A DNA stretch of 64,000 nt from Desulfobacteraceae bacterium (GCA_003599865.1 QZKS01000047.1:1-64000), one strand, 5' to 3'; numbered from the stretch's first letter, positions 1 to 64,000 are shown. Translations and numbers: made by a program. The notes: a model not told the origin generated them from the sequence alone.

Positions 1-136
1 TATCCATTGGATACAATCCTTATTTCGTCTCATTGACTGAGACCCTTACTCGACAAGCTGTCACTACCTAGTTTTCAAAGATCAAATTTGATTTGTTTTA
101 AAAGAATGTTTCCGTTTGAGGAAAGTCTATCTTTTA
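1..136 (-). promoter_or_regulatory. rRNA-operon-type leader with boxA-like element
   Basis: On the minus strand a TTGACA (154-159) and TAAAAG (131-136) pair with 17-bp spacing is followed about 45 nt later by TTTGATCTTTGAAAAC (71-86), which matches the boxA antitermination element found in rRNA leaders. Two short hairpins follow (27-43, GTCTCA/TGAGAC, and 1-13, TATCC/GGATA). This is the layout of an rrn leader, so a 16S rRNA gene probably starts just left of the window, transcribed leftwards. No mature rRNA sequence is visible here, so the call is an inference. Confidence 0.55.
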
Positions 137-301
137 AATTAAATCATAAAAATTGTCAAGCTCTATTTTAGAAATTATCTCTGTTTTCCAATTTAATTTT
201 CGGAGGGAGATAATGCACCGCCTGACCTGACGGTCTCCTTTTAATCATGAAAGAGCATTTCTTTTTTTCAAGATCATGCGATCAATAAGAAAGAATGGGA
301 C

Positions 302-330
302 TACCTACATGTACTATAAAACTTTGTCAA
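302..330 (-). promoter_or_regulatory. Possible upstream rrn promoter
   Basis: A perfect TTGACA on the minus strand (325-330) stands 17 bp from a weak TAGGTA (302-307). It lies just downstream of the tyrS stop codon and about 170 bp upstream of the better promoter at 131-159, so it could be the first of two tandem rrn promoters. The weak -10 makes this uncertain. The remaining AT-rich sequence between the two promoters shows no gene. Confidence 0.3.
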
Positions 331-348
331 GGACTTTTATAAAAACTT

Positions 349-1650
349 TCATTTTTTAAAATCACGATTATCCAACTTGAGCTTGTGATAGCGTTTCTTT
401 CCTGCCCTCAATACAATCTCACCATCTTTGAAATCTGCATCTGATATTAAATAATCATATGATTCTATCCTGTTATCATTCAAATAGGCACCGCCTTGCT
501 GAATCAACCGTCTAGCGTCACCTCCGGAACCGGATAATCCGATCTGATGATACAGTTTAAATGCTGGAATCCCTTGCTGTAAAATTTTTGCATCCAATAC
601 CGTACACGGTACCGATCCATCATCACTCACACCAGTGTTTCGCGGTATTGAACTGGACGGCAGAATTGCCTTTTGTATCGACCGGGAACCGAACATGCTG
701 GAAGCGGCATAAAATGCCTTGAGAGCCTCTTCTTGACCATGGGCAAGCATGGTCGCTTCAAAGGCAAGGACTGTTTTTGCACTATTCAAATCCACCCCTT
801 CAAGGCTATCAATTTCAGCGATCTCCTCCATCGGAAGAAATGTAAACAGGGCCGTAAATCTGGAAACATCCTTGTCGTCCGTATTAATCCAGAACTGATA
901 ATATTCATAAGGAGATGTACGACCAGGGTCCAGCCAGACAGCGCCCTTTGCGGTTTTTCCCATTTTTGAACCAGAACTAGTTGTAATCAGAGGAAAAGTA
1001 ATTCCAAATACGGTTTGCTGCCTTGTTTTTCGAACAAGCTCAACCCCGGCAACGATATTTCCCCACTGATCACTGCCTCCCATCTGGAGCCTGCACCCAT
1101 GACGGTCATAGAGCTCTAAAAAGTCATACGCCTGGAGCAGCATATAATTGAATTCAATAAAACTTAGTCCTTCCTCTGAATCAAGGCGAATTTTATAGCT
1201 CTCCGCCTTGATCATCCTGTTTATACTGAAATGCCTGCCGATATCACGCAAGAAAGGGATATATCTAATTTCTGACAACCAATCGGCATTATTTAACAAT
1301 AATGCCTTGTTTCCCTGAAAATCAATAAACCTGGAAAGCTGTTTCTTAATCCCTGCAACATTTTCCTCAATCATTTCTTTCGTCAACAGCTTTCTCATCT
1401 CTGTCTTACCGCTAGGATCACCAACCAACCCGGTACCCCCACCGACAAGCGCAATGGGCCGGTGCCCAGCTCTCTGCATATGAGCAAGAGACATAATGGG
1501 AACCAGGCTGCCCACATGAAGACTTGAGGCGGTTGGATCAAAGCCGATATAACAGGTTGCCTGACCTTGCTCCAAATAATCATTGAGTTCTTGTTCATGG
1601 GTTTTACCCTCTATAAAACCCCGCTCCTCCAATATGTTAAGGATACTCAT
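349..1650 (-). CDS. tyrS: Tyrosyl-tRNA synthetase
   Basis: Class I aminoacyl-tRNA synthetase that charges tRNA-Tyr in the cytoplasm. The 433-residue length is normal for the family. The Rossmann catalytic domain carries the HIGH-type signature as LHVGS near residue 45, and the KMSKS-type loop as KMGKT near residue 230, the variant seen in bacterial TyrRS. An S4 RNA-binding domain occupies about the last 65 residues (GDARRLIQQGG). It starts 15 nt after the rny stop codon, so it is probably cotranscribed with rny. Nothing is missing. Confidence 0.97.
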   Translation of the reverse strand: MSILNILEERGFIEGKTHEQELNDYLEQGQATCYIGFDPTASSLHVGSLVPIMSLAHMQRAGHRPIALVGGGTGLVGDPSGKTEMRKLLTKEMIEENVAGIKKQLSRFIDFQGNKALLLNNADWLSEIRYIPFLRDIGRHFSINRMIKAESYKIRLDSEEGLSFIEFNYMLLQAYDFLELYDRHGCRLQMGGSDQWGNIVAGVELVRKTRQQTVFGITFPLITTSSGSKMGKTAKGAVWLDPGRTSPYEYYQFWINTDDKDVSRFTALFTFLPMEEIAEIDSLEGVDLNSAKTVLAFEATMLAHGQEEALKAFYAASSMFGSRSIQKAILPSSSIPRNTGVSDDGSVPCTVLDAKILQQGIPAFKLYHQIGLSGSGGDARRLIQQGGAYLNDNRIESYDYLISDADFKDGEIVLRAGKKRYHKLKLDNRDFKK

Positions 1651-1665
1651 TTTTTGTTTGCTTCC

Positions 1666-3231
1666 CTATTTATTCGCATATTCTACTGCACGAGTTTCAC
1701 GGATCACCACTACTTTGATCTGTCCCGGAAAGGTAAGAGTCTCTTCAATTTTTTTAACAATATCCCGACTCAAAAGCACTGATTCTTCATCTGAAATATT
1801 CTCTCCTTCAACAATTACCCTTAATTCGCGTCCCGCTTGAATTGCATATGAATTGGCAACACCTTTAAAGGAAGTTGCAATTTTCTCAAGATCTTCCAAC
1901 CTCTTAACATAATTCTCCAAAAGCTCTTTTCTGGCCCCTGGCCTTGCCCCGGATAATCCATCCGCTGCCTGAACCAGAAAATCATACACCGAATTAGGAG
2001 GCACGTCTTCATGATGGGCCGCAATTGCTTGAACAACCTTTGAAGATTCACCATACTTTTTGGCCAGATTCGACCCAATCACCGCATGAGGTCCTTCAAC
2101 TTCATGGTCAATTGCCTTTCCAATGTCATGAAGAAGACCCATTCGCTTTGCAAGCTTGGTGTTTAGTCCAAGTTCTGACGCCATAATACCACATAGAAAA
2201 CTTACCTCTATGGAGTGCTGTAAAACATTTTGTGCATAGCTTGTCCTGAACTTCAACTGCCCGAGAACTTTTATCAGCTCGGGGTTGATTCCATGTACGC
2301 CGACATCAAAAGTCGCCTGTTCACCCGCCTCTTTAATTGCCAAATCAACTTCATCGGTAACAGACTTAACAATATCTTCAATTCGAGCCGGATGTATACG
2401 CCCGTCAGCGATAAGCTTTAATAATGATAGTCGAGCGACCTCCCGGCGTACAGGATTAAAGCCTGATAGAATAACGGCTTCCGGTGTATCATCGATAATC
2501 AGATCAATTCCGGTTGCCGCCTCAAGCGCTCTGATATTTCGTCCCTCCCTGCCAATGATTCGGCCTTTCATTTCGTCACTCGGCAATGGGACAACGGAAA
2601 CTGTTCGCTCAGCTACAAAATCCCCTGAATATCTCTGAATTGCGGTTGCAATGATTTTTTTTGCATTCTTATCTGCAATTTCCTTTGACTCATTTTCAAT
2701 CCGCTTGATTAATCGGGCACCTTCATACCTCGCTTCATTTTCCATGGCACGTATCAACAATTCTTTTGCCTGCTCAGATGTAAGTCCTGATATCTTTTCA
2801 AGTTGCTTTTTCTGTTCCTCCATTTGGTCCGCACATTTTGCTTCAGCCTCATGGAGATCAGTTTCTCTTCGGTCTAATTGTTTTTCAAGTTTTAACAGTT
2901 CCTTCTCCCGATCTTCAAAAGTTTCCTGTTTTTGATCAATCAGTTCTATTTTTCTGACAATTCTCCGTTCTTGTTTTTTTAATTCCGCCCTTGTTTCTCT
3001 TGTTTCTGCATCAAATTCACTTTTCATTTTCAGCAAGCGATCTTTTGCCTCAAGTTCTGATTCTTTTAGCAAAGTATCTGCCTGTCTTTCAGCATCATCG
3101 ATGATTCTTGCTGCAACGGCATCCGCACTCTTCAATTTATTGGATGCAAGCTTTGCTCTGAATAAATAGGACAATAAAAGCCCCACAAAGAAGCTTGCAA
3201 TCCCAAAGATCAAACCCATCTCAATCATCAT
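1666..3231 (-). CDS. rny: Ribonuclease Y
   Basis: Membrane-anchored endoribonuclease that starts mRNA turnover. The 521-residue protein has the full domain order: one N-terminal membrane helix (about residues 5-25), a long charged coiled coil (about 30-200), a KH domain ([17 protein letters not shown]) and an HD domain with the metal-binding HDIGKA. A GGAG element lies 6 nt before the chosen ATG. It sits downstream of zapA and the 6S RNA gene and upstream of tyrS. The 5' untranslated region contains a long inverted repeat (3250-3293). Confidence 0.96.
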
Positions 3232-3249
3232 CTCTTCTCCATCTCAATT

Positions 3250-3293
3250 GGGAAGGTCTTTGTATTATTACTATCAACAAAGACTTCTTGCCC
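3250..3293 (-). repeat. Inverted repeat in the rny 5' region
   Basis: Arms GGGAAGGTCTTTG and CAAAGACTTCTTGCCC can pair with one or two bulges around a 15-nt AT-rich loop. It lies about 20 nt upstream of the rny start codon. No T-run follows on the minus strand, so it does not look like a standard terminator; it may affect rny mRNA stability or translation. The function is unknown. Confidence 0.35.
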
Positions 3294-3439
3294 AGGTTTA
3301 TTTTGACATCCATTTTTGGATGATTATAAAGCCCTGTTTATTATCAACAATTACAACGGGAATCTATTGACAACCTTGAATAGAGGCAGCTTCAGACAAA
3401 TTGGAAAGATGATTAGGCACTAAATTTGAGGACTTCTTA

Positions 3440-3600
3440 GAAACGATGTTGAAAATGGGCCCCCGCCAAAATGTCGTGTTGTCAGGTCTTTGAGCCAAAG
3501 CTCAAAGGTGGGCGTCTTATAGCTTCTTTAGGCTTTTCTGTACGAGCAGAACCTGCACACCGAAACCAGTGAAAACTCCCTTTCAATATAGTGTTGGGAC
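3440..3600 (-). ncRNA. ssrS: 6S RNA
   Basis: 6S RNA binds the housekeeping sigma-factor RNA polymerase holoenzyme and represses promoters in stationary phase. On the minus strand this region shows recognisable 6S blocks: GTGCAGGTTCTGCTCG, then AAAAGCCTAAAG, then CACCTTTGAGCTTTGGCTC pairing back on AAAGACCT, all in the order seen in E. coli 6S RNA. The ends can close a terminal stem (ATATTGAAAGGG near 3580-3590 with CCCATTTTCAACAT near 3445-3458). It lies directly downstream of zapA, the conserved position of ssrS. End points are approximate. Confidence 0.82.
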
Positions 3601-3770
3601 AAAGAACATCTTCCAATCACGTGCATGGCAGGGGCAACCATTTTCATAAGAGATTTTTTTTTGGCTGAAACAACATAGCTTTCTGTCTTCGAGATCAAGC
3701 ATAATTTGATATTTAAAATACGATAATTTCATTTTTACCGCCTGATCCTGAGTAGAAAATAACCACAAAA

Positions 3771-4061
3771 TTAAAGATTAACATCGATCATTTTAACAAG
3801 AGATGCAGATCGTTCTGATATGTTTTTTGTAAGCTCAGAATAATTCCGTTTCAGATCGATAAATTCACTTGAAATGTTAAGCGCCGCCAATGTCAGAATG
3901 GTTACCTCGTTAATTTCCGGATTATTTTTTGACATTTGCTTTTCAACATTAGCGACTTCTTTCATCAGTAAATCTGCAACTTCATTGGCATCGGGCACAC
4001 CTGATTCGGCTTTGAACGAATATTGTTGCCCAAATAGTTCAATGGTAATGACATTATCCAA
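3771..4061 (-). CDS. zapA: Cell division protein ZapA
   Basis: Small cytoplasmic protein that binds FtsZ and promotes bundling of Z-ring filaments. The 96-residue length, the N-terminal beta-rich part with LFGQQYSFK, and the C-terminal helical/coiled-coil part (MKEVANVEKQMS onward) all fit ZapA. It starts 39 nt after the zapB-like gene, so the two form a division operon, and the 6S RNA gene follows it directly, as in many proteobacteria. Family assignment rests on sequence pattern plus context. Confidence 0.88.
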   Translation of the reverse strand: MDNVITIELFGQQYSFKAESGVPDANEVADLLMKEVANVEKQMSKNNPEINEVTILTLAALNISSEFIDLKRNYSELTKNISERSASLVKMIDVNL

Positions 4062-4100
4062 TGATACGATTTTACCTTTACCTCAATGGTTAAATTCCTG

Positions 4101-4349
4101 TTATGATGTCTCCGAATCCCGAATCGAACTTAATTTCTCGAGGAGGCTATCAATCTTTCCTCGAATCAGCTCTTTCTGATCAAGATACAGTTTTTCAGCC
4201 TCTCTTCTGTCTCGTAATTCCTGCTCCAAACCCACTAATCTGTTTTTATATTCTCTATTCTCAGCTTCAAGGTTCCGGCAGGATTCTACCAGTTTTTCAA
4301 CTTTATCCTCAATTACATCAAATTGCCTTGATATCTCTTCGTTAGCCAA
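4101..4349 (-). CDS. zapB: ZapB-like coiled-coil cell division protein
   Basis: An 82-residue protein that is almost entirely coiled coil, rich in E, L, R and K with heptad spacing (IEDKVEKLVESCRNLEAEN onward). ZapB is a short coiled-coil partner of ZapA at the Z-ring. The length and position directly upstream of zapA support the call. Coiled-coil similarity alone is weak evidence, so the gene symbol is less certain than the general role. Confidence 0.7.
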   Translation of the reverse strand: MANEEISRQFDVIEDKVEKLVESCRNLEAENREYKNRLVGLEQELRDRREAEKLYLDQKELIRGKIDSLLEKLSSIRDSETS

Positions 4350-4399
4350 TGATTCACCTCATTATATTGATTATATATATGCCTCAAAACCATTTAATG

Positions 4400-5164
4400 T
4401 CAAGAAGTTTTACCTTGACGAGAATGCAAGATGCGTTCTGCCTGACTGAGGTCCTTCAAGCTGTTTACACCGATAACCTCATCAGAATCCTGACCAATGT
4501 ATAGCCCGATTTTGAGTTTTTCTTTTGCAGCAATGGAAATAATATCGGTCAAATAAAATTCTCCTTGGGCGTTTTCCGGCTTCAGCATACTCAAAGCACG
4601 GTCAAGAAATGTTCTCTCCACACAATAAATACCAGAATTAATGATATTTATTCGCTTTTCATCCATGGTGGCATCCGATTCTTCAACAATCCTGATCAAC
4701 ATGCCTTCATCATCAACAATCATTCGCCCATAGCCGGTTGGGTTCTCAACCTCGACAGCAAGGACCGTGAGAACATTGCCTTTTTTCAGATGATGTTTAA
4801 TGAAAAAAGAAACTGTTTCAGAAACAAGCAGTGGCACATCTCCACATAAAATCAATACGCTATCGATATTATCTTTGACTTCAGGCATGGCACATAAAAC
4901 AGCATGTCCGGTTCCCAGCTGTTTCTCCTGAAGCGCAAAACTAACGTTCGGATAAGATTTGACGGCTTCACGTACACGATCAGACTGATATCCCGTAACG
5001 ACAACAATATTGTCGGTTGTAACACCGGAGGCAGTATCCACAACATGATTAATCATTGGCTTCCCGCCAACCTTATGCAGGACTTTTGCCATATCGGATT
5101 TCATCCTGGTTCCAAGGCCTGCGGCAAGAATAACGATGGCCGTTTTAGATGCTATTTTTCCCAT
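4400..5164 (-). CDS. GlmU-like UDP-GlcNAc uridylyltransferase domain protein
   Basis: Nucleotidyltransferase of the GlmU N-terminal type, which makes UDP-N-acetylglucosamine from GlcNAc-1-phosphate and UTP. The nucleotide-binding signature LAAGLGTRMKS lies at about residues 14-24, followed by K-V-L-H-K and, further on, LCGDVPLL with the metal-binding aspartate. The protein has only 254 residues, so the C-terminal left-handed beta-helix acetyltransferase half of GlmU (usual total about 450) is absent. The acetylation step would need another protein, or the substrate may differ. It is separated from atpC by a terminator. Confidence 0.82.
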   Translation of the reverse strand: MGKIASKTAIVILAAGLGTRMKSDMAKVLHKVGGKPMINHVVDTASGVTTDNIVVVTGYQSDRVREAVKSYPNVSFALQEKQLGTGHAVLCAMPEVKDNIDSVLILCGDVPLLVSETVSFFIKHHLKKGNVLTVLAVEVENPTGYGRMIVDDEGMLIRIVEESDATMDEKRINIINSGIYCVERTFLDRALSMLKPENAQGEFYLTDIISIAAKEKLKIGLYIGQDSDEVIGVNSLKDLSQAERILHSRQGKTS

Positions 5165-5182
5165 TCCAACCCACCTTCAAAT

Positions 5183-5219
5183 AAAAAAAGGGCGCGCCAT
5201 AAAGGCAAACCCTTTTTTT
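5183..5219. terminator. Bidirectional terminator between atpC and the GlmU-like gene
   Basis: Stem GGGCGCGCC (5190-5198) and GGCAAACCC (5204-5212) around a 5-nt loop, with one mismatch and two G-U pairs. It is flanked by seven A (5183-5189) and seven T (5213-5219), so it can end transcription on either strand. It lies just beyond the atpC stop codon and most probably terminates the ATP synthase operon. Confidence 0.75.
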
Positions 5220-5248
5220 ATGGTATCCATAATTTACAATCGGATTGA

Positions 5249-5662
5249 TCAGACAATATATCCTTTAACTTTAAGACGATGAATTGCTCGTACAAGCGCT
5301 GCTTTCGCACGAATATAATCGATTGAATCATCATTCTCTGTCGATAGGCGTTTTTCAGCTCTTTCCATGGCTTGTTTTGCACGATCCTGATCAATATCAC
5401 GCCGTCTTTCGGCAGACTCGGCTAAAATCGTAACTTTATTCGGTAAGGCTTCTGCAAATCCGCCACTCACAAACACAACCCTTTCCTTACCGGATGCGTC
5501 CTTGTATTTAACAGATCCAATCTTAAGACTTGTTAGAAACGGAGTGTGCCCTTTCAAAACCCCGAACTCACCATCAGTTCCGGGAGCCATAACGATTTGA
5601 GCTTCCTCATCGACAACAAGATTGTCTGGGGTAACAATTTCCAGTTTAATATTTTCTGCCAT
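5249..5662 (-). CDS. atpC: ATP synthase epsilon subunit
   Basis: Central-stalk subunit that couples rotation to catalysis and inhibits ATP hydrolysis. The 137 residues match the family: an N-terminal beta-sandwich (IKLEIVTPDNLVV, GTDGEFGVLKGHTPFL) and a C-terminal helical hairpin (AERRRDIDQDRAKQAMERAEKRL). It is the last gene of the atp operon, 18 nt after atpD, and is followed by a strong hairpin terminator. Confidence 0.96.
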   Translation of the reverse strand: MAENIKLEIVTPDNLVVDEEAQIVMAPGTDGEFGVLKGHTPFLTSLKIGSVKYKDASGKERVVFVSGGFAEALPNKVTILAESAERRRDIDQDRAKQAMERAEKRLSTENDDSIDYIRAKAALVRAIHRLKVKGYIV

Positions 5663-5680
5663 CTTTGTCCCCTAATTAAT

Positions 5681-7096
<1,416 letters not shown>

Positions 7097-7140
7097 TTAT
7101 AGACCTCCTATAAATCACATATAGTACTTATTATTCAGGT

Positions 7141-8028
7141 TTATCCTTTAAGGGCCTCGGCTCCGCCGACAATATCCATCAGGTCGGCTGTAATAGCCGC
7201 CTGCCGGGCCTTATTGAACAAGAGTGTCAATTCATCTATCATATCGTTACAGGCCTTAGATGCATTGTCCATCGCCATCATACGTGCAGCATGCTCGCTA
7301 GTTGATGTTTCCAGCAGACCACTATGAATCTGAATAAAAACATTTCGTGGCAGCATTTCACCCAGTAATTCATCCGGTGACGGTTCACAGATATGTTCCG
7401 CCAGATAGGGTGCGTTTACATCTTTCCCCGGATCGGATTCAATCGGTGGAATGGGAAGGATCTGCTGTACGACCGGAGCCTGTTTCCCCATACTGATGAA
7501 ATTTGACCAAACAATATAGACCTCATCCCACGAACCGGATAGGAATCCATCAATCAAACGTCTTCCGGAATTTGTTGCAATATTAAACCCAAAAGTTGAT
7601 CCAACAACACCGAGGTGTGCTTTATCGATTGTCAACTTTGAACCCTTGCACCAGTCACGTCCTTTTTTACCAAAATTGGTGAATATGACCTCTTTACCTT
7701 CAGCAATCTTGGCATTCATGAACTTTGCAGCAGCGTTTATCAAGCTCATGTTAAAACCACCGCAAAGACCACGATCAGAAGTACAAAGAACAACGTGAAT
7801 CTTTTTGACGGTTTCCCGGGGTGTCAACAGTGGATTTGCATCTTCACCTGCTTTTTCCGACAGGCTTCCGAGAACCTCCGCAAATTTACCGGCAAAAGGT
7901 CTGAACGCTTCCATTGCGTTCTGGGCACCGCGCAGCCTCGAAGCAGCAACCATGTTCATGGCCTTGGTGATCTGCTTCGTCTTTTTGATACTACCGATCT
8001 TTGTTTTAACTTCCTTTAAAGTTGGCAT
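7141..8028 (-). CDS. atpG: ATP synthase gamma subunit
   Basis: Rotor shaft of F1. The 295-residue protein begins with the typical LKEVKTKIGSIKKTKQITKAMNMVAASRL segment's features (an N-terminal helix with KTKQITKAM) and ends in the conserved C-terminal helix (DELTLLFNKARQAAIT). The central domain includes the usual SDRGLCGGFN. It lies 88 nt after atpA in the atp operon. Confidence 0.97.
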   Translation of the reverse strand: MPTLKEVKTKIGSIKKTKQITKAMNMVAASRLRGAQNAMEAFRPFAGKFAEVLGSLSEKAGEDANPLLTPRETVKKIHVVLCTSDRGLCGGFNMSLINAAAKFMNAKIAEGKEVIFTNFGKKGRDWCKGSKLTIDKAHLGVVGSTFGFNIATNSGRRLIDGFLSGSWDEVYIVWSNFISMGKQAPVVQQILPIPPIESDPGKDVNAPYLAEHICEPSPDELLGEMLPRNVFIQIHSGLLETSTSEHAARMMAMDNASKACNDMIDELTLLFNKARQAAITADLMDIVGGAEALKG

Positions 8029-8116
8029 ACAGATTTACCCTTATTTGACCAGAGCGAATCAGACATGAGTACAATAATGGTTAATCAGCTGACCTCATGT
8101 CATGGCATTCGCGTAA

Positions 8117-9634
8117 TTATTTAATTGTATCCTTGAATTCTTCGTCATAGGCTTCAAGAGCTTTCTTCATGATTACCAATACATTCTCCGTCAGCGCACG
8201 TTCTTTCTTGATACCTGCATATAATTCAGGGAACCTGTTTTCAACAAAAGGATAAAGACCTGCTTCGTATTTTGCCACTACATTGGCAGGATATTTATCC
8301 AAATACCCTTTGGTTCCGGCATACAGGATTACAACCTGTTTTTCCAGCTGCAGGGGTCTATATTGCGGTTGTTTTAAAATCTGAACGAGTCTTTCACCTC
8401 TTGTGAGCTGCGCCTGGGTTGCCGCATCAAGATCGGAACCAAATGCAGCAAATGCTTCCAATTCACGGAATTGAGCCATATCCAGACGAAGGGTACCGGC
8501 GACCTGTTTCATGGCTTTTTCCTGAGCAGCACCACCAACTCGGGAAACCGAAAGTCCAACGTTAATCGCCGGACGGATACCCGCGAAAAATAAGTTGGGC
8601 TCCAGATAGATCTGGCCGTCTGTAATGGAAATAACATTGGTGGGAATAAATGCGGAAACGTCACCAGCCTGGGTTTCAATGATCGGCAGTGCGGTCAGTG
8701 ATCCTGCCCCCAGTTCTTCGCTCAATTTGGCTGATCTCTCAAGCAGACGGGAATGGTTATAAAAAATATCACCAGGATATGCCTCACGTCCGGGAGGACG
8801 TCTCAGCAGAAGTGATACCTGGCGATAAGCAACGGCCTGCTTGGAAAGGTCATCATAGATGATCAGGGCATGTTTTCCATTATCACGGAAATACTCACCC
8901 ATGGCAGTTCCGGCGTAAGGAGCCAGATATTGAAGGGATGCCGGGTCACTGGCACAAGCAGCAACGATTGTTGTATATTCCATGGCACCATGTTTTTCCA
9001 GAATAGCGGCCACCTGAGCGACAGAAGATTTTTTCTGGCCACAAGCCACATAAATACAATAAATATCGGTATCTTTCTGTGCAAGAATGGCATCAATCGC
9101 AACAGCCGTCTTTCCAATCTGACGGTCACCAATGATCAACTCACGCTGCCCTCTTCCAACCGGCGTCATGGCATCAACTGCTTTTAAACCAGTATAGCAG
9201 GGTTCATGAACCCCTTTACGAGCGATAACACCAGGCGCGACAACCTCAATACGACTGAACTGTTTGGCATTGATCGGTCCTTTGCCATCCAGCGGGGCGC
9301 CGGTTGTATCCACAACACGCCCCAGAACCGCTTCACCAACCGGAACCTCAGCAATACGTCCGGTTCGTTTTACGATGTCTCCCTCTTTAATATGGATGTC
9401 ATCACCCATAAGAGCAACACCCACATTGTCCTCTTCGAGGTTGAGCACAAGTCCTAGAACATTACCAGGAAATTCAACAAGCTCCATTGTCATGACCTTT
9501 TCCAGACCATACACCCTGGCAATACCATCACCAACCGACAAAACCACACCGGTCTCGCTGAGCTCGACCTTTTTGTCGAAATCCTTAATCTGTTCCTTAA
9601 TAATTTGACTTATTTCTTCAGCTCTTATTTCCAT
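8117..9634 (-). CDS. atpA: ATP synthase alpha subunit
   Basis: Regulatory nucleotide-binding F1 subunit. The 505-residue protein has the P-loop GDRQIGKT at residues 169-176, the arginine-finger region ([10 protein letters not shown]) and the alpha/beta signature ([10 protein letters not shown]). The start codon shares one base with the atpH stop codon, which suggests translational coupling. Length is standard. Confidence 0.98.
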
Positions 9635-10185
9635 TAGACACTCTCACCCCTTTTTAAAGATTCTCTCATATTTAACAATTGGGTTTTGATACTGCCATCC
9701 AATACTAGATCACCTATTTTTGTTACAACCCCACCGATCAGACTGGTATCTTTTTCAACATCCAACTTAACTTCTTTTCCAGTCATTCTGGAAAGAGATT
9801 CACGTATCTTCTCAACCGCATCTGAAGACAGCTCGGTTGCAGAAATGATGCTCGCCCTGGCAATCCCCTTGAGTTCGTCTGCAAGCTTCTGATAAAAATC
9901 ATTGATATCTGCCAAAAAACCGATACGGCCCTTTTCAAACAATAATAACATGAAAGAGTTCATGACTTTAGACACACCCAGTTTCCCAACAACAACTTCA
10001 AGGACTTTTTTTCTACCCTCGGCATCATATAACGGATTACAGACCGTCTGGCCTAGTACCTGTCCCTGACTAAACAAACCGGCAAGGCCGTTCAATTCAT
10101 CCCGATATTTTTCAGCCATTCCATCCTCTTTGCCAATCAGCATGAGAGCCTTGGCATAACGCCTCGCTATCGCCAAATTTTTCAC
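9634..10185 (-). CDS. atpH: ATP synthase delta subunit
   Basis: Peripheral-stalk subunit linking F1 to the b/b' dimer (OSCP family). The 183 residues begin with the typical RRYAKALM segment and include the conserved C-terminal part with the motif [18 protein letters not shown] (about residues 148-165). One-base overlaps with both atpF and atpA point to tight cotranslation. Confidence 0.95.
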
Positions 10186-10778
10186 TATGCCACCACCTTG
10201 TCTAAATATTCATCGACCAATCTGTTTTGGTCTTCGGATGTGATTCTATTTTTTACCAACTCTTCCGCTTTGGTTAATGCTTTTTCGAGTATATCTTCCT
10301 GCAACTGTAATTTGGCATTTTTAAACTCATTCTCAATGGTTCGTCTGGCTTGCTCTTCCAGTTTAGCAGCGGCCTTTTTCGATTCCTCCAATATCCGATC
10401 GCGAGCAGCTTCACCTTGTATTTTATATTCAGCAATTATTTTTTCAGCCTCTCGATCAAGGGTGGCTATCTGTTCATTATATTGAGCCAGCTTTTTTTCA
10501 GCCTCATTTTTCTTTGCTTCCAGTTCTTCCAACTCTGTTTTAATGCCATCAATCCTTCCATTCAAAGCTTGGGAAACCGGTTTTCGTAAAAGAAAAAACA
10601 ACGCGCTGATCAATACCGCAAAATTCATGACACGATACCAATCCGTATTAAGCCAATGTTTTCCATCGCTGTGCTCCGGCGAAGAAGCGACAGCAGTACC
10701 GGCCAGGCACAAAAAAAGCATCAGAAAAAACGGCATCCATTTCAAAACCTGTTGCCGATCAAAACGGTGTCTTTTCAT
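10185..10778 (-). CDS. atpF: ATP synthase subunit b
   Basis: Peripheral-stalk subunit with one membrane segment and a long charged helix. The 197-residue protein is longer than the E. coli protein (156) because it has an extra N-terminal hydrophobic stretch (about residues 14-31, MPFFLMLFLCLAG) that looks like a signal peptide ahead of the true membrane helix (about 50-65, FAVLISALFFLL). It pairs with the adjacent b' gene. The Fo genes a and c are not in this window. Confidence 0.93.
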   Translation of the reverse strand: MKRHRFDRQQVLKWMPFFLMLFLCLAGTAVASSPEHSDGKHWLNTDWYRVMNFAVLISALFFLLRKPVSQALNGRIDGIKTELEELEAKKNEAEKKLAQYNEQIATLDREAEKIIAEYKIQGEAARDRILEESKKAAAKLEEQARRTIENEFKNAKLQLQEDILEKALTKAEELVKNRITSEDQNRLVDEYLDKVVA

Positions 10779-11311
10779 TACACAGCCCTCCCCAAAATTT
10801 TCTGACCGATTTGCGCTGCAAATGAATCCACCTCTTTCTGCAAGGACATTCTGACCGCTTCCGTATCGGTGACTATTTTCTTCCGAATCTCTATCAGGTC
10901 TGCCTGCGCTTTTACTGTAATTTCCTCAATCACCTTTTTTTCTTTTTCCTCAGCAACTTGAACAATAGCATCCTTTTCCGCCAGTCCTTTTGTCCTGGCA
11001 TCTTTAATCCCGGCGCTATATGCCTGATCTTTTTCAAGCGCATTCTTATTCAGCCCATCAATTCGCCCTTCAAGCCCTTCAACCTTGTTCTTTCGTTCCG
11101 CAACGATCTTTCGGATCGGTTTATAGAGAATGATATTCAGAACCCAAATGAGAAAAATAAAATTAACCACTTGAATAATAACCGATGAATCCGGAATAAC
11201 CTGTATTCCAGCTGCATAGGCCGTTGAAGCGCCTGCAAACAGAAAAGCAGTACCGGCGATTCCTCTCTTTAGCACCGAACTGCAATTCCTGGCAATACCA
11301 GAATATTTCAT
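10778..11311 (-). CDS. atpF': ATP synthase subunit b'
   Basis: Second b-type peripheral-stalk subunit; paired b and b' genes are known in many deltaproteobacteria, cyanobacteria and plastids. The 177 residues have a signal-like N-terminus (TAFLFAGASTAYAA) followed by a membrane helix (IQVVNFIFLIWVLNIILY) and a long charged helix (KIVAERKNKVEGLEGR). It is the first gene of the atp operon, and its stop codon overlaps the start of atpF by one base. Confidence 0.92.
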   Translation of the reverse strand: MKYSGIARNCSSVLKRGIAGTAFLFAGASTAYAAGIQVIPDSSVIIQVVNFIFLIWVLNIILYKPIRKIVAERKNKVEGLEGRIDGLNKNALEKDQAYSAGIKDARTKGLAEKDAIVQVAEEKEKKVIEEITVKAQADLIEIRKKIVTDTEAVRMSLQKEVDSFAAQIGQKILGRAV

Positions 11312-11341
11312 TGAAAAGCCTCCACCATCAACGTCAGAATT

Positions 11342-11347
11342 ATTATA
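11342..11347 (-). promoter_or_regulatory. Possible -10 element upstream of the atp operon
   Basis: A perfect TATAAT lies on the minus strand about 30 nt upstream of the b' start codon, in the 118-nt gap after the bactofilin gene. No good -35 hexamer stands 16-18 bp away, so the promoter call is tentative. Confidence 0.3.
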
Positions 11348-11429
11348 AATTTCGATATTTTAAACAAAATAAGCAGCGGATTACGCCCTATTCTCAAAGG
11401 AGTGATCTACCATTTGAATAATGTGTTTG

Positions 11430-11858
11430 TCAAAGGTTTTTTGGAAAATTTTTTATTTTCGAATCACCCGCTTCAATAACGTCAGATGCAGGACTCTTAC
11501 CGGTAATGGGTCTTGGAATTGCCTTCATTGCACAGTTGCCGTTAAATTTAACACCCGCATCAATAGAGATCACCGGAGCCTGAATATCACCAATCACACT
11601 TCCCGGCGGATATACCTCAATCCGGTCTTTTGCATCAATCACACCATTGACCTGCCCCATGATGATGGCAACATCCACATCAATGTCTGCGTCAATGACT
11701 GCCTTTTCACCGACAATAACCGTCCCGCCGTCACTTTGGATTTTGCCTTTTACCCTGCCATCCAGACGGATAGTCCCCTTGAATTGAATCACGCCTTCGA
11801 TAGTTGCTTCCGCTCCCAGAAAAGTTGTGATCGAGTCTGCTTTTTGTTTTTTTCCCAT
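11430..11858 (-). CDS. Bactofilin
   Basis: Polymerising cytoskeletal protein of the bactofilin family, often tied to cell shape and peptidoglycan synthesis. The body (about residues 12-110) is a run of short beta-strand repeats with conserved G and V/I (FKGTIRLDGRVKGKI, GTVIVGEKAVIDADI), as expected for a beta-helix. I chose the start at 11858 because AGGAGG stands just upstream; an in-frame ATG at 11894 lacks such a site. It follows rodA in the cell-shape operon. Confidence 0.92.
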   Translation of the reverse strand: MGKKQKADSITTFLGAEATIEGVIQFKGTIRLDGRVKGKIQSDGGTVIVGEKAVIDADIDVDVAIIMGQVNGVIDAKDRIEVYPPGSVIGDIQAPVISIDAGVKFNGNCAMKAIPRPITGKSPASDVIEAGDSKIKNFPKNL

Positions 11859-11926
11859 ATGTCCTCCTAACCTTATTACGCCAGAGCCAACCAATTATAG
11901 AAAGAAATCGAGTTTCCCCCAACTAT

Positions 11927-13033
11927 CTATTCCACCATAAAGCGACGCATACTGATGTTCATCAAAATTCCGATACCGATCAATGAAGTCACTACCGAAG
12001 AACCTCCATAGCTGATCAGGGGTAAGGTTACACCGACAACCGGCATCAACCCCATAACCATGCCGATATTGATGAACACCTGCCAAAAAATCATGGCCGT
12101 AACCCCCACAGCCAGTATCGTTCCGAATGTATCCCTGCAGCCGTGGGCAATATTCAATCCCCAGATCAGAAGAAACAGATATAATATTAAAATAATCGCT
12201 GTTCCGGTAAACCCCCATTCCTCAGCTAAAACCGACAGGATGAAATCCGTATGCTGTTCCGGCAAAAATGATAACGCATTCTGTGTTCCTTTTAAAAAGC
12301 CCTTTCCAAAAAGCATCCCCGATCCAATAGCGATTTTTGACTGTATAATATGGTAACCTGCTCCCAATGGATCTCGATCCGGATCCAGAAAGGTCAGGAT
12401 ACGCTGTTTCTGATATCCTTTCAGAAAAAAAAACCAGGCCAGAGAAACCAGAATAGCCCCTGACCCGATCAGCCAAGCCATTGATCTTCGTTCTATTTTT
12501 ACATAAACAGTTATAGATGATGCAATCAAAACAATCAAGAGTGCAGTACCCAGGTCAGGCTGTTTCACAATCAGCAAAAAAGGAATCACCACGATAAACA
12601 TCGGCACCAGAAGCTCTTTGAGTGTAAAGCCCCTGATGCTTGCCCGTTTTGAATAATATTTTGCCAGTATGATAATCACACTGATTTTTACCAGTTCAGA
12701 GGGCTGAAGTGTCAACGGGCCCATAGCAAGCCATCTTCTTGATCCCGCGACATGTTTTCCGTAGAGTAAAACACAGATCAGAAGAATGATGCTGACAAGG
12801 TAAATGCCGCCCCCCCACTGATCCAGATTTCTGTAATTAAAAATAAAGGTGCATACCATGGCAGCCAATCCAATTGCAAACCAGATCATCTGCTTCACGT
12901 GCAAGTCGTTTTGAGTGGTAATATCATCCGCGTTCACCGCGCTGTAAATCAACGCAAACCCAATGACTCCGATCATCAGTGTCAGTCCGATCAACCACCA
13001 GTCAAAATATTGAATCAGCCTTCTGTCAAACAT
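11927..13033 (-). CDS. rodA: Rod-shape peptidoglycan glycosyltransferase RodA
   Basis: SEDS-family integral membrane glycosyltransferase that polymerises lipid II with PBP2 during elongation. The 368-residue protein has about ten membrane helices, and the SEDS-typical segments GSRRWL, PSELVK and the C-terminal LISYGGSS. It starts 4 nt after mrdA, its partner transpeptidase, and lies in the mre operon. Confidence 0.96.
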   Translation of the reverse strand: MFDRRLIQYFDWWLIGLTLMIGVIGFALIYSAVNADDITTQNDLHVKQMIWFAIGLAAMVCTFIFNYRNLDQWGGGIYLVSIILLICVLLYGKHVAGSRRWLAMGPLTLQPSELVKISVIIILAKYYSKRASIRGFTLKELLVPMFIVVIPFLLIVKQPDLGTALLIVLIASSITVYVKIERRSMAWLIGSGAILVSLAWFFFLKGYQKQRILTFLDPDRDPLGAGYHIIQSKIAIGSGMLFGKGFLKGTQNALSFLPEQHTDFILSVLAEEWGFTGTAIILILYLFLLIWGLNIAHGCRDTFGTILAVGVTAMIFWQVFINIGMVMGLMPVVGVTLPLISYGGSSVVTSLIGIGILMNISMRRFMVE

Positions 13034-13037
13034 GCTA

Positions 13038-14924
13038 TTATTCCATTATCAGATTTTGAACTATTGGATCAATTTCACCAATAGTTGTTTGTTTTTTATT
13101 CAATTCCGAATCGACAAGATAGGTTTTTATCATTTCCCGTGCCACCGGACCTGCAGCACTTGATCCATGCTCGCCGTGCTCTATCATTACAGCAACAGCA
13201 ATTTTGGGTTCTGCTGCCGGTGCATAAGCGACAAACCAAGCATGTGGTTTGATAAAATTTTCCTGTTCCTCCCTGTTTTCAGGATCTCCCGCTTTTCGGC
13301 TGGTGATCTGAGCTGTTCCGGTCTTTCCGGCGATATCAAGACCATCAACGCGGGCAATCCATCCAGTTCCACTTCTTATATTGACAACCTCCCAAAGACC
13401 TTTTTTCACGATTTCCATCGTTTTTTGACTTGCCGGAATCACACCGACCTGTTCTTTTTCAAATATTTTTACGATATCTTCCTCAACCGTTTCGATCGAT
13501 TTTACAATCACGGGTTTGAGAAGCATCCCGCCATTTCCGATGGCAGCTGTAAGCGATGCCATTTGGATTGGTGTTGCCAGATTGTATCCCTGTCCGATTG
13601 CCACGGACAAAGTTTCACCCTTTTGCCATGGAATTCCGATTTTCTGTTTTTTCCATAGTGAAGTCGGCACCAGTCCGGATCCTTCGTGGTCGAGATTGAT
13701 ACCGGTCGGAACACCCAGTCCGCAAGCCTTGGCATACCATGCAAGACGGTCAACTCCAAGCCTTTGGCCGACCTGATAAAAAAAAACATCACATGACATG
13801 GCAATCGCATTAACGACATCTACGTTGCCATGTCCTCCCCGCTTCCAGCACCGAAAAACACGATCACCGAATTTATAATATCCCGGACAGAAAAACATTG
13901 TGGTTTCATCAATCACCCCCTCTTCCAGGCCAGCAAGAGCGGTTACAATCTTATAGGTTGAAGCCGGGGGGTACTCCCCTTGAACCGCCTTGTTTTCCAT
14001 GGGCCGCATCGGGTTGTTGATCAATGCCTTCCAGTCTTCATGCGATATGCCGGTAATAAATGAATTCTGATCAAAAGACGGGCTGCTGACCAGAGCAAGA
14101 ATCTGTCCTGTCGATGGATCCATAGCCACCGCTGCGCCGGCAACCCCTTGAAGCAAATTCTCTGTTTTTTCCTGCAAAACATAGTCAATGGTCAGGTAGA
14201 TATTGTGCCCAGGTTCCGCATTTACGGTTTCCAGAACCCTGACAACCTGACCCACCGCATTCACTTCTACCTGACTACCGCCTCGATTCCCGCAAAGATA
14301 GTTTTGATATGACTTTTCAATCCCGAACTTACCGATAAAATCTCCCGGACGGGCGGATTCATATCTACCTGATTTTAACTCAGCAGGACTGATTTGCCCA
14401 AGATATCCCAATAAATGGGAAGCGCTCTGATTGCGGATATAGTATCGCCTTGGCCGGATATCCACGACAACGCCCGGAAGATCAAACATATGAACCTCAA
14501 TTGCAGCCAGAAGCTCACGTCCGATATTGGATTTCAGCAGCACCGGTTTATAGGAGGCCCCCCCTTTTTTACTATTGATAATTTTCATCAATTCTTCCTG
14601 AGGGGTGTTGATATACTGTGCCAGTTTGCCGACCGTTTCTTCCAGTGGCTTTGCATCCCGAACAATAATGCTCAGATCAAACGATGGCCTGTTATCTACC
14701 AGAAGGTTCCGGTTTCTGTCAAAAATGAGCCCCCGCGGCGCATCAATGCTTTGCAGACGGATGCAATTGTTTTCCGAAAGTCTGCTGTATTCCTCCCCTT
14801 CAATAATTTGAAGATAGAATAAACGGATCGCCAGGATGGAAAAAGCTGCGAACAGAAAATACATCAAGCCGTTCAAACGCTGTTTATACCAGTCCGCATC
14901 TGCTGTTTTATAATAGCTTTTCAA
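13038..14924 (-). CDS. mrdA: Penicillin-binding protein 2 (elongation transpeptidase)
   Basis: Class B PBP that cross-links peptidoglycan in the elongasome. The 628 residues have one N-terminal membrane helix (about 20-40), the dimerisation/pedestal domain (APRGLIFDRN near 62), and a transpeptidase domain with the catalytic SxxK as STYK at residues 322-325 and the KTG box (AGKTGTAQ). It lies between mreD and rodA. Confidence 0.96.
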   Translation of the reverse strand: MKSYYKTADADWYKQRLNGLMYFLFAAFSILAIRLFYLQIIEGEEYSRLSENNCIRLQSIDAPRGLIFDRNRNLLVDNRPSFDLSIIVRDAKPLEETVGKLAQYINTPQEELMKIINSKKGGASYKPVLLKSNIGRELLAAIEVHMFDLPGVVVDIRPRRYYIRNQSASHLLGYLGQISPAELKSGRYESARPGDFIGKFGIEKSYQNYLCGNRGGSQVEVNAVGQVVRVLETVNAEPGHNIYLTIDYVLQEKTENLLQGVAGAAVAMDPSTGQILALVSSPSFDQNSFITGISHEDWKALINNPMRPMENKAVQGEYPPASTYKIVTALAGLEEGVIDETTMFFCPGYYKFGDRVFRCWKRGGHGNVDVVNAIAMSCDVFFYQVGQRLGVDRLAWYAKACGLGVPTGINLDHEGSGLVPTSLWKKQKIGIPWQKGETLSVAIGQGYNLATPIQMASLTAAIGNGGMLLKPVIVKSIETVEEDIVKIFEKEQVGVIPASQKTMEIVKKGLWEVVNIRSGTGWIARVDGLDIAGKTGTAQITSRKAGDPENREEQENFIKPHAWFVAYAPAAEPKIAVAVMIEHGEHGSSAAGPVAREMIKTYLVDSELNKKQTTIGEIDPIVQNLIME

Positions 14925-14999
14925 AAATGCACCTATCGAAACAAAAAAACACTTTTCCCCTCATGACGGATTTCTGACAAACCTTACTGCCCGATGCTG

Positions 15000-15530
15000 T
15001 TACGACTTGCCTTCCCTTCTGTGGAAATCCCACTCCTCAAACCAGTTGCTGAACCAGACCTGTGAATAGTCAATTGCAATCAAAAAAAACAGCCCTGTTA
15101 CCGCCGCCCATAAAAGCTGCTTTGGCAGAGTACCGATCAAGAATCCCGGAGCCGGTTGATTTCGATGAAATACCGCCAGTATGATAAAAAAAAGACTGTT
15201 TTCAACCAATACCCCGACCGGCACAATAAAAGGCTTCAACAGTGCACTCCGCGCATGAAGAAACTGTATTGTCCATTTCATGAGAATAAACAAAAGAAAA
15301 TACACAGTGATATAAAAACCAAATGGCCCCCCGGCAATCGAATCCATACAATAGCCATAAAAAATCGTCAGAATAAGCCCCTGAGAGAATGGGCGAAAAA
15401 GCCCCAGGTATAAGACAAACGGGAGAAGGATGTCATAAAAGTCATTGAATATGGTAAAATTCGATAATACAGAGGTTTTAAGGATTATTAACAGAATGCA
15501 GATGCATGAATATACAATATAAGGAATCAC
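15000..15530 (-). CDS. mreD: Rod shape-determining protein MreD
   Basis: Small integral membrane protein of the elongasome. The 176 residues form about five hydrophobic segments with the loop GYCMDSIAGGPFG, typical of MreD. Its start overlaps the mreC stop codon by 4 nt (ATGA), showing translational coupling. MreD is poorly conserved in sequence, so gene order is an important part of the evidence. Confidence 0.9.
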   Translation of the reverse strand: MIPYIVYSCICILLIILKTSVLSNFTIFNDFYDILLPFVLYLGLFRPFSQGLILTIFYGYCMDSIAGGPFGFYITVYFLLFILMKWTIQFLHARSALLKPFIVPVGVLVENSLFFIILAVFHRNQPAPGFLIGTLPKQLLWAAVTGLFFLIAIDYSQVWFSNWFEEWDFHRREGKS

Positions 15531-16360
15531 GGCATTTGAAAATCATTTTGATAGCGTGTTGTAATAACGAGAACCTCCTCCAGTTTTTCAAAATCAACAT
15601 GAGGGGTCACATCAACCTCTTGAAACATTCCGGAGTTGCGGCGAATTACCCCTGATACATAACCGATTCTCAGTCCCTTTGGGTAAACCCCGTCTATTCC
15701 CGACGAAATGACTTCATCACCGACCCGGATATCATCTTTTCGTAACACATAATAGAAAGAACAACTTTCGGAAGCCATCCCCCGGATGATTCCTCTGGCG
15801 CGTGATCGCTGAACCAAGGCATCGACTGCACTGTTTTGATCGATAATCAGCAACACCTTGGCATAATGCGCAGAGGCGGATATAACCTGACCGGTGATCC
15901 CTTCCGGAACGACAACCGGACAGCCTTTTTGAATTCCATCGGCTTCTCCTTTATCAATGATCACTGTTTTAAACCAGGGGGAAGGGTCTCTTCCGACGAC
16001 TTCGGCTGGGACAGTTTGAATCGTTCGGGTCTTTTGAAAGTTTAAAAATTTTCGCAGGCGCTGGTTTGACAGCTCTATTTCAACAAGCTGATGATTCTTT
16101 TCAAGTGCCTGATTCAGCAATTTTTTCAAGGCAACATTTTCTTTCGCTACTGACACGAGATAAAAATAATGCCGCCAGATATCTCTTATAAATTCAATCG
16201 AAGCGGTGACCATATCCTGAAACGGTGCAATCACGGAAATGGGAACACTGCCGATTCCTGCCGTAGTACCCGGATGTCTGTCTGAAACAGAAATCAGAAT
16301 AATGCAGCAGGCAATAAAAAAAACACCGGCAATGGCAAGCACCATTCTTCTTGAAAACAT
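15527..16360 (-). CDS. mreC: Rod shape-determining protein MreC
   Basis: Periplasmic scaffold of the elongasome anchored by one N-terminal helix (about residues 8-26). A coiled coil follows (about 60-105), then the beta-rich MreC core with VVGRDPSPWFKTVIIDKG and GCPVVVPEGITGQV. The length of 277 residues is normal. It begins 4 nt after mreB. Confidence 0.95.
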   Translation of the reverse strand: MFSRRMVLAIAGVFFIACCIILISVSDRHPGTTAGIGSVPISVIAPFQDMVTASIEFIRDIWRHYFYLVSVAKENVALKKLLNQALEKNHQLVEIELSNQRLRKFLNFQKTRTIQTVPAEVVGRDPSPWFKTVIIDKGEADGIQKGCPVVVPEGITGQVISASAHYAKVLLIIDQNSAVDALVQRSRARGIIRGMASESCSFYYVLRKDDIRVGDEVISSGIDGVYPKGLRIGYVSGVIRRNSGMFQEVDVTPHVDFEKLEEVLVITTRYQNDFQMP

Positions 16361-16364
16361 GAAT

Positions 16365-17414
<1,050 letters not shown>

Positions 17415-17471
17415 TCATTTCCGCACGTAAATAAGTGCCTTTAGGTTAATTTATTTTTTGCCTGTATTCTG

Positions 17472-17500
17472 ATTATGCAGTATTTTACATCAATCAGCAA
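17472..17500 (-). promoter_or_regulatory. Promoter candidate of the mreB operon
   Basis: On the minus strand TTGCTG (17495-17500) and CATAAT (17472-17477) are spaced by 17 bp in an AT-rich gap upstream of mreB. Both hexamers are good but not perfect sigma-70 matches. The rest of the 199-nt gap (17409-17607) holds no gene. Confidence 0.45.
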
Positions 17501-17607
17501 CTCGAATGAACAATTTTTTTTGTGAGATTTCAATTATATTTTTATTAAGGCATCGCTACCAAAAATAGATTTTTATTACAAGGGGAAAAATGATTAAATG
17601 GTCGATA

Positions 17608-18714
17608 TTAAATATTTTTCATGACCATATCATGGATTATCGGCCGAAATGCCCGTATCCTGACATTTTCCCGCGTGGGATGTATCCGATTTGTCAGCAA
17701 AATGACATTCACCTCTTTTTCCAGATCCATCCAGAAGGAGGTCCCTGTAAAACCAAGATGGCCTATCGTTTTGGGAGAAAAATAATGGCCGCAGCTTGAA
17801 TCTACAGGATCAGGCGTATCAAATCCCAATACCCTTGCATCTCCTTTGTATTTTGTGAAATATTTCCGGATGGTTTTGGGCGCCAGAATGCCGTTTTCCG
17901 GATGCCCATGAAACAACCCCTGCAACATCAGCAGGAGCCGCCCCACCTCTCTTGCCGTTCCGAACAGGCCGGCATGGCCGTCAATGCCGCCGACAATGAA
18001 AGCATTATCATCATGGACCTCCCCGGTGATAACCTTTTTCCGCCACGGACACTTTTCCGTAGCAGCAAACTGTCCAGGTGTTTCTTGAACCTTTTGTTCC
18101 ATCAGATCCACAAAAAAAAGCTCCTGCAGGCTCGACGGTTCATAAATTTCATCCCGGACAAAATGATCCAGCCGCTTTCCGGAAACGGTTTCGACGATCC
18201 AGCATAGCATCATGAATCCGATATCACTGTACAGGGTCTTTTGACCGGCGGGATTGATCAGTTCTTCCCTGACCAGCAACTCACGGAATTCTTTTTTCCT
18301 GTTGTGTTCGGGTATGGATCTTATCCGTTCAAAATATGGTTTATAAGCCGGCAATCCGGATGTATGACTCAATAGCTGCCGGACTGTTATTCCGGCCGTT
18401 TCCCTGCCCCGGAAACGATCAATGATCTCCCCGAGAGTCTGTTCCAGCGTCAGCTTGTGCTGTTCTTCCAGTTTCATGACAGCCAACGTGGTTGCCAGCG
18501 GTTTGGTCAGGGATGCCAGATCAAACACGGTATTCACCATTATCTGGCTGCCGGAAAAAATATCCGCCTTCCCATAGGCTTCATGAAATAGAATTTCCCT
18601 TTTTTGGGAGACCAGAAGAACCCCACCAGGGAAAACCCCGTCCGTAACGGCGGTCTTCATGATGGCATCAATGGCTTTTATCATATAGCCTGCTTGAATC
18701 CCAACTTGCGTCAT
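17608..18714 (-). CDS. Cytoplasmic serine hydrolase of the class C beta-lactamase family
   Basis: Penicillin-binding-protein-fold serine hydrolase. The catalytic SxxK is SLTK at residues 68-71 and the second motif is Y162-S-D. The 368-residue protein has no signal peptide, so it should act in the cytoplasm. Its start overlaps the ldcA stop by 4 nt (ATGA), which supports this start and suggests the pair works on recycled muropeptides. True beta-lactamase activity is unlikely given its location. The exact substrate is unknown. Confidence 0.85.
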   Translation of the reverse strand: MTQVGIQAGYMIKAIDAIMKTAVTDGVFPGGVLLVSQKREILFHEAYGKADIFSGSQIMVNTVFDLASLTKPLATTLAVMKLEEQHKLTLEQTLGEIIDRFRGRETAGITVRQLLSHTSGLPAYKPYFERIRSIPEHNRKKEFRELLVREELINPAGQKTLYSDIGFMMLCWIVETVSGKRLDHFVRDEIYEPSSLQELFFVDLMEQKVQETPGQFAATEKCPWRKKVITGEVHDDNAFIVGGIDGHAGLFGTAREVGRLLLMLQGLFHGHPENGILAPKTIRKYFTKYKGDARVLGFDTPDPVDSSCGHYFSPKTIGHLGFTGTSFWMDLEKEVNVILLTNRIHPTRENVRIRAFRPIIHDMVMKNI

Positions 18715-19628
18715 CGCACAGCAGGAGAGTGGTAGATCAGCATATGGTTGTCCGCGTCCAGGGTGGCCTTCAATCCGACCGGAAAGGTAATATTGGTTGC
18801 CCCATGTCCGATTTCAAATCCGGCCAGTACCGGGTAATCATACTCCTTAAAAAGCCTTTCCACAATACGATAAATGCCTTCCAATGTCCCGCAGTTTTCA
18901 AAAGAACCAAGGACAAGGCCTGACAATCCCTTGAAACAGCCGGCCAGTTTCATCTGAATCAGCATTCTGTCGATTTTATAATGGGGCTCCCCGACATCTT
19001 CCAATACCAGAATATGCCCGTTCAGGTCGGGTTCAAACGGGGTTCCGACCAGGTGGCAAAGTGTTGCCAGATTTCCTCCGGTAACGGTTCCGGCCCGCAC
19101 ACCGGATTTGAGCGTCAAACCCTTGCCGGGCTTGATGATCAGCTTCCGATTGGACGTCAGAGCTTTGTACATTGCATCCCTGGACTCTGTGTTTGCATCT
19201 GCCAGGCTTGTGATCATGGGCCCGTGAAAACCGATCAGGCCGCATCGGGTTTGGAAGGTTGTCAATATAGCTGTAATATCGCTGAACCCCAAAAAAATCT
19301 TCCGGCTTTCCCGGATGGTTTTATAATCCAGCAGTGACAGAATTCGAACGGAACCGAATCCCCCCCGGGCACATATCACGGCTTTAATGGAAGGTTCCAG
19401 AAAAAGGTGATTCAAAATTTGGGCCCGATGCTCGTCCGACCCGGCCAGATAATCCTCCTTTTCGAACAATCCCTTTGGTGTAAAAACCTTGAATCCCATC
19501 TGTTCAACCACGGAAATGCCGCGATGCAGCTTCATGTGATCAAAAGCACCTGCCGGTGCGACAATGCCGATTGTATCTCCCGGCCGCAGCGCAGCAGGGT
19601 ACATTATTTTGGTTTCCGTATTTTCCAT
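18711..19628 (-). CDS. ldcA: LD-carboxypeptidase (peptidase family S66)
   Basis: Cytoplasmic serine peptidase that removes the terminal D-alanine of tetrapeptides during murein recycling. The segment GDTIGIVAPAG opens the fold, the nucleophile region is GFSDIT, and the later VLEDVGEP and GHGATNITFPVG segments fit the catalytic glutamate and histidine of the family. I chose 19628 as start (about 305 residues); an in-frame ATG at 19664 is possible, and neither has a strong ribosome-binding site. It overlaps the downstream serine hydrolase gene. Confidence 0.9.
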   Translation of the reverse strand: MENTETKIMYPAALRPGDTIGIVAPAGAFDHMKLHRGISVVEQMGFKVFTPKGLFEKEDYLAGSDEHRAQILNHLFLEPSIKAVICARGGFGSVRILSLLDYKTIRESRKIFLGFSDITAILTTFQTRCGLIGFHGPMITSLADANTESRDAMYKALTSNRKLIIKPGKGLTLKSGVRAGTVTGGNLATLCHLVGTPFEPDLNGHILVLEDVGEPHYKIDRMLIQMKLAGCFKGLSGLVLGSFENCGTLEGIYRIVERLFKEYDYPVLAGFEIGHGATNITFPVGLKATLDADNHMLIYHSPAVR

Positions 19629-19664
19629 ATACTGTCGGATGTTCCGTATAAAATCGAAACGCAA

Positions 19665-19934
19665 TCAAAAAGACCCATGCCAATCAAAAAAGCAGACTGC
19701 TCTATGGATCTATAAACAATTACAGGGAATGTCCATCCTGAAATGTTTTCCCCTGCATTAAAAAACAAAACCATTGAAAAATCAAACGGAATCCTGCCGG
19801 AAAACTCAATCAGCAGGAACAAGACTTGAACAGAAAAGCACGGATCTCCGCCTTGTGAAAAGTTGAAGATCAATGACTTGCATAAACCGGACAGGGTCTG
19901 AAAAAAAGTAATTTTTATTTCACAAATGAAAACC
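19665..19934. other. Intergenic region without a recognisable gene
   Basis: About 270 bp between ldcA and the tRNA-Pro promoter. Reading frames exist on the minus strand but show no family signature or convincing ribosome-binding site. No repeat or terminator with a T-run is evident. Confidence 0.5.
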
Positions 19935-19963
19935 TTGACATCCATACCGGCTGTTGATATTTA
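19935..19963 (+). promoter_or_regulatory. Promoter of the tRNA-Pro gene
   Basis: TTGACA (19935-19940) and TATTTA (19958-19963) are separated by 17 bp. The tRNA begins 13 nt after the -10 element, so transcription would start a few bases before the mature 5' end. The perfect -35 and the spacing make this a good sigma-70 promoter. Confidence 0.65.
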
Positions 19964-19976
19964 GAGGTGCTTGTGT

Positions 19977-20053
19977 CGGGGCGTGGCGCAGTCTGGTAGC
20001 GCACTTGAATGGGGTTCAAGGGGTCGGAAGTTCAAATCTTCTCGCCCCGACCA
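19977..20053 (+). tRNA. tRNA-Pro (anticodon GGG)
   Basis: A complete 77-nt cloverleaf. The acceptor stem CGGGGCG pairs with CGCCCCG (20043-20049), the anticodon stem CTTGA/TCAAG encloses the loop ATGGGGT with anticodon GGG, and the T-arm carries GGAAG TTCAAAT CTTCT. The discriminator A is followed by an encoded CCA end. It reads proline codons CCC and CCU. Confidence 0.96.
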
Positions 20054-20065
20054 ATTAAAAACAAG

Positions 20066-20095
20066 GGTTTACGAATATTTCGTAAGCCTTTTTTT
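20066..20095 (+). terminator. Rho-independent terminator of tRNA-Pro
   Basis: The stem GGTTTACGAA (20066-20075) pairs with TTCGTAAGCC (20079-20088) through one G-U pair around a 3-nt loop, and seven T follow. It begins 12 nt after the CCA end of the tRNA. Confidence 0.85.
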
Positions 20096-20132
20096 ATGCC
20101 GGTAATCCACATAGGACAAGATCGGGATACAG

Positions 20133-21080
20133 ATGTTCTTTCTGCTGAAGCTATCCATGACCCGCGGTATGGCAAAGGGATGGAACGGGTTTGTCTGGAT
20201 GCTGAAGATCCTTGTACCCATTTCTTTTTTAACGTCCCTGCTTGCCTGGTCCGGCTGGATATACAGGCTGGATTTTATATTGGAGCCGGTTATGGGACTG
20301 ATCGGCCTTCCTGCCGTTGCCGCCCTTCCTCTTTTTGCCGGATTGCTGACCGGAATTTACGGTGCCATCGCCGCCATGGCCCTCCTGCCGATGACCGTAG
20401 ACCAGATGACACTGGTTGCGATTTTCCTGCTCATCTCCCACAATCTGATTCAGGAAAGCATGATACAAAGTCAATCCGGACTCTCCTTTCTTAAGGCCAC
20501 GACCTTCCGTCTGATTGCCTCAATCGTAACAGTGATGGCAGCTTCCTGTTTTATGGACCCGGAATCAAGCGTTGCAGTCATTTTAGCAACCGCCCCGGTG
20601 CCGACGCATGAACCGTTTCTCTCGATGCTGAATACCTGGCTATTAACCACCCTGGTTCTTTCCGGAAAAATACTGGCCATTATCATGACCCTCATGATGG
20701 TTCTTGAAATCATGAAAAGTTACCACCTGATCGATCGTATCGTCCGGATGATGTCTCTTGTTTTAAAAACACTCGGTCTCGGCAAGCAATCCGGCTTTCT
20801 CTGGCTCACCGCCGCTGCATTTGGATTGACCTACGGTGCGGCGGTCATTGTGGAAGAAGTTAAGGAAGGAAATCTTTCTAAAGATGAACTGGAACGCCTC
20901 CACCTTTCCATTGGCATCAATCACGCGATGATCGAAGATCCGGCCCTTTTCCTGTCATTGGGACTCAGCCCTTTCTGGTTGTGGGGACCGAGACTGGCAA
21001 CCGCCATCCTGGCTGTTCAGCTGCTGATCATCACCCGGCGGTTGATTCCCTTTTCAAAGTTTTTCATCTCCCGGAGATGA
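20133..21080 (+). CDS. Membrane protein with nucleoside-recognition (Gate) domain
   Basis: A 315-residue integral membrane protein with about eight hydrophobic helices and two related halves, as in the Gate/nucleoside-recognition family that includes spore maturation proteins and parts of FeoB and transporters. Typical segments are the glycine-rich helices PLFAGLLTGIYGAIAAMALLP and LISHNLIQESMI in the first half, and GLTYGAAVIVEE in the second. It stands alone between the tRNA and a convergent operon. The transported solute is unknown. Confidence 0.75.
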   Translation: MFFLLKLSMTRGMAKGWNGFVWMLKILVPISFLTSLLAWSGWIYRLDFILEPVMGLIGLPAVAALPLFAGLLTGIYGAIAAMALLPMTVDQMTLVAIFLLISHNLIQESMIQSQSGLSFLKATTFRLIASIVTVMAASCFMDPESSVAVILATAPVPTHEPFLSMLNTWLLTTLVLSGKILAIIMTLMMVLEIMKSYHLIDRIVRMMSLVLKTLGLGKQSGFLWLTAAAFGLTYGAAVIVEEVKEGNLSKDELERLHLSIGINHAMIEDPALFLSLGLSPFWLWGPRLATAILAVQLLIITRRLIPFSKFFISRR

Positions 21081-21124
21081 ATGAAAGCCACTGATATCGA
21101 AAGAGACGAACCGGACGGATAAGC

Positions 21125-21649
21125 TCACGGGTATCGCACTGCAAAAGCCCGGAAATAGTTATCGTTGCTGCGAAAGTCCCAGTGCCCGTAGCCGTATTCA
21201 AAATTGAAGGTCCACGCTGACGAATCCTTTATTTCACCTGCCCACACCCACATGCCGGTTGTCTCCAGCAAAGGCGTCATATTGATTGTACCCACTCCCT
21301 TTTTATACAACGTACTCAATTCATATTTAGTCGGCATCCGCCATTTCCCGCCGGCAACCGTTAAATTTTCGACCCAAGTCTTGGCAGCATCAAAAGTGAT
21401 ATCCTTGTCCGGTCCTGCATACCATTCCAACCCGGTATCTTCATCATGGACCACCCCGTTGGCATATTCGATATAATGGCCATCCCGCCTGATAATTTCG
21501 TAAGTTTTTTTCATTTTTTGCTGCCCGGACACAGACAAGCGCTCTTGTTGTCCGCTATCTGATGTGCCCATATATTTCCGGCAGCCTGTTACATGCGCAG
21601 TGATCAAAATTGTAAACAATAGGGGGATAAAAATTATATTTCTCATCAT
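21125..21649 (-). CDS. DUF1566-like lipoprotein
   Basis: A short exported protein of about 174 residues. The N-terminus is hydrophobic and ends in the lipobox-like VTGC. The body shows the DUF1566/Lcl-like pattern: DTGLEWYAGPDKDITFDAAKTWVENL, GGKWRMPTKYELSTLY, and aromatic residues near the end (WAGEIKDSSAWTFNF), which recall C-type-lectin-like folds. The start at 21649 is chosen because GGAGG stands directly upstream, rather than an upstream in-frame ATG at 21763 that would run into the neighbouring gene. It is the last gene of the ExbB/TonB-like locus. Confidence 0.75.
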   Translation of the reverse strand: MMRNIIFIPLLFTILITAHVTGCRKYMGTSDSGQQERLSVSGQQKMKKTYEIIRRDGHYIEYANGVVHDEDTGLEWYAGPDKDITFDAAKTWVENLTVAGGKWRMPTKYELSTLYKKGVGTINMTPLLETTGMWVWAGEIKDSSAWTFNFEYGYGHWDFRSNDNYFRAFAVRYP

Positions 21650-21722
21650 ACCCTCCTCAGGTAATACTATAGAGCGATTATAAAAGCCGCCCTTTCCATT
21701 AAGGTATGCAATGCGTAAGGAT

Positions 21723-24014
21723 TTACTTCGTTCCCGTTTTTCCCTCAGATGCTTTTGAGTCAATATGCAACAGCCTCATATAATGGAAATCCCGAGGCGA
21801 ATTCGCATGATATAATTTTCGTATCAATGTATGCAAAGGGTGGTTGACGTCAAACACCATCTTGTTGCGCAACGCATCCATATCCGGCATTTGACATAGC
21901 AATAGGCATTCCTCTTTGATCTGTTTCAATTCCAGCAGAAGCTGGTGTAAATTGCCCGGAAATAACCCATGCCCAAAAGGCCGTTTTTCATCCAACGCGC
22001 TTTGGGGCTGTGATAATTGTTTTTCTTCGATGAATGCTGTGAGGGAATCGATATCTTGTACAATTGAAAGGATTTCTTCTCTGGTATGTGTTTTTTCCTT
22101 TGCAAGCCGCTGCTTCAATGGCTGCATGAGTTCGCTGATGCGCATACGGGACTGCCTGTCGATCGGATCATTCTCTGATTCTCCGCTGATCTCTTTTTCA
22201 ATCAAAGCCAGCCGTTCGGATAGTTCCCGCGGAACCTGCTGCAGACCCGGTTGCAATACAATACCGTAAGGCGCGCGCATGATGATTTCAGGAACGGTTG
22301 CCTGCATCCGGGCCAGGTCTTTGTCCGGATACTTATCGTCCTGAACCGCGTAAGCCTTTATCAAATCCGAATTGCGAATCCGATCGGCCTGGATAAAAAC
22401 ATATTTTTTGTATTTTTCAAGATGGCCCAACTCTGCCAGTCGCTGCGCTGTAATAAAATAATTCCGAATATCAAATGGAAAAATTTCCAATGCCTGAATA
22501 CGGCGTGCCAGAGAAAGATCGTACTTCTTCAATCCTTTCTCCCATTGAGCGGATAAAAAGTAAATATCGGACAACAGCTCGGCCGCTTCGACAGCTCCGT
22601 AATAGGCATTGTCGGGAACAATGTCCTGATAGCCGTTATTGACATGGCGTGTAAAAAAATCCAAATACCGGATCAGCGCCTTTTCAAGCAGGGGAATGTT
22701 GATCTGCAAACTCCCGACGCTTTTCGAATCGATATGATGGTCATAGTATAAAGCCGTATCAAGGCTTACATTCATAATGGCCCGCCAGAGTTCATGCATG
22801 GCCGCCAGATATGTTTGCTGGGTTAAAAATCCGTTTTCAAACAGGATGTTTTTGCCTCTACCGATCCGGGCCAGATCATCGAAAAGATCCATCGCCTTAT
22901 CCAATACCGCTTTATCTTCATGCCAGGCATTGCCTTCCCGCCGCTGCAGGACAGGAATCGATCTTAACACCGCCCGTTCCGGCCCTTCGGTATAAAGCTT
23001 TGAAAGAACAAAAGAGAACAGTTGGAGTTTTTTAATAATAACCGTAGACCGGCCATGTGTTGTTTTGGCCATTCCATAGAGCATCTCGTAATGGGAAAGA
23101 CAATCGATCAGACTTTTCTCGATTATGGAAGAATCATTTCCTGACGCAAGCAAATTTTCAAATGACCGACGCTTTTTTTCAGATTCTATAAACTGTACCG
23201 TAAAGCCCAATCGGAAATTATCCGATTCCGGCCCGCTGATACCGCCTGCTATGTGCTCAACCCATTTGCCATAACCCTTGGAAGGCATCCGGGATGATAA
23301 ATTCCAGATGATCACACCCAGCGCGTCTATGCCGGATAATTTGTGTTTGACAATGGCCCGCTGAAGGATGAGATTGGCCAAATTTCGATAAACGTAGGGT
23401 GTACTGCGATAAAAGTCATGCACTCTCGCCGCCGAAGAAGCGTCCCCATTTTCATTTGCAGCGGATTCCATTTTCAATACGACATCCATCCAGAGTTGAA
23501 ATAGATCCTGTACAAATCCCTCGGCATCGTCTTTTTCCATATCGTAATGCGCCTTGATATAGTAGTACCAGAAAGCCATTTCCGGCAAATCGAGTTTGGC
23601 TTTCAGAGGTTCGGAATCCATGGTGTGCAATGCTTTCTCAAGGTATACAAAATCGGAGGTCTTTAGATAAAGAAGCAGTTGGGCGATAGCCAGTTGCCGG
23701 AGAGCTCTGTCCGGGAAAACCTTCGGCACACCGTCTTGCGGAAGGGTATTGACCCGTTTTTCCCATTCTCCCGTAAAACCGGATAACTTCTGATCAAAAA
23801 CTTGAATTTCTTTTTCAGTGATCCATTTTTCAATATCCTGCCGATCATGCCACGTCAACTGATAGGCACTGTCCAGCCACTGGTCCCATGAGCCCTTGAC
23901 CGTGCTTGGCGCGGCCGATACGACCGCCGGCAAGAATAAACCGAACAGGATAGCGATGCGGATTGTTCTGCGGCAATTCAAGTTTTCAATTATTTTCAAG
24001 GCATTCACACGCAT
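21723..24014 (-). CDS. Large exported protein, copy 1, of the ExbB/TonB-like locus
   Basis: About 763 residues with a Sec signal peptide (hydrophobic IAILFGLFLPAVVSAA). The mature part is mostly helical with no family I recognise. It is clearly paralogous to the protein at 26954-29317: both open with WDQWLDxAYQLTW and share ARxPxKGYGKWxEHI-like, GPESDNF and GAVEAAELLSDI blocks in the same order, plus a related C-terminus (HPLHTLIRKLYH versus HPFHTLLRRLYH). I chose the start at 24014 because GAGGAG precedes it by 7 nt. The start lies inside the 3' end of the TonB-like gene, so the two are coupled. Probably periplasmic. Confidence 0.85.
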   Translation of the reverse strand: MRVNALKIIENLNCRRTIRIAILFGLFLPAVVSAAPSTVKGSWDQWLDSAYQLTWHDRQDIEKWITEKEIQVFDQKLSGFTGEWEKRVNTLPQDGVPKVFPDRALRQLAIAQLLLYLKTSDFVYLEKALHTMDSEPLKAKLDLPEMAFWYYYIKAHYDMEKDDAEGFVQDLFQLWMDVVLKMESAANENGDASSAARVHDFYRSTPYVYRNLANLILQRAIVKHKLSGIDALGVIIWNLSSRMPSKGYGKWVEHIAGGISGPESDNFRLGFTVQFIESEKKRRSFENLLASGNDSSIIEKSLIDCLSHYEMLYGMAKTTHGRSTVIIKKLQLFSFVLSKLYTEGPERAVLRSIPVLQRREGNAWHEDKAVLDKAMDLFDDLARIGRGKNILFENGFLTQQTYLAAMHELWRAIMNVSLDTALYYDHHIDSKSVGSLQINIPLLEKALIRYLDFFTRHVNNGYQDIVPDNAYYGAVEAAELLSDIYFLSAQWEKGLKKYDLSLARRIQALEIFPFDIRNYFITAQRLAELGHLEKYKKYVFIQADRIRNSDLIKAYAVQDDKYPDKDLARMQATVPEIIMRAPYGIVLQPGLQQVPRELSERLALIEKEISGESENDPIDRQSRMRISELMQPLKQRLAKEKTHTREEILSIVQDIDSLTAFIEEKQLSQPQSALDEKRPFGHGLFPGNLHQLLLELKQIKEECLLLCQMPDMDALRNKMVFDVNHPLHTLIRKLYHANSPRDFHYMRLLHIDSKASEGKTGTK

Positions 24015-25125
24015 TGGTAAGCTCCTCACAGCGGTCGGTTGCCATCCTTCCTTGCGATGTAAATATGATCACGTTAAAATGTTGAACCGTAAATCGTTCC
24101 GACGGCCAGTAAAATCGATAAATTCCCGTTTTATCAATACACTCCTTCGGATACCCGTTTTTCTTGACCAGTGCCGCCAATTTTATTTTAATTGCCTCTT
24201 CAACCGGCCCACAGGCCTTGAGTTGAATCAATGATACGCCGCTTTCGGCAAACTGGATCTCCGCCGGATCTTTATCCGGCTGTTTTATACCGGCTCTTGT
24301 CGTAACCGGCAGCATTGGATTGTCCGGACCGGCTTGCGCTTCCGGGTATTGATAACGCTCCGTTTTCTGCACTGCGACAGTAATTTCTTCACCCTCGTTA
24401 TAATTCGGTTGCCTATTTTTTACCGACGGCATCCGGGTTGCCTGACTGGAAGTAGAAACCATGTCCCGATTGTTATCGGCGGCGTCTAATGCAAGATCGG
24501 GCATGGTTGGAACCAAACCGTTCCCGACCTCCGCCTTCCGGGCTTCCTGCTGTTTGACGGTTGGGACATGTTCATCCGTATATGTTTTTGTATTCATTCC
24601 GGGCAGCTCAAACTCTTTATCCATATTCAGGCCGGCCTCAAAATCCAGCTCCCTTTTTCTCACCGGTTTGGGTTTAGGCTTGGGTGTTGGCTTGGGCGCC
24701 GGCTCCGGTTGATCAACCGATTTCGGCACGGGCTTGAGCTGTTCCGCAACCGGTTGGGGCGGCAAGGACTGGGGTTGCGGTTTTTCCGCCGGTTGGGGTT
24801 TGGGTATTATTTTTTCAGGAGCCGCCGAATACTGCAGGACTAATTTAAGTTTCCGGTCTTGTACAATTTTCTTTTTGTCGGGATGGCTTTCACGGTAATA
24901 GTGGATTGAAAGCCAGTAATTAAAAAGAACAATCGCCAGGATAACCGCCAGTATGTTCATAAAACGGGTTTGGAATAAAAGCGCCGGTATCCGTTGGATA
25001 AATATCAACCGATCCCCAAAAACCTTACGCCGGTCTTGATTCCAGGCTTCCGGTTCGATCCTGGGCCTGGGCATATGAAGCCTGGCTCCACCCCGGCCAT
25101 AATATTGACTGAAAACCGTTCTCAT
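23986..25125 (-). CDS. TonB-like proline-rich envelope protein
   Basis: A 379-residue protein with a cytoplasmic N-terminus of about 50 residues, one membrane helix (about 54-74) and a proline/lysine/glutamine-rich linker (about 105-156, many KP and QP pairs), the layout of TonB and TolA. The C-terminal domain (about 293-379) is not a standard TonB domain: it holds five cysteines (305, 329, 366, 373, 375) and ends ACECLENN. Its start overlaps the ExbD-like stop by 4 nt. It presumably carries proton-motive force from the channel to an envelope partner. Confidence 0.75.
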   Translation of the reverse strand: MRTVFSQYYGRGGARLHMPRPRIEPEAWNQDRRKVFGDRLIFIQRIPALLFQTRFMNILAVILAIVLFNYWLSIHYYRESHPDKKKIVQDRKLKLVLQYSAAPEKIIPKPQPAEKPQPQSLPPQPVAEQLKPVPKSVDQPEPAPKPTPKPKPKPVRKRELDFEAGLNMDKEFELPGMNTKTYTDEHVPTVKQQEARKAEVGNGLVPTMPDLALDAADNNRDMVSTSSQATRMPSVKNRQPNYNEGEEITVAVQKTERYQYPEAQAGPDNPMLPVTTRAGIKQPDKDPAEIQFAESGVSLIQLKACGPVEEAIKIKLAALVKKNGYPKECIDKTGIYRFYWPSERFTVQHFNVIIFTSQGRMATDRCEELTNACECLENN

Positions 25126-25610
25126 GGGGCTTGGCCTTCATTCCCATCTTTCGGTGTAACGGCAATAACAACTTCTTCATTTTTCCACACCTGCTGAATC
25201 AAAACGTAGGCCGTCAAGAGGTCCTCGGCCCTGGCTGACGGATGGGGCCACAGCACCGGACCGGATACATTGGACGTAAACCTTTCTTTTAATTCCTGAA
25301 GAAGCTGCGATTCGGGTATGCGACCGCTTTCCGCTATTTTGGATGCTCCCCGAAAAGTGATCAGTTGAAATGGCGCGACTTCCTTTTCTTTTGGTTTTCC
25401 GTCCTTTTCATGCAAGATGGTTTCAAAAATAAACAGTCTTAAATGGGTCGTTGCCTTTTGAACTAATTGTTCACCATTTTCCTGGGGCACTTTGGGCAGG
25501 GGAATTTTTTGTATGCGTGTTGCCGGAATCTGGCTATATGAAATCAATAGCAAAAACGCCAGGTCGGCAAAGGAGAAAAGCCATATAAAATTATTTTTTC
25601 TTCCGCTCAT
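25122..25610 (-). CDS. ExbD/TolR-like protein
   Basis: A 162-residue protein with one N-terminal membrane helix (about 8-27, FSFADLAFLLLISYSQ) that keeps an aspartate at residue 16, equivalent in position to the essential membrane aspartate of ExbD/TolR. The rest should be periplasmic and is divergent in sequence. The start at 25610 is one base after the ExbB-like stop codon, so I prefer it to an upstream ATG at 25694 that overlaps exbB by 80 bp. It would form a proton channel with the ExbB-like protein. Confidence 0.78.
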   Translation of the reverse strand: MSGRKNNFIWLFSFADLAFLLLISYSQIPATRIQKIPLPKVPQENGEQLVQKATTHLRLFIFETILHEKDGKPKEKEVAPFQLITFRGASKIAESGRIPESQLLQELKERFTSNVSGPVLWPHPSARAEDLLTAYVLIQQVWKNEEVVIAVTPKDGNEGQAP

Positions 25611-25611
25611 T

Positions 25612-26214
25612 TTATGCTTCCACCGTATCTGTATTTTCCAGGTGATGAAACAGGTTAATACCAACATCAATACAATGGGATGCGCGATTGACAATCCAGA
25701 TTTTCACCAGTTCGATCAGCACAAATCCGGAAAGCGCATACAGGGTGGACAACAGGGCAATGCCCAACCCCTTCGCATTCATCAGCAAGGCACTATCGCT
25801 GCCGGCGTTAAAGACCAAAATCATACCCACGACCGTACCAATGAACCCTATGGGCGGCAGCACGTTGGCATACAATGTAATCGGGCGGATATACCGATTT
25901 TCAAGAAAATTTTCCATGATCTGTTCCGTACTGTCTTCCAACGCCCCCAAAAATATAGGTTCACGGGCCTTCTTATGGGCCACGACCGCATCATGAAGCG
26001 TTTTGGCGGTCAGGATCATGATCGGAATATCAACACTATCCACCGGAGACTGGATCGCTTTTACCAGTTCCTTTTTGGCCTGTTCCATGTTCGCAGCCAG
26101 TTTAAGGTGACGGATGGCCTTTAATCCCGGGCGAAGCCCCCACAGAACCCAACTGATAATGACCAAACCGAAAAACAAGGTGATTTTTGTACCGCCAAAC
26201 ATTAGAATATCCAT
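25612..26214 (-). CDS. ExbB/TolQ/MotA-family proton channel protein
   Basis: A 200-residue membrane protein with three hydrophobic helices (about 11-28, 118-137, 147-175) and the family signature LPPIGFIGTVVGMI at 119-132. A cytoplasmic loop lies between the first and second helices, as in TolQ/ExbB. It is shorter than classical ExbB (about 240). It sits directly upstream of the ExbD-like and TonB-like genes, so the three genes form an energy-transducing module. Confidence 0.85.
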   Translation of the reverse strand: MDILMFGGTKITLFFGLVIISWVLWGLRPGLKAIRHLKLAANMEQAKKELVKAIQSPVDSVDIPIMILTAKTLHDAVVAHKKAREPIFLGALEDSTEQIMENFLENRYIRPITLYANVLPPIGFIGTVVGMILVFNAGSDSALLMNAKGLGIALLSTLYALSGFVLIELVKIWIVNRASHCIDVGINLFHHLENTDTVEA

Positions 26215-26274
26215 AATTTTTAGACCTTTTTATGTATCATGAAAGACTGTCAACAGCTTTCGCCGAATCATGCG

Positions 26275-26913
26275 TCAATCGGTTTCCACGCCTTTGGAGG
26301 AACCGGACCGGGCGGATAGTAAATTTTCAAGATCATGCAACGCATCTTCGATGGTAACTTCGCCTTGATCAAACTGGTTAATCGTTTTTTTCCTCAATTT
26401 TTCCGGAAAATTTTCCTGTATCTGGACAAGCATCTCGCGGGCGGGACGGACATCATCAAAGATCCAGTAAAGATAGGCTTTTATATAATACATTTCGATG
26501 ATCAACCGGCTGTAGTCATCATCCTGCAATGGATGTGTGCGATATAAAATGGGATCTATATACTTCCGGATGTAATCCAGAGTCGGCTTTTGAATCGAAT
26601 TCAGCGTCGTTTGGTCGGCTTGCAGTTTAAAATGAACACAAAACAAACGGAACGCTTCCAAACCCATTTTGGCGGAACGTAATTGTTCGTCGGATACTTT
26701 TTCAGATGGTTTCGAACCGATGGAACCGGGTTCGGACTTTGAATTGTTCGGCATTTCATGGGATGGTGGCTGCTCATTCGATTCAGTGACATTCATCAGC
26801 ACGACACCTGCCGTTTGTTGACGTGCCGGCGTACCTGTTTTGTTTGCACACCCGGTTTTACAAAAAAGCAGAAACATGCATAGAATCAGGAGCGCAATCC
26901 TTTTTCGATTCAT
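26275..26913 (-). CDS. Lipoprotein, copy 1, of the ExbB/TonB-like locus
   Basis: About 212 residues with a lipoprotein-type N-terminus (hydrophobic LLILCMFLLFCKTGC; the lysine in the lipobox is unusual). A low-complexity linker follows, then a helical domain (about 80-205) with FDQGEVTIEDALHDLENLL near the end. This domain is paralogous to the protein at 29362-29982: both have FR-F-HFKxQxDQT, YIxxxIDP and a fused A-Y-x-x-W-I-x-stretch. The start at 26913 is supported by GAGGA upstream. It lies 60 nt before the exbB-like gene. Confidence 0.72.
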   Translation of the reverse strand: MNRKRIALLILCMFLLFCKTGCANKTGTPARQQTAGVVLMNVTESNEQPPSHEMPNNSKSEPGSIGSKPSEKVSDEQLRSAKMGLEAFRLFCVHFKLQADQTTLNSIQKPTLDYIRKYIDPILYRTHPLQDDDYSRLIIEMYYIKAYLYWIFDDVRPAREMLVQIQENFPEKLRKKTINQFDQGEVTIEDALHDLENLLSARSGSSKGVETD

Positions 26914-26953
26914 TTTTTCCTCGTTTATCATAAGCCCGATAGCTGCCTGCCTG

Positions 26954-29317
26954 TTATTCTGTGTTCATCTGGTTTGTTGTGAGCCGTTGCAGCCTGGAGT
27001 TATCCGCCTGGTTTCCCGGTTGCTGCAGGCTGTCCAGGCTAAACGGCACCATGGGATTCTCCCCCTTGAGCACTCTCAAATAGTTAAAATTTTCATGAGG
27101 ATACTCATGATACAACCGACGCAGGAGCGTGTGGAAGGGATGCTTCATCTCCAATATCATGGTATCACGCATTTCTTTTATTTCCGATAGTTTTACCAAA
27201 ATCGACCCTTCGTCTTCTATCTGCTTCAGATCCAGGCTGAATTGATTGAAAAATTTGGAAAAAACAGCAGATCTACCCATGGCTTGATATTGGGCCGGCT
27301 TGGCCTTATCCTGCAAATCACTTATTTCTTTGATGATGCTGTTAATATGACGCAGCTCTTCCAGTATGAGGGTGATCTCCTTTGGTGCAAAAGACTTTGC
27401 AGTCAATTTGTTTCTCATTTTTGTTGCAAAATCATTCATCCTGCCAAGCTTATCCGCGCCGATTTGATGATCCTGAGCTTTTGATGTAAGCTCTTTTAGA
27501 ATGATATCCATTCGATTGGATATCGCATTGGGAATACTGTTCAGTCCGTCCTGGAGAACGATATTATCCGGCGCATATAGTATAATTTTCGGAATTAATT
27601 CCTGTAAAACCTGTAAATCAAAGCCCATATAATTTTCCTTGTTATCCGATGATGCCGCGATGACTTTCGAATTCCGAACACGATAAGCTAACAGGAAAAG
27701 AGACTTTTTATATAATTCAAGGCGACCTAAACCAGCCAGCCGCTTTACCAGAACATAATAATTATGAACATCAAAGGGAAATATTTCAGCCGCCTGGAGT
27801 CGGCGGGCAAGGAATAGGTTATAATTTTGGACGCCATCCGCCCATGAAGCGGCCAAAAAGTGTATATCCGAGAGAAGCTCGGCAGCCTCCACTGCCCCGA
27901 AAAAAGCATCATCAGGGACGATATCCAGATCGCCTTTGGCGGCATAATAGTCAAAGAATGTTAAATACCGGGATAATGCTTCTATCAGCAACGGTATATT
28001 CTGCCGTAATGTGCCGGCTTGTTCCGGATGAATCAACTTCTGATAATAAATCCCCGTATCAATGCAATTGTACATGATCGCCCGCCAAAAATCATGCATC
28101 GCCGCTACATAGATTTCACGATTTAGAAATCCATTCCTTTGCCAATCTTTTTCAAGAATACCGGGACTGGAAAGTTCATAAAACAGCTTAATCGCATCGG
28201 GGACAATTTTTTTAGATTCATGCCACACTTTACCATCCTTGCTTTGCAAAAGAGGAACAGTGACCAGAAAGGATTGTTTCGGACCTTTTTCATACAGCCG
28301 GGACGTAATAAAGGATATCAGATTTAAACGCCTGATTGTTGCCGACGCTTTGCCATGTCCTGTTTTGGCCAGTTCATACAGGAAATCGTAATGCTCAAAT
28401 GTCGAAATCAGGCTTCGTTCGATTGAAGCCCTATCTTTGGCAGCATCGATCAGATCCTCGGTTGTCTGATGCAGCTTTTCCGCTTCTAAAAATAACACGG
28501 TATAGGCAAGATGAAAATTGTCGGATTCCGGACCGTACATCCGGTTGACAATATGCTCGATCCATTTACCATATCCTTTTTCAGGCATTCGTTGTGATAA
28601 ATTCAGGACAATAACCCCCAGGCTATCGATATTGGGCATCCTTCGCTGTACGATGGCCCTGCGGATAATCAAATTGGCCAGATTTCTATAGAGATAGGGA
28701 ATGCTTTGATAATATCCGCGCAGGTTGTTCAAAGAAGATGAGGGACCGAAGCCAAATTGGGCGGATTCCAGCCGCAGGACAACATCGAACCATATACGGT
28801 AGATATCATTTACGAATTCGACCGAGTTACCGCTGATCATATTGTGGTGGGCGCGGATATAAAAATACCAGAAGGCCACTTCCGGCAACTCAATCTTACT
28901 TTTCAAAATTTCCTGATTTGCAGCCGCCAGCGCTTTTTCCAGATGAACCGGATCCGATGACCGAAGATACAAAAGCATCTGCGCAATCGCTAAATGGCGA
29001 TAGGCCGCAACCGGATAGGGTCCGATTTCACCCGGCAATGTTTTTTCAGAAAGCCGCTGTTCCCATTCGTTCGCAAAGACAAGCAATTTTTTGTCAAATG
29101 TTTTCTTTTCGTTTTCTATTATCCAGTCATCAATATCGTTTTGATCAAGCCAGGTCAGTTGATACGCCTGATCCAGCCATTGATCCCATCCGCTTTTACC
29201 GGCACCTTGCGATGCGGCAGGGCAGCATAACAACAGTATGGCTGCAACTACAATTTTCAGGTGTAAATCAAACAGAATGTCCTTCGCGACCCGTATCGTT
29301 AAGACAATTGCATGCAT
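26954..29317 (-). CDS. Large exported protein, copy 2, of the ExbB/TonB-like locus
   Basis: A 787-residue protein with an N-terminal signal peptide (VVAAILLLCCPAASQGA). It is a full-length paralogue of the protein at 21723-24014, with the same opening GWDQWLDQAYQLTW and matching blocks throughout (FWYFYIRAH, YRNLANLI, GYGKWIEHIV, GPESDNFHLAYTV, AVEAAELLSDI, FPFDVHNYY). I see no known catalytic motif; the sequence is helical and may form a repeat-like scaffold. GGGAG precedes the ATG by 7 nt. Confidence 0.85.
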   Translation of the reverse strand: MHAIVLTIRVAKDILFDLHLKIVVAAILLLCCPAASQGAGKSGWDQWLDQAYQLTWLDQNDIDDWIIENEKKTFDKKLLVFANEWEQRLSEKTLPGEIGPYPVAAYRHLAIAQMLLYLRSSDPVHLEKALAAANQEILKSKIELPEVAFWYFYIRAHHNMISGNSVEFVNDIYRIWFDVVLRLESAQFGFGPSSSLNNLRGYYQSIPYLYRNLANLIIRRAIVQRRMPNIDSLGVIVLNLSQRMPEKGYGKWIEHIVNRMYGPESDNFHLAYTVLFLEAEKLHQTTEDLIDAAKDRASIERSLISTFEHYDFLYELAKTGHGKASATIRRLNLISFITSRLYEKGPKQSFLVTVPLLQSKDGKVWHESKKIVPDAIKLFYELSSPGILEKDWQRNGFLNREIYVAAMHDFWRAIMYNCIDTGIYYQKLIHPEQAGTLRQNIPLLIEALSRYLTFFDYYAAKGDLDIVPDDAFFGAVEAAELLSDIHFLAASWADGVQNYNLFLARRLQAAEIFPFDVHNYYVLVKRLAGLGRLELYKKSLFLLAYRVRNSKVIAASSDNKENYMGFDLQVLQELIPKIILYAPDNIVLQDGLNSIPNAISNRMDIILKELTSKAQDHQIGADKLGRMNDFATKMRNKLTAKSFAPKEITLILEELRHINSIIKEISDLQDKAKPAQYQAMGRSAVFSKFFNQFSLDLKQIEDEGSILVKLSEIKEMRDTMILEMKHPFHTLLRRLYHEYPHENFNYLRVLKGENPMVPFSLDSLQQPGNQADNSRLQRLTTNQMNTE

Positions 29318-29361
29318 TGTTATACTCCCTGCAGTGGTCTATTCCGCTAACCGGTAAGCAG

Positions 29362-29982
29362 CTATTGTTTTTTATTTGTATCAGGGCCGATAAGGCCCTC
29401 AAAATCATCCAATGCATCGTCCAGTGAAATCTTCCCCCTGTCAAAATGATGGATCGTAATATCCGGGTGTCTTTGAGGAAAGGTCCGGTTCAGCACCGCA
29501 ATGGTCTTGCGGGCGGAATCTGTTTCATTATGAATCCAGAAAAGATAAGCTTTCATATACAGAAAGGAGGCGATGTAAATTTCGGATGTCGGATCATATT
29601 TGATTTTTTGAAGTTTAAGATGGGGGTCAATATGGTTGGCGATATACTCAAAAGTCGGTTCTCTCAATGACCCCAGCATCGTTTGATCATTTTGCATTTT
29701 AAAGTGATAACCAAAAACCCGAAAGGATTCCAAACCCGTCAACGCGGCCTGCAATTGCTCCACCGACGCAGGTTGATAGTCGACGAAAGCGGATTCCGTC
29801 GTGTCGGTACTGATTTCCCTTACTTGATCATGATTCCGATCCGGTCCGGCTTCCTCTTGCGATGCAGTCAATACGCTCTCAACCTGCCGGTTATCGGATT
29901 TCACCATCTGTCCCTGACAGCCGGCAAGATGGATATATGCCAGGATTGCCATCAGCAACCGAATCATAGCGCTGTTGTTCAT
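29362..29982 (-). CDS. Lipoprotein, copy 2, of the ExbB/TonB-like locus
   Basis: About 206 residues with a canonical lipobox (LAGC) at the end of a hydrophobic N-terminus (MIRLLMAILAYIHLAGC). The mature C-terminal part matches the lipoprotein at 26275-26913 (ESFRVFGYHFKMQNDQT, YIANHIDP, KAYLFWIHNET, DDALDDFEGLI). The start at 29982 follows GAGGA at the right spacing; an upstream in-frame ATG at 30255 would add 91 residues of implausible sequence. It is the first gene of the locus. Confidence 0.75.
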   Translation of the reverse strand: MNNSAMIRLLMAILAYIHLAGCQGQMVKSDNRQVESVLTASQEEAGPDRNHDQVREISTDTTESAFVDYQPASVEQLQAALTGLESFRVFGYHFKMQNDQTMLGSLREPTFEYIANHIDPHLKLQKIKYDPTSEIYIASFLYMKAYLFWIHNETDSARKTIAVLNRTFPQRHPDITIHHFDRGKISLDDALDDFEGLIGPDTNKKQ

Positions 29983-30452
29983 AATTTCCTCGTTGAATAA
30001 TGACGATTCGCCATCACAGGATGTCACGTTTGTGCCCAAACCCATACTACTGATAAAAAATCGCTTTTCAACTGTTATTTTATATTCATGCACAATCACC
30101 CATGGTAAAAGGTACGGCCTTACACCGGATATCGCCCTGATTTTACAAAAAACGCGATTGATAACATGCGATTGATCCGTATTTTGCATTCCCAATAAAA
30201 AAACATGAACAATGTTCTTGAAAACGAAACCATTTTCCGATATATCAAAAAACAAACCAATCAGTATTTTTTAAAATCTTCTTAAATTAAAATAAGTTAA
30301 CGCATCTCGAACCATTGAGATTACCATAACAACCCGATCATCATATCCATTTCCGAAGTCCCTTATCGTTCTCTTCGGGTTGTTATCTGTTTGCCGTTGG
30401 CGGTTGTTTCATTGACTTCTTCTTTAACCCTAACTGTTTGAAGGAGGTGCCC
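29983..30452. other. Divergent intergenic region
   Basis: About 470 bp separate the start of the ExbB/TonB-like locus from the pectinacetylesterase-type gene. It is AT-rich, must hold both promoters, and contains a perfect 12-bp inverted repeat (30326-30386). I could not pick a convincing promoter by eye. Confidence 0.5.
30326..30386. repeat. Perfect 12-bp inverted repeat in the divergent intergenic region
   Basis: ATAACAACCCGA (30326-30337) and TCGGGTTGTTAT (30375-30386) are exact reverse complements with a 37-nt loop. There is no T-run, so it is not a standard terminator. It could be a paired regulator site or a leader stem upstream of the pectinacetylesterase-type gene. Confidence 0.45.
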
Positions 30453-31964
30453 ATGCGATTTTCAATCCATCGAAACATTTTATTATCAGTCACCTTATTG
30501 TTATCTTTTCTGATGCTTTTTTCCTGTTCCGGATCGGATTCCAACATGGATGCGGATGTAGAGCCGGCTGCCGGCAATTCGCTCCGGTCGGTGCAGGAAC
30601 TGCTTTCCATGTCTCCGACCGATATGACGGATGAGGACCTGGACCAGCTTCGGCTCCAGACTGGCGGAATGACACAGGAGGAATATGAGGCCATTTATGG
30701 TCCCCTGCCGGAAACAGATGATGGAGAAGCAGAACAGCGGGATGCCCAGGACCTTCTGGACACCCTCACATCCGCAATCTGGGGTTATTGGGATAAGGTT
30801 GACATTCCCGGTGCCGTTTGCGGCAACAACTCCCAATACAAAATTTTTGTCATGAAATCGACCGGTTTCTGGAACTGGCTGTTGGGATATACCAATGACG
30901 TGATTGTTTATCTGGAACCGGGCGGCGCATGCTGGGATTATCCCAGCTGCACAGGACAGGCCGGTATCCGGGGTGCGGCCAATCCGGACGGCATTCCGGA
31001 CAATTTCATGAACCTTGGCGACTATTTAGATCCGAACATCGAGGGCGGCAGCGTCAATGCCGCCATTTCGCCGCTGATTCTCAAAAATCACCCGACAGGG
31101 GATAATGTTCAGACCTCCAACTGGAATAAGGTCTTTATCCCGTATTGTACCGGAGACGTTCATTCCGGCAACCGGATCGCAACCTATACGGATGATGTGA
31201 CCGGAGAAACCATCACCTATCATCATGTCGGAGCCGTCAATATCGAGGCGGTCATCGAATATTTGAAAGATGAATTCCCCAATATCGACAAACTCATGAT
31301 CACCGGCTCCAGTGCAGGCGGGGTGGGCACGCTGACCAATTATCATTTTTTCCGAAAAGAACTTTCTCCCAGAAAAGCCTATATGCTGAACGACTCGGGT
31401 CCGATTTTTTCCGCCACCAGCGATGCGGACAATCAATATCGTCTTCACCAGAAAATCAGCCAGGAATGGAATACCGATTACCTGATCGGCAAATTGCAGG
31501 CGGATTTCCCGGGTGTGGATATCACCGGTGATTTCGGCCAGATCCACACGCTTCTGGCCAATGCCTATCCGAACGACCCCCTGGCCATTACCCTGTTCAC
31601 CAGAGATACCAACTTTTCCGGATATTCCTATGCAAGGTTCTATGATCTGGATGAAACCGATCCTGCACAGGTGGAAATCATACTCGATCTCTGGGAGGAA
31701 GATATCGACAACCTGGTGGCGACCTATAATCAGCATAATAACTTAAGCTACTATATCCCCTATTTCCGGGATATGAATGAAAGCCATTGTACGGCCATTG
31801 TCGAATTTACCGGAACCGAATACCTGAATACGGGGGTTGATGTAGGAGACTTTATCAATGATGTCCTGAACGGAAATCCGGTCCAGAGTTATCGGGAACC
31901 GGAAAACCCGGCAGATGCGTATGTAACGGACTTCTGGATGGATCTGGTCAATCTGCTGCTGTAA
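30453..31964 (+). CDS. Pectinacetylesterase-family lipoprotein
   Basis: Secreted alpha/beta hydrolase of the pectinacetylesterase/Notum family. The 503-residue protein has a lipoprotein-type N-terminus ending in FSCS, then an acidic linker, then the hydrolase domain with YLEPGGACWDYPSC and the nucleophile motif GSSAGG. Conserved cysteines and the HHVGAVNIEAVIEYL segment fit the family. The start at 30453 follows AAGGAGG. The substrate may be an acetylated or acylated glycan or protein, which the sequence does not tell. It is followed by a terminator. Confidence 0.85.
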   Translation: MRFSIHRNILLSVTLLLSFLMLFSCSGSDSNMDADVEPAAGNSLRSVQELLSMSPTDMTDEDLDQLRLQTGGMTQEEYEAIYGPLPETDDGEAEQRDAQDLLDTLTSAIWGYWDKVDIPGAVCGNNSQYKIFVMKSTGFWNWLLGYTNDVIVYLEPGGACWDYPSCTGQAGIRGAANPDGIPDNFMNLGDYLDPNIEGGSVNAAISPLILKNHPTGDNVQTSNWNKVFIPYCTGDVHSGNRIATYTDDVTGETITYHHVGAVNIEAVIEYLKDEFPNIDKLMITGSSAGGVGTLTNYHFFRKELSPRKAYMLNDSGPIFSATSDADNQYRLHQKISQEWNTDYLIGKLQADFPGVDITGDFGQIHTLLANAYPNDPLAITLFTRDTNFSGYSYARFYDLDETDPAQVEIILDLWEEDIDNLVATYNQHNNLSYYIPYFRDMNESHCTAIVEFTGTEYLNTGVDVGDFINDVLNGNPVQSYREPENPADAYVTDFWMDLVNLLL

Positions 31965-31991
31965 AACGGAAAAACCGTTTGCCTTACCCAA

Positions 31992-32030
31992 AAGGCCCTG
32001 CCGGAATTCTTGGCAGGGCCTTACTGTTTT
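31992..32030 (+). terminator. Terminator of the pectinacetylesterase-type gene
   Basis: The stem AAGGCCCTGCC (31992-32002) pairs perfectly with GGCAGGGCCTT (32012-32022) around a 9-nt loop. The following T-stretch is interrupted (ACTGTTTT) but the hairpin is very stable. It starts 27 nt after the stop codon. Confidence 0.75.
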
Positions 32031-32151
32031 AAATCAGACATGACAGGGGTCATGGGAAATGCTTCCGGCCGTCATTCGGCACATTGACATCACGCAAAAT
32101 ACGTGTAACTATAAAAAGCATAAAAACAATGACAAAAAACGAGGAATTCCC

Positions 32152-32397
32152 ATGAAACAGAACATCACATTAAGCATAGACAAAGATCTTATTGTACGGG
32201 CAAAAATTCTTGCCGCCAGACGCCGGACATCGATCAGCAAAATGCTGGCAGAAGACCTTAAAATGCAGGTTGAGCAATCCGAACGCTACGAAACCGCCAA
32301 AAAGAAAGCATTGTTCAACCTGAAAAAAGGGCTCCATTTGGGTGGGCAACAAATAACCGGCAGAGAGGAATTGCATGATCGAAAAAACCTTCGTTGA
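32152..32397 (+). CDS. Antitoxin of a PIN-type toxin-antitoxin pair
   Basis: An 81-residue protein starting MKQNITLSIDKDLIVRAK, followed by ARRRTSISKMLAEDLK, the ribbon-helix-helix pattern of DUF6364/VapB-like antitoxins. The C-terminal part (KKGLHLGGQ) resembles the tails that bind a PIN toxin. The start at 32152 follows GAGG; the gene overlaps the toxin start by 23 bp. It would repress its own promoter and neutralise the toxin. Confidence 0.8.
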   Translation: MKQNITLSIDKDLIVRAKILAARRRTSISKMLAEDLKMQVEQSERYETAKKKALFNLKKGLHLGGQQITGREELHDRKNLR

Positions 32398-32794
32398 TAC
32401 GAATATTCTGGTTTATGCCCATGACCTTGACGCTACTGGTAAGCGCAAAATAGCTCAAAAAACACTTTCTGATCTTTGGGAAAATGGAACCGGCACAATC
32501 AGTATTCAGGTGTTGCATGAATTCTATGTCACTGTCACCCGGAAAATTCAGAACCCCATTTCCATCGCGACGGCAAGGGGAATCATCGAAAACTATCTGA
32601 CCTGGCCGCTGATCATTAATGATGAGAAAACAATGATGCACGCTACAGAGATTGAAGAAAGATACCGATTGTCATTCTGGGACGCACTGATTCTGGCTGC
32701 GGCATGCCGGGCAAAAGCGGAAATCCTTCTGACCGAAGATCTCTCTCATGATCAGGAAATTGAAGGAATTCAAATTGTGAATCCCTTTCTTTGA
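32375..32794 (+). CDS. PIN-domain ribonuclease toxin (VapC-like)
   Basis: A 139-residue PIN-domain nuclease. The acidic metal-binding residues are visible as FVDTNIL (D8), VLHEF (E49) and FWDALI, with a late TEDLSH, the standard PIN order. PIN toxins cleave tRNA or rRNA; the target here is unknown. It overlaps the antitoxin gene, so the pair is translationally coupled, and a weak hairpin terminator follows at 32804. Confidence 0.87.
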   Translation: MIEKTFVDTNILVYAHDLDATGKRKIAQKTLSDLWENGTGTISIQVLHEFYVTVTRKIQNPISIATARGIIENYLTWPLIINDEKTMMHATEIEERYRLSFWDALILAAACRAKAEILLTEDLSHDQEIEGIQIVNPFL

Positions 32795-32803
32795 GCCAGG
32801 TAG

Positions 32804-32829
32804 GATGTGCTTTTAAGCGCATCTTCTTT
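32804..32829 (+). terminator. Weak terminator after the PIN toxin gene
   Basis: GATGTGC (32804-32810) pairs with GCGCATC (32817-32823) with one G-U pair and a 6-nt loop, followed by TTCTTT. It lies 9 nt beyond the toxin stop codon. Confidence 0.5.
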
Positions 32830-32923
32830 AAGCAACACCAAAACGTCAATTCGAAACGGATATTTCTCCTGCGTCTGTCGAATTTCCTGACGAAGAAAAG
32901 TTCGGCTTTACGCTGATACATTT

Positions 32924-34462
32924 TTATCCAAAAATCTCTGCATATTTTTTTTCAACAGCTTGGATTTCTCGGTCAGTAAGCTGTTTAAATTCCTTGTTCT
33001 TTGCTCGATTTGGAAACTTACCATTATTGTTGTTCAAAAATCTTATTAGAAGATCGACAAGCGTATCCGGCATATCCATATAGTTTTTCATGAAGTCGTT
33101 AAGCAGATCATATTTTTTCAGATAGTTAACTTCATCAGGAAGTGTTCTGTCTACTGTTTCCTCAACACATTCAAATAAAAACTCAGCCTGTTTTGTTGCA
33201 TCAAAATAGCGATACAGATCGATCGTCTCGTTCAGTACCTCAACATTGTTTCGTTCTGTCGGTCGCCATTCAATGAGATCAAGGCGTGGCTTTGAGAAAT
33301 GCTCCAATATTTTTCGATATTCATCCATACGCTCCAAAATGACAGCAGATACCGGAAATATTAACCCTTTTGGAACAAACCCTTTCTCAGCCAGAACATG
33401 ATGAAATAAATAGCGGTGAATACGACCATTTCCATCTTCAAAAGGATGGATAAATACAAAACCGAAAGCAATAAGCGTCGCCACCAGGACAGCATGAAAA
33501 TCATCCTGAGAAAGAAGTTCATAACAATCGATTAAACCATTCATAAGCACCTGTAAATCATCCGGTTTGGCAGAAATATGATCCGGCATCGGTATTCCTG
33601 TGCTACGGTCGTGTGCGCCTACAAAACCACCTTCCACCCGCAGACCGGGCTTGATAAAGCGATGATCTGCGATAACAATCTGCTGTAGCTGTTCCAGTTC
33701 GGGAATACTGAGTTTACGCTGCCCGGCTACCCCAATTATCCTTCCCCATCTTTCGATCCGGTTGTGTGGTGGGGTTTCACCTTCAATCGTATAAGATGCT
33801 TTTGAGTCCTTAAGTAACAAAAAAGCAGCAGCTCGACATAGTAAACCGGGATGGGTCCGGCCGATATTTTCTATGGCAGTTTCCGACAAATTTTTATCAA
33901 TATATTGCTCAAGCTTTTTTGTTTTTCGGATCAAAGGGCAAAAACTGTGTGTCCCCGGCAAGTTGTTGCGAACCCGATGGCGTTTGGAGGGATTTGATTT
34001 CCCTTCGTATTGCAACTTGTTATTGACGATAGGAACGAAATTCCCGGTTTTAGCATCTTCAATATCAAGTTGCTGCCCACGCAGCCATTCCCACAAAAAC
34101 CAAAGTCTGCGGCTGTAGCTTCCTGTTGGCTCGGAACGAATAATCGCCTGGATTTTCTGGGCCTCAATGTTTTGAAATAATGCGTTGAGTACGGCCAGAT
34201 CAATACCCTCGTACTTCAGGGCAAAAACCAAATGCCCATTAAGTGTATCTTGAGGCTTATGGCGCGGTGTAAAAATATGCCAGCGTTCATAATCGTATAT
34301 CTTATGTTTCGTTCCGATAGCGCAGAGATAATCCGGTATCGGAACTTTCAGATCATGCGCCTGAATGAGTGCTGAATATCCGGCTAAACCAGCCCCCTCT
34401 TCCAGGGCCGGAAAGTCATGAAAAACAATTATATCTAATGAAATTTGATTATAAATAGCCAT
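32924..34462 (-). CDS. Fic-domain adenylyltransferase
   Basis: A 512-residue Fic protein that would transfer AMP (or another nucleotide part) to a target protein. The full Fic motif HPFEDGNGRIHR stands at residues 339-350. An inhibitory-helix motif SYTIEG (S/TxxxEG) lies upstream at 223-228, so this is a class II Fic that inhibits itself. A long N-terminal region (about 1-180) contains a conserved TGSYSRRLWFLWEWL stretch of unknown role. No partner antitoxin is needed or seen next to it. The target is unknown. Confidence 0.88.
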   Translation of the reverse strand: MAIYNQISLDIIVFHDFPALEEGAGLAGYSALIQAHDLKVPIPDYLCAIGTKHKIYDYERWHIFTPRHKPQDTLNGHLVFALKYEGIDLAVLNALFQNIEAQKIQAIIRSEPTGSYSRRLWFLWEWLRGQQLDIEDAKTGNFVPIVNNKLQYEGKSNPSKRHRVRNNLPGTHSFCPLIRKTKKLEQYIDKNLSETAIENIGRTHPGLLCRAAAFLLLKDSKASYTIEGETPPHNRIERWGRIIGVAGQRKLSIPELEQLQQIVIADHRFIKPGLRVEGGFVGAHDRSTGIPMPDHISAKPDDLQVLMNGLIDCYELLSQDDFHAVLVATLIAFGFVFIHPFEDGNGRIHRYLFHHVLAEKGFVPKGLIFPVSAVILERMDEYRKILEHFSKPRLDLIEWRPTERNNVEVLNETIDLYRYFDATKQAEFLFECVEETVDRTLPDEVNYLKKYDLLNDFMKNYMDMPDTLVDLLIRFLNNNNGKFPNRAKNKEFKQLTDREIQAVEKKYAEIFG

Positions 34463-34658
34463 TTTTATGAATTACCGTTTTTTTAGTACGAATCAGCATG
34501 GCATGAAAAACGCTTTTTGTCTATGAATTTTAATTATAATACAATAAATATATGAATAATGATTACTGTGCGCAGCAAAAGGCTACAAAGCTATTTTGAG
34601 AGGTACGAATGGCGTGAACCGGAATGAGAATTCTTATTTAATCTGATGTTTGGTGATT

Positions 34659-34949
34659 TTAAATTCTACCTTTCCAATAGTCTGGTTTTCTGTGAAGATG
34701 AGCGATTGCCACAATCAAGATTTCTTGTTCTCGTATTTGGTAAATAATTCCATATGGAAATCGCCGAGTTTGACATCGCCTTGATCGTTTTGAAATATGA
34801 TGCCATGCTTCAGGAAATTCACCAATCCTATCGAGAGTACTCAACACCTCAGTCAAGAAGGCATCTCCGAGACCTGGGATCTCATAGTTGTAATATTCAA
34901 TGGCATCATCCAGCTCGATTTGAGCAATTTCCAGAAAATTTATCTTCAT
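34659..34949 (-). CDS. RelE/ParE-family toxin
   Basis: A 96-residue toxin of the RelE/ParE superfamily, with the typical opening AQIELDDAIEYYN and the ending (FPYGIIYQIREQEILIVAIAHLHRKPDYW). Such proteins cut ribosome-bound mRNA or inhibit gyrase; the sequence does not decide which. It starts 6 nt after the antitoxin gene. Confidence 0.87.
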   Translation of the reverse strand: MKINFLEIAQIELDDAIEYYNYEIPGLGDAFLTEVLSTLDRIGEFPEAWHHISKRSRRCQTRRFPYGIIYQIREQEILIVAIAHLHRKPDYWKGRI

Positions 34950-34955
34950 TTTAAT

Positions 34956-35168
34956 CTACCTGTATTTCTGAAGAACACTCTCTAAAGAAATCGCCCTGAT
35001 TTTTCCTTGGTCATAGGCATCAATCCTCACTTCAGCCTCTTGTGCCCATAACTCGTCAATTTCTTTATCAGACTTATCAAGAGTCGAAATCAGCTTATCT
35101 ATGAGTTGTGCTTTTTCGGAAGGCGTAAGCGATAGCGCCTCCTTAAAAATATTATCTGTGGTGGTCAT
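34956..35168 (-). CDS. Addiction-module antitoxin (PF09720 type)
   Basis: A 70-residue antitoxin that begins with a helix containing LTPSEKAQLIDKLISTLD, the signature of the addiction-module component family, and continues with EIDELWAQEAEVRIDAYDQGKI. It is encoded directly upstream of the RelE/ParE-type toxin. A GGGG-type site precedes its ATG. Confidence 0.88.
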   Translation of the reverse strand: MTTTDNIFKEALSLTPSEKAQLIDKLISTLDKSDKEIDELWAQEAEVRIDAYDQGKIRAISLESVLQKYR

Positions 35169-35210
35169 TTTTTCCCCTTTGTATTGCTACAATTTGAAAT
35201 AATTATTTAA

Positions 35211-35239
35211 AAATCATTTGCCAAACATTAGATAGTCAA
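35211..35239 (-). promoter_or_regulatory. Promoter candidate of the RelE/ParE-type module
   Basis: On the minus strand TTGACT (35234-35239) and TGATTT (35211-35216) are 17 bp apart, about 45 nt upstream of the antitoxin start. The -10 is poor. The rest of the 297-nt gap up to the tetR stop codon is very AT-rich and shows no gene. Confidence 0.35.
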
Positions 35240-35465
35240 GAGATTTTGTCTATTTTGATTACAGAACTCATCTTTCAACAATATATTAGAAATAATATTT
35301 TTTTCAACATTTTTTAAATATAAAAACAAATTGTTATAAACATTTCTTATTTTAGCGGGAAAGTGTTTTGATTTTCTGATAACAAGCAGGTGTTTTTGTC
35401 ATATTTCAAAAAAGATGAAAGTGCATCCTGCCAGGCTATTAATCCCGAAAAAACATGACAAACTG

Positions 35466-36080
35466 TTATGTTTCCGCTTTGATCTCCAGCATGGGAAGGA
35501 TCATCTTTGTCCAGAGTCCTCTCAAGGATTGATAATAATCAGGGTTGTCATGGAGAATGGACTGCAAACCCATACCGCCGATGACATACAGTGTCAGGTT
35601 CAGGATTTTTTCAACCGGCGTATCGTGATGATCGCTGGATTGAAAATATTTTCGCCAGAGGGTATCCAGGGACTCCACAAATTCATCAAAAACCGGAACC
35701 AGCAATTCCCGGAGTTCCGCATCGGTCCGGCAGGCAACGGTCAGTTCCACCCAGACATCCCGGACCTTTCCCTGGTAAAAATTTTTCCAGATATAGTCGA
35801 ACAGTTCGGGCAGTTGTTCCTTGCTCATAAACTCAGGACTATTCTCAATGGCCTGTTGAACGGAAGACCTGAACAGGGATTCCCGCGCCGCCTCGGCAAT
35901 CAGCTCTTTTTTGGTTTTGAAATGATGGCTCCAGGCGCCCCTGGAAACCCCTGCCTCTTCTAAAATCCGCGGCAGGGAGGCACCATGATATCCATACTGA
36001 TGAAGGCAATGCATGGTCGCCTTCATCAGTTTTGCGCGCATCTCTTCCCTTCTTTCCTTCTGTGTTTTCCGGTTTTGCAT
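35466..36080 (-). CDS. TetR-family transcriptional regulator
   Basis: A 204-residue regulator with an N-terminal helix-turn-helix (about 15-60, HQYGYHGASLPRILEEAGVSRGAWSHHFKTK) and a helical ligand-binding domain. It is the last gene of the four-gene operon with the CoA ligase and the two dehydratase-type subunits, so it most likely senses an acyl-CoA or free acid from that pathway. A 14-bp palindrome at 40310-40323, ahead of the first gene, is the likely operator. Confidence 0.9.
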   Translation of the reverse strand: MQNRKTQKERREEMRAKLMKATMHCLHQYGYHGASLPRILEEAGVSRGAWSHHFKTKKELIAEAARESLFRSSVQQAIENSPEFMSKEQLPELFDYIWKNFYQGKVRDVWVELTVACRTDAELRELLVPVFDEFVESLDTLWRKYFQSSDHHDTPVEKILNLTLYVIGGMGLQSILHDNPDYYQSLRGLWTKMILPMLEIKAET

Positions 36081-36104
36081 GGAATCGTTCCTGATATGAA
36101 TCCG

Positions 36105-37886
36105 TTATTGATACAGTGCGTCCAGAAGATGGATATATTTTTTTTCAACCTCTTTGCGGCGGACCTTCATAGTCGGCGTCAGCTCTCCGGTTTCCACCTG
36201 AAACGGGTTTGGAACAATCACATACTTCTTGATGGTTTCAAATTTGGCCAGGGCCTTGTTTGCCTCGTCAATAGCAGACTGCACTTCCGCCCGGACCGGC
36301 TCCAACCCGATCAGCGCCTGGATATCATGGCTGTGATAACCGTTTTTTTCCGCCCATACCTTAAGATTTTCATGGGACAGGGAGATCAGGGCGGTCAGGT
36401 AATTTCTGCGGTCACCATGCACCATGGCGTGTTCCACCAGCGGATGATTCATGATGCGGCTTTCAATATTGGAGGGCGTGACGTTCTTGCCCCCGGATGT
36501 GACGATGATCTCTTTTTTCCGGCCGGTAATCCAGAGAAAACCATCCGAGTCAATCCGCCCGATATCGCCGGTATAGATCCATCCTTCGGGATTGATCGTC
36601 TTTCGGGTCAGCTCCTCCTGGTTGTGATATCCCTTGAACACGATATCTCCCTTCACCATGATTTCGCCGTCATCTGCAATTTTCAGTTCCACATTCGGAA
36701 GCGCTTTGCCGACCGATCCGAACCGGTAGTCTGTCGGAGTACATCCCGTACAGAAGCAGGATACCTCGGTTTGCCCATAGCCTTCCAGAATCAGCATCCC
36801 GCATGCATGAAAAAATTCCAGAATGTCAACCGAGATCGGCGCTGCGGAAGAGAGAAAATAATTGACACGCCCCCCGAAAATATTCCGGATCTTGCCGAGC
36901 ACCAGCCGATCGGCAATCTCCTTTTTGATTTTCAGCCCCGGAGGAATCGCCTCTTTCCGTTGATGAAAACGGCTTACGGTTTTTCCGGTTTTTACCGCCC
37001 ACTGAAACAAGGCCTTTTTCAAAAAGGAAGCATTCGCCACTTCGGACTGAACCTTGGCATATGCTTTTTCAAAAATACGGGGGACACTTCCGAAAAAAGT
37101 AGGACGGATTTCCTTGATATCATCGAGGATATGGTTAATGTCCTCCACATAGGCTGCCGTGATGCCGCGGCTGATCCTCATGAACTGACCGGCAACCCGT
37201 TCTCCCACATGACACAAGGGCAGGAAAAACATCATGGTATCTCCCAGGATTTCATCCGGGAAAACAGATGTGGATTCCAGTTCGGCAAGGATGTTCCTGT
37301 GCGTCAGACAGGCGCCCTTTGGCGGCCCGGTGGTTCCGGAGGTATAGATAATCAGGGCCGTATCGGTTGCTGCGATATTGTTCTCAACCTGTTCGACCAT
37401 ATCCGCTTTTTCGGACAAGGCTTTCTCGCCTGCTGCCATCAGGTCGGCAAGCCCGATAACCTGATCTCCATCGGCATCTCCATTCCATAAAACAATTTTT
37501 TCCAGAAACGGCAGCTCGTTTTTTTGGGACTGCACCTTTTTCAGCAGTTCCTTGTTTTCCACAAACAGAACCCTGGATTCGGAATCGTTCAGGATATAGG
37601 CAACCTGTTCAGCGGACAGGGTCTGATAGATTCCGACGCTGATCATTCCGGCCCGCATGACCCCCAGATCCGATAATGTCCATTCCAGCCTGGTATTTCC
37701 GAATATGGAAACCGCATTTCCGGGTTGGATGCCCAGGGAAAGAATGCCGGCCGCGATTTTCTTCGACTGGTCATCCACATGGGACCATGAAACCGGCTGC
37801 CACTGTCCGTTCTTTTTCACCAGAAATGCGGTCTTTGATGCATCCTTTCGGCATCGGTCTTTTACCATTTCAACCAGTGTCTGCAT
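36105..37886 (-). CDS. Long-chain acyl-CoA ligase (AMP-forming)
   Basis: ATP-dependent CoA ligase of the long-chain fatty-acid/AMP-dependent synthetase family, about 593 residues. The P-loop-like signature YTSGTTGPPKG and the later TGDIGRIDSDGFLWITGRKKE are complete, and the C-terminal VTSGGKNVTPSNIES loop fits the family. I chose 37886 because AAGGAG stands 7 nt upstream; the longer frame overlaps the neighbouring gene. It would activate the acid used by the dehydratase/reductase pair. Confidence 0.9.
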   Translation of the reverse strand: MQTLVEMVKDRCRKDASKTAFLVKKNGQWQPVSWSHVDDQSKKIAAGILSLGIQPGNAVSIFGNTRLEWTLSDLGVMRAGMISVGIYQTLSAEQVAYILNDSESRVLFVENKELLKKVQSQKNELPFLEKIVLWNGDADGDQVIGLADLMAAGEKALSEKADMVEQVENNIAATDTALIIYTSGTTGPPKGACLTHRNILAELESTSVFPDEILGDTMMFFLPLCHVGERVAGQFMRISRGITAAYVEDINHILDDIKEIRPTFFGSVPRIFEKAYAKVQSEVANASFLKKALFQWAVKTGKTVSRFHQRKEAIPPGLKIKKEIADRLVLGKIRNIFGGRVNYFLSSAAPISVDILEFFHACGMLILEGYGQTEVSCFCTGCTPTDYRFGSVGKALPNVELKIADDGEIMVKGDIVFKGYHNQEELTRKTINPEGWIYTGDIGRIDSDGFLWITGRKKEIIVTSGGKNVTPSNIESRIMNHPLVEHAMVHGDRRNYLTALISLSHENLKVWAEKNGYHSHDIQALIGLEPVRAEVQSAIDEANKALAKFETIKKYVIVPNPFQVETGELTPTMKVRRKEVEKKYIHLLDALYQ

Positions 37887-37899
37887 GGGATTCTCCTTG

Positions 37900-39153
37900 T
37901 CAAGGGGTCGTTTTTCTTTTTGCGAGAAGCATTTCCATAAAAGCATCCGCCCGATTCTTAAACTGGGCCGGGAAAAAATTTCGTTCATCCATATGATCTG
38001 CATCAATAATAATGGAGGGGATGTCCATTGTCTCCTCCAACCGCCGTTTGATGTCCATCTGCCCAAGGGTGATGGGAAGACAGGACTTGTTCCGGTGAAA
38101 AATCACGCCGTCAATGGAATACTCCTTACATGCCTTTAGAATCGCATCCATCCGGGTTTCCATGGATACACACGAAACCAGCGGGTAGGACTTCAGGCTT
38201 TTCAGGGCCAGGGCTTGAATGGGATCGTTTGTATCCATACGGATCGACCAGGCAGTGGAATAGGTTTCCGCCACGACAACCCCGTTCATTTCTTCGAAGT
38301 AGTTGAACAGCCCCAGGTTATACCAGAGCGGGATATTGTCCCAGAACAGCCGGATCTTTTCCTCCGGAATCACCCCTTGCTTCGCGGCTACGCGATTCTG
38401 AAGCTCCTTGAGAACATTCTCCAGAAAATCAACGGCAATCTGGGTTCCCTGACGGGTCACCATGACAAACATGATCCCGATTTCCGCAGCGGAAAACGGA
38501 GTCGGAATGTATTTCCGATAAGACATGATCTCGTCCCACAGGGCGCATGCACGGTCGGACAGGCTAACTGCCTGGGCCAGCTTGTCATAATCCATTTTAC
38601 GGCCTGTGGTTTCCTCTATAAAGGATATCAGGCGTCGGATTTCCCGAACGGCATATTGGATATGATGGGGCTGAATATCGTTTAATGCCACCTGGGGCAG
38701 ATCTGCCCGGAAAACCGCTGCATCCGGGAAACGGCGTTCCAGTGCATGAAATATTTTCATGACCGGGACACAACCGCCTCCGGGAGAAATCAACAGATCC
38801 GGTACCGGCAGGTTCCCCAGAACCGACTGGCTGGTTGCAATCGGCCCGTGAACATATCCGATAATATTTCGCAGATAACCGCAGAGATCAATGGAGTAAC
38901 CCATATTTTCCGAAATCTCGAAATTTCCGGGCGCCATGCCAAAGGCGGCACAAACCGGCGACCAGTTCTCCGGGAAAACCGGCTGGAGTCCCATGGCATA
39001 AAAAATTTCAATGGCGCCGTTCATGGGCGGCATCCAGCCCACCGGAATGCCGCGGCTTTTGGCCTGACTGCATTCCATATAGTATTCGAATACAATCCGG
39101 TTAATCTCTTTGGCGGCTTTGAGACGTTTGGTTGATTTGCTTTTCTTATCCAT
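37900..39153 (-). CDS. 2-hydroxyacyl-CoA dehydratase / benzoyl-CoA reductase-type subunit (HgdB/BcrC family)
   Basis: A 417-residue member of the 2-hydroxyacyl-CoA dehydratase D-component family, with the typical N-terminal YMECSQAKSRGIPVGWMPP and SPGGGC segments and a cysteine-rich core for an iron-sulfur cluster. Such subunits remove water from 2-hydroxyacyl-CoA or reduce aromatic acyl-CoA. It lies 7 nt after its sister gene (39161-40279). The ATP-driven activator protein they need is not in this window. Confidence 0.85.
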   Translation of the reverse strand: MDKKSKSTKRLKAAKEINRIVFEYYMECSQAKSRGIPVGWMPPMNGAIEIFYAMGLQPVFPENWSPVCAAFGMAPGNFEISENMGYSIDLCGYLRNIIGYVHGPIATSQSVLGNLPVPDLLISPGGGCVPVMKIFHALERRFPDAAVFRADLPQVALNDIQPHHIQYAVREIRRLISFIEETTGRKMDYDKLAQAVSLSDRACALWDEIMSYRKYIPTPFSAAEIGIMFVMVTRQGTQIAVDFLENVLKELQNRVAAKQGVIPEEKIRLFWDNIPLWYNLGLFNYFEEMNGVVVAETYSTAWSIRMDTNDPIQALALKSLKSYPLVSCVSMETRMDAILKACKEYSIDGVIFHRNKSCLPITLGQMDIKRRLEETMDIPSIIIDADHMDERNFFPAQFKNRADAFMEMLLAKRKTTP

Positions 39154-39160
39154 GTTCCTC

Positions 39161-40279
39161 TTAAATCATATCCAGAAAGCTGTCGATGCGGGTCCGGATT
39201 TGGCCGCTCACCTCCCAGCCTTCATCCATCTCCACAACAATCGAAGGGATTCCATTGTTCTTTAATTGATTCTTAAAATACGGAATATCCGACAGATGCG
39301 GCGTGCAGAATTTCTGAAGGATAAAGATAACTCCCTGAACATTTTCATATTGCAGTCTTCTGTCCCATTCCGGCCATCGATCCTCTGCCCGGGATCGGGA
39401 AGCACAGGGAAGGCGCTTCATATACCGATCCACCAGACATTCCAGCGGATCATTGCCGCATCCCGCTTCCGGTTCAAAGGAGCGGATGCCGGTGCAATGA
39501 TCATCCCATATGATTCTGCCCCCTTTTTGTTCGATATAGGAAAGGATATCCGGGTGTCCGATTTCACTTCCGGAAACAATGACCGGTATCTGTTTTTCTG
39601 TGGTGACGGGTGTTTTTCTTTTTTCCCGGATCTGTTGATTCAGCAAGTCCAGATAGGAATCCGGCGGCATGACAAAACCGGCCTGCACGATGTACCACAT
39701 TTTCTCCGCTGAGATGTCCAGAAAGCCGGATTGTGCGTATTGGTAAATCATCAGTACGGCTTCCCGGATTTTCCGGTATTGCGCAATGGCTTGCCGCAAG
39801 GCTTCCTGAAAGGAAAAATCGGTTGTTTGTCCCAGTTTTTTGATGAGACTTTGAAACTCTTCCACATAAAAATCCCGAGCCGGCGGATTGTCATTGTAAG
39901 GAAGAGAAATACTGTACAGGGATATGTCCGGGAAATTGTTTTTCCAGACCGCCTGACAGCCGCATACGGCATCGCATGAATAACTCTGGACGATACCCGA
40001 AAGAAAAGCATACTCTCCGGCAAGGGCCTTTTCCAGAGAACGCTTCATGAAAGGGCATATGAATTCCGGCAGGAGATTGTAACACTGCTCCGTCTTTCCC
40101 CGTCCGCCCATAATCCGGACCGGCAGAACCTTGCAGGCGGCCAGTAATTCAATGGGTGTATAGGTACAGAAATATCCGAATATTTTCTGTCCCTGCGCAT
40201 GCAGTTCATTCAGGACCTGACTTCTTTTCTCATACGCCTGCCGGAATCCGTCGATCTGATCAAATGTCATTATTTCCAT
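39161..40279 (-). CDS. 2-hydroxyacyl-CoA dehydratase / benzoyl-CoA reductase-type subunit (second subunit)
   Basis: A 372-residue member of the same family as the gene downstream. It has the YFCTYTPIELLAACKVLPVR opening (a hallmark of HgdB/BcrB-type proteins), SYSCDAVCGCQAVW in the middle and C-terminal VEMDEGWEVSGQIRTRIDSFLDM. The conserved cysteines fit a [4Fe-4S] site. It is the first gene of the operon; the TetR operator lies 30 nt upstream. The substrate cannot be told from the sequence alone. Confidence 0.85.
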   Translation of the reverse strand: MEIMTFDQIDGFRQAYEKRSQVLNELHAQGQKIFGYFCTYTPIELLAACKVLPVRIMGGRGKTEQCYNLLPEFICPFMKRSLEKALAGEYAFLSGIVQSYSCDAVCGCQAVWKNNFPDISLYSISLPYNDNPPARDFYVEEFQSLIKKLGQTTDFSFQEALRQAIAQYRKIREAVLMIYQYAQSGFLDISAEKMWYIVQAGFVMPPDSYLDLLNQQIREKRKTPVTTEKQIPVIVSGSEIGHPDILSYIEQKGGRIIWDDHCTGIRSFEPEAGCGNDPLECLVDRYMKRLPCASRSRAEDRWPEWDRRLQYENVQGVIFILQKFCTPHLSDIPYFKNQLKNNGIPSIVVEMDEGWEVSGQIRTRIDSFLDMI

Positions 40280-40309
40280 TCTCGTCCCGTGGAATATTTA
40301 TCAACAAAC

Positions 40310-40323
40310 AGACCGTCCGGTCT
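40310..40323. promoter_or_regulatory. Palindromic operator, probably for the operon's TetR regulator
   Basis: AGACCG-TC-CGGTCT is a perfect 6+6 bp palindrome in the upstream region of the dehydratase operon, 31 bp before the first start codon. Size and symmetry fit a TetR-family operator, and the TetR gene closes the same operon. Binding is inferred. Confidence 0.6.
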
Positions 40324-40794
40324 TTAAATGCATCGTTACCATACCGGTTTGTTCCCTGTCAATTTCTTATTTTGTCCTGTTTTTTCAGACGATGATCCTG
40401 AATCACAGGACAGTTTTCCAATTTTCAGGGATACAAAGATCTGCCTGTTTTTATAACCGACAGATATTCATGACAATATATTTACGGTCAAAACTGGTAT
40501 GAAAATTGAATTTACCAGAAGCGCCAGTATGAAATTGCCAGTATTGCCAATATAAAAAAACCAAAGGCAGGGGCCAGAGACGGCTTGGCAAATCGGACAA
40601 GGTGTCCCCCCACAATTTTGGAAGATCCGCCGGATCAAACCCGGGCATCAGGCAGCATGCCGGGAAAATCCTTCCCGATCATTGACCGGTGACTTCCGAA
40701 TCACACCTGAATCCGCCCTGCTTCTTTGGTTTTTTTATTTCCACCCTTGATGTTTTCTTTTTCTGTAATCCCGGCCTCTTTTTTCTCATCCGGT
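40324..40794. other. Long intergenic region between two divergent transcription units
   Basis: About 470 bp with no convincing gene: only short frames and no family match. It shows two copies of GCCAGTAT near 40527 and 40540 and some short pyrimidine runs, but no strong terminator or repeat. Confidence 0.45.
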
Positions 40795-40822
40795 TTGACA
40801 ATATAAAAGCACGGCTTATATT
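40795..40822 (+). promoter_or_regulatory. Promoter of the PAS sigma-54 activator gene
   Basis: TTGACA (40795-40800) and TATATT (40817-40822) with a 16-bp spacer, about 87 nt upstream of the activator start codon. The perfect -35 and good -10 make a strong sigma-70 promoter. Confidence 0.6.
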
Positions 40823-40908
40823 CGGTGTACGTGGTCCAAAAACGCTCTGATCGGATCTCAAGACTAGAACCGCTTAAAATGATGATGAAAAATCAATAAT
40901 GATAGGCC

Positions 40909-42267
40909 ATGACCCAACAGAAAAAAAATGACCTGCCAATGGAACACAATCCGGTCGACTCTACCGGGATCATCCTGGAGAGTATTTCCGACGGTGTATT
41001 TACCGTAGATGACAAATGGAAAATCACATCCTTTAACCGTGCAGCAGAAGAGATTACCGGAATCACACGGGAGGAGGCCATCGGAAGACAGTGCTCCGAG
41101 GTCTTTCGTGCCAGTATGTGTGAGGTGGACTGTGCGCTGAAACAGACCATGAATACCGGCAAACCGGTTATCAACAAATCAACCTTTATTATCAGTGCCG
41201 ACGGCAGACGGATTCCCATCAGTGTGTCCACCGCCCTGTTAAAAAGCCGGACCGGAAAGGTTCTCGGGGGAGCGGAAACCTTTCGGGATCTGAGTCTGGT
41301 GGAAGAACTCCGAAAAGAATTAAAAGGCCGTTTCCAGGTGGGAGACCTTGTCAGCCGAAGCCCGGCCATGCATAAAATATTCAATCTGATCCCCATGCTG
41401 GCGGCCAGCGGCAGCAATGTCCTGATTCATGGTGAGACCGGAACCGGAAAAGAAGTGATTGCCCGTGCCATTCACAATCAGAGTCCTCGGAAAAACAAAC
41501 CCTTTATTGCCGTTAACTGCGGTGCCCTGCCGGACACCCTCCTGGAATCCGAACTGTTCGGCTATAAAAAAGGTGCGTTTACCGGAGCCTCCAAAGACAA
41601 ACCCGGCCGGTTTCAAATTGCCGAAGGCGGCACCCTTTTTCTCGATGAAATCGGTGAAATCAGCCCGGCATTGCAGGTGCGTCTTCTACGGGTTCTGCAG
41701 GAACGAATTTTTGAACCGCTCGGCAGTGTCCAGCCTGTCAAAACCGATATCCGGATTATCGCGGCAACCAATCAGAACCTGGATGAACAGATTGAAGCAG
41801 GGGCTTTCCGGCAGGATCTGTATTACCGGATCAATGTGGTGAAGATCCTTCTTCCCCCTCTTCGAAATCGAAAAGAGGACATCCCCCTGCTGATTGAACA
41901 TTTTATCTCCCGATTTAACCGGCTGCAAAACAAGACCATTACCGGTGTTTCTCCGGAGCTTCTCAGCATATTGATGGGCCATGACTATCCGGGCAATATC
42001 CGCGAACTGGAAAACCTCATTGAGCATGCGTTTATTCTATGCACCAAAGGTCTTCTGGAAACCGATCATCTGCCGGAGGAATTCATGGTTGGAATTCCGG
42101 CGATCACCTCTCAAAAAGATATCAAGCTGACCATGAGGACAGTGGAGGCCCAGGTCATTCTGGAAGCACTGAATCGAAACCGGAACAACCGTGCTGCCGC
42201 AGCCCGGGATCTGGGCATTCACAAAAGCACCCTGTTTCGAAAAATGAAGGCCCTCGGCATCCGGTAG
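40909..42267 (+). CDS. PAS-domain sigma-54-dependent transcriptional activator
   Basis: A 452-residue bacterial enhancer-binding protein. A PAS domain (about 15-120) with STGIILESISDGVFTVD opens it; the AAA+ domain follows with Walker A GETGTGKE and the sigma-54-contacting GAFTGA motif; a Fis-type helix-turn-helix closes it (NNRAAAARDLGIHKSTLFRKMKALGI). There is no receiver domain, so the PAS domain probably senses a signal directly. It diverges from the dehydratase operon. The promoters it controls are not apparent here. Confidence 0.93.
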   Translation: MTQQKKNDLPMEHNPVDSTGIILESISDGVFTVDDKWKITSFNRAAEEITGITREEAIGRQCSEVFRASMCEVDCALKQTMNTGKPVINKSTFIISADGRRIPISVSTALLKSRTGKVLGGAETFRDLSLVEELRKELKGRFQVGDLVSRSPAMHKIFNLIPMLAASGSNVLIHGETGTGKEVIARAIHNQSPRKNKPFIAVNCGALPDTLLESELFGYKKGAFTGASKDKPGRFQIAEGGTLFLDEIGEISPALQVRLLRVLQERIFEPLGSVQPVKTDIRIIAATNQNLDEQIEAGAFRQDLYYRINVVKILLPPLRNRKEDIPLLIEHFISRFNRLQNKTITGVSPELLSILMGHDYPGNIRELENLIEHAFILCTKGLLETDHLPEEFMVGIPAITSQKDIKLTMRTVEAQVILEALNRNRNNRAAAARDLGIHKSTLFRKMKALGIR

Positions 42268-42284
42268 CAATCCCCCCCGATAGC

Positions 42285-43298
42285 CTACACCCGGATTTTC
42301 CAGCACCGGTGAATGGTTTTTCTTTTGCTGATATAATCTTCCGGTATGGTTTCCGATGTAATCTCCTTCACCTCCGCGAACCCGATGGCATCCATCACCG
42401 GGGAAAAATCCTGGTGATTGGTGGAAAAAAAGATCAGGGAACCTTGTTTCATCAAATCGGCCACTCCCTGCAAAAGCCTGGGATGATCCCGCACGATATC
42501 AAAATCATCTCCGGTCACCCGCGTCTTGGAAAATGACGGGGGATCCACAACCGCCAGATCAAATTTCCGGTTTTCCCGCTTGGCCGTTTTCAGAAAATTA
42601 AACACCGATGCCTGAACCAGAATATTGGTTTCCCCGGAAATCCCGTTCAATGCCATGTTTTCCCGGGCCCATGAAATGGCGGTCTCGGACCGGTCCACGG
42701 AAACGGTTTTCCGGGCGCCGCCTTTTGCGGCATAGCAGGAAAAGGAACCGGTATAGCAATACAGGTTCAGAACATCCTTGTTCGCGGACAGGTCCCTGAT
42801 CATTTTCCGAGTATTGCGATGGTCGGAAAACAAGCCGGTATCTAAATAATCATATAGATTGATGTAAAACCGCAAATCCCGTTCCGACATGATGATTTTT
42901 TGATCCGTATAGGCGATGCGCTCATACCGGACACCTTCCTGGCTGCCGATCCGCCGCTCTTTTAAATGAATATTTTCATGCGGGACTTTCAGGGCATTGG
43001 CAACCGCCTCCCCCATCATGGGCAGCCATTCCGGTTTTGATTGCTTTCTGGTATACTCCGCAATCACCAGATGGCCCGCATACCAGTCCACTGCAGCGCG
43101 TATTTCCGGGATATCCCAATCATACAAACGGAATATCTCAATATTCTCTCTCGCAAACCGCTTCTGAAGATGCCGGTAGCGCTTGAGAACCCTGTTGGCA
43201 AGCATTTCTGCCTGCATTTGAAATTGTTTCCCTGATTTTTCATCCAGCATATATTCATACCCCGATTGAGCTGTTGACTGAAACGGACACCATATCAT
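42285..43298 (-). CDS. RlmK-like 23S rRNA methyltransferase (stand-alone)
   Basis: SAM-dependent methyltransferase of 337 residues that resembles the C-terminal half of RlmKL, which makes m7G2069 in 23S rRNA. Matching blocks run in order: NRVLKRYRHLQKRF, IEIFRLYDWDIPEIRAAVD, NLYDYLDTGLFSDHR, the SAM-binding LNLYCYTGSFSCYAA and the catalytic VDPPSFSKT. The RlmL half is absent. RlmI is related, but there is no PUA domain, so RlmK fits better. It converges with the upstream activator gene. Confidence 0.82.
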   Translation of the reverse strand: MIWCPFQSTAQSGYEYMLDEKSGKQFQMQAEMLANRVLKRYRHLQKRFARENIEIFRLYDWDIPEIRAAVDWYAGHLVIAEYTRKQSKPEWLPMMGEAVANALKVPHENIHLKERRIGSQEGVRYERIAYTDQKIIMSERDLRFYINLYDYLDTGLFSDHRNTRKMIRDLSANKDVLNLYCYTGSFSCYAAKGGARKTVSVDRSETAISWARENMALNGISGETNILVQASVFNFLKTAKRENRKFDLAVVDPPSFSKTRVTGDDFDIVRDHPRLLQGVADLMKQGSLIFFSTNHQDFSPVMDAIGFAEVKEITSETIPEDYISKRKTIHRCWKIRV

Positions 43299-43422
43299 TT
43301 TTTTTCCTTGTTATCAGCAATCGGCAGGATAGTCAAAATGCTGCAAATAATTATTTACGGCATCCGGCAGGATTTGCTACTATCCGATCAGTTAACCGCG
43401 CAAATCAGAAAAGAGGCCTGAC

Positions 43423-44304
43423 ATGAACATCATATCCCCATATCCGAACTTTATCGGTCTGGACAGGAAGCCCCCGAAGCTGGAAGAAGCCCTTTTTCAT
43501 ATCATACCGGTTCCATGTGAAAAAACAGTATCCTATGGAGAAGGCGCCGCAAAAGGGCCCCGGGCGATTTTAGAAGCTTCCCTGCAGCTGGAGCTGTTTG
43601 ATGGAATCAGCGTTCCGGCAGACCATGGAATCTTCACCCATCCGCCTGTGGACTGCAATGGAATCATGAAACAGGCAATGCAAAATATTTCTCAGGCTGT
43701 TTCCACTGTTCTGACCCTGAAAAAACTCCCGGTTTTACTGGGAGGAGAACACTCCATAACGCCTGGCGCCGTCCGCGAACTCAAAAACCGGATCGGTGAA
43801 TTCGGTGTTGTTCAGTTTGATGCACATGCGGATTTGCGTGATTCCTATCAGGATGATCCTTTCAGTCATGCCTGTGCCATGCGCCGCCTGCTGGACCTGA
43901 AAATCCCGATTTTTCAGATCGGCAACCGGAGCATGTCCATTGAGGAATATCGACTCCGCAACGATCTGAAGATCGGCCGGCTGGATGCTGCAACGATTGC
44001 ACAAGACGGAATCCCCGGAACCATCCTTCCCGACGGTTTTCCGGACAGAATCTACATCACCTTTGATGTGGACGCATTTGATCCGGCCATCATCCCTTCC
44101 ACCGGAACCCCCGAACCCGGCGGCCTTTCCTGGTATGATGTCATCCACATATTGGATGTTATCCTTCGCGGACGAAATGTCGTCGGAATGGATATCGTGG
44201 AGCTCGCACCCATTGACGGCCTGCATGCCCCGGATTTTACCATTGCACGACTGATCTACAATCTTTTCGGCATGATTGTCCGAAATGAACCATATTCACG
44301 CTGA
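43423..44304 (+). CDS. speB: Agmatinase / ureohydrolase
   Basis: Manganese-dependent ureohydrolase that converts agmatine to putrescine and urea. The 293-residue protein has the metal-binding motifs GGEHS, FDAHADLRD and TFDVDAFDPA in order, and the family's LPVLLGGEHSITPG region. Arginase and guanidinobutyrase use the same motifs, so the exact substrate is likely but not certain. No speA/speC is next to it. It seems to be a single-gene unit. Confidence 0.85.
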   Translation: MNIISPYPNFIGLDRKPPKLEEALFHIIPVPCEKTVSYGEGAAKGPRAILEASLQLELFDGISVPADHGIFTHPPVDCNGIMKQAMQNISQAVSTVLTLKKLPVLLGGEHSITPGAVRELKNRIGEFGVVQFDAHADLRDSYQDDPFSHACAMRRLLDLKIPIFQIGNRSMSIEEYRLRNDLKIGRLDAATIAQDGIPGTILPDGFPDRIYITFDVDAFDPAIIPSTGTPEPGGLSWYDVIHILDVILRGRNVVGMDIVELAPIDGLHAPDFTIARLIYNLFGMIVRNEPYSR

Positions 44305-44343
44305 TTCGATCAGAAATATTCTTTGACAGCAGATTGATGAAAC

Positions 44344-44458
44344 CGTAAAAAGTCCGAATCCCGTCACTCCGGTGAAAACCGGAGCCCAGAACCTATTGAA
44401 AATACTGGATTCCGTCTTTCGGCGGAATGACAAAAAAGGTGATTTTTGACTTTTTACG
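44344..44458. repeat. MITE-like palindromic repeat element
   Basis: A 115-bp element bounded by a perfect 11-bp terminal inverted repeat, CGTAAAAAGTC (44344-44354) and GACTTTTTACG (44448-44458). Inside, CCGTCACTCCGGTGAAAACCGGAG and CTGGATTCCGTCTTTCGGCGGAATGAC form two hairpins of the kind widespread in dispersed deltaproteobacterial repeats. It lies between speB and dnaK, and no transposase is encoded. It would be a non-autonomous element or a REP-like sequence. Copy number cannot be judged from one window. Confidence 0.7.
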
Positions 44459-44588
44459 AGTGCATCCAGATTGATGATTCGGCAAAAACAATTCCCCTGA
44501 CCCTTCCTTGATTCGCAACGGCCTGCCAGTCATATTACTTTTATAAAAAATATAATTCGGTAATACACAAAAAAGTAATAAAATAAAT

Positions 44589-44617
44589 TTGACATCAACC
44601 CGGCCGGTGCTTAACTT
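44589..44617 (+). promoter_or_regulatory. Promoter candidate of dnaK
   Basis: TTGACA (44589-44594) and TAACTT (44612-44617) with a 17-bp spacer, about 90 nt before the dnaK start. The -35 is perfect and the -10 is weak. I saw neither a CIRCE repeat nor a sigma-32 type CCCCAT element, so the heat-shock control of this copy is unclear. Confidence 0.35.
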
Positions 44618-44706
44618 TTCTACATCGGAAATGAAAACAGATAGATTGCGTGTAAACAACAAACAATCGATGATCCATGCAAGACATATTACAGGAGGAA
44701 TGGAAA

Positions 44707-46620
44707 ATGGGAAAAGTTATCGGCATTGACCTGGGAACGACCAATTCATGTGTATCGATCATGGATGGCGGCGAACCAAAGGTCATCATGAATCAGGAAG
44801 GCGGGAGAACCACACCCTCGGTCGTGGCCATATCGGACAGCGGAGAACGTCTCGTGGGACAGATTGCCAAACGTCAGGCCATCACCAATCCGACCAATAC
44901 GGTATTCGGGGTGAAACGGCTGATCGGCCGGAAATTCGATTCGCCGGAAGTTCAGAAAGACATCAAAAATCTGCCGTACAAAATTGAAAAGGCAGGAAAC
45001 GGTGACGTCCGGATTAACCTGAAAGGCAAACAACTCAGCCCTGCTGAAATCTCATCCCACATCCTGGCGGATATCCGGAAATCAGCCGAGGCCTATCTGG
45101 GCGAAACGGTAACCGATGCCGTCATTACGGTGCCTGCTTATTTTGACGACAGCCAGCGGCAGGCAACCAAGGACGCGGGAAAGATTGCCGGATTGAATGT
45201 GCTGCGGATTATCAATGAACCGACCGCAGCAGCGCTGGCCTATGGTCTGGATAAAAAGAAGGAGGAAAAAATCGCCGTATTTGATCTGGGCGGCGGAACC
45301 TTTGACATTTCCGTCCTTGAAATTGGTGATGGTGTGTTTGAAGTCAAGGCAACGAACGGTGATACACACCTGGGAGGAGAAGATTTTGATCTTCGGCTAA
45401 TTGATTATTTGGCAAATGAATTTCGCAAAGAACAGGGGATCGATCTCAGAAATGATAAAATGGCGCTCCAACGGCTGAAAGAGGCATCGGAAAAAGCCAA
45501 GATGGAACTTTCCGCATCCATGGAAACCGATGTGAATCTGCCCTTTATCACGGCGGATTCTTCCGGCCCCAAGCATTTGAATATCAAGATCACCCGGGCC
45601 AAACTGGAAGCGCTGGTTGCCGACCTGCTGGACAAGCTGGAACAGCCATGCAGGGCAGCCATGAAAGATGCCGGTCTTTCCGCCAATGACATCCATGAAG
45701 TTATTCTGGTCGGCGGGATGACACGCATGCCGGCGGTTCAGGAAAGGGTCAAAAAAATATTCGGGAAGGAGCCCAACAAGGGAGTAAACCCGGATGAAGT
45801 GGTCGCACTGGGCGCAGCCGTTCAGGGAGCGGTCATGAAAGGCGATCTCAAAGATGTGCTGCTGCTGGATGTTACTCCGCTTTCTCTGGGTATTGAAACC
45901 ATGGGCGGTGTGATGACCAAACTGATTGACCGGAATACGACGATTCCGGTTCGAAAAAGTGAAGTCTTTTCCACTGCCGAAGACAACCAGCCGGCCGTTA
46001 CCATACAGGTGCTGCAGGGTGAGCGGGAAATGGCATCCGGTAATAAATCATTGGGTCGGTTTGAGCTGGTCGGAATTCCGCCTGCACCGCGAGGCATGCC
46101 TCAGATAGAGGTTACCTTTGATATTGACGCCAACGGCATTGTCAATGTCTCTGCAAAAGATAAGGCAAGCGGAAAGGAGCAGTCCATCCGGATCACTTCA
46201 TCCTCCGGGCTCTCTCAGGAAGAGATTAGACAGCTGATTCGGGATGCGGAACTGCATGCAGATGAAGACCGGAAGAAAAAGGAGCTTGTGGATGCACGGA
46301 ATGCGGCGGATTCCATAATTTATACCACGGAAAAAACCATGGCCGAGATGGGTGAATCAGTAAATCCGGGTATTCGGGCGGAACTGGAGGCATCGATCAA
46401 CAACCTGAAGCAGGTCCTGAAAAGCGAAGATACCGTGATGATACGCCAGAGAACCGACGCCCTGAATCAGGTTGTCCATAAACTGTCGCAAAACATGTAT
46501 CAACAGCCGGATTCGGCAAATACAGGCTATCAAGGAAATGCCGGTCACACAAACGGAGCGTCCGGCCCGGCAAACCAAGATGACGATGTTGTAGATGCGG
46601 AATTCAGGGAGGTCGCGTAG
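44707..46620 (+). CDS. dnaK: Molecular chaperone DnaK (Hsp70)
   Basis: Full-length Hsp70 chaperone of 637 residues. The ATPase domain starts [16 protein letters not shown], and carries [16 protein letters not shown] and [14 protein letters not shown]. The substrate-binding domain starts at [14 protein letters not shown], and the C-terminus ends [12 protein letters not shown], close to the standard EEV-type tail. The start at 44707 follows AGGAGG. No grpE, dnaJ or hrcA is nearby, so this is a solitary copy. Confidence 0.97.
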
Positions 46621-46652
46621 TCCTTATGTGAGAAGTAAAATCTCTTGAACCG

Positions 46653-46700
46653 AAGCGGTTTCCGGAATTACAATAAATCATTCATACCCGGAAACCGCTT
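46653..46700 (+). terminator. Stem-loop after dnaK
   Basis: AAGCGGTTTCCGG (46653-46665) and CCGGAAACCGCTT (46688-46700) form a perfect 13-bp inverted repeat with a 22-nt loop, about 30 nt after the dnaK stop. The following T-run is short, so the hairpin may stabilise the mRNA as well as end transcription. Confidence 0.55.
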
Positions 46701-46759
46701 TCTCATAAGGATACAGACTACCCGACATGATAAGGAAAAGAGACGGTATGTCTATGCGT

Positions 46760-48472
46760 CTAAACTCTCGGAACAGGCTGCCGGCCTCTCCTGCCATACG
46801 GTATTGCCAACTTGTTCATGCGTTTGCGCAGCGTACTGGGGTTAATGCTCAAAATCTTTGCCGCCCCACCGGGTCCATAGATTTTGCCTCCTGCTTTCTC
46901 CAGAGCTTGCCTTATATATTGGGCATTAATCTCATCAAGGGATGCAAAAGGTTCGTCCCGGCTTTGGCTTTGGAGGACATTGCCTGGAGACGATAGGGGA
47001 AGTAAGGCTTCAAATGACAGGGGAGCACCCGCGCGGTGCTGTATGAGAGCCCGCTCGATTGTGTTTTCAAGTTCCCGCACATTGCCCGGCCAGTCGTATA
47101 CCGTGAGCCTGTCGACGGCATCGGAGGCCAGCTTGGGTTTTTCTTTGAGTTTAAGTTCTATGGACTTGCGAAGAATGAAGTGATGTACCAAGGATGGGAT
47201 ATCGCCTTTTCTCTGTCTCAGTGGCGGAATCATAATGGGAAAGACATTAAGGCGGAACCAGAGGTCTTCCCGGAATTGGCCGGATCCAACCATCTCCTGC
47301 AAATTCCTATGGGTGGCTGAAATGACACGGATGTCCACGGGTATGGAGCAGGTTCCACCGAGGCGCTCAATCTCTTTTCTTTGCAGAACGTGCAGTAATC
47401 TTACCTGGGCCTGGGGTGGGAGCTCCCCTATTTCATCCAGAAAAATGGTACCCTTGTCGGCCCTTTCGAAACGTCCCCTTTTCTGGCCGATTGCGCCGGT
47501 GAAAGCTCCCTTTTCGTGGCCGAAAAGCTCGCTGTCCAAGAGTGTCTCAGGGATAGCTCCACAGTTCACCTTTATGAACGGGCCGTCTCTGCGCGGGGAA
47601 GAGTTGTGGATCGCATTGGCAATGACCTCCTTCCCCGTACCGGTTTCACCTAACAAGAGGACTGGACTGTCAAGGGGTGCTACCTGTTCGACCATTCGCA
47701 TCACCATGCTCAGCCCGAAGTCGGCACCTATGATTTCATCGCCCGAAATCGAACGCAGTTCTTCCAGAAGATATTTATTGTCGTCAGCGAGCATTTGCTT
47801 GAGCCGGATGACCTCCTGATGTTCCATGGCATTGGACATGGCAATGGTTAATGGTTCACGAATCAATCGAAGCAGTCGGGCATGCTCATCGGTAAATTGA
47901 TCAGCACCATCAGCCATTAATCCAATATATCCGAGTTGGGTTCCTTCAAGATCCAGAGCTATTTGCATGAAGGAATAGTCCTCTTTTTGTCCCAGCCTTT
48001 CCAGCATCGCCTTGGGCAGCAGATTCGGTTCAGGCCGGTTTATGATCAGAATGTCCCCGCTTTTCAAAGCAGCTGCCCTCTCCCGGCGTCCCTTCTCGGG
48101 CAAATGCACAATCTGCTCGTATTTTTCCGGCAGGTCAGCGCCGACATGAGCCACGAATTTTAAGGTATTCTCTTCAAGGTCCACGATGTGCAGGCCCATC
48201 CGCTTGACTGGAATAAAATTCCTGATGTATTCATAACAGCGTTTCAGATCAGCCTGCCTAAAGCGGATGCTGAAAGCGGATGCTGAAAGCGGTATGGCAT
48301 ACAGATCAGGGAACATTCTCCAGGCATGCCATCGGGGGCGCGACCTGATCAGAAATATTCTCACATTCGCCCGCCAGGAAGAACAGGAATATAAGCCGCT
48401 GAAAATCAACCTGGTAATCTCGGAAGCCATGAGGCTGTTGCGGGCCTCCATTCCGTCAACAATTGAATTCAT
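46760..48472 (-). CDS. Sigma-54-dependent activator with GAF-like domain, 5' end disrupted
   Basis: An enhancer-binding protein with a GAF-type sensor (about residues 75-200, YEYIRNFIPVKRMGLHIV), an AAA+ domain with GETGTGKE and HEKGAFTGA, and a Fis-type DNA-binding end (PGGAAKILSINPSTLRKRM). Family-like sequence starts only near 48262; the first 70 residues of the long frame (to 48472) are antisense to a kinase fragment and are not protein-like. A later in-frame ATG at 48199 would lack part of the sensor. The gene is probably truncated at its 5' end and may be inactive. Confidence 0.75.
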   Translation of the reverse strand: MNSIVDGMEARNSLMASEITRLIFSGLYSCSSWRANVRIFLIRSRPRWHAWRMFPDLYAIPLSASAFSIRFRQADLKRCYEYIRNFIPVKRMGLHIVDLEENTLKFVAHVGADLPEKYEQIVHLPEKGRRERAAALKSGDILIINRPEPNLLPKAMLERLGQKEDYSFMQIALDLEGTQLGYIGLMADGADQFTDEHARLLRLIREPLTIAMSNAMEHQEVIRLKQMLADDNKYLLEELRSISGDEIIGADFGLSMVMRMVEQVAPLDSPVLLLGETGTGKEVIANAIHNSSPRRDGPFIKVNCGAIPETLLDSELFGHEKGAFTGAIGQKRGRFERADKGTIFLDEIGELPPQAQVRLLHVLQRKEIERLGGTCSIPVDIRVISATHRNLQEMVGSGQFREDLWFRLNVFPIMIPPLRQRKGDIPSLVHHFILRKSIELKLKEKPKLASDAVDRLTVYDWPGNVRELENTIERALIQHRAGAPLSFEALLPLSSPGNVLQSQSRDEPFASLDEINAQYIRQALEKAGGKIYGPGGAAKILSINPSTLRKRMNKLAIPYGRRGRQPVPRV

Positions 48473-49354
48473 AGAGGAAATCGATCAAAATACCGGTGAA
48501 ATCATGGCCTGCCCAACCCAGATTCATCAGGTCATCATGAACTTGTGTTCCAATGCGGCGTACGCCATGAAAGAAGATGGCGGCAGGTTGAAGGTCAGCC
48601 TGATGAATTACAATATAGATGATTGCAGTGCCGTGAATCATGCCCATGTAAAGCCTAGGCCTTACATCCGTCTGGTCGTTACGGATAATGGAACCGGCAT
48701 GAGTCCTGAAACGATGAAACGGATTTTTGATCCCTATTTCACCCGGAAAAAAAAGGTGAAGGAACAGGGCTCGGTCTGTCGCTCGTTCATGGCATCGTCA
48801 CAAGCCTGGGTGGATCTATAACCGTCAATAGTGAGTTGGGAAAGGGCAGCATCTTCCGGATTTTGATCCCAAGAATTGAATCCGTCCCTGAAAAACAAAT
48901 TCCATCCGGTATCGAATGCCCCCGCGGAAGTGAGACTATTATGCTGGTCGACGACGAGGAGCTTGTCCTCAAGATGACTGCCGAAATGCTGACAGACTTG
49001 GGGTATAAAGTCATATCGCATATCAGCAGCATCGAAGCCTATCGGGCTTTCAGGGAGAACCCCTACCGGTTCGATCTGTTGATAACCGATCAGACCATGC
49101 CAAAAATGACCGGAATTGGGCTTGCATCCAAAATCCATGAAATAGATGAATGGCTGCCAATCATTTTATGCAGCGGCTTTGATGCCGATATCAATAGGGA
49201 AATTATCCATGAAAGAGGAGTCCGGGCTCTTTTGAACAAGCCGGTTCTCAGGATTGAGCTGGCACAAAAAACACGCATATTTCTAAATGAATCACTAAAT
49301 ACAAAGGTGCATAAACAGAGAGAGGAGAAAATTTTCATGCAAAATGGTTATTGA
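48300..49354 (+). pseudogene. 5'-truncated, frameshifted hybrid histidine kinase
   Basis: The remnant of a sensor kinase. From about 48312 it reads GNILQACHRGRDLIRNIL, the region after the phospho-histidine helix, so the sensor part and the histidine itself are missing. The HATPase part follows (NLCSNAAYAM, DNGTGMSP). At the run of eight A near 48750 the frame shifts by one base: the new frame continues GEGTGLGLSLVHGI and on into a receiver domain (IMLVDDEELVLK, LITDQTMPKMTG). It probably encodes no functional kinase. Confidence 0.8.
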
Positions 49355-49509
49355 AAATTCTCTCACTCGCTTTCAGCAAAGAAGACAGGTAACTTTGCTG
49401 CATTTATTTTGACAAGGGTTGTACATATCGCATGCAAAATGCTGTTGACACACAATCAACGTACACATATATATTTCCTCAAAAAAAGCAATGTCTTAAC
49501 CTTTGGGCT

Positions 49510-50376
49510 TCATTGTTTGCGTTTTTTGCCGCGCGGCAACAACCGCTCCATGGTCAGGTCGTTAATAAAATCCATGATATTTTCCAGGTTGTACTTGCTG
49601 TCCAGAGAAATCCGCAGGGACATGATTTCAATCAGTCCCGTCAACCCGTAGGCTGCCAGGTCCGGGTCGATTTCGCGGATGACCCCTTCTTTTATGGCGG
49701 CTTCGATCTCCCGGATAACAGGCTGGGTCAGGTTGTGGTAAATTTTTTTGATTTTTTCCGCCGGCCACTGCTCTTCGCTGGCCAGTTCGGCCTTGAGCTG
49801 GTTTAGTATTTCACTGTATTTGGTGTAGTTTTCGTAGAAAACCCGTCCCCTGATTCTCAGGCGTTTTATAAAATCGGTCTCCTCCTTAATGGCCGCGGCG
49901 GCTTCCCCGACAATATTGCGGAACACACTGTCAATCACTTCAATAAACAATTCACGCTTGTTTTGATAGTAGAGGTAAAAGGTGCCGGTGGAAATTTTCA
50001 GAGACCCGGTGATATCGGCAATTTTGGTTTGATGGTATCCCTTCCGGCTGAAAACGCGTATGGCTTCTTTGATAATCTCCTGGCGCTTGTATTCTTTTTC
50101 CTTTGTGGTGGTGACGGTTTTTCGCGCGTCAAAGGGCGCAGGCGTTCCCGGCGACATCATGGCGGCGGACTCCAGATGCTCTTTAAGGAGTGCGATGGGA
50201 ATCCGTGTCCCCTGTTTCAGCCGGATGATTTCCTTCAACCGCTGTACATGACTGTCATCATAATACGCCATGGTACGTCCGGTTTTCCGGGGTGGATGCA
50301 GGAGCCCCTGCCGCAGATAAAAATGAATGGAGGTGCGGGGTACGCCCGATTTCTCTTCCAGATCTTTGATCCGCAT
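49510..50376 (-). CDS. MerR-TetR fusion transcriptional regulator
   Basis: A 288-residue regulator with two DNA-binding domains. Residues 1-70 are MerR-like (IKDLEEKSGVPRTSIHFYLRQGLL, with R and Y pattern), and residues 95-288 are TetR-like (EAIRVFSRKGYHQTKIADITGSLKISTGTFYLYYQNK). A basic linker connects them. It diverges from the 12-gene catabolic operon, and the two inverted-repeat sites in the gap fit its own operators. It probably senses an acyl-CoA ester. Confidence 0.85.
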   Translation of the reverse strand: MRIKDLEEKSGVPRTSIHFYLRQGLLHPPRKTGRTMAYYDDSHVQRLKEIIRLKQGTRIPIALLKEHLESAAMMSPGTPAPFDARKTVTTTKEKEYKRQEIIKEAIRVFSRKGYHQTKIADITGSLKISTGTFYLYYQNKRELFIEVIDSVFRNIVGEAAAAIKEETDFIKRLRIRGRVFYENYTKYSEILNQLKAELASEEQWPAEKIKKIYHNLTQPVIREIEAAIKEGVIREIDPDLAAYGLTGLIEIMSLRISLDSKYNLENIMDFINDLTMERLLPRGKKRKQ

Positions 50377-50396
50377 AACGTGTCCTTTTGAATCTT

Positions 50397-50421
50397 AACT
50401 ATAGACTGTAACTCTATAGTT
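50397..50421. promoter_or_regulatory. Inverted-repeat operator near the MerR-TetR gene
   Basis: AACTATAGA (50397-50405) and TCTATAGTT (50413-50421) are perfect 9-bp inverted repeats spaced by 7 bp, located 20 bp upstream of the fusion regulator's start. It is a good candidate for the regulator's own binding site. A related TCTATAGA core recurs at 50564-50571 in the opposite promoter. Confidence 0.6.
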
Positions 50422-50548
50422 TTAGAAATTTTTCAATCTCTAAAAATCGACATCGGCGACTGAAGTCGATTTTTGTAAAAATTTATAACAAATAAATTCA
50501 TAATGTTATAATGATTCACCTTGTTTCGTCCCGTTTAACTATTTAGTG

Positions 50549-50577
50549 TTGACACTTGATTTTCTATAGACTAAATG
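50549..50577 (+). promoter_or_regulatory. Promoter of the catabolic operon
   Basis: TTGACA (50549-50554) and TAAATG (50572-50577) with a 17-bp spacer that contains the palindrome TCTATAGA, a half-like match to the operator at 50397-50421. An operator inside the spacer is typical for MerR-type control. It lies about 90 nt before the thiolase start codon. The remaining gap is AT-rich without other features. Confidence 0.5.
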
Positions 50578-50665
50578 AGAAACAAACTTTCATTTTCTGT
50601 AGATTTAGCAGGCTGAAAGAGACATGTCAAGTTTCTAATTATGACTTTATGTGCAGGAGGTGTAA

Positions 50666-51847
50666 ATGAGCAATTCAAACCTTGCGATTATCGGCATCGG
50701 AGAGGTTCCCACCCGGATCATGCCGGAGCGCACCCGGTGGGACATTCTTTATGATGTCTGCATGGAGGCGATCCGGGACTCCGGTCTGGATAAAAATGAT
50801 ATTGAGGCGGTCATCAATGTCGCGCCCCAGGCCCAGCCCAAACTGGCCGCCGAGCTTTCCTTCGGAAAACTCCCGGAGGAACTTGGGTTGAAAGGCTGCA
50901 AGGACACTTGTGTCTGCAACGCCGGCGGCGCCAGCACCAGCAACTGTATCCGGCTGGCGGAGCAGTATATTGCTTCCGGTATCGCCAAAGCGGTGCTGAT
51001 TCCGCATGTGACCGTCCATTCCACCATCCCCCTTGAGGAACAGATCAACTTTTTTGCCAAGGCAGGGGTCGACATGCAATGGGAATATCCCTTTGGCACC
51101 ACCTATAACATTCTCATGGGTATGATGGCCAACCGTTACATGCATGAAACCGGCGCCAAACCCGAGCACATGGCGTCTGTCGTGACCGCCCTTCGCAGCT
51201 GGGCCACGAAAGACCCCAATTCATTTTTTTATCAGAAGAAGGTCCCCACACCGCAAATGGTGATGGAATCCCCCTTGTTGAACACGCCGTTTCACAAGCG
51301 GGAGAGCAATATCCTGGGCGACGGCGGCAGCGCCATGGTTGTCGTTTCCGCCCAGGACGCCGGCAGGATGAACAAACCCGTGGCCTACAAGCTGGGGGAA
51401 TCGGTCCGGTATTTCAGCGGTACGCCGGTGTTGCGCGATTTTTATAAAGTGGCGGAAGGGTTCTCGGTGACCGCCAGGGAAGCCATGGCCGAAGCCGGGG
51501 TAACCAAAGACGATATCAGCCTCTGGAATATATACATGGCCTATCCCATGAACCATCCCATCATGGCCGAAGCCCTGGGTGTGGCGCCCATAGGTGAAGG
51601 AGCCAAGTATTTTGCCGAAGGACGAATGTCTTTCGGCGGGGATATCCCCTGGTCGACCATCGGCGACGCGCCTGGTCGGGGGCACACCGGCTCCGGTGTC
51701 AGCACGGCCATGTACGTGGAAACCGCCCGGCAGATCATGGGCAAGGCCGGTGAGAGACAGGTGAAGGAATGCCGTTACGTGTTCCAGAACACGGCCGGCG
51801 GTTCCGGATTCAATAATATCGCAACCGTTTGGGGAAAGGAAATATAG
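50666..51847 (+). CDS. Thiolase-family enzyme (SCP2-type)
   Basis: A 393-residue thiolase-fold protein of the SCPx/SCP2-type group. The nucleophile cysteine lies in CVCNAGGAS (about residue 92-94) and the C-terminal GRGHTGSG region fits the GHPxG-type active-site loop in altered form. The adjacent DUF35 protein is the standard partner of such thiolases, which can act as acyl-CoA thiolase or retro-aldolase. It is the first gene of the operon, with AGGAGG before the ATG. The substrate is unknown. Confidence 0.85.
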   Translation: MSNSNLAIIGIGEVPTRIMPERTRWDILYDVCMEAIRDSGLDKNDIEAVINVAPQAQPKLAAELSFGKLPEELGLKGCKDTCVCNAGGASTSNCIRLAEQYIASGIAKAVLIPHVTVHSTIPLEEQINFFAKAGVDMQWEYPFGTTYNILMGMMANRYMHETGAKPEHMASVVTALRSWATKDPNSFFYQKKVPTPQMVMESPLLNTPFHKRESNILGDGGSAMVVVSAQDAGRMNKPVAYKLGESVRYFSGTPVLRDFYKVAEGFSVTAREAMAEAGVTKDDISLWNIYMAYPMNHPIMAEALGVAPIGEGAKYFAEGRMSFGGDIPWSTIGDAPGRGHTGSGVSTAMYVETARQIMGKAGERQVKECRYVFQNTAGGSGFNNIATVWGKEI

Positions 51848-51849
51848 CC

Positions 51850-52272
51850 ATGGATATTCAATTTGACATGACCCGACCGCTTCCGGAAACACAACCCTGG
51901 TCCAAACCGTTCTGGGAAGGAACAAAGCAGGGCAAGCTTCTGATTCAGCATTGCCGGGACTGTAACGCCAATATCTTCTATCCGCGCAAGGTCTGCCCGG
52001 AATGCTGGTCGAAAAACATGGACTGGATTATGGCCGGCGGCAAGGCCAAGGTCTATATGTTTTCCACGGCCTACGACATGGTGGAACCGAAATTCATGGC
52101 GGATCTGCCCTACACGCTGGCCTATGTAAATCTGGAAGAAGGCATCCGCATGATGACGCGGATCGTGGAATGCGATCCAACGGACATTCATATTGATATG
52201 GAGGTGGAAGTGGTCTTTCACAAGTTAAACGACGAGTTCTATCTTCCGTACTTCAGACCCGTCAAAAAATAG
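51850..52272 (+). CDS. DUF35 OB-fold protein with zinc ribbon (thiolase partner)
   Basis: A 140-residue protein with an N-terminal zinc ribbon (CRDCNANIFYPRKVCPEC, two CxxC pairs near residues 37-54) and an OB-fold part (KAKVYMFSTAYDM onward). Proteins of this type bind acyl-CoA and form a complex with SCP2-type thiolases. It begins 2 nt after the thiolase stop codon, so the two are coupled. The start at 51850 is the first Met after the stop. Confidence 0.88.
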   Translation: MDIQFDMTRPLPETQPWSKPFWEGTKQGKLLIQHCRDCNANIFYPRKVCPECWSKNMDWIMAGGKAKVYMFSTAYDMVEPKFMADLPYTLAYVNLEEGIRMMTRIVECDPTDIHIDMEVEVVFHKLNDEFYLPYFRPVKK

Positions 52273-52281
52273 GGAGGACGC

Positions 52282-53049
52282 ATGACTGATTATAAAACCA
52301 TTTTATACCGGATCGACGGCCCGGTCTGTCACATCACCATGAACCGGCCGGAAAAGCGGAACGCCATCAACCGGGAGATGGCTGAAGAACTGACCCGGGC
52401 CTTCACCGAAATCCGGAAAGAAAACAGCGTCGGGGTGGTGATCCTGGCCGGGGAAGGAAAATCCTTCTGTACCGGCGGTGACCTGGAAATATTTCCTTCC
52501 CTGGGATCACACGACAACTGCCTTAACTGGCTGGCCCATGAGGGCATGGACCTGCAGCGGGCCATGGCCAACTGCAACAAGGTCATTGTGGGCAAGCTGC
52601 ACGGACACTGCCTGGCCGGAGGTCTGGAACTGGCCTTGTGCTGCGACCTGCTCTATGCCTGTGAATCCACCAAATTCGGGACAACCGAAATCGACATGGG
52701 AATCCTGCCGGGATGGGGCGGCACCGTGCGGCTTCCCCGAAGCATGCCCGTCTTCCGCGCCCGGGAAATCATATACAGCGGACGCAAGGATTACACCGCC
52801 CGGGATATGTACGACATGGGCCTGCTGACCCGGGTTTTCTCCGACAACGTCTTTGAAACCGAATTTCAGCGGATCATCGACAATCTGAGCCGGAAAAAAC
52901 CCATTGCCCTCCGAATGGCCAAGGAAATCATGGACAAGGCAACGGACGGCACCAGCCTGGAAGCCGCCCTGGCCGTGGAAAGAAACGGCATCACCTGGCT
53001 GGTATACGCCCCGGATATTCAGGCCCTGTTAAACCCGCCTAAATTATAA
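52282..53049 (+). CDS. Enoyl-CoA hydratase/isomerase
   Basis: Crotonase-family protein of 255 residues, which adds water to or isomerises enoyl-CoA. It has the MNRPEKRNAIN opening, the oxyanion-hole stretch GEGKSFCTGGDL and the second HGHCLAGGLELALCCDLLYA region, followed by TEIDMGILPGWGG. The acidic residue usual at the first catalytic position is not clear, so isomerase or other crotonase chemistry is possible. It lies 9 nt after the DUF35 gene. Confidence 0.9.
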   Translation: MTDYKTILYRIDGPVCHITMNRPEKRNAINREMAEELTRAFTEIRKENSVGVVILAGEGKSFCTGGDLEIFPSLGSHDNCLNWLAHEGMDLQRAMANCNKVIVGKLHGHCLAGGLELALCCDLLYACESTKFGTTEIDMGILPGWGGTVRLPRSMPVFRAREIIYSGRKDYTARDMYDMGLLTRVFSDNVFETEFQRIIDNLSRKKPIALRMAKEIMDKATDGTSLEAALAVERNGITWLVYAPDIQALLNPPKL

Positions 53050-53062
53050 AGGAGACATATAG

Positions 53063-54226
53063 ATGGATTTCGGATTCACACGGGAGCAGGAAATGCTCAA
53101 GAAGGAAACGCAGCGGTTCTGCAAAAAAGAGCTTTCCCTGGATTACGTGCAATGGATGGATGAACATGTCGATTTTCCGCCGGATGAGCTGTGGCGGAAG
53201 TTTAACGACCTGGGCGCCTTTCGAATGAATGTTCCGACGGAATATGGCGGTGACAGTGTCAGTATGGTGGACGGCATGCTTCTTTATGAGGAAATATGCA
53301 AAGCCTCCACTTCAGTGGCCCTTGCCATCGGCACCACCATTGGCTTCGGCACCCGGTTTATTGCCGAACTCGGCTCAAAAACGCAGAAAGAAGCGCTTCT
53401 GCCGAAGATATGCGAGGGCAAACTGAAATTCTGCATGGCCCTGACCGAACCTGCCGGCGGTACGGACATCCTCGGCGCCATCCAGACCCAGGCCGAGAAA
53501 AAGGACGACCGCTGGGTGTTAAACGGCGAAAAGGTGTTTATCACCGGCGCTCACGTGGCCGACTATTTCATTACTATCTGTCGCACGGACCCGGAAAACA
53601 AGCCCAGCAAATCCCTGAGCACCTTCCTGGTGCCGGCAAAAACCAAAGGCATCAGCATCACCCGCATCCCGAAAATCAGTTGTCACCATTGTGATTCGGT
53701 CGGCATTACCTTTGACAATGTCGAGATCCCCGGAGAGAACATCCTGGGCACCCGCGGTAATGGATGGTTTGAGATGCTGACCGTGCTCAACCCCGAACGC
53801 ATCGGTGTGGCCATGATGGGGGTGGGATTGATCGCCGCCGCCTATGAATACGCCTTTGCTTACGCCCAGAAACGGCAGGCTTTCGGCGGTCCCATCAGCC
53901 GGTTCCAGAGCCTGCAGCACTATCTGGCCGACATATACATGAATCTGGAGAATTCCCGGAACATCACCTATAAGGCGGCCTGGCTGTGCGATAACGGCCA
54001 GCCATATCATTTAGAGGCCACCATGGCCAAGGTCATCACGGCCGACGGCGCCCTGCATGCCACCGTCAAAGGCGCGGAAATCCTGGGCGGTTACGGCATC
54101 TGCAATGAGTATCCCATGCAGCGTTTTCTCCGGGACGCATTCCAGATCCAGTTTTCGCCCATATCCAATGAAATGAGCCGCAACATGATCATGCAGTTTC
54201 AGGGGTTACCGAAATCGTGGCCATAA
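53063..54226 (+). CDS. Acyl-CoA dehydrogenase
   Basis: FAD-dependent dehydrogenase of 387 residues that introduces the alpha-beta double bond in acyl-CoA. Conserved segments are ALTEPAGGTDI, VFITGAHVADY, the RQAFGGPISRFQSLQ-type stretch and GAEILGGYGICNEYPMQRFLRDA, with the catalytic residue region near the end. Electrons would pass to electron-transfer flavoprotein, which is not encoded here. Thirteen nt separate it from the hydratase gene. Confidence 0.93.
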   Translation: MDFGFTREQEMLKKETQRFCKKELSLDYVQWMDEHVDFPPDELWRKFNDLGAFRMNVPTEYGGDSVSMVDGMLLYEEICKASTSVALAIGTTIGFGTRFIAELGSKTQKEALLPKICEGKLKFCMALTEPAGGTDILGAIQTQAEKKDDRWVLNGEKVFITGAHVADYFITICRTDPENKPSKSLSTFLVPAKTKGISITRIPKISCHHCDSVGITFDNVEIPGENILGTRGNGWFEMLTVLNPERIGVAMMGVGLIAAAYEYAFAYAQKRQAFGGPISRFQSLQHYLADIYMNLENSRNITYKAAWLCDNGQPYHLEATMAKVITADGALHATVKGAEILGGYGICNEYPMQRFLRDAFQIQFSPISNEMSRNMIMQFQGLPKSWP

Positions 54227-54247
54227 TAAAAAAAAGGAGGAGAGAGT

Positions 54248-55828
54248 ATGTACACTTTAGGTGATATTGCCACAAGCGGGGCCAACCATTTCCCGGACTG
54301 GGAGGCGATTGTCTTTGAAGAAACCCGTCTGACCTACCGGCAACTGAATGCCCGGGTCAACCGTCTGGCCAATGCCCTGACAGCGCTCGGGTGCAAAAAT
54401 GGGGATCACCTGGCGGTCCTGGCGGAAAACTGCAGCCAATACGTGGAAATCTATTTTGCTGCGGCCAAAATCGGGGTCTGCGTCTGTCCGCAGAACCACC
54501 GTCTGGCCGATGAAGAGCTGACCTATGTTATCAACCACGGGGAATCGACCATGTTTCTGGTGGGGAATGGATTTGAAGAAAAGGCCTGTTCCATTCAGGC
54601 TTCCCTGACGAATATCAAAGATTGGATATCCATTGATAATTTCATTGACGGGTACCTGTCCTACGAAGAACTGATAAAGAAACATCCGGAGGGAGAGCCG
54701 GTACCTGATTCGCCGGTCGACGAACAGGATCCGGCCATTCTCATGTACACCGGCGGCACCACCGGCCTTCCCAAGGGGGTCATGCTGACCCATCGCAATC
54801 TGATGACCACCACCGCCAATGCCGTGTTCACGGCTGCCACCGAACTGGCCAATCTGGGGCCGGGCAGACGCTTTTCCACCTGCATGGTTCTGCCCATGTT
54901 TCATGTTTCCCTGTGGCCGGTGCTGTTGACGCTTTCCATTGGCGGTAAGGTCGTCATCAACCGCAAGATGGACCTTGGCGAAATCCTGCGGCTGATTCAG
55001 GATGAAAAGTGCGCCCATATCAACCTGGTACCTACGATTTACGGCTGGCTGGCCGATTATCCGGGGGCGGATCAATACGATATTTCCAGCCTTATTTACA
55101 TGACCTATGCCGGCAGCCCATTTCCCACGGAAGTCTTGAAAAAATGCATCAGGCGGTTCGGCAATATTTTTTCTCAAGGGTATGGGGCCACCGAAACCGC
55201 CGGCGGCGCAGTAACAATGTTAAGTTACCGGGATCACAACATTGAGGGGCCACGATCCCGTTTACTGACCAGCGCCGGGAAAGCCGCCCCCTGCTCCCGG
55301 ATCAAGATCGCCGATGACGAGGGCCGGGCCCTGCCGTGCGGGCAAAGCGGCGAAATATGCGTCACCGGCAAACACATCATGGCCGGTTACTGGAAGGATC
55401 CGGAAAAAACCGCCACGGCCTTGAAGGGCGGATGGTACCATACCGGCGACATGGGCTACATGGATGAAGACGGCTACGTGTTCCTGACCGACCGTAAGGC
55501 GGACATGATCATTTCCGGCGGAGAAAACGTTTATCCCAAGGAGACCGAGGATGTCCTTTATCAGCATGAAGCCGTGTCGGAATGCGCCGTGGTCTCGGCG
55601 CCGGATCCCCGCTGGGGTGAAATCGTCAAGGCGGTGGTGGTCCTGCGCCCCGGCAAGACAGCCACCGAAGAAGAGCTGATCGCTTTCTGCAAGGAACGGC
55701 TGGCCGGCTATAAGTGCCCAAAATCTATCGCCTTCTGGGACAGGTTGCCCACCTCCATCATCGGAAAGGTGTTGAAAAAGGAGATCAAGGCAACTTTCTG
55801 GCAAGGCCATGACAGGAAGATCGGGTGA
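54248..55828 (+). CDS. AMP-forming acyl-CoA ligase
   Basis: A 526-residue AMP-dependent CoA ligase with the P-loop-like YTGGTTGLPKGVMLTH, the TGDMGYMDEDGYV and DRKADMIISGGENVYP motifs and the C-terminal catalytic lysine region (GKVLKKEIK). It activates the acid substrate before the dehydrogenase step. The second CoA ligase in this window, with the TetR operon, is only distantly related. A GGAGG precedes the ATG. Confidence 0.92.
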   Translation: MYTLGDIATSGANHFPDWEAIVFEETRLTYRQLNARVNRLANALTALGCKNGDHLAVLAENCSQYVEIYFAAAKIGVCVCPQNHRLADEELTYVINHGESTMFLVGNGFEEKACSIQASLTNIKDWISIDNFIDGYLSYEELIKKHPEGEPVPDSPVDEQDPAILMYTGGTTGLPKGVMLTHRNLMTTTANAVFTAATELANLGPGRRFSTCMVLPMFHVSLWPVLLTLSIGGKVVINRKMDLGEILRLIQDEKCAHINLVPTIYGWLADYPGADQYDISSLIYMTYAGSPFPTEVLKKCIRRFGNIFSQGYGATETAGGAVTMLSYRDHNIEGPRSRLLTSAGKAAPCSRIKIADDEGRALPCGQSGEICVTGKHIMAGYWKDPEKTATALKGGWYHTGDMGYMDEDGYVFLTDRKADMIISGGENVYPKETEDVLYQHEAVSECAVVSAPDPRWGEIVKAVVVLRPGKTATEEELIAFCKERLAGYKCPKSIAFWDRLPTSIIGKVLKKEIKATFWQGHDRKIG

Positions 55829-55866
55829 CCGGGACAATACAACTTACCATGAAAAGGAGGACTGAA

Positions 55867-57225
55867 ATGTCTGAAAAGCAAGAATTTAAACACATTTTAT
55901 CAAAGATCAAGATCGGCCCGATTGAATTGAAGAACCGGATCGTGCTGGCCCCGATGAATGAGGCATTATGCCAGGGAAACGGTGAAGTCGGTGAGCCGTA
56001 TATTGCATATTTTGGGGCTCGGGCAAAAGGCGGCACCGGATTAATCACCACGGGTGCGATCATGGGCACCAGGCTGGCGGGAGAGTTCCAGGCCGGCAGG
56101 AATCCGCATCTCTACCATCAGGGCCACATGCATGGAATGAATGATCTTACCGATAGGGTTCACTATTTCGGATCGAGGATTGCGGCTCAGATGACCATTG
56201 GTTTCGGCAGGCAAGGCCATTCCTATGATCATCACAAGCTTGCCCCGGCCGCGACCGCCGGTCTGCCCTATGAGATAGCGGCAGAAAAAACGCCCAACCA
56301 TCTTTCGGACCTTTATGCCGTCATGGAATTTGCAAGATCCTATATGACAGGACAAATGACGCGCGAGATGTCCATTGAAGAGATCCGCAGCGAACAAAAA
56401 GAATTCGCCAATAGCTGCCAGCTCGCAGTCACCTGTGGGTTCGATGCCATAGAGATTCACGCTCCGCACGGATATCTCGAACATCAGTTCTTATCTCCTC
56501 TTTCCAACAAGCGCTCGGACATGTACGGCGGAGAATGGCGCAACCGCAAGCGTTTTCTCATGGAGGTGGCAGAACAGATCCGCTATGCCTGCCCGGGTGT
56601 TGCCGTCGGGTGCCGGATAAGCGCGGAAGAGCATATGCAAGGCGGCCTGACAGAGGAAGAGATGATCGATGTCGCCAAGGACCTGGAGGCCATCGGCCTG
56701 GATTATATCAGTTTGTCCGACGGTGCCGGCTACGAGGAAAGCGGCCACCTCATCACGGATATGGACCGTTCCAGGCACATTCCCGAGCATGGAGAAGCAT
56801 TCAAAAAGAAGCTCAAGATCCCGGTCATGGTGTCCTCTCAGCACGATCCGGTCAAGATCGACAAAAATATCGCCGAAGGCAAGTACGACCTCCAGGCCAT
56901 GGGAAGGCAGATGTACTGCGACCCGGAATACGTGAACAAGCTTGAAGCCGGAAAAGCAAAAGAGATCGTCCGGTGCTCGCGCTGTAATACATGTGTTATG
57001 CGATTCCTGGCGGCCCTGACTCCCGCATGCACGCAAAACCCGAACCTGGGAAGGGAATACGCCATGGATGAATACAAGATCGGTCCATGGCAGAAACACG
57101 AATCACTTATCTCTGAAGGATTGATGAGAGCGCCTATGCCGTCACTTGATCGCCCGTGGTGGAAGAATGAGTTGAGTTATATTGAAAAAAGCTGGAGGCT
57201 TTTGCAGGGGCGTACGCCACGGTAG
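55867..57225 (+). CDS. Old-yellow-enzyme / 2,4-dienoyl-CoA reductase-like protein, shortened
   Basis: A 452-residue FMN-dependent oxidoreductase. The TIM-barrel part (VLAPMNEALCQGNGEV, GFDAIEIHAPHGYLEHQFLSPLSNKRSD, GGLTEEE) is complete and the four-cysteine [4Fe-4S] motif CSRCNTCV...AC lies at about residues 378-394. The C-terminal FAD/NAD(P) domain of full 2,4-dienoyl-CoA reductases (about 670 residues) is absent, so electrons must come from a partner. The start at 55867 follows AAGGAGG. It probably reduces an unsaturated intermediate. Confidence 0.85.
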   Translation: MSEKQEFKHILSKIKIGPIELKNRIVLAPMNEALCQGNGEVGEPYIAYFGARAKGGTGLITTGAIMGTRLAGEFQAGRNPHLYHQGHMHGMNDLTDRVHYFGSRIAAQMTIGFGRQGHSYDHHKLAPAATAGLPYEIAAEKTPNHLSDLYAVMEFARSYMTGQMTREMSIEEIRSEQKEFANSCQLAVTCGFDAIEIHAPHGYLEHQFLSPLSNKRSDMYGGEWRNRKRFLMEVAEQIRYACPGVAVGCRISAEEHMQGGLTEEEMIDVAKDLEAIGLDYISLSDGAGYEESGHLITDMDRSRHIPEHGEAFKKKLKIPVMVSSQHDPVKIDKNIAEGKYDLQAMGRQMYCDPEYVNKLEAGKAKEIVRCSRCNTCVMRFLAALTPACTQNPNLGREYAMDEYKIGPWQKHESLISEGLMRAPMPSLDRPWWKNELSYIEKSWRLLQGRTPR

Positions 57226-57326
57226 GCACCGGACCGGATATGATTTTGATGGACATTATTGCTGCGGCTATCGAAACAAGAAGGGCTGCCCGGATTTTAA
57301 TTGAATAGAATAGAAAGGAGAGAACA

Positions 57327-58325
57327 ATGTCTGAACCCAAAGATGATTATTTCAAAATCGACCCCGAACCTCATTTAATCGGCGATATGACGCATATCAA
57401 CCATTTCCCCGGCGTCCGGATGTGGTGGCGGGCTATTGATAATATCGCCCGGCCCATGGTGACGGGCATGCCGCCGGAGGCCTTCCTGGGGCTGGAAGAG
57501 TGGGAGATGATGAAAACAGATGACCCACAGAAGTTACTGGCTGCCATGGACAAATACGGAGTGGATATCGCCTGCCTTCTGCCGGAATCGATGATGGACA
57601 CGACCGGCTATACCAGCCGCTGGGTTTCCAACGGCGAAATGGCAAAAGTGGTGGAATCCAATCCTGACCGTTTCATGTATCAACCCAATATCAGCCCTAT
57701 CATTCACAAGGGCGTAAAAAACACCATCTGGGAAATGGAATACTGGGTCAAGGAAAAAGGCGCCCGCATCTTCAAGTTCTATCCGCCGGAAGACACCTAT
57801 ATTAATGATCCGGAATTGTGGCCGTTCTACAAAAAAGCGGAAGAGCTGGGTATCGTACTGGATATCCATACCGGATTCTGCTGGGTGCCGCCGGGAAAGT
57901 CCAAATACTCCCTGCCCATACAACTGGACGATGTGGCCAGGGATTTTCCCAACCTTAAAATCGTGGCCTTTCACATGGGCTACCCTTACTGCGAAGACTT
58001 GAACATGGTGGCCATGGGACACCCCAACGTCCATGTCTGCCTGTCGCTGCTGGTCCCATGGGCCATCTGCGCCCCCCGGAAGTTTGCGACCATCATCGGT
58101 GAGGCCCTTCGCTGGGTGGGGCCGGATAAAATTATCTGGGGGACCGATTATGCCGGATTCGCCTTTCAGATGGCCCAGGCGGTGCGGGGCATGAGAACCT
58201 TTCAGATTCCCGAAGACATGCAGAAGGGCTATGGATACCCGGCGATCACCGACGATGACCGCAGAAAGATATTCGGCGGCAATCTGGCCAGGCTGCTTGG
58301 GATCGACACCAGACGGCGGGTTTGA
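57327..58325 (+). CDS. Amidohydrolase-family protein (amidohydrolase 2)
   Basis: A 332-residue TIM-barrel protein of the amidohydrolase 2 group, which includes decarboxylases and hydrolases acting on cyclic or aromatic acids. Visible motifs are IDIHTGF, KIVAFHMGYPYCEDL, and the metal-ligand GTDYAGF with the catalytic aspartate near the end. The usual N-terminal HxH is replaced by less clear histidines. The reaction is unknown; ring-opening hydrolase or decarboxylase are options. It follows a 101-nt gap. Confidence 0.8.
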   Translation: MSEPKDDYFKIDPEPHLIGDMTHINHFPGVRMWWRAIDNIARPMVTGMPPEAFLGLEEWEMMKTDDPQKLLAAMDKYGVDIACLLPESMMDTTGYTSRWVSNGEMAKVVESNPDRFMYQPNISPIIHKGVKNTIWEMEYWVKEKGARIFKFYPPEDTYINDPELWPFYKKAEELGIVLDIHTGFCWVPPGKSKYSLPIQLDDVARDFPNLKIVAFHMGYPYCEDLNMVAMGHPNVHVCLSLLVPWAICAPRKFATIIGEALRWVGPDKIIWGTDYAGFAFQMAQAVRGMRTFQIPEDMQKGYGYPAITDDDRRKIFGGNLARLLGIDTRRRV

Positions 58326-58393
58326 GTGCTATCATGATGGGCCGGATTGCAATACACATGGCGGAGTCCAGTATAAATTGGAGGTATGGACCA

Positions 58394-59845
58394 ATGTCTG
58401 ATGAGAACTTGATCAAGGGATTGAAAGCTATCGTTGGCCCCAAAATGGTTTCCACATCTCCAACAGTGTGCGAATCCTACGCTTACAGCTTTTCACTGAG
58501 TATCGACTGGGTGACCCGGCCGGAAATTGTTGTGATGCCTACCACAACACAGCATGTGTCGGAAATCGTCAAACTGGCCAACCGGTACAAGGTGCCCATT
58601 ACCCCCAAAGGGGCAGCCGGCATGACCGGCCATGGCGGTCCTCTCCATGGCGGCATTCTTCTGGATTTTATCCATATGGATAATATTCTACTCATTGATG
58701 ATAAAAACATGAAAGCAGTGACTGAGCCGGGATGCAGTTTTTTTAAACTGGCCCAGGAGCTGTTCAAAAAGGAGATGATCCTGCCCACTGCCGAATACGG
58801 CCCCGGCCCCAATGTGGCGGCTTCCGCCATTACACCGGTCAATGGATTCGGAAAAACGCGGTACGGAAGAAACATCGATCTGGTGGAAGGTTTTGAGGTG
58901 GTGCTTCCCACCGGCGAAATCGTACAGATCGGATCCATGGCCTATGCGGAAACCGATTTCGGCCCATTCTTCAGATATATTACAGGCCCGGATCTTATCG
59001 GCCTCTATACCCAGTCCAACGGCGCCTACGGAATTGTCACCAAAATTGCCTACCGATGTATAAAAAGACCGCCCTATTGGTCCTTCTTCACCTACTATTG
59101 GCCATTGGAAAAGATCCGGCAGTGTACCGAAGTGTTGCAGGAAACTACGGCAATGGAGCTGTTTGATGTGCATATCAACGACAAATGGAAATTTGAAGGA
59201 TTCAAATTCCTGACCGGAGTTTCACTGGTTCCGGACGATTGTTATTTTTGCGTAGTCTTTTCCATTAACGGATTCAGCCAACAGGAACTGGAGGGGAAAC
59301 GAAAAACGGTCGAGGCCCTTTGCTCCGATCTTGAAGGAAAGGAACTTCCCGGTATTGCGGAATCCTTCTTTGATGCCTGGCCCACCTTTTTTTGTCCCCC
59401 CACTCATCCGGTGGCGGCACAGTTGGCAGATGCCGGATATAAGGTCACCAAAGGCGGATACATGTATATGTACGACAGCATGAATTATCCCCTCTCCTGG
59501 TTTCCCCAGGTGTATGAAAAAATCATGGAGATCGCGCAAAAACACAAAATCCACGGTCCCCCCAGGCTGACGGTCTTTGACGGCTTCCCCATGAAATCCC
59601 AGGTGATGTGCTCTCAGACCTGGGCCTTTGTCAACCGGAAAGATCCGGAATGGATGCAAGCCATTCATGACTCCAAAGAGGAGATAAGGGAGTGGTTCGG
59701 AAAAAGAGGCGGCACCTATCAGCAATGTTTTCCGCCGGTATTGCCGGATTTTACATGGACCAACCAGGAATCCGCCCACGCATTGCTGAAGCGCTTTAAA
59801 CAATTCCTGGACCCCAATAATATCCTGAGCCCGGGAACGTTTTAA
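58394..59845 (+). CDS. FAD-binding oxidoreductase (GlcD/lactate dehydrogenase-like)
   Basis: A 483-residue FAD-dependent enzyme of the GlcD/D-lactate dehydrogenase type. The FAD-binding part has RPEIVVMPTTTQHVSEIVKLANRYKVPITP and GAAGMTGHGGPLHGG, and the substrate domain follows. The next gene encodes the matching iron-sulfur subunit, so they form a GlcDF-like pair. The start at 58394 follows GGAGG, and the longer frame upstream is not needed. It likely oxidises a 2-hydroxy acid or similar alcohol. Confidence 0.87.
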   Translation: MSDENLIKGLKAIVGPKMVSTSPTVCESYAYSFSLSIDWVTRPEIVVMPTTTQHVSEIVKLANRYKVPITPKGAAGMTGHGGPLHGGILLDFIHMDNILLIDDKNMKAVTEPGCSFFKLAQELFKKEMILPTAEYGPGPNVAASAITPVNGFGKTRYGRNIDLVEGFEVVLPTGEIVQIGSMAYAETDFGPFFRYITGPDLIGLYTQSNGAYGIVTKIAYRCIKRPPYWSFFTYYWPLEKIRQCTEVLQETTAMELFDVHINDKWKFEGFKFLTGVSLVPDDCYFCVVFSINGFSQQELEGKRKTVEALCSDLEGKELPGIAESFFDAWPTFFCPPTHPVAAQLADAGYKVTKGGYMYMYDSMNYPLSWFPQVYEKIMEIAQKHKIHGPPRLTVFDGFPMKSQVMCSQTWAFVNRKDPEWMQAIHDSKEEIREWFGKRGGTYQQCFPPVLPDFTWTNQESAHALLKRFKQFLDPNNILSPGTF

Positions 59846-59858
59846 AAAGGAGTCGATC

Positions 59859-61073
59859 ATGCCGGAATTTAGAACCTGGAACCTGGATCAATTTAAAGAC
59901 TGGATTGATATGTGTCTGCATTGCGGCGCATGTTACGCACGAGGCCCCATTGTTCCCCATAACTGGAGGGAACTGCCCCCTCATGAATATGCCGCTCCCC
60001 ATAAAAAATGTCCGCCATTTGAATATTTCAAATTTAAAAACCACTCTCCCCAGGGCAGACAGATATTGGCATCTCTTATTTTCAACAATAGATATGAGAT
60101 CGATGAGGAAGTGATCCGATCCTTCTATTCGTGCACTTCCTGCGCCATGTGCAACGATATCTGCATCCCCTACCAGCCCTTGTATACCGTGCTGGCCATG
60201 CGGCAGGAGATCGTGGAAAAAGGGCTTGAAATCCCCAGTCGTCTTAAAAAGATTACGGACAATATTCAAAGCAGCGGCAATATTTTCGGCAGAAAGAAAC
60301 ATCCCAAAACCCTGGAAAATTTTTCGCTTCCTGAAACAGGTGAGGATATCTTTTATTCAGGATGCTATGCGACCTACCTGCAACCGGAAACGGCCCTGGC
60401 AAGCGTAAAAATTTTAAAATCAGCCGGGATCGACATTGCACACCTGGGAGACAAAGAGGGTTGCTGCGGCGAGATGTTGAAACAGTCCGGCAACATGAAG
60501 CTGTTTAAAAAGACGGCCGTTGAGAATGTGGAAAAATTAAAGCAAGCAGGCGCCAAACGCGTGATCATCTCATGTGCCCACGGGTATTCAACATTTAAAA
60601 ACGACTATACCAATCCCCATGTGGTGGGGGTGTTGCCGTTTGAAGTGATTCACATCACCGAGATGATTGCATCTTTATTAAAACAAGGACGCATCCGGTT
60701 CTCCAAAAACTTGAATCAAACCGTTACATATCATGATCCCTGCTTTCTGGGGAGGCAGGGCGGCGTTTATGCGCAACCCAGGGAAATCCTTGCGGCTGTT
60801 CCCGGTCTCACACTTAAAGAGATGGGCAGATACGGTAAATGGTCCTACTGTTGCGGCGCCGGCGGCAAAGTAACCTTGAACGCGTTTCCGGAAATGGCCA
60901 AGGAGACCGCAAAGGAGCGGTTGCTGGAAGCCAGGGCTGTGGCCGATACCCTGGTAACCAGTTGCCCCACCTGTCTGGCCCATTTGAAAAAAACAGCGGA
61001 GACGGAAGGCATTGACATCGAAATCGTTGATCTGTCGATGCTGGTGGCAACAGCCATGGAACTGAGCGACTGA
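59859..61073 (+). CDS. CCG-domain iron-sulfur protein (GlcF/HdrD-like)
   Basis: A 404-residue electron-transfer subunit. Two [4Fe-4S] motifs stand near the N-terminus (CLHCGACY, and CTSCAMCNDIC), and two CCG cysteine motifs follow (EGCCGEM near 205, YCCGAGG near 330). This is the GlcF/HdrD layout that passes electrons from the FAD subunit to menaquinone or another acceptor. The gene follows the FAD oxidoreductase by 13 nt. Confidence 0.9.
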   Translation: MPEFRTWNLDQFKDWIDMCLHCGACYARGPIVPHNWRELPPHEYAAPHKKCPPFEYFKFKNHSPQGRQILASLIFNNRYEIDEEVIRSFYSCTSCAMCNDICIPYQPLYTVLAMRQEIVEKGLEIPSRLKKITDNIQSSGNIFGRKKHPKTLENFSLPETGEDIFYSGCYATYLQPETALASVKILKSAGIDIAHLGDKEGCCGEMLKQSGNMKLFKKTAVENVEKLKQAGAKRVIISCAHGYSTFKNDYTNPHVVGVLPFEVIHITEMIASLLKQGRIRFSKNLNQTVTYHDPCFLGRQGGVYAQPREILAAVPGLTLKEMGRYGKWSYCCGAGGKVTLNAFPEMAKETAKERLLEARAVADTLVTSCPTCLAHLKKTAETEGIDIEIVDLSMLVATAMELSD

Positions 61074-61075
61074 TT

Positions 61076-61891
61076 ATGGAAATCAGAGATAAAAAGGTTC
61101 TTATAACCGGCGCGGCAGGCGGTATCGGCAAGGCCCTGGCAATGGAATTGGCCGCCCGGGGTGCCGATCTTTTTCTGTCGGATGTCAATGATACCGGTCT
61201 GCATCCAATACGCCATCAAATTGAATCCATCGGGCGGAACTGCCATATCACGCAAACCGACATCTCCCAAAAAGACCGGGTCAAAGAGATGATCGATGAT
61301 GCAGTCGATCGCATGGGGCATGTGGATATCCTGATAAACAATGCCGGTGTTACCATCATCGGTGAAATCAGGCATGTGCCTCTCGCGGACTGGGAATGGA
61401 TCATGGGGGTCAACTTGTGGGGCCCCATATACACTGTACATCATATCCTTCCCCATATGTTGGAACGGCAACAGGGCCACATCGTGAATATGGGCTCCAT
61501 GGGAGGTCTCACGGCTGTTCCGGCGAACGGGACGTATAATGTCACCAAATTCGGTCTTACCGGTTTCAGTGAAGTATTGCGGGCGGAGCTCAAGAAGCAC
61601 AATATCCGGGTAACTTTGATCTGCCCCGGGTTTCTGAGCTCCGGTGAGGAGTTTGAAAAACGAGGGCGTGTTCGCGGATTTAAGAAATTCAAGCCCGGTG
61701 CATTTGCAAAGGGCGTCTCCTTGCCCGTGGACAAGGCGGCCAAACGATTCGCCGATGCGATTGAAAAAGATCAATTCCTGGTCACTACCGGCATCATCGG
61801 TCCGTTTTATTACGGTATCAAGCGAATCATCCCATGGTTGTACTACCGCATTGGAGAGAAAATGGCTGCGGATCTGGAGAAGTGGTATTAG
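61076..61891 (+). CDS. Short-chain dehydrogenase/reductase
   Basis: A 271-residue SDR with the NAD(P)-binding ITGAAGGIGKAL (about 8-20), the NNAGVTIIGE motif and the catalytic YNVTK. It starts 2 nt after the iron-sulfur gene. Its role may be the 3-hydroxyacyl-CoA or ring-alcohol dehydrogenase step of the pathway. No membrane segment except a hydrophobic stretch near the C-terminus. Confidence 0.88.
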   Translation: MEIRDKKVLITGAAGGIGKALAMELAARGADLFLSDVNDTGLHPIRHQIESIGRNCHITQTDISQKDRVKEMIDDAVDRMGHVDILINNAGVTIIGEIRHVPLADWEWIMGVNLWGPIYTVHHILPHMLERQQGHIVNMGSMGGLTAVPANGTYNVTKFGLTGFSEVLRAELKKHNIRVTLICPGFLSSGEEFEKRGRVRGFKKFKPGAFAKGVSLPVDKAAKRFADAIEKDQFLVTTGIIGPFYYGIKRIIPWLYYRIGEKMAADLEKWY

Positions 61892-61906
61892 CAAAGGAGT
61901 AAAGAT

Positions 61907-62755
61907 ATGAAATCAATACTGATCACAGGAACATCAACCGGTATCGGCAGGGCAACTGCCCTGCATCTGGACAAACTGGGGTATAGGGTCTTTGCCGGCG
62001 TTCGGAAGGATGAAGACGCCGAATCGCTCAAACGGGAAGCATCCAAAAATCTGGTTCCTCTCATGATCGATATGAATGACACCGATTCAATGGAAAACGC
62101 CTTTAAACAGGTTTCCGCATTTGCCGGTTCGGAAGGGCTGGCTGGTTTAGTGAACAATGCCGCCATTCCCATGGGCGGCCCCCTGGAATTTTTTAATCCG
62201 GATCAGCTTCAAAAAGGACTGGAAGTAAATCTGCTGGGCCACATCCGGATGATCCAACTGTTTCTGCCTCTCATCAGAAAAAAGAAAGGACGCATTATCA
62301 ATATCGGCTCCATCGGCGGTATATTCCCGGCACCTTTCACTGCGCCTTACAGCGCCTCAAAAGCAGCCATGCACGCCCTTACCCATGCTCTTCGCAGGGA
62401 GCTGTTGCCGGAAGGGATTCATGTTGTCCTGATCATTCCCGGCAATATCAAAACGTCAATCTGGAAAAAGGTACAGGACAGCACCAAGCCGGCGTCCCAT
62501 GCAGTGGAAGCCCTTTATGGAAGCGCCCTTGAATCCATGGAAAAATTAACCAAAAAAATGAGCTCTCAAGGGATTCCGCCGGAAAGCGTAGCAAAGGTGG
62601 TGGAAAAAGCATTGACCCTGAAGCGCCCGAAACCAACATATATTGTCGGGACTGATGCAAAGCTGCAGAACATTGCGGCTGTTGTTCTCCCCAATCGCTG
62701 GATTGATCGTCTGTTTTTGTTCGCATTGGGAATCCGATCATCCGCCCGAAAGTAG
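61907..62755 (+). CDS. Short-chain dehydrogenase/reductase (second)
   Basis: A 282-residue SDR, with ITGTSTGIGRATALHL, VNNAAIPMGG and the catalytic YSASK; the long C-terminal part resembles retinol- or hydroxysteroid-dehydrogenase-like SDRs. It is 15 nt after the first SDR and probably in the same operon. Substrate unknown. Confidence 0.87.
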   Translation: MKSILITGTSTGIGRATALHLDKLGYRVFAGVRKDEDAESLKREASKNLVPLMIDMNDTDSMENAFKQVSAFAGSEGLAGLVNNAAIPMGGPLEFFNPDQLQKGLEVNLLGHIRMIQLFLPLIRKKKGRIINIGSIGGIFPAPFTAPYSASKAAMHALTHALRRELLPEGIHVVLIIPGNIKTSIWKKVQDSTKPASHAVEALYGSALESMEKLTKKMSSQGIPPESVAKVVEKALTLKRPKPTYIVGTDAKLQNIAAVVLPNRWIDRLFLFALGIRSSARK

Positions 62756-62875
62756 TTATCATTATACTTTCATGCGCAGGAATAGGAAGTTGCTTTTCTG
62801 GCCCATACCTATAGCAAGGCCGGTTTCACTTCCAAAGGACGCTTCTATCAGCAGGGAATCATTGAACAGGAAAAA

Positions 62876-63577
62876 ATGAATTACCGTCAGAAAGTTTTCA
62901 TCGCATTTGTCTTTATGGGTGTGTTTTCTTCAATGGCATGGCCTGAAGAATGGAAGAAAATCGGTGAATCGGATGGCATCACCGGATACACCATGATCAC
63001 GAGCGAAAGCGGACCTCAAGCGGTCAAAGCGGCAGGAATGGTGGATGCACCCGTGGCCGTTATCGAGGCGGTCCTCCGTGACGTACCGGCTTTAACCGAG
63101 TTCATTCTCGATTGCAAAGAATCCTCTTTTGTCAATGCCCCGGAATTTACAAATAAGGCTGACAGTTACCATACCTATATGGTCACCGCCATGCCGTTTC
63201 CGCTGAATGACCGCGATGCGGTCAACCGGACCGACTATACCATCGACCGGGCAACCGGCACGGTCTACGTCGATATCAACGGGATCAAGACCGATTATAA
63301 GCGGAGCCGGGATATGATCAGGATGCCCATGATCAAAGTCGATTATATTCTGACGCCCAGGGGCCCCGATCAGACCGAAGTGGTCTTTACGACCGTAGCG
63401 GATCCTGACGGGGCCATTCCAAACTTCATCGCCGACATGTTCACCAAAAACCTGGGTATCAAGACCATCGAAGGTTTGCGCACCATGGCGGGAAAAGACA
63501 AATACAAGGGCTGCAGGACCGTCATGACCAAAACACCACATGAACCCTTGCCGGAAAAACAATGTTTTTCAAAATAA
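62876..63577 (+). CDS. Exported START-domain lipid-binding protein
   Basis: A 233-residue protein with a Sec-type signal peptide (KVFIAFVFMGVFSSMAW) followed by a START/SRPBCC-type fold: EEWKKIGESDGITGY, VIEAVLRDVPALTEFI, MPFPLNDRDAVN and a closing C-terminal helix. START domains bind sterols, phospholipids or other hydrophobic ligands. It is the last gene of the operon, so it may deliver or bind the hydrophobic substrate outside the inner membrane. A terminator follows. Confidence 0.83.
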   Translation: MNYRQKVFIAFVFMGVFSSMAWPEEWKKIGESDGITGYTMITSESGPQAVKAAGMVDAPVAVIEAVLRDVPALTEFILDCKESSFVNAPEFTNKADSYHTYMVTAMPFPLNDRDAVNRTDYTIDRATGTVYVDINGIKTDYKRSRDMIRMPMIKVDYILTPRGPDQTEVVFTTVADPDGAIPNFIADMFTKNLGIKTIEGLRTMAGKDKYKGCRTVMTKTPHEPLPEKQCFSK

Positions 63578-63626
63578 AGGGGCGGCAACCCGTTTCCCGT
63601 TACCGGGAACCGCTTCCCCTTTTTTT
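63576..63626. terminator. Two-part hairpin terminator between convergent genes
   Basis: AAGGGGCGG and CCGCTTCCCCTT form the outer arms, and GTTTCCC and GGGAAC the inner arms, followed by seven T on the plus strand. The stem includes the last codons of the FliG-like gene, so it ends both transcripts. It lies directly after the START gene's stop codon. Confidence 0.7.
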
Positions 63627-64000
63627 ATTCATCAGGGCCTTCATAACCGCATTTTGCGCCTCATCAATCTGATCAACTGTCAGTGACTCAATATTTTGCA
63701 GATCATCTGAAACCATTTCCCGAATCCGCCGGGGCATGTTTTCCATAATCTTGGTTTTGATGGCCTCATCCGCCTCTTTTACAGCGATTGCGATTTTTCG
63801 TGTATCCACGTCCTGAATTCGATCCCTCAAGTCTTCGTCGGGAAACGACAGAATATCTTCAAAAAAACAGATCTCATGTTTTTCCTTGTATTCAATTATT
63901 TTTTTCCGGATCTGACCGAAAGCCGTCTTTTTTTTGTCCCTGATTAAATCCAAAACGGCAATCCGCTGGGAACTTTGAAAATGGCAGATCAATTCCGCAA
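63600..64000 (-). CDS. FliG C-terminal-domain-like protein (partial, cut by the window edge)
   Basis: The C-terminal 133 residues of a protein whose 5' end lies outside the window (the frame stays open to base 64000). It matches the FliG C-terminal domain: FFEDILSFPDEDLRDRIQDVDTRKIAIAVKEADEAIKTKIMENM has the spacing of FliG's FEDL-VL-x-D-x-ALALKGA-x-EELK-x-KI-x-x-NMS-R-like pattern. A true motor-switch FliG needs the N- and middle domains too, which cannot be seen. No other flagellar gene is nearby. Confidence 0.65.
   Translation of the reverse strand, partial: AELICHFQSSQRIAVLDLIRDKKKTAFGQIRKKIIEYKEKHEICFFEDILSFPDEDLRDRIQDVDTRKIAIAVKEADEAIKTKIMENMPRRIREMVSDDLQNIESLTVDQIDEAQNAVMKALMNKKRGSGSR

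Follow-up and report, generated by a model that had tools for sequence, protein, structure and literature searches.

The analyzed window (a 64,000-nucleotide stretch of DNA of a Desulfobacteraceae bacterium) carries a cassette of eight genes, built on an operon that probably encodes a self-contained, proton-driven trans-envelope force transducer of the Mot/Tol/Exb motor class. The gene content of the operon, its conserved order, the kinship of its genes, the folds of its products (at the level of models) and the lack of known families for them in the searched libraries were established directly. Few kinds of machines are known to carry the proton energy of the inner membrane to the outer membrane, and this operon brings three families (the Large protein, the lipoprotein and the C-terminal domain of the transducer) with no match in Pfam, NCBIfam or solved families, together with a transducer lacking the usual motor-binding histidine. 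A literature search, covering mainly papers outside subscription journals, revealed no published description of the operon.

Composition of the cassette

The eight co-directed, minus-strand genes are arranged in the order LipoB-LargeB-LipoA-ExbB-ExbD-TonB-LargeA-Lcl_C lipoprotein (Table 1). The intergenic gaps (44, 22, 60, 1, -4, -44 and 34 bases, respectively) suggest a spacing as in an operon; the overlap of 44 bases between the TonB-like gene and that of LargeA is based on the first possible start of the latter, and the true overlap may be smaller. Only two of the eight proteins reached the Pfam cut-off: ExbB (PF01618) and the Lcl_C protein (PF07603). The sequence-only reading had placed the channel genes between two lipoprotein-Large pairs. 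Two genes of each kind are indeed present, but one pair is located upstream of the basic five-gene unit (lipoprotein-ExbB-ExbD-TonB-like-Large), while the other brackets the channel.

Table 1. Features of the cassette and of the adjoining DNA (positions in the window).
Feature	Position	Strand	Remarks
LipoB, exported lipoprotein, lipobox HLAGC, duplicate copy	29362-29982	-	paralog of LipoA
LargeB, 787-aa exported Large-family protein, duplicate copy	26954-29317	-	44% identity to LargeA
LipoA, lipoprotein of the five-gene operon, at its conserved position	26275-26931	-	10 other genomes have a relative upstream of ExbB
ExbB-like channel subunit	25612-26214	-	PF01618, hhalign, residue alignment
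ExbD-like channel subunit, membrane Asp in WLFxFxDLAFLLL	25122-25610	-	alignment, hhalign
TonB-like transducer	23986-25125	-	YGxGxxxIxMPR cytoplasmic motif, one membrane helix, Pro-rich linker, Cys-bearing C-terminal domain
Transducer C-terminal domain, predicted helix - three strands - helix	23989-24273	-	model, pLDDT 89
LargeA, 768-aa exported protein, predicted alpha solenoid	21723-24029	-	model
Lcl_C-domain lipoprotein, last in the gene run	21125-21688	-	PF07603, E 2.9e-14
10.1-kb block with the Gate-domain gene and the whole cassette	20101-30196	.	missing from two congeners, approximate limits
tRNA-Pro(GGG), adjacent to the block	19977-20053	+	
Gate-domain gene inside the block	20133-21080	+	

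The ExbB-like protein matches PF01618 (E 4.4e-8; 33.4 bits against a cut-off of 22.9) and carries the signature LPPIGFIGTVVGMI by which it had been recognized from the sequence. It is related to the other ExbBs of its genome (hhalign, E 3.5e-9), and is the weakest of the ten MotA/ExbB genes of that genome, which also has seven canonical ExbD genes. Both pore-lining threonines are retained, and the GTV and ST/TT positions align with the ExbBs of the same genome; the residue alignment also revealed that the ExbB glutamate is absent. Cassette-type ExbBs have an invariant glutamate ending the third membrane helix (Glu168 of the protein encoded at 25612-26214), near which they contain extra residues relative to canonical ExbB.

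The ExbD-like protein has the membrane aspartate ascribed to it earlier, which is invariant in all eight aligned members and present also in two further loci, L059 and L060. It did not reach the cut-off of PF02472 (matched by one aligned member, 0.0042), yet it is colinear with canonical ExbD in a profile-profile comparison (hhalign, E 9e-4), which indicates a related but diverged subunit. Since the channel and pore residues are kept, the cassette channel can be expected to use protons. The earlier proposal of an envelope machine is supported as regards a dedicated ExbB/ExbD-type module, which lacks a receptor gene, as had been noted; its putative proton step is deduced from the conserved channel residues.

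The transducer consists of an N-terminal membrane helix, a proline-rich middle part and a C-terminal domain with two invariant cysteines (several members add two more), in agreement with its initial description as a TonB-like, proline-rich protein with a cysteine-bearing C-terminus. The cysteines are probably disulfide-bonded. Compared with solved structures, the modeled domain gave only Foldseek E of 0.25 or worse and VIA Z of at most 3.0, with no TonB_C, TolA C-terminal or AgmX-tail fold among the matches, and the TonB/TolA Pfam domains had no match in the 12 transducer members. The histidine and the SxxxH motif, a motor-binding motif type described previously (PMC12204202), are missing from the membrane helix in all 12 members; the motif was found in three of four control transducers of the same genome, and is therefore not universal. 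With neither the glutamate of ExbB nor the membrane histidine of TonB/TolA present, the contact between motor and transducer must differ from that in Ton and Tol. All eight aligned members with a cassette-type channel have the YGxGxxxIxMPR tail, which is partly present in L059 and L060 and not recognizable in the transducers of L057 and L058, two loci with a different channel. As the tail tracks the cassette-type channel, we infer that it would belong to docking on the cassette-type motor.

The two Large proteins had been described as giant, exported paralogs, similar throughout and assignable to no family. With their 770-790 amino acids they are large rather than giant; otherwise the description is borne out, as LargeA and LargeB share 44% identity across nearly their full length and no family was found for them in Pfam, NCBIfam or PDB. 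The comparison with solved structures yielded only chance or generic repeat matches. AlphaFold models Large as an all-alpha solenoid (pLDDT 78, pTM 0.67), for which Foldseek and VIA retrieved generic helical repeats only (best Z 11.6 with an rmsd of 12.4, within the helical background). Considering the N-terminal signal sequence and the lack of other obvious membrane helices, Large is a putative periplasmic scaffold.

LipoA (with an unusual lipobox, KTGC) and LipoB are paralogous (31% identity over 208 amino acids, E 1.7e-35), and the cassette lipoprotein has no OmpA/Pal peptidoglycan domain (Pfam). The paralogy proposed for the lipoproteins does not extend to the third one, the Lcl_C protein, whose likeness to LipoB is confined to the leader (first 44 residues, 36%, E 1.4e-6). 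Owing to this restriction, the Lcl_C protein may be chimeric, its leader being borrowed, and the two lipoprotein-Large pairs are not symmetrical. No Lcl_C lipoprotein was seen at the module loci of relatives.

Relatives, duplication and genomic context of the operon

The basic unit occurs in 12 genomes (including that of the window) in one gene order, which confirms the predicted linkage to the ExbB/ExbD/TonB-like genes; one of the loci (L015 of genome G397) ends 292 bases before ExbB, and its lipoprotein would lie beyond the contig end. The recurrence of this order in 11 other genomes places the cassette beyond chance. Six of these carriers, Desulfobacteraceae and Deltaproteobacteria MAGs, were found with LargeB among 389 genomes of the order (LargeB alone retrieved zero relatives in the first contig scan, and an alignment query recovered them), and five more with a Large profile among 395 genomes of the phylum. 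One candidate, G436, was rejected as a TPR false match. The profile was built without L057-L060, and the four Large loci found there were each accompanied by the rest of the module; in the genomes searched, Large proteins were never found apart from it, as the claim of linked genes implied. A profile of the transducer C-terminal domain, applied to 385 genomes of the phylum, retrieved the six genomes among these that carry Large and one marginal 73-aa frame (G432, rejected); since all six contributed to the profile, the informative part of this search is the absence of other matches. The operon is rare and sporadic in bacteria of the sulfate-reducer type. There are no shared flanking genes across the relatives' loci, the neighbors (mostly housekeeping genes) being different each time, which argues that the five genes form a functional unit.

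In a tree of Large, LargeA, LargeB and the L015 protein constitute one clade (100/100 support) with unresolved internal branching. L059 and L060 each contain two tandem Large genes, which the tree separates from the window pair, so the doubling of Large arose at least twice. The "two arms" envisaged in the sequence-only reading are therefore a property of the window genome and, independently, of two others, whereas the basic unit has one lipoprotein and one Large.

A change of motor was observed in L057 and L058 (one family), which have, in place of the one ExbB/ExbD pair, an AglRQS-like channel composed of ExbB, a fused ExbB::ExbD and an additional ExbD (PF01618, 4e-22 and 7e-24; PF02472, down to 3e-15). 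The lipoprotein, the transducer and Large are retained despite this swap, which argues that they act together with this class of motor. The fusion polypeptides are encoded at 4784-6103 of L057 and 1607-2911 of L058. Their ExbD helix is MMSLIVILIPLL, with no obvious aspartate, and the partner ExbD may thus carry the proton site.

The cassette lies in a block of ~10.1 kb just 3' of tRNA-Pro(GGG), which is missing from two congeners (G001 and G002) whose sequences are collinear with the window to either side. Direct repeats of at least 10 bases common to both ends of the block were sought and none was found, and no integrase was recognized among its ORFs. The Large gene tree is discordant with taxonomy: the nearest relative, L015, comes from outside the order, and relatives within the order are less close. 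Horizontal transfer of the cassette is likely, the alternative being loss in both congeners. The Gate-domain (PF07670) membrane protein gene inside the block points at the 3' end of the cassette from the opposite strand, and its congener homolog shares only 28% identity. On the other side, the block is bordered by a gene (30438-31964, +) for an exported protein of the pectinacetylesterase family (PF03283; conserved at 88-95% in all three congeners). The neighborhood seems to be a hot spot of insertions and deletions, since a second stretch (32709-35465) is also missing from G001, where positions 3982-3985 of L081 join window position 35466 to 32708. In this stretch lies a gene (32924-34462) whose product was named by eye as Fic-domain-like. 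A small gene pair at 32059-32794, which by eye resembles a ribbon-helix-helix antitoxin with its PIN-domain toxin, is kept only in pieces in G001.

Proposed mechanism

In the mechanism that we infer, which comprises proton use, docking, periplasmic contacts and force output, (i) an inner-membrane motor of the ExbB/ExbD type would use protons; (ii) the dedicated transducer would dock on it, probably via the YGxGxxxIxMPR tail in the cytoplasm together with the membrane helix; (iii) its proline-rich stalk would span the periplasm; (iv) its cysteine-bearing, probably disulfide-bonded C-terminal domain would engage the alpha-solenoid Large; (v) the operon lipoprotein would hold Large at the outer membrane; and (vi) the movement of the motor would pull or turn this outer-membrane assembly. 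In the window genome, two Large/lipoprotein sets would be served by one motor. As a first guess, by analogy with Agl-Glt/Nfs, a surface or outer-membrane cargo may be favored over nutrient receptors. Because the module exists in two motor versions, the part of the transducer that couples to each motor is directly testable, and the compact operons of L059 and L060, in near-complete genomes, make the module tractable.

Comparison with known systems

The genome of the window contains separate Ton, Tol-Pal and Glt-core loci, so the cassette is an additional machine and not the only one of these kinds. A comparable layout is that of the Agl-Glt core and Nfs of Myxococcus and relatives (AglRQS with GltC, D, E and G), which likewise combine an ExbB/TolQ-type motor, a proline-rich TonB-like transducer, a helical periplasmic partner and a lipoprotein, and whose three-part channel resembles that of one branch of the module (L057/L058). 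At the surface of Myxococcus spores, Agl-Nfs moves glycans, and some deltaproteobacteria have the Agl-Glt core alone (PMC3858216, PMC3169522). The cassette could accordingly be a remote branch of these systems, i.e., a motor with a TPR scaffold moving surface polymers or adhesins, but we regard this reading as less likely. In the window and most relatives, a single ExbB and a single ExbD stand in place of the AglRQS set, the operon has no gene for an outer-membrane barrel, and its transducer lacks the features of the AgmX tail. Large, the lipoprotein and the transducer matched no Glt model above chance: Large and the lipoproteins had no match with the NCBIfam Glt models (GltC, GltE), and the best value of the transducers against GltG was E 0.016, for one member and outside the tail. 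In contrast, the separate Glt-like core of the same genome (C6) matched GltC (1.4e-27), GltG (1e-25) and the AgmX tail (4.9e-32). This core (L062, 2444-12129) comprises ExbB, two ExbD, a GltG/AgmX-like, a GltC-like and a long TPR protein.

Tol-Pal shares with the cassette a motor, a transducer, an exported protein and a lipoprotein in a single operon. A similar system tethering or constricting the outer membrane, for which the absence of a receptor and of common cargo genes in the flanks would also speak, is nevertheless unlikely, as neither TolB nor a Pal/OmpA domain (Pfam) is present in the cassette, TolB_N (9.1e-20) is already encoded beside TolQ/TolR-type genes at C18, and the module is sporadic and missing from congeners, unlike a housekeeping system.

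With ExbB-ExbD-TonB the cassette has in common the gene trio and a one-helix transducer with a proline-rich linker, and five Plug-domain receptors are encoded elsewhere in the genome. That it energizes such receptors as a Ton system is, however, very improbable. The receptors at C38 and C62 adjoin their own ExbB/ExbD genes, the C2 receptor lies within ~8 kb of such a pair, and the cassette is devoid of a receptor gene, the SxxxH membrane motif (with the membrane histidine missing from every transducer) and the ExbB glutamate. No kinship with TonB was found for the C-terminal domain of the transducer: against the TonB C-terminal domains of the same genome hhalign gave E 0.15 (probability 0.4%), in a comparison that is weak because a known TonB of the set obtained only E 0.0027.

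A defence system like Zorya, borne on an island and equipped with a proton channel, to which the sporadic occurrence within a block beside a tRNA gene might point, is most improbable, as PADLOC gave no match for any of seven proteins and all components have export signals or membrane helices, with no nuclease or helicase found among them.

The vWA-type force transducers, three-part proteins encoded with TolQ/TolR-like motors and a TPR gene, many of which keep an SHLS motif, resemble the cassette in that a transducer of three parts accompanies a motor and a TPR-like protein (PMC12204202), but neither a vWA domain nor the SHLS motif was found in the cassette. According to the same survey of 2025, PMF-driven 5:2 motors energize trans-envelope systems still to be discovered (PMC12204202). 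The chances seem to us about even that the operon represents a further proton-driven trans-envelope class, apart from Ton, Tol-Pal, Agl-Glt and the vWA type, which would have its own docking mode and three new families, be horizontally spread with a changeable motor and, in some genomes, drive two different Large scaffolds with one motor. The cassette lacks at least one tested membership feature of Tol-Pal, of Agl-Glt and of the TonB/TolA transducers, and a working similar to theirs is still its best reading.
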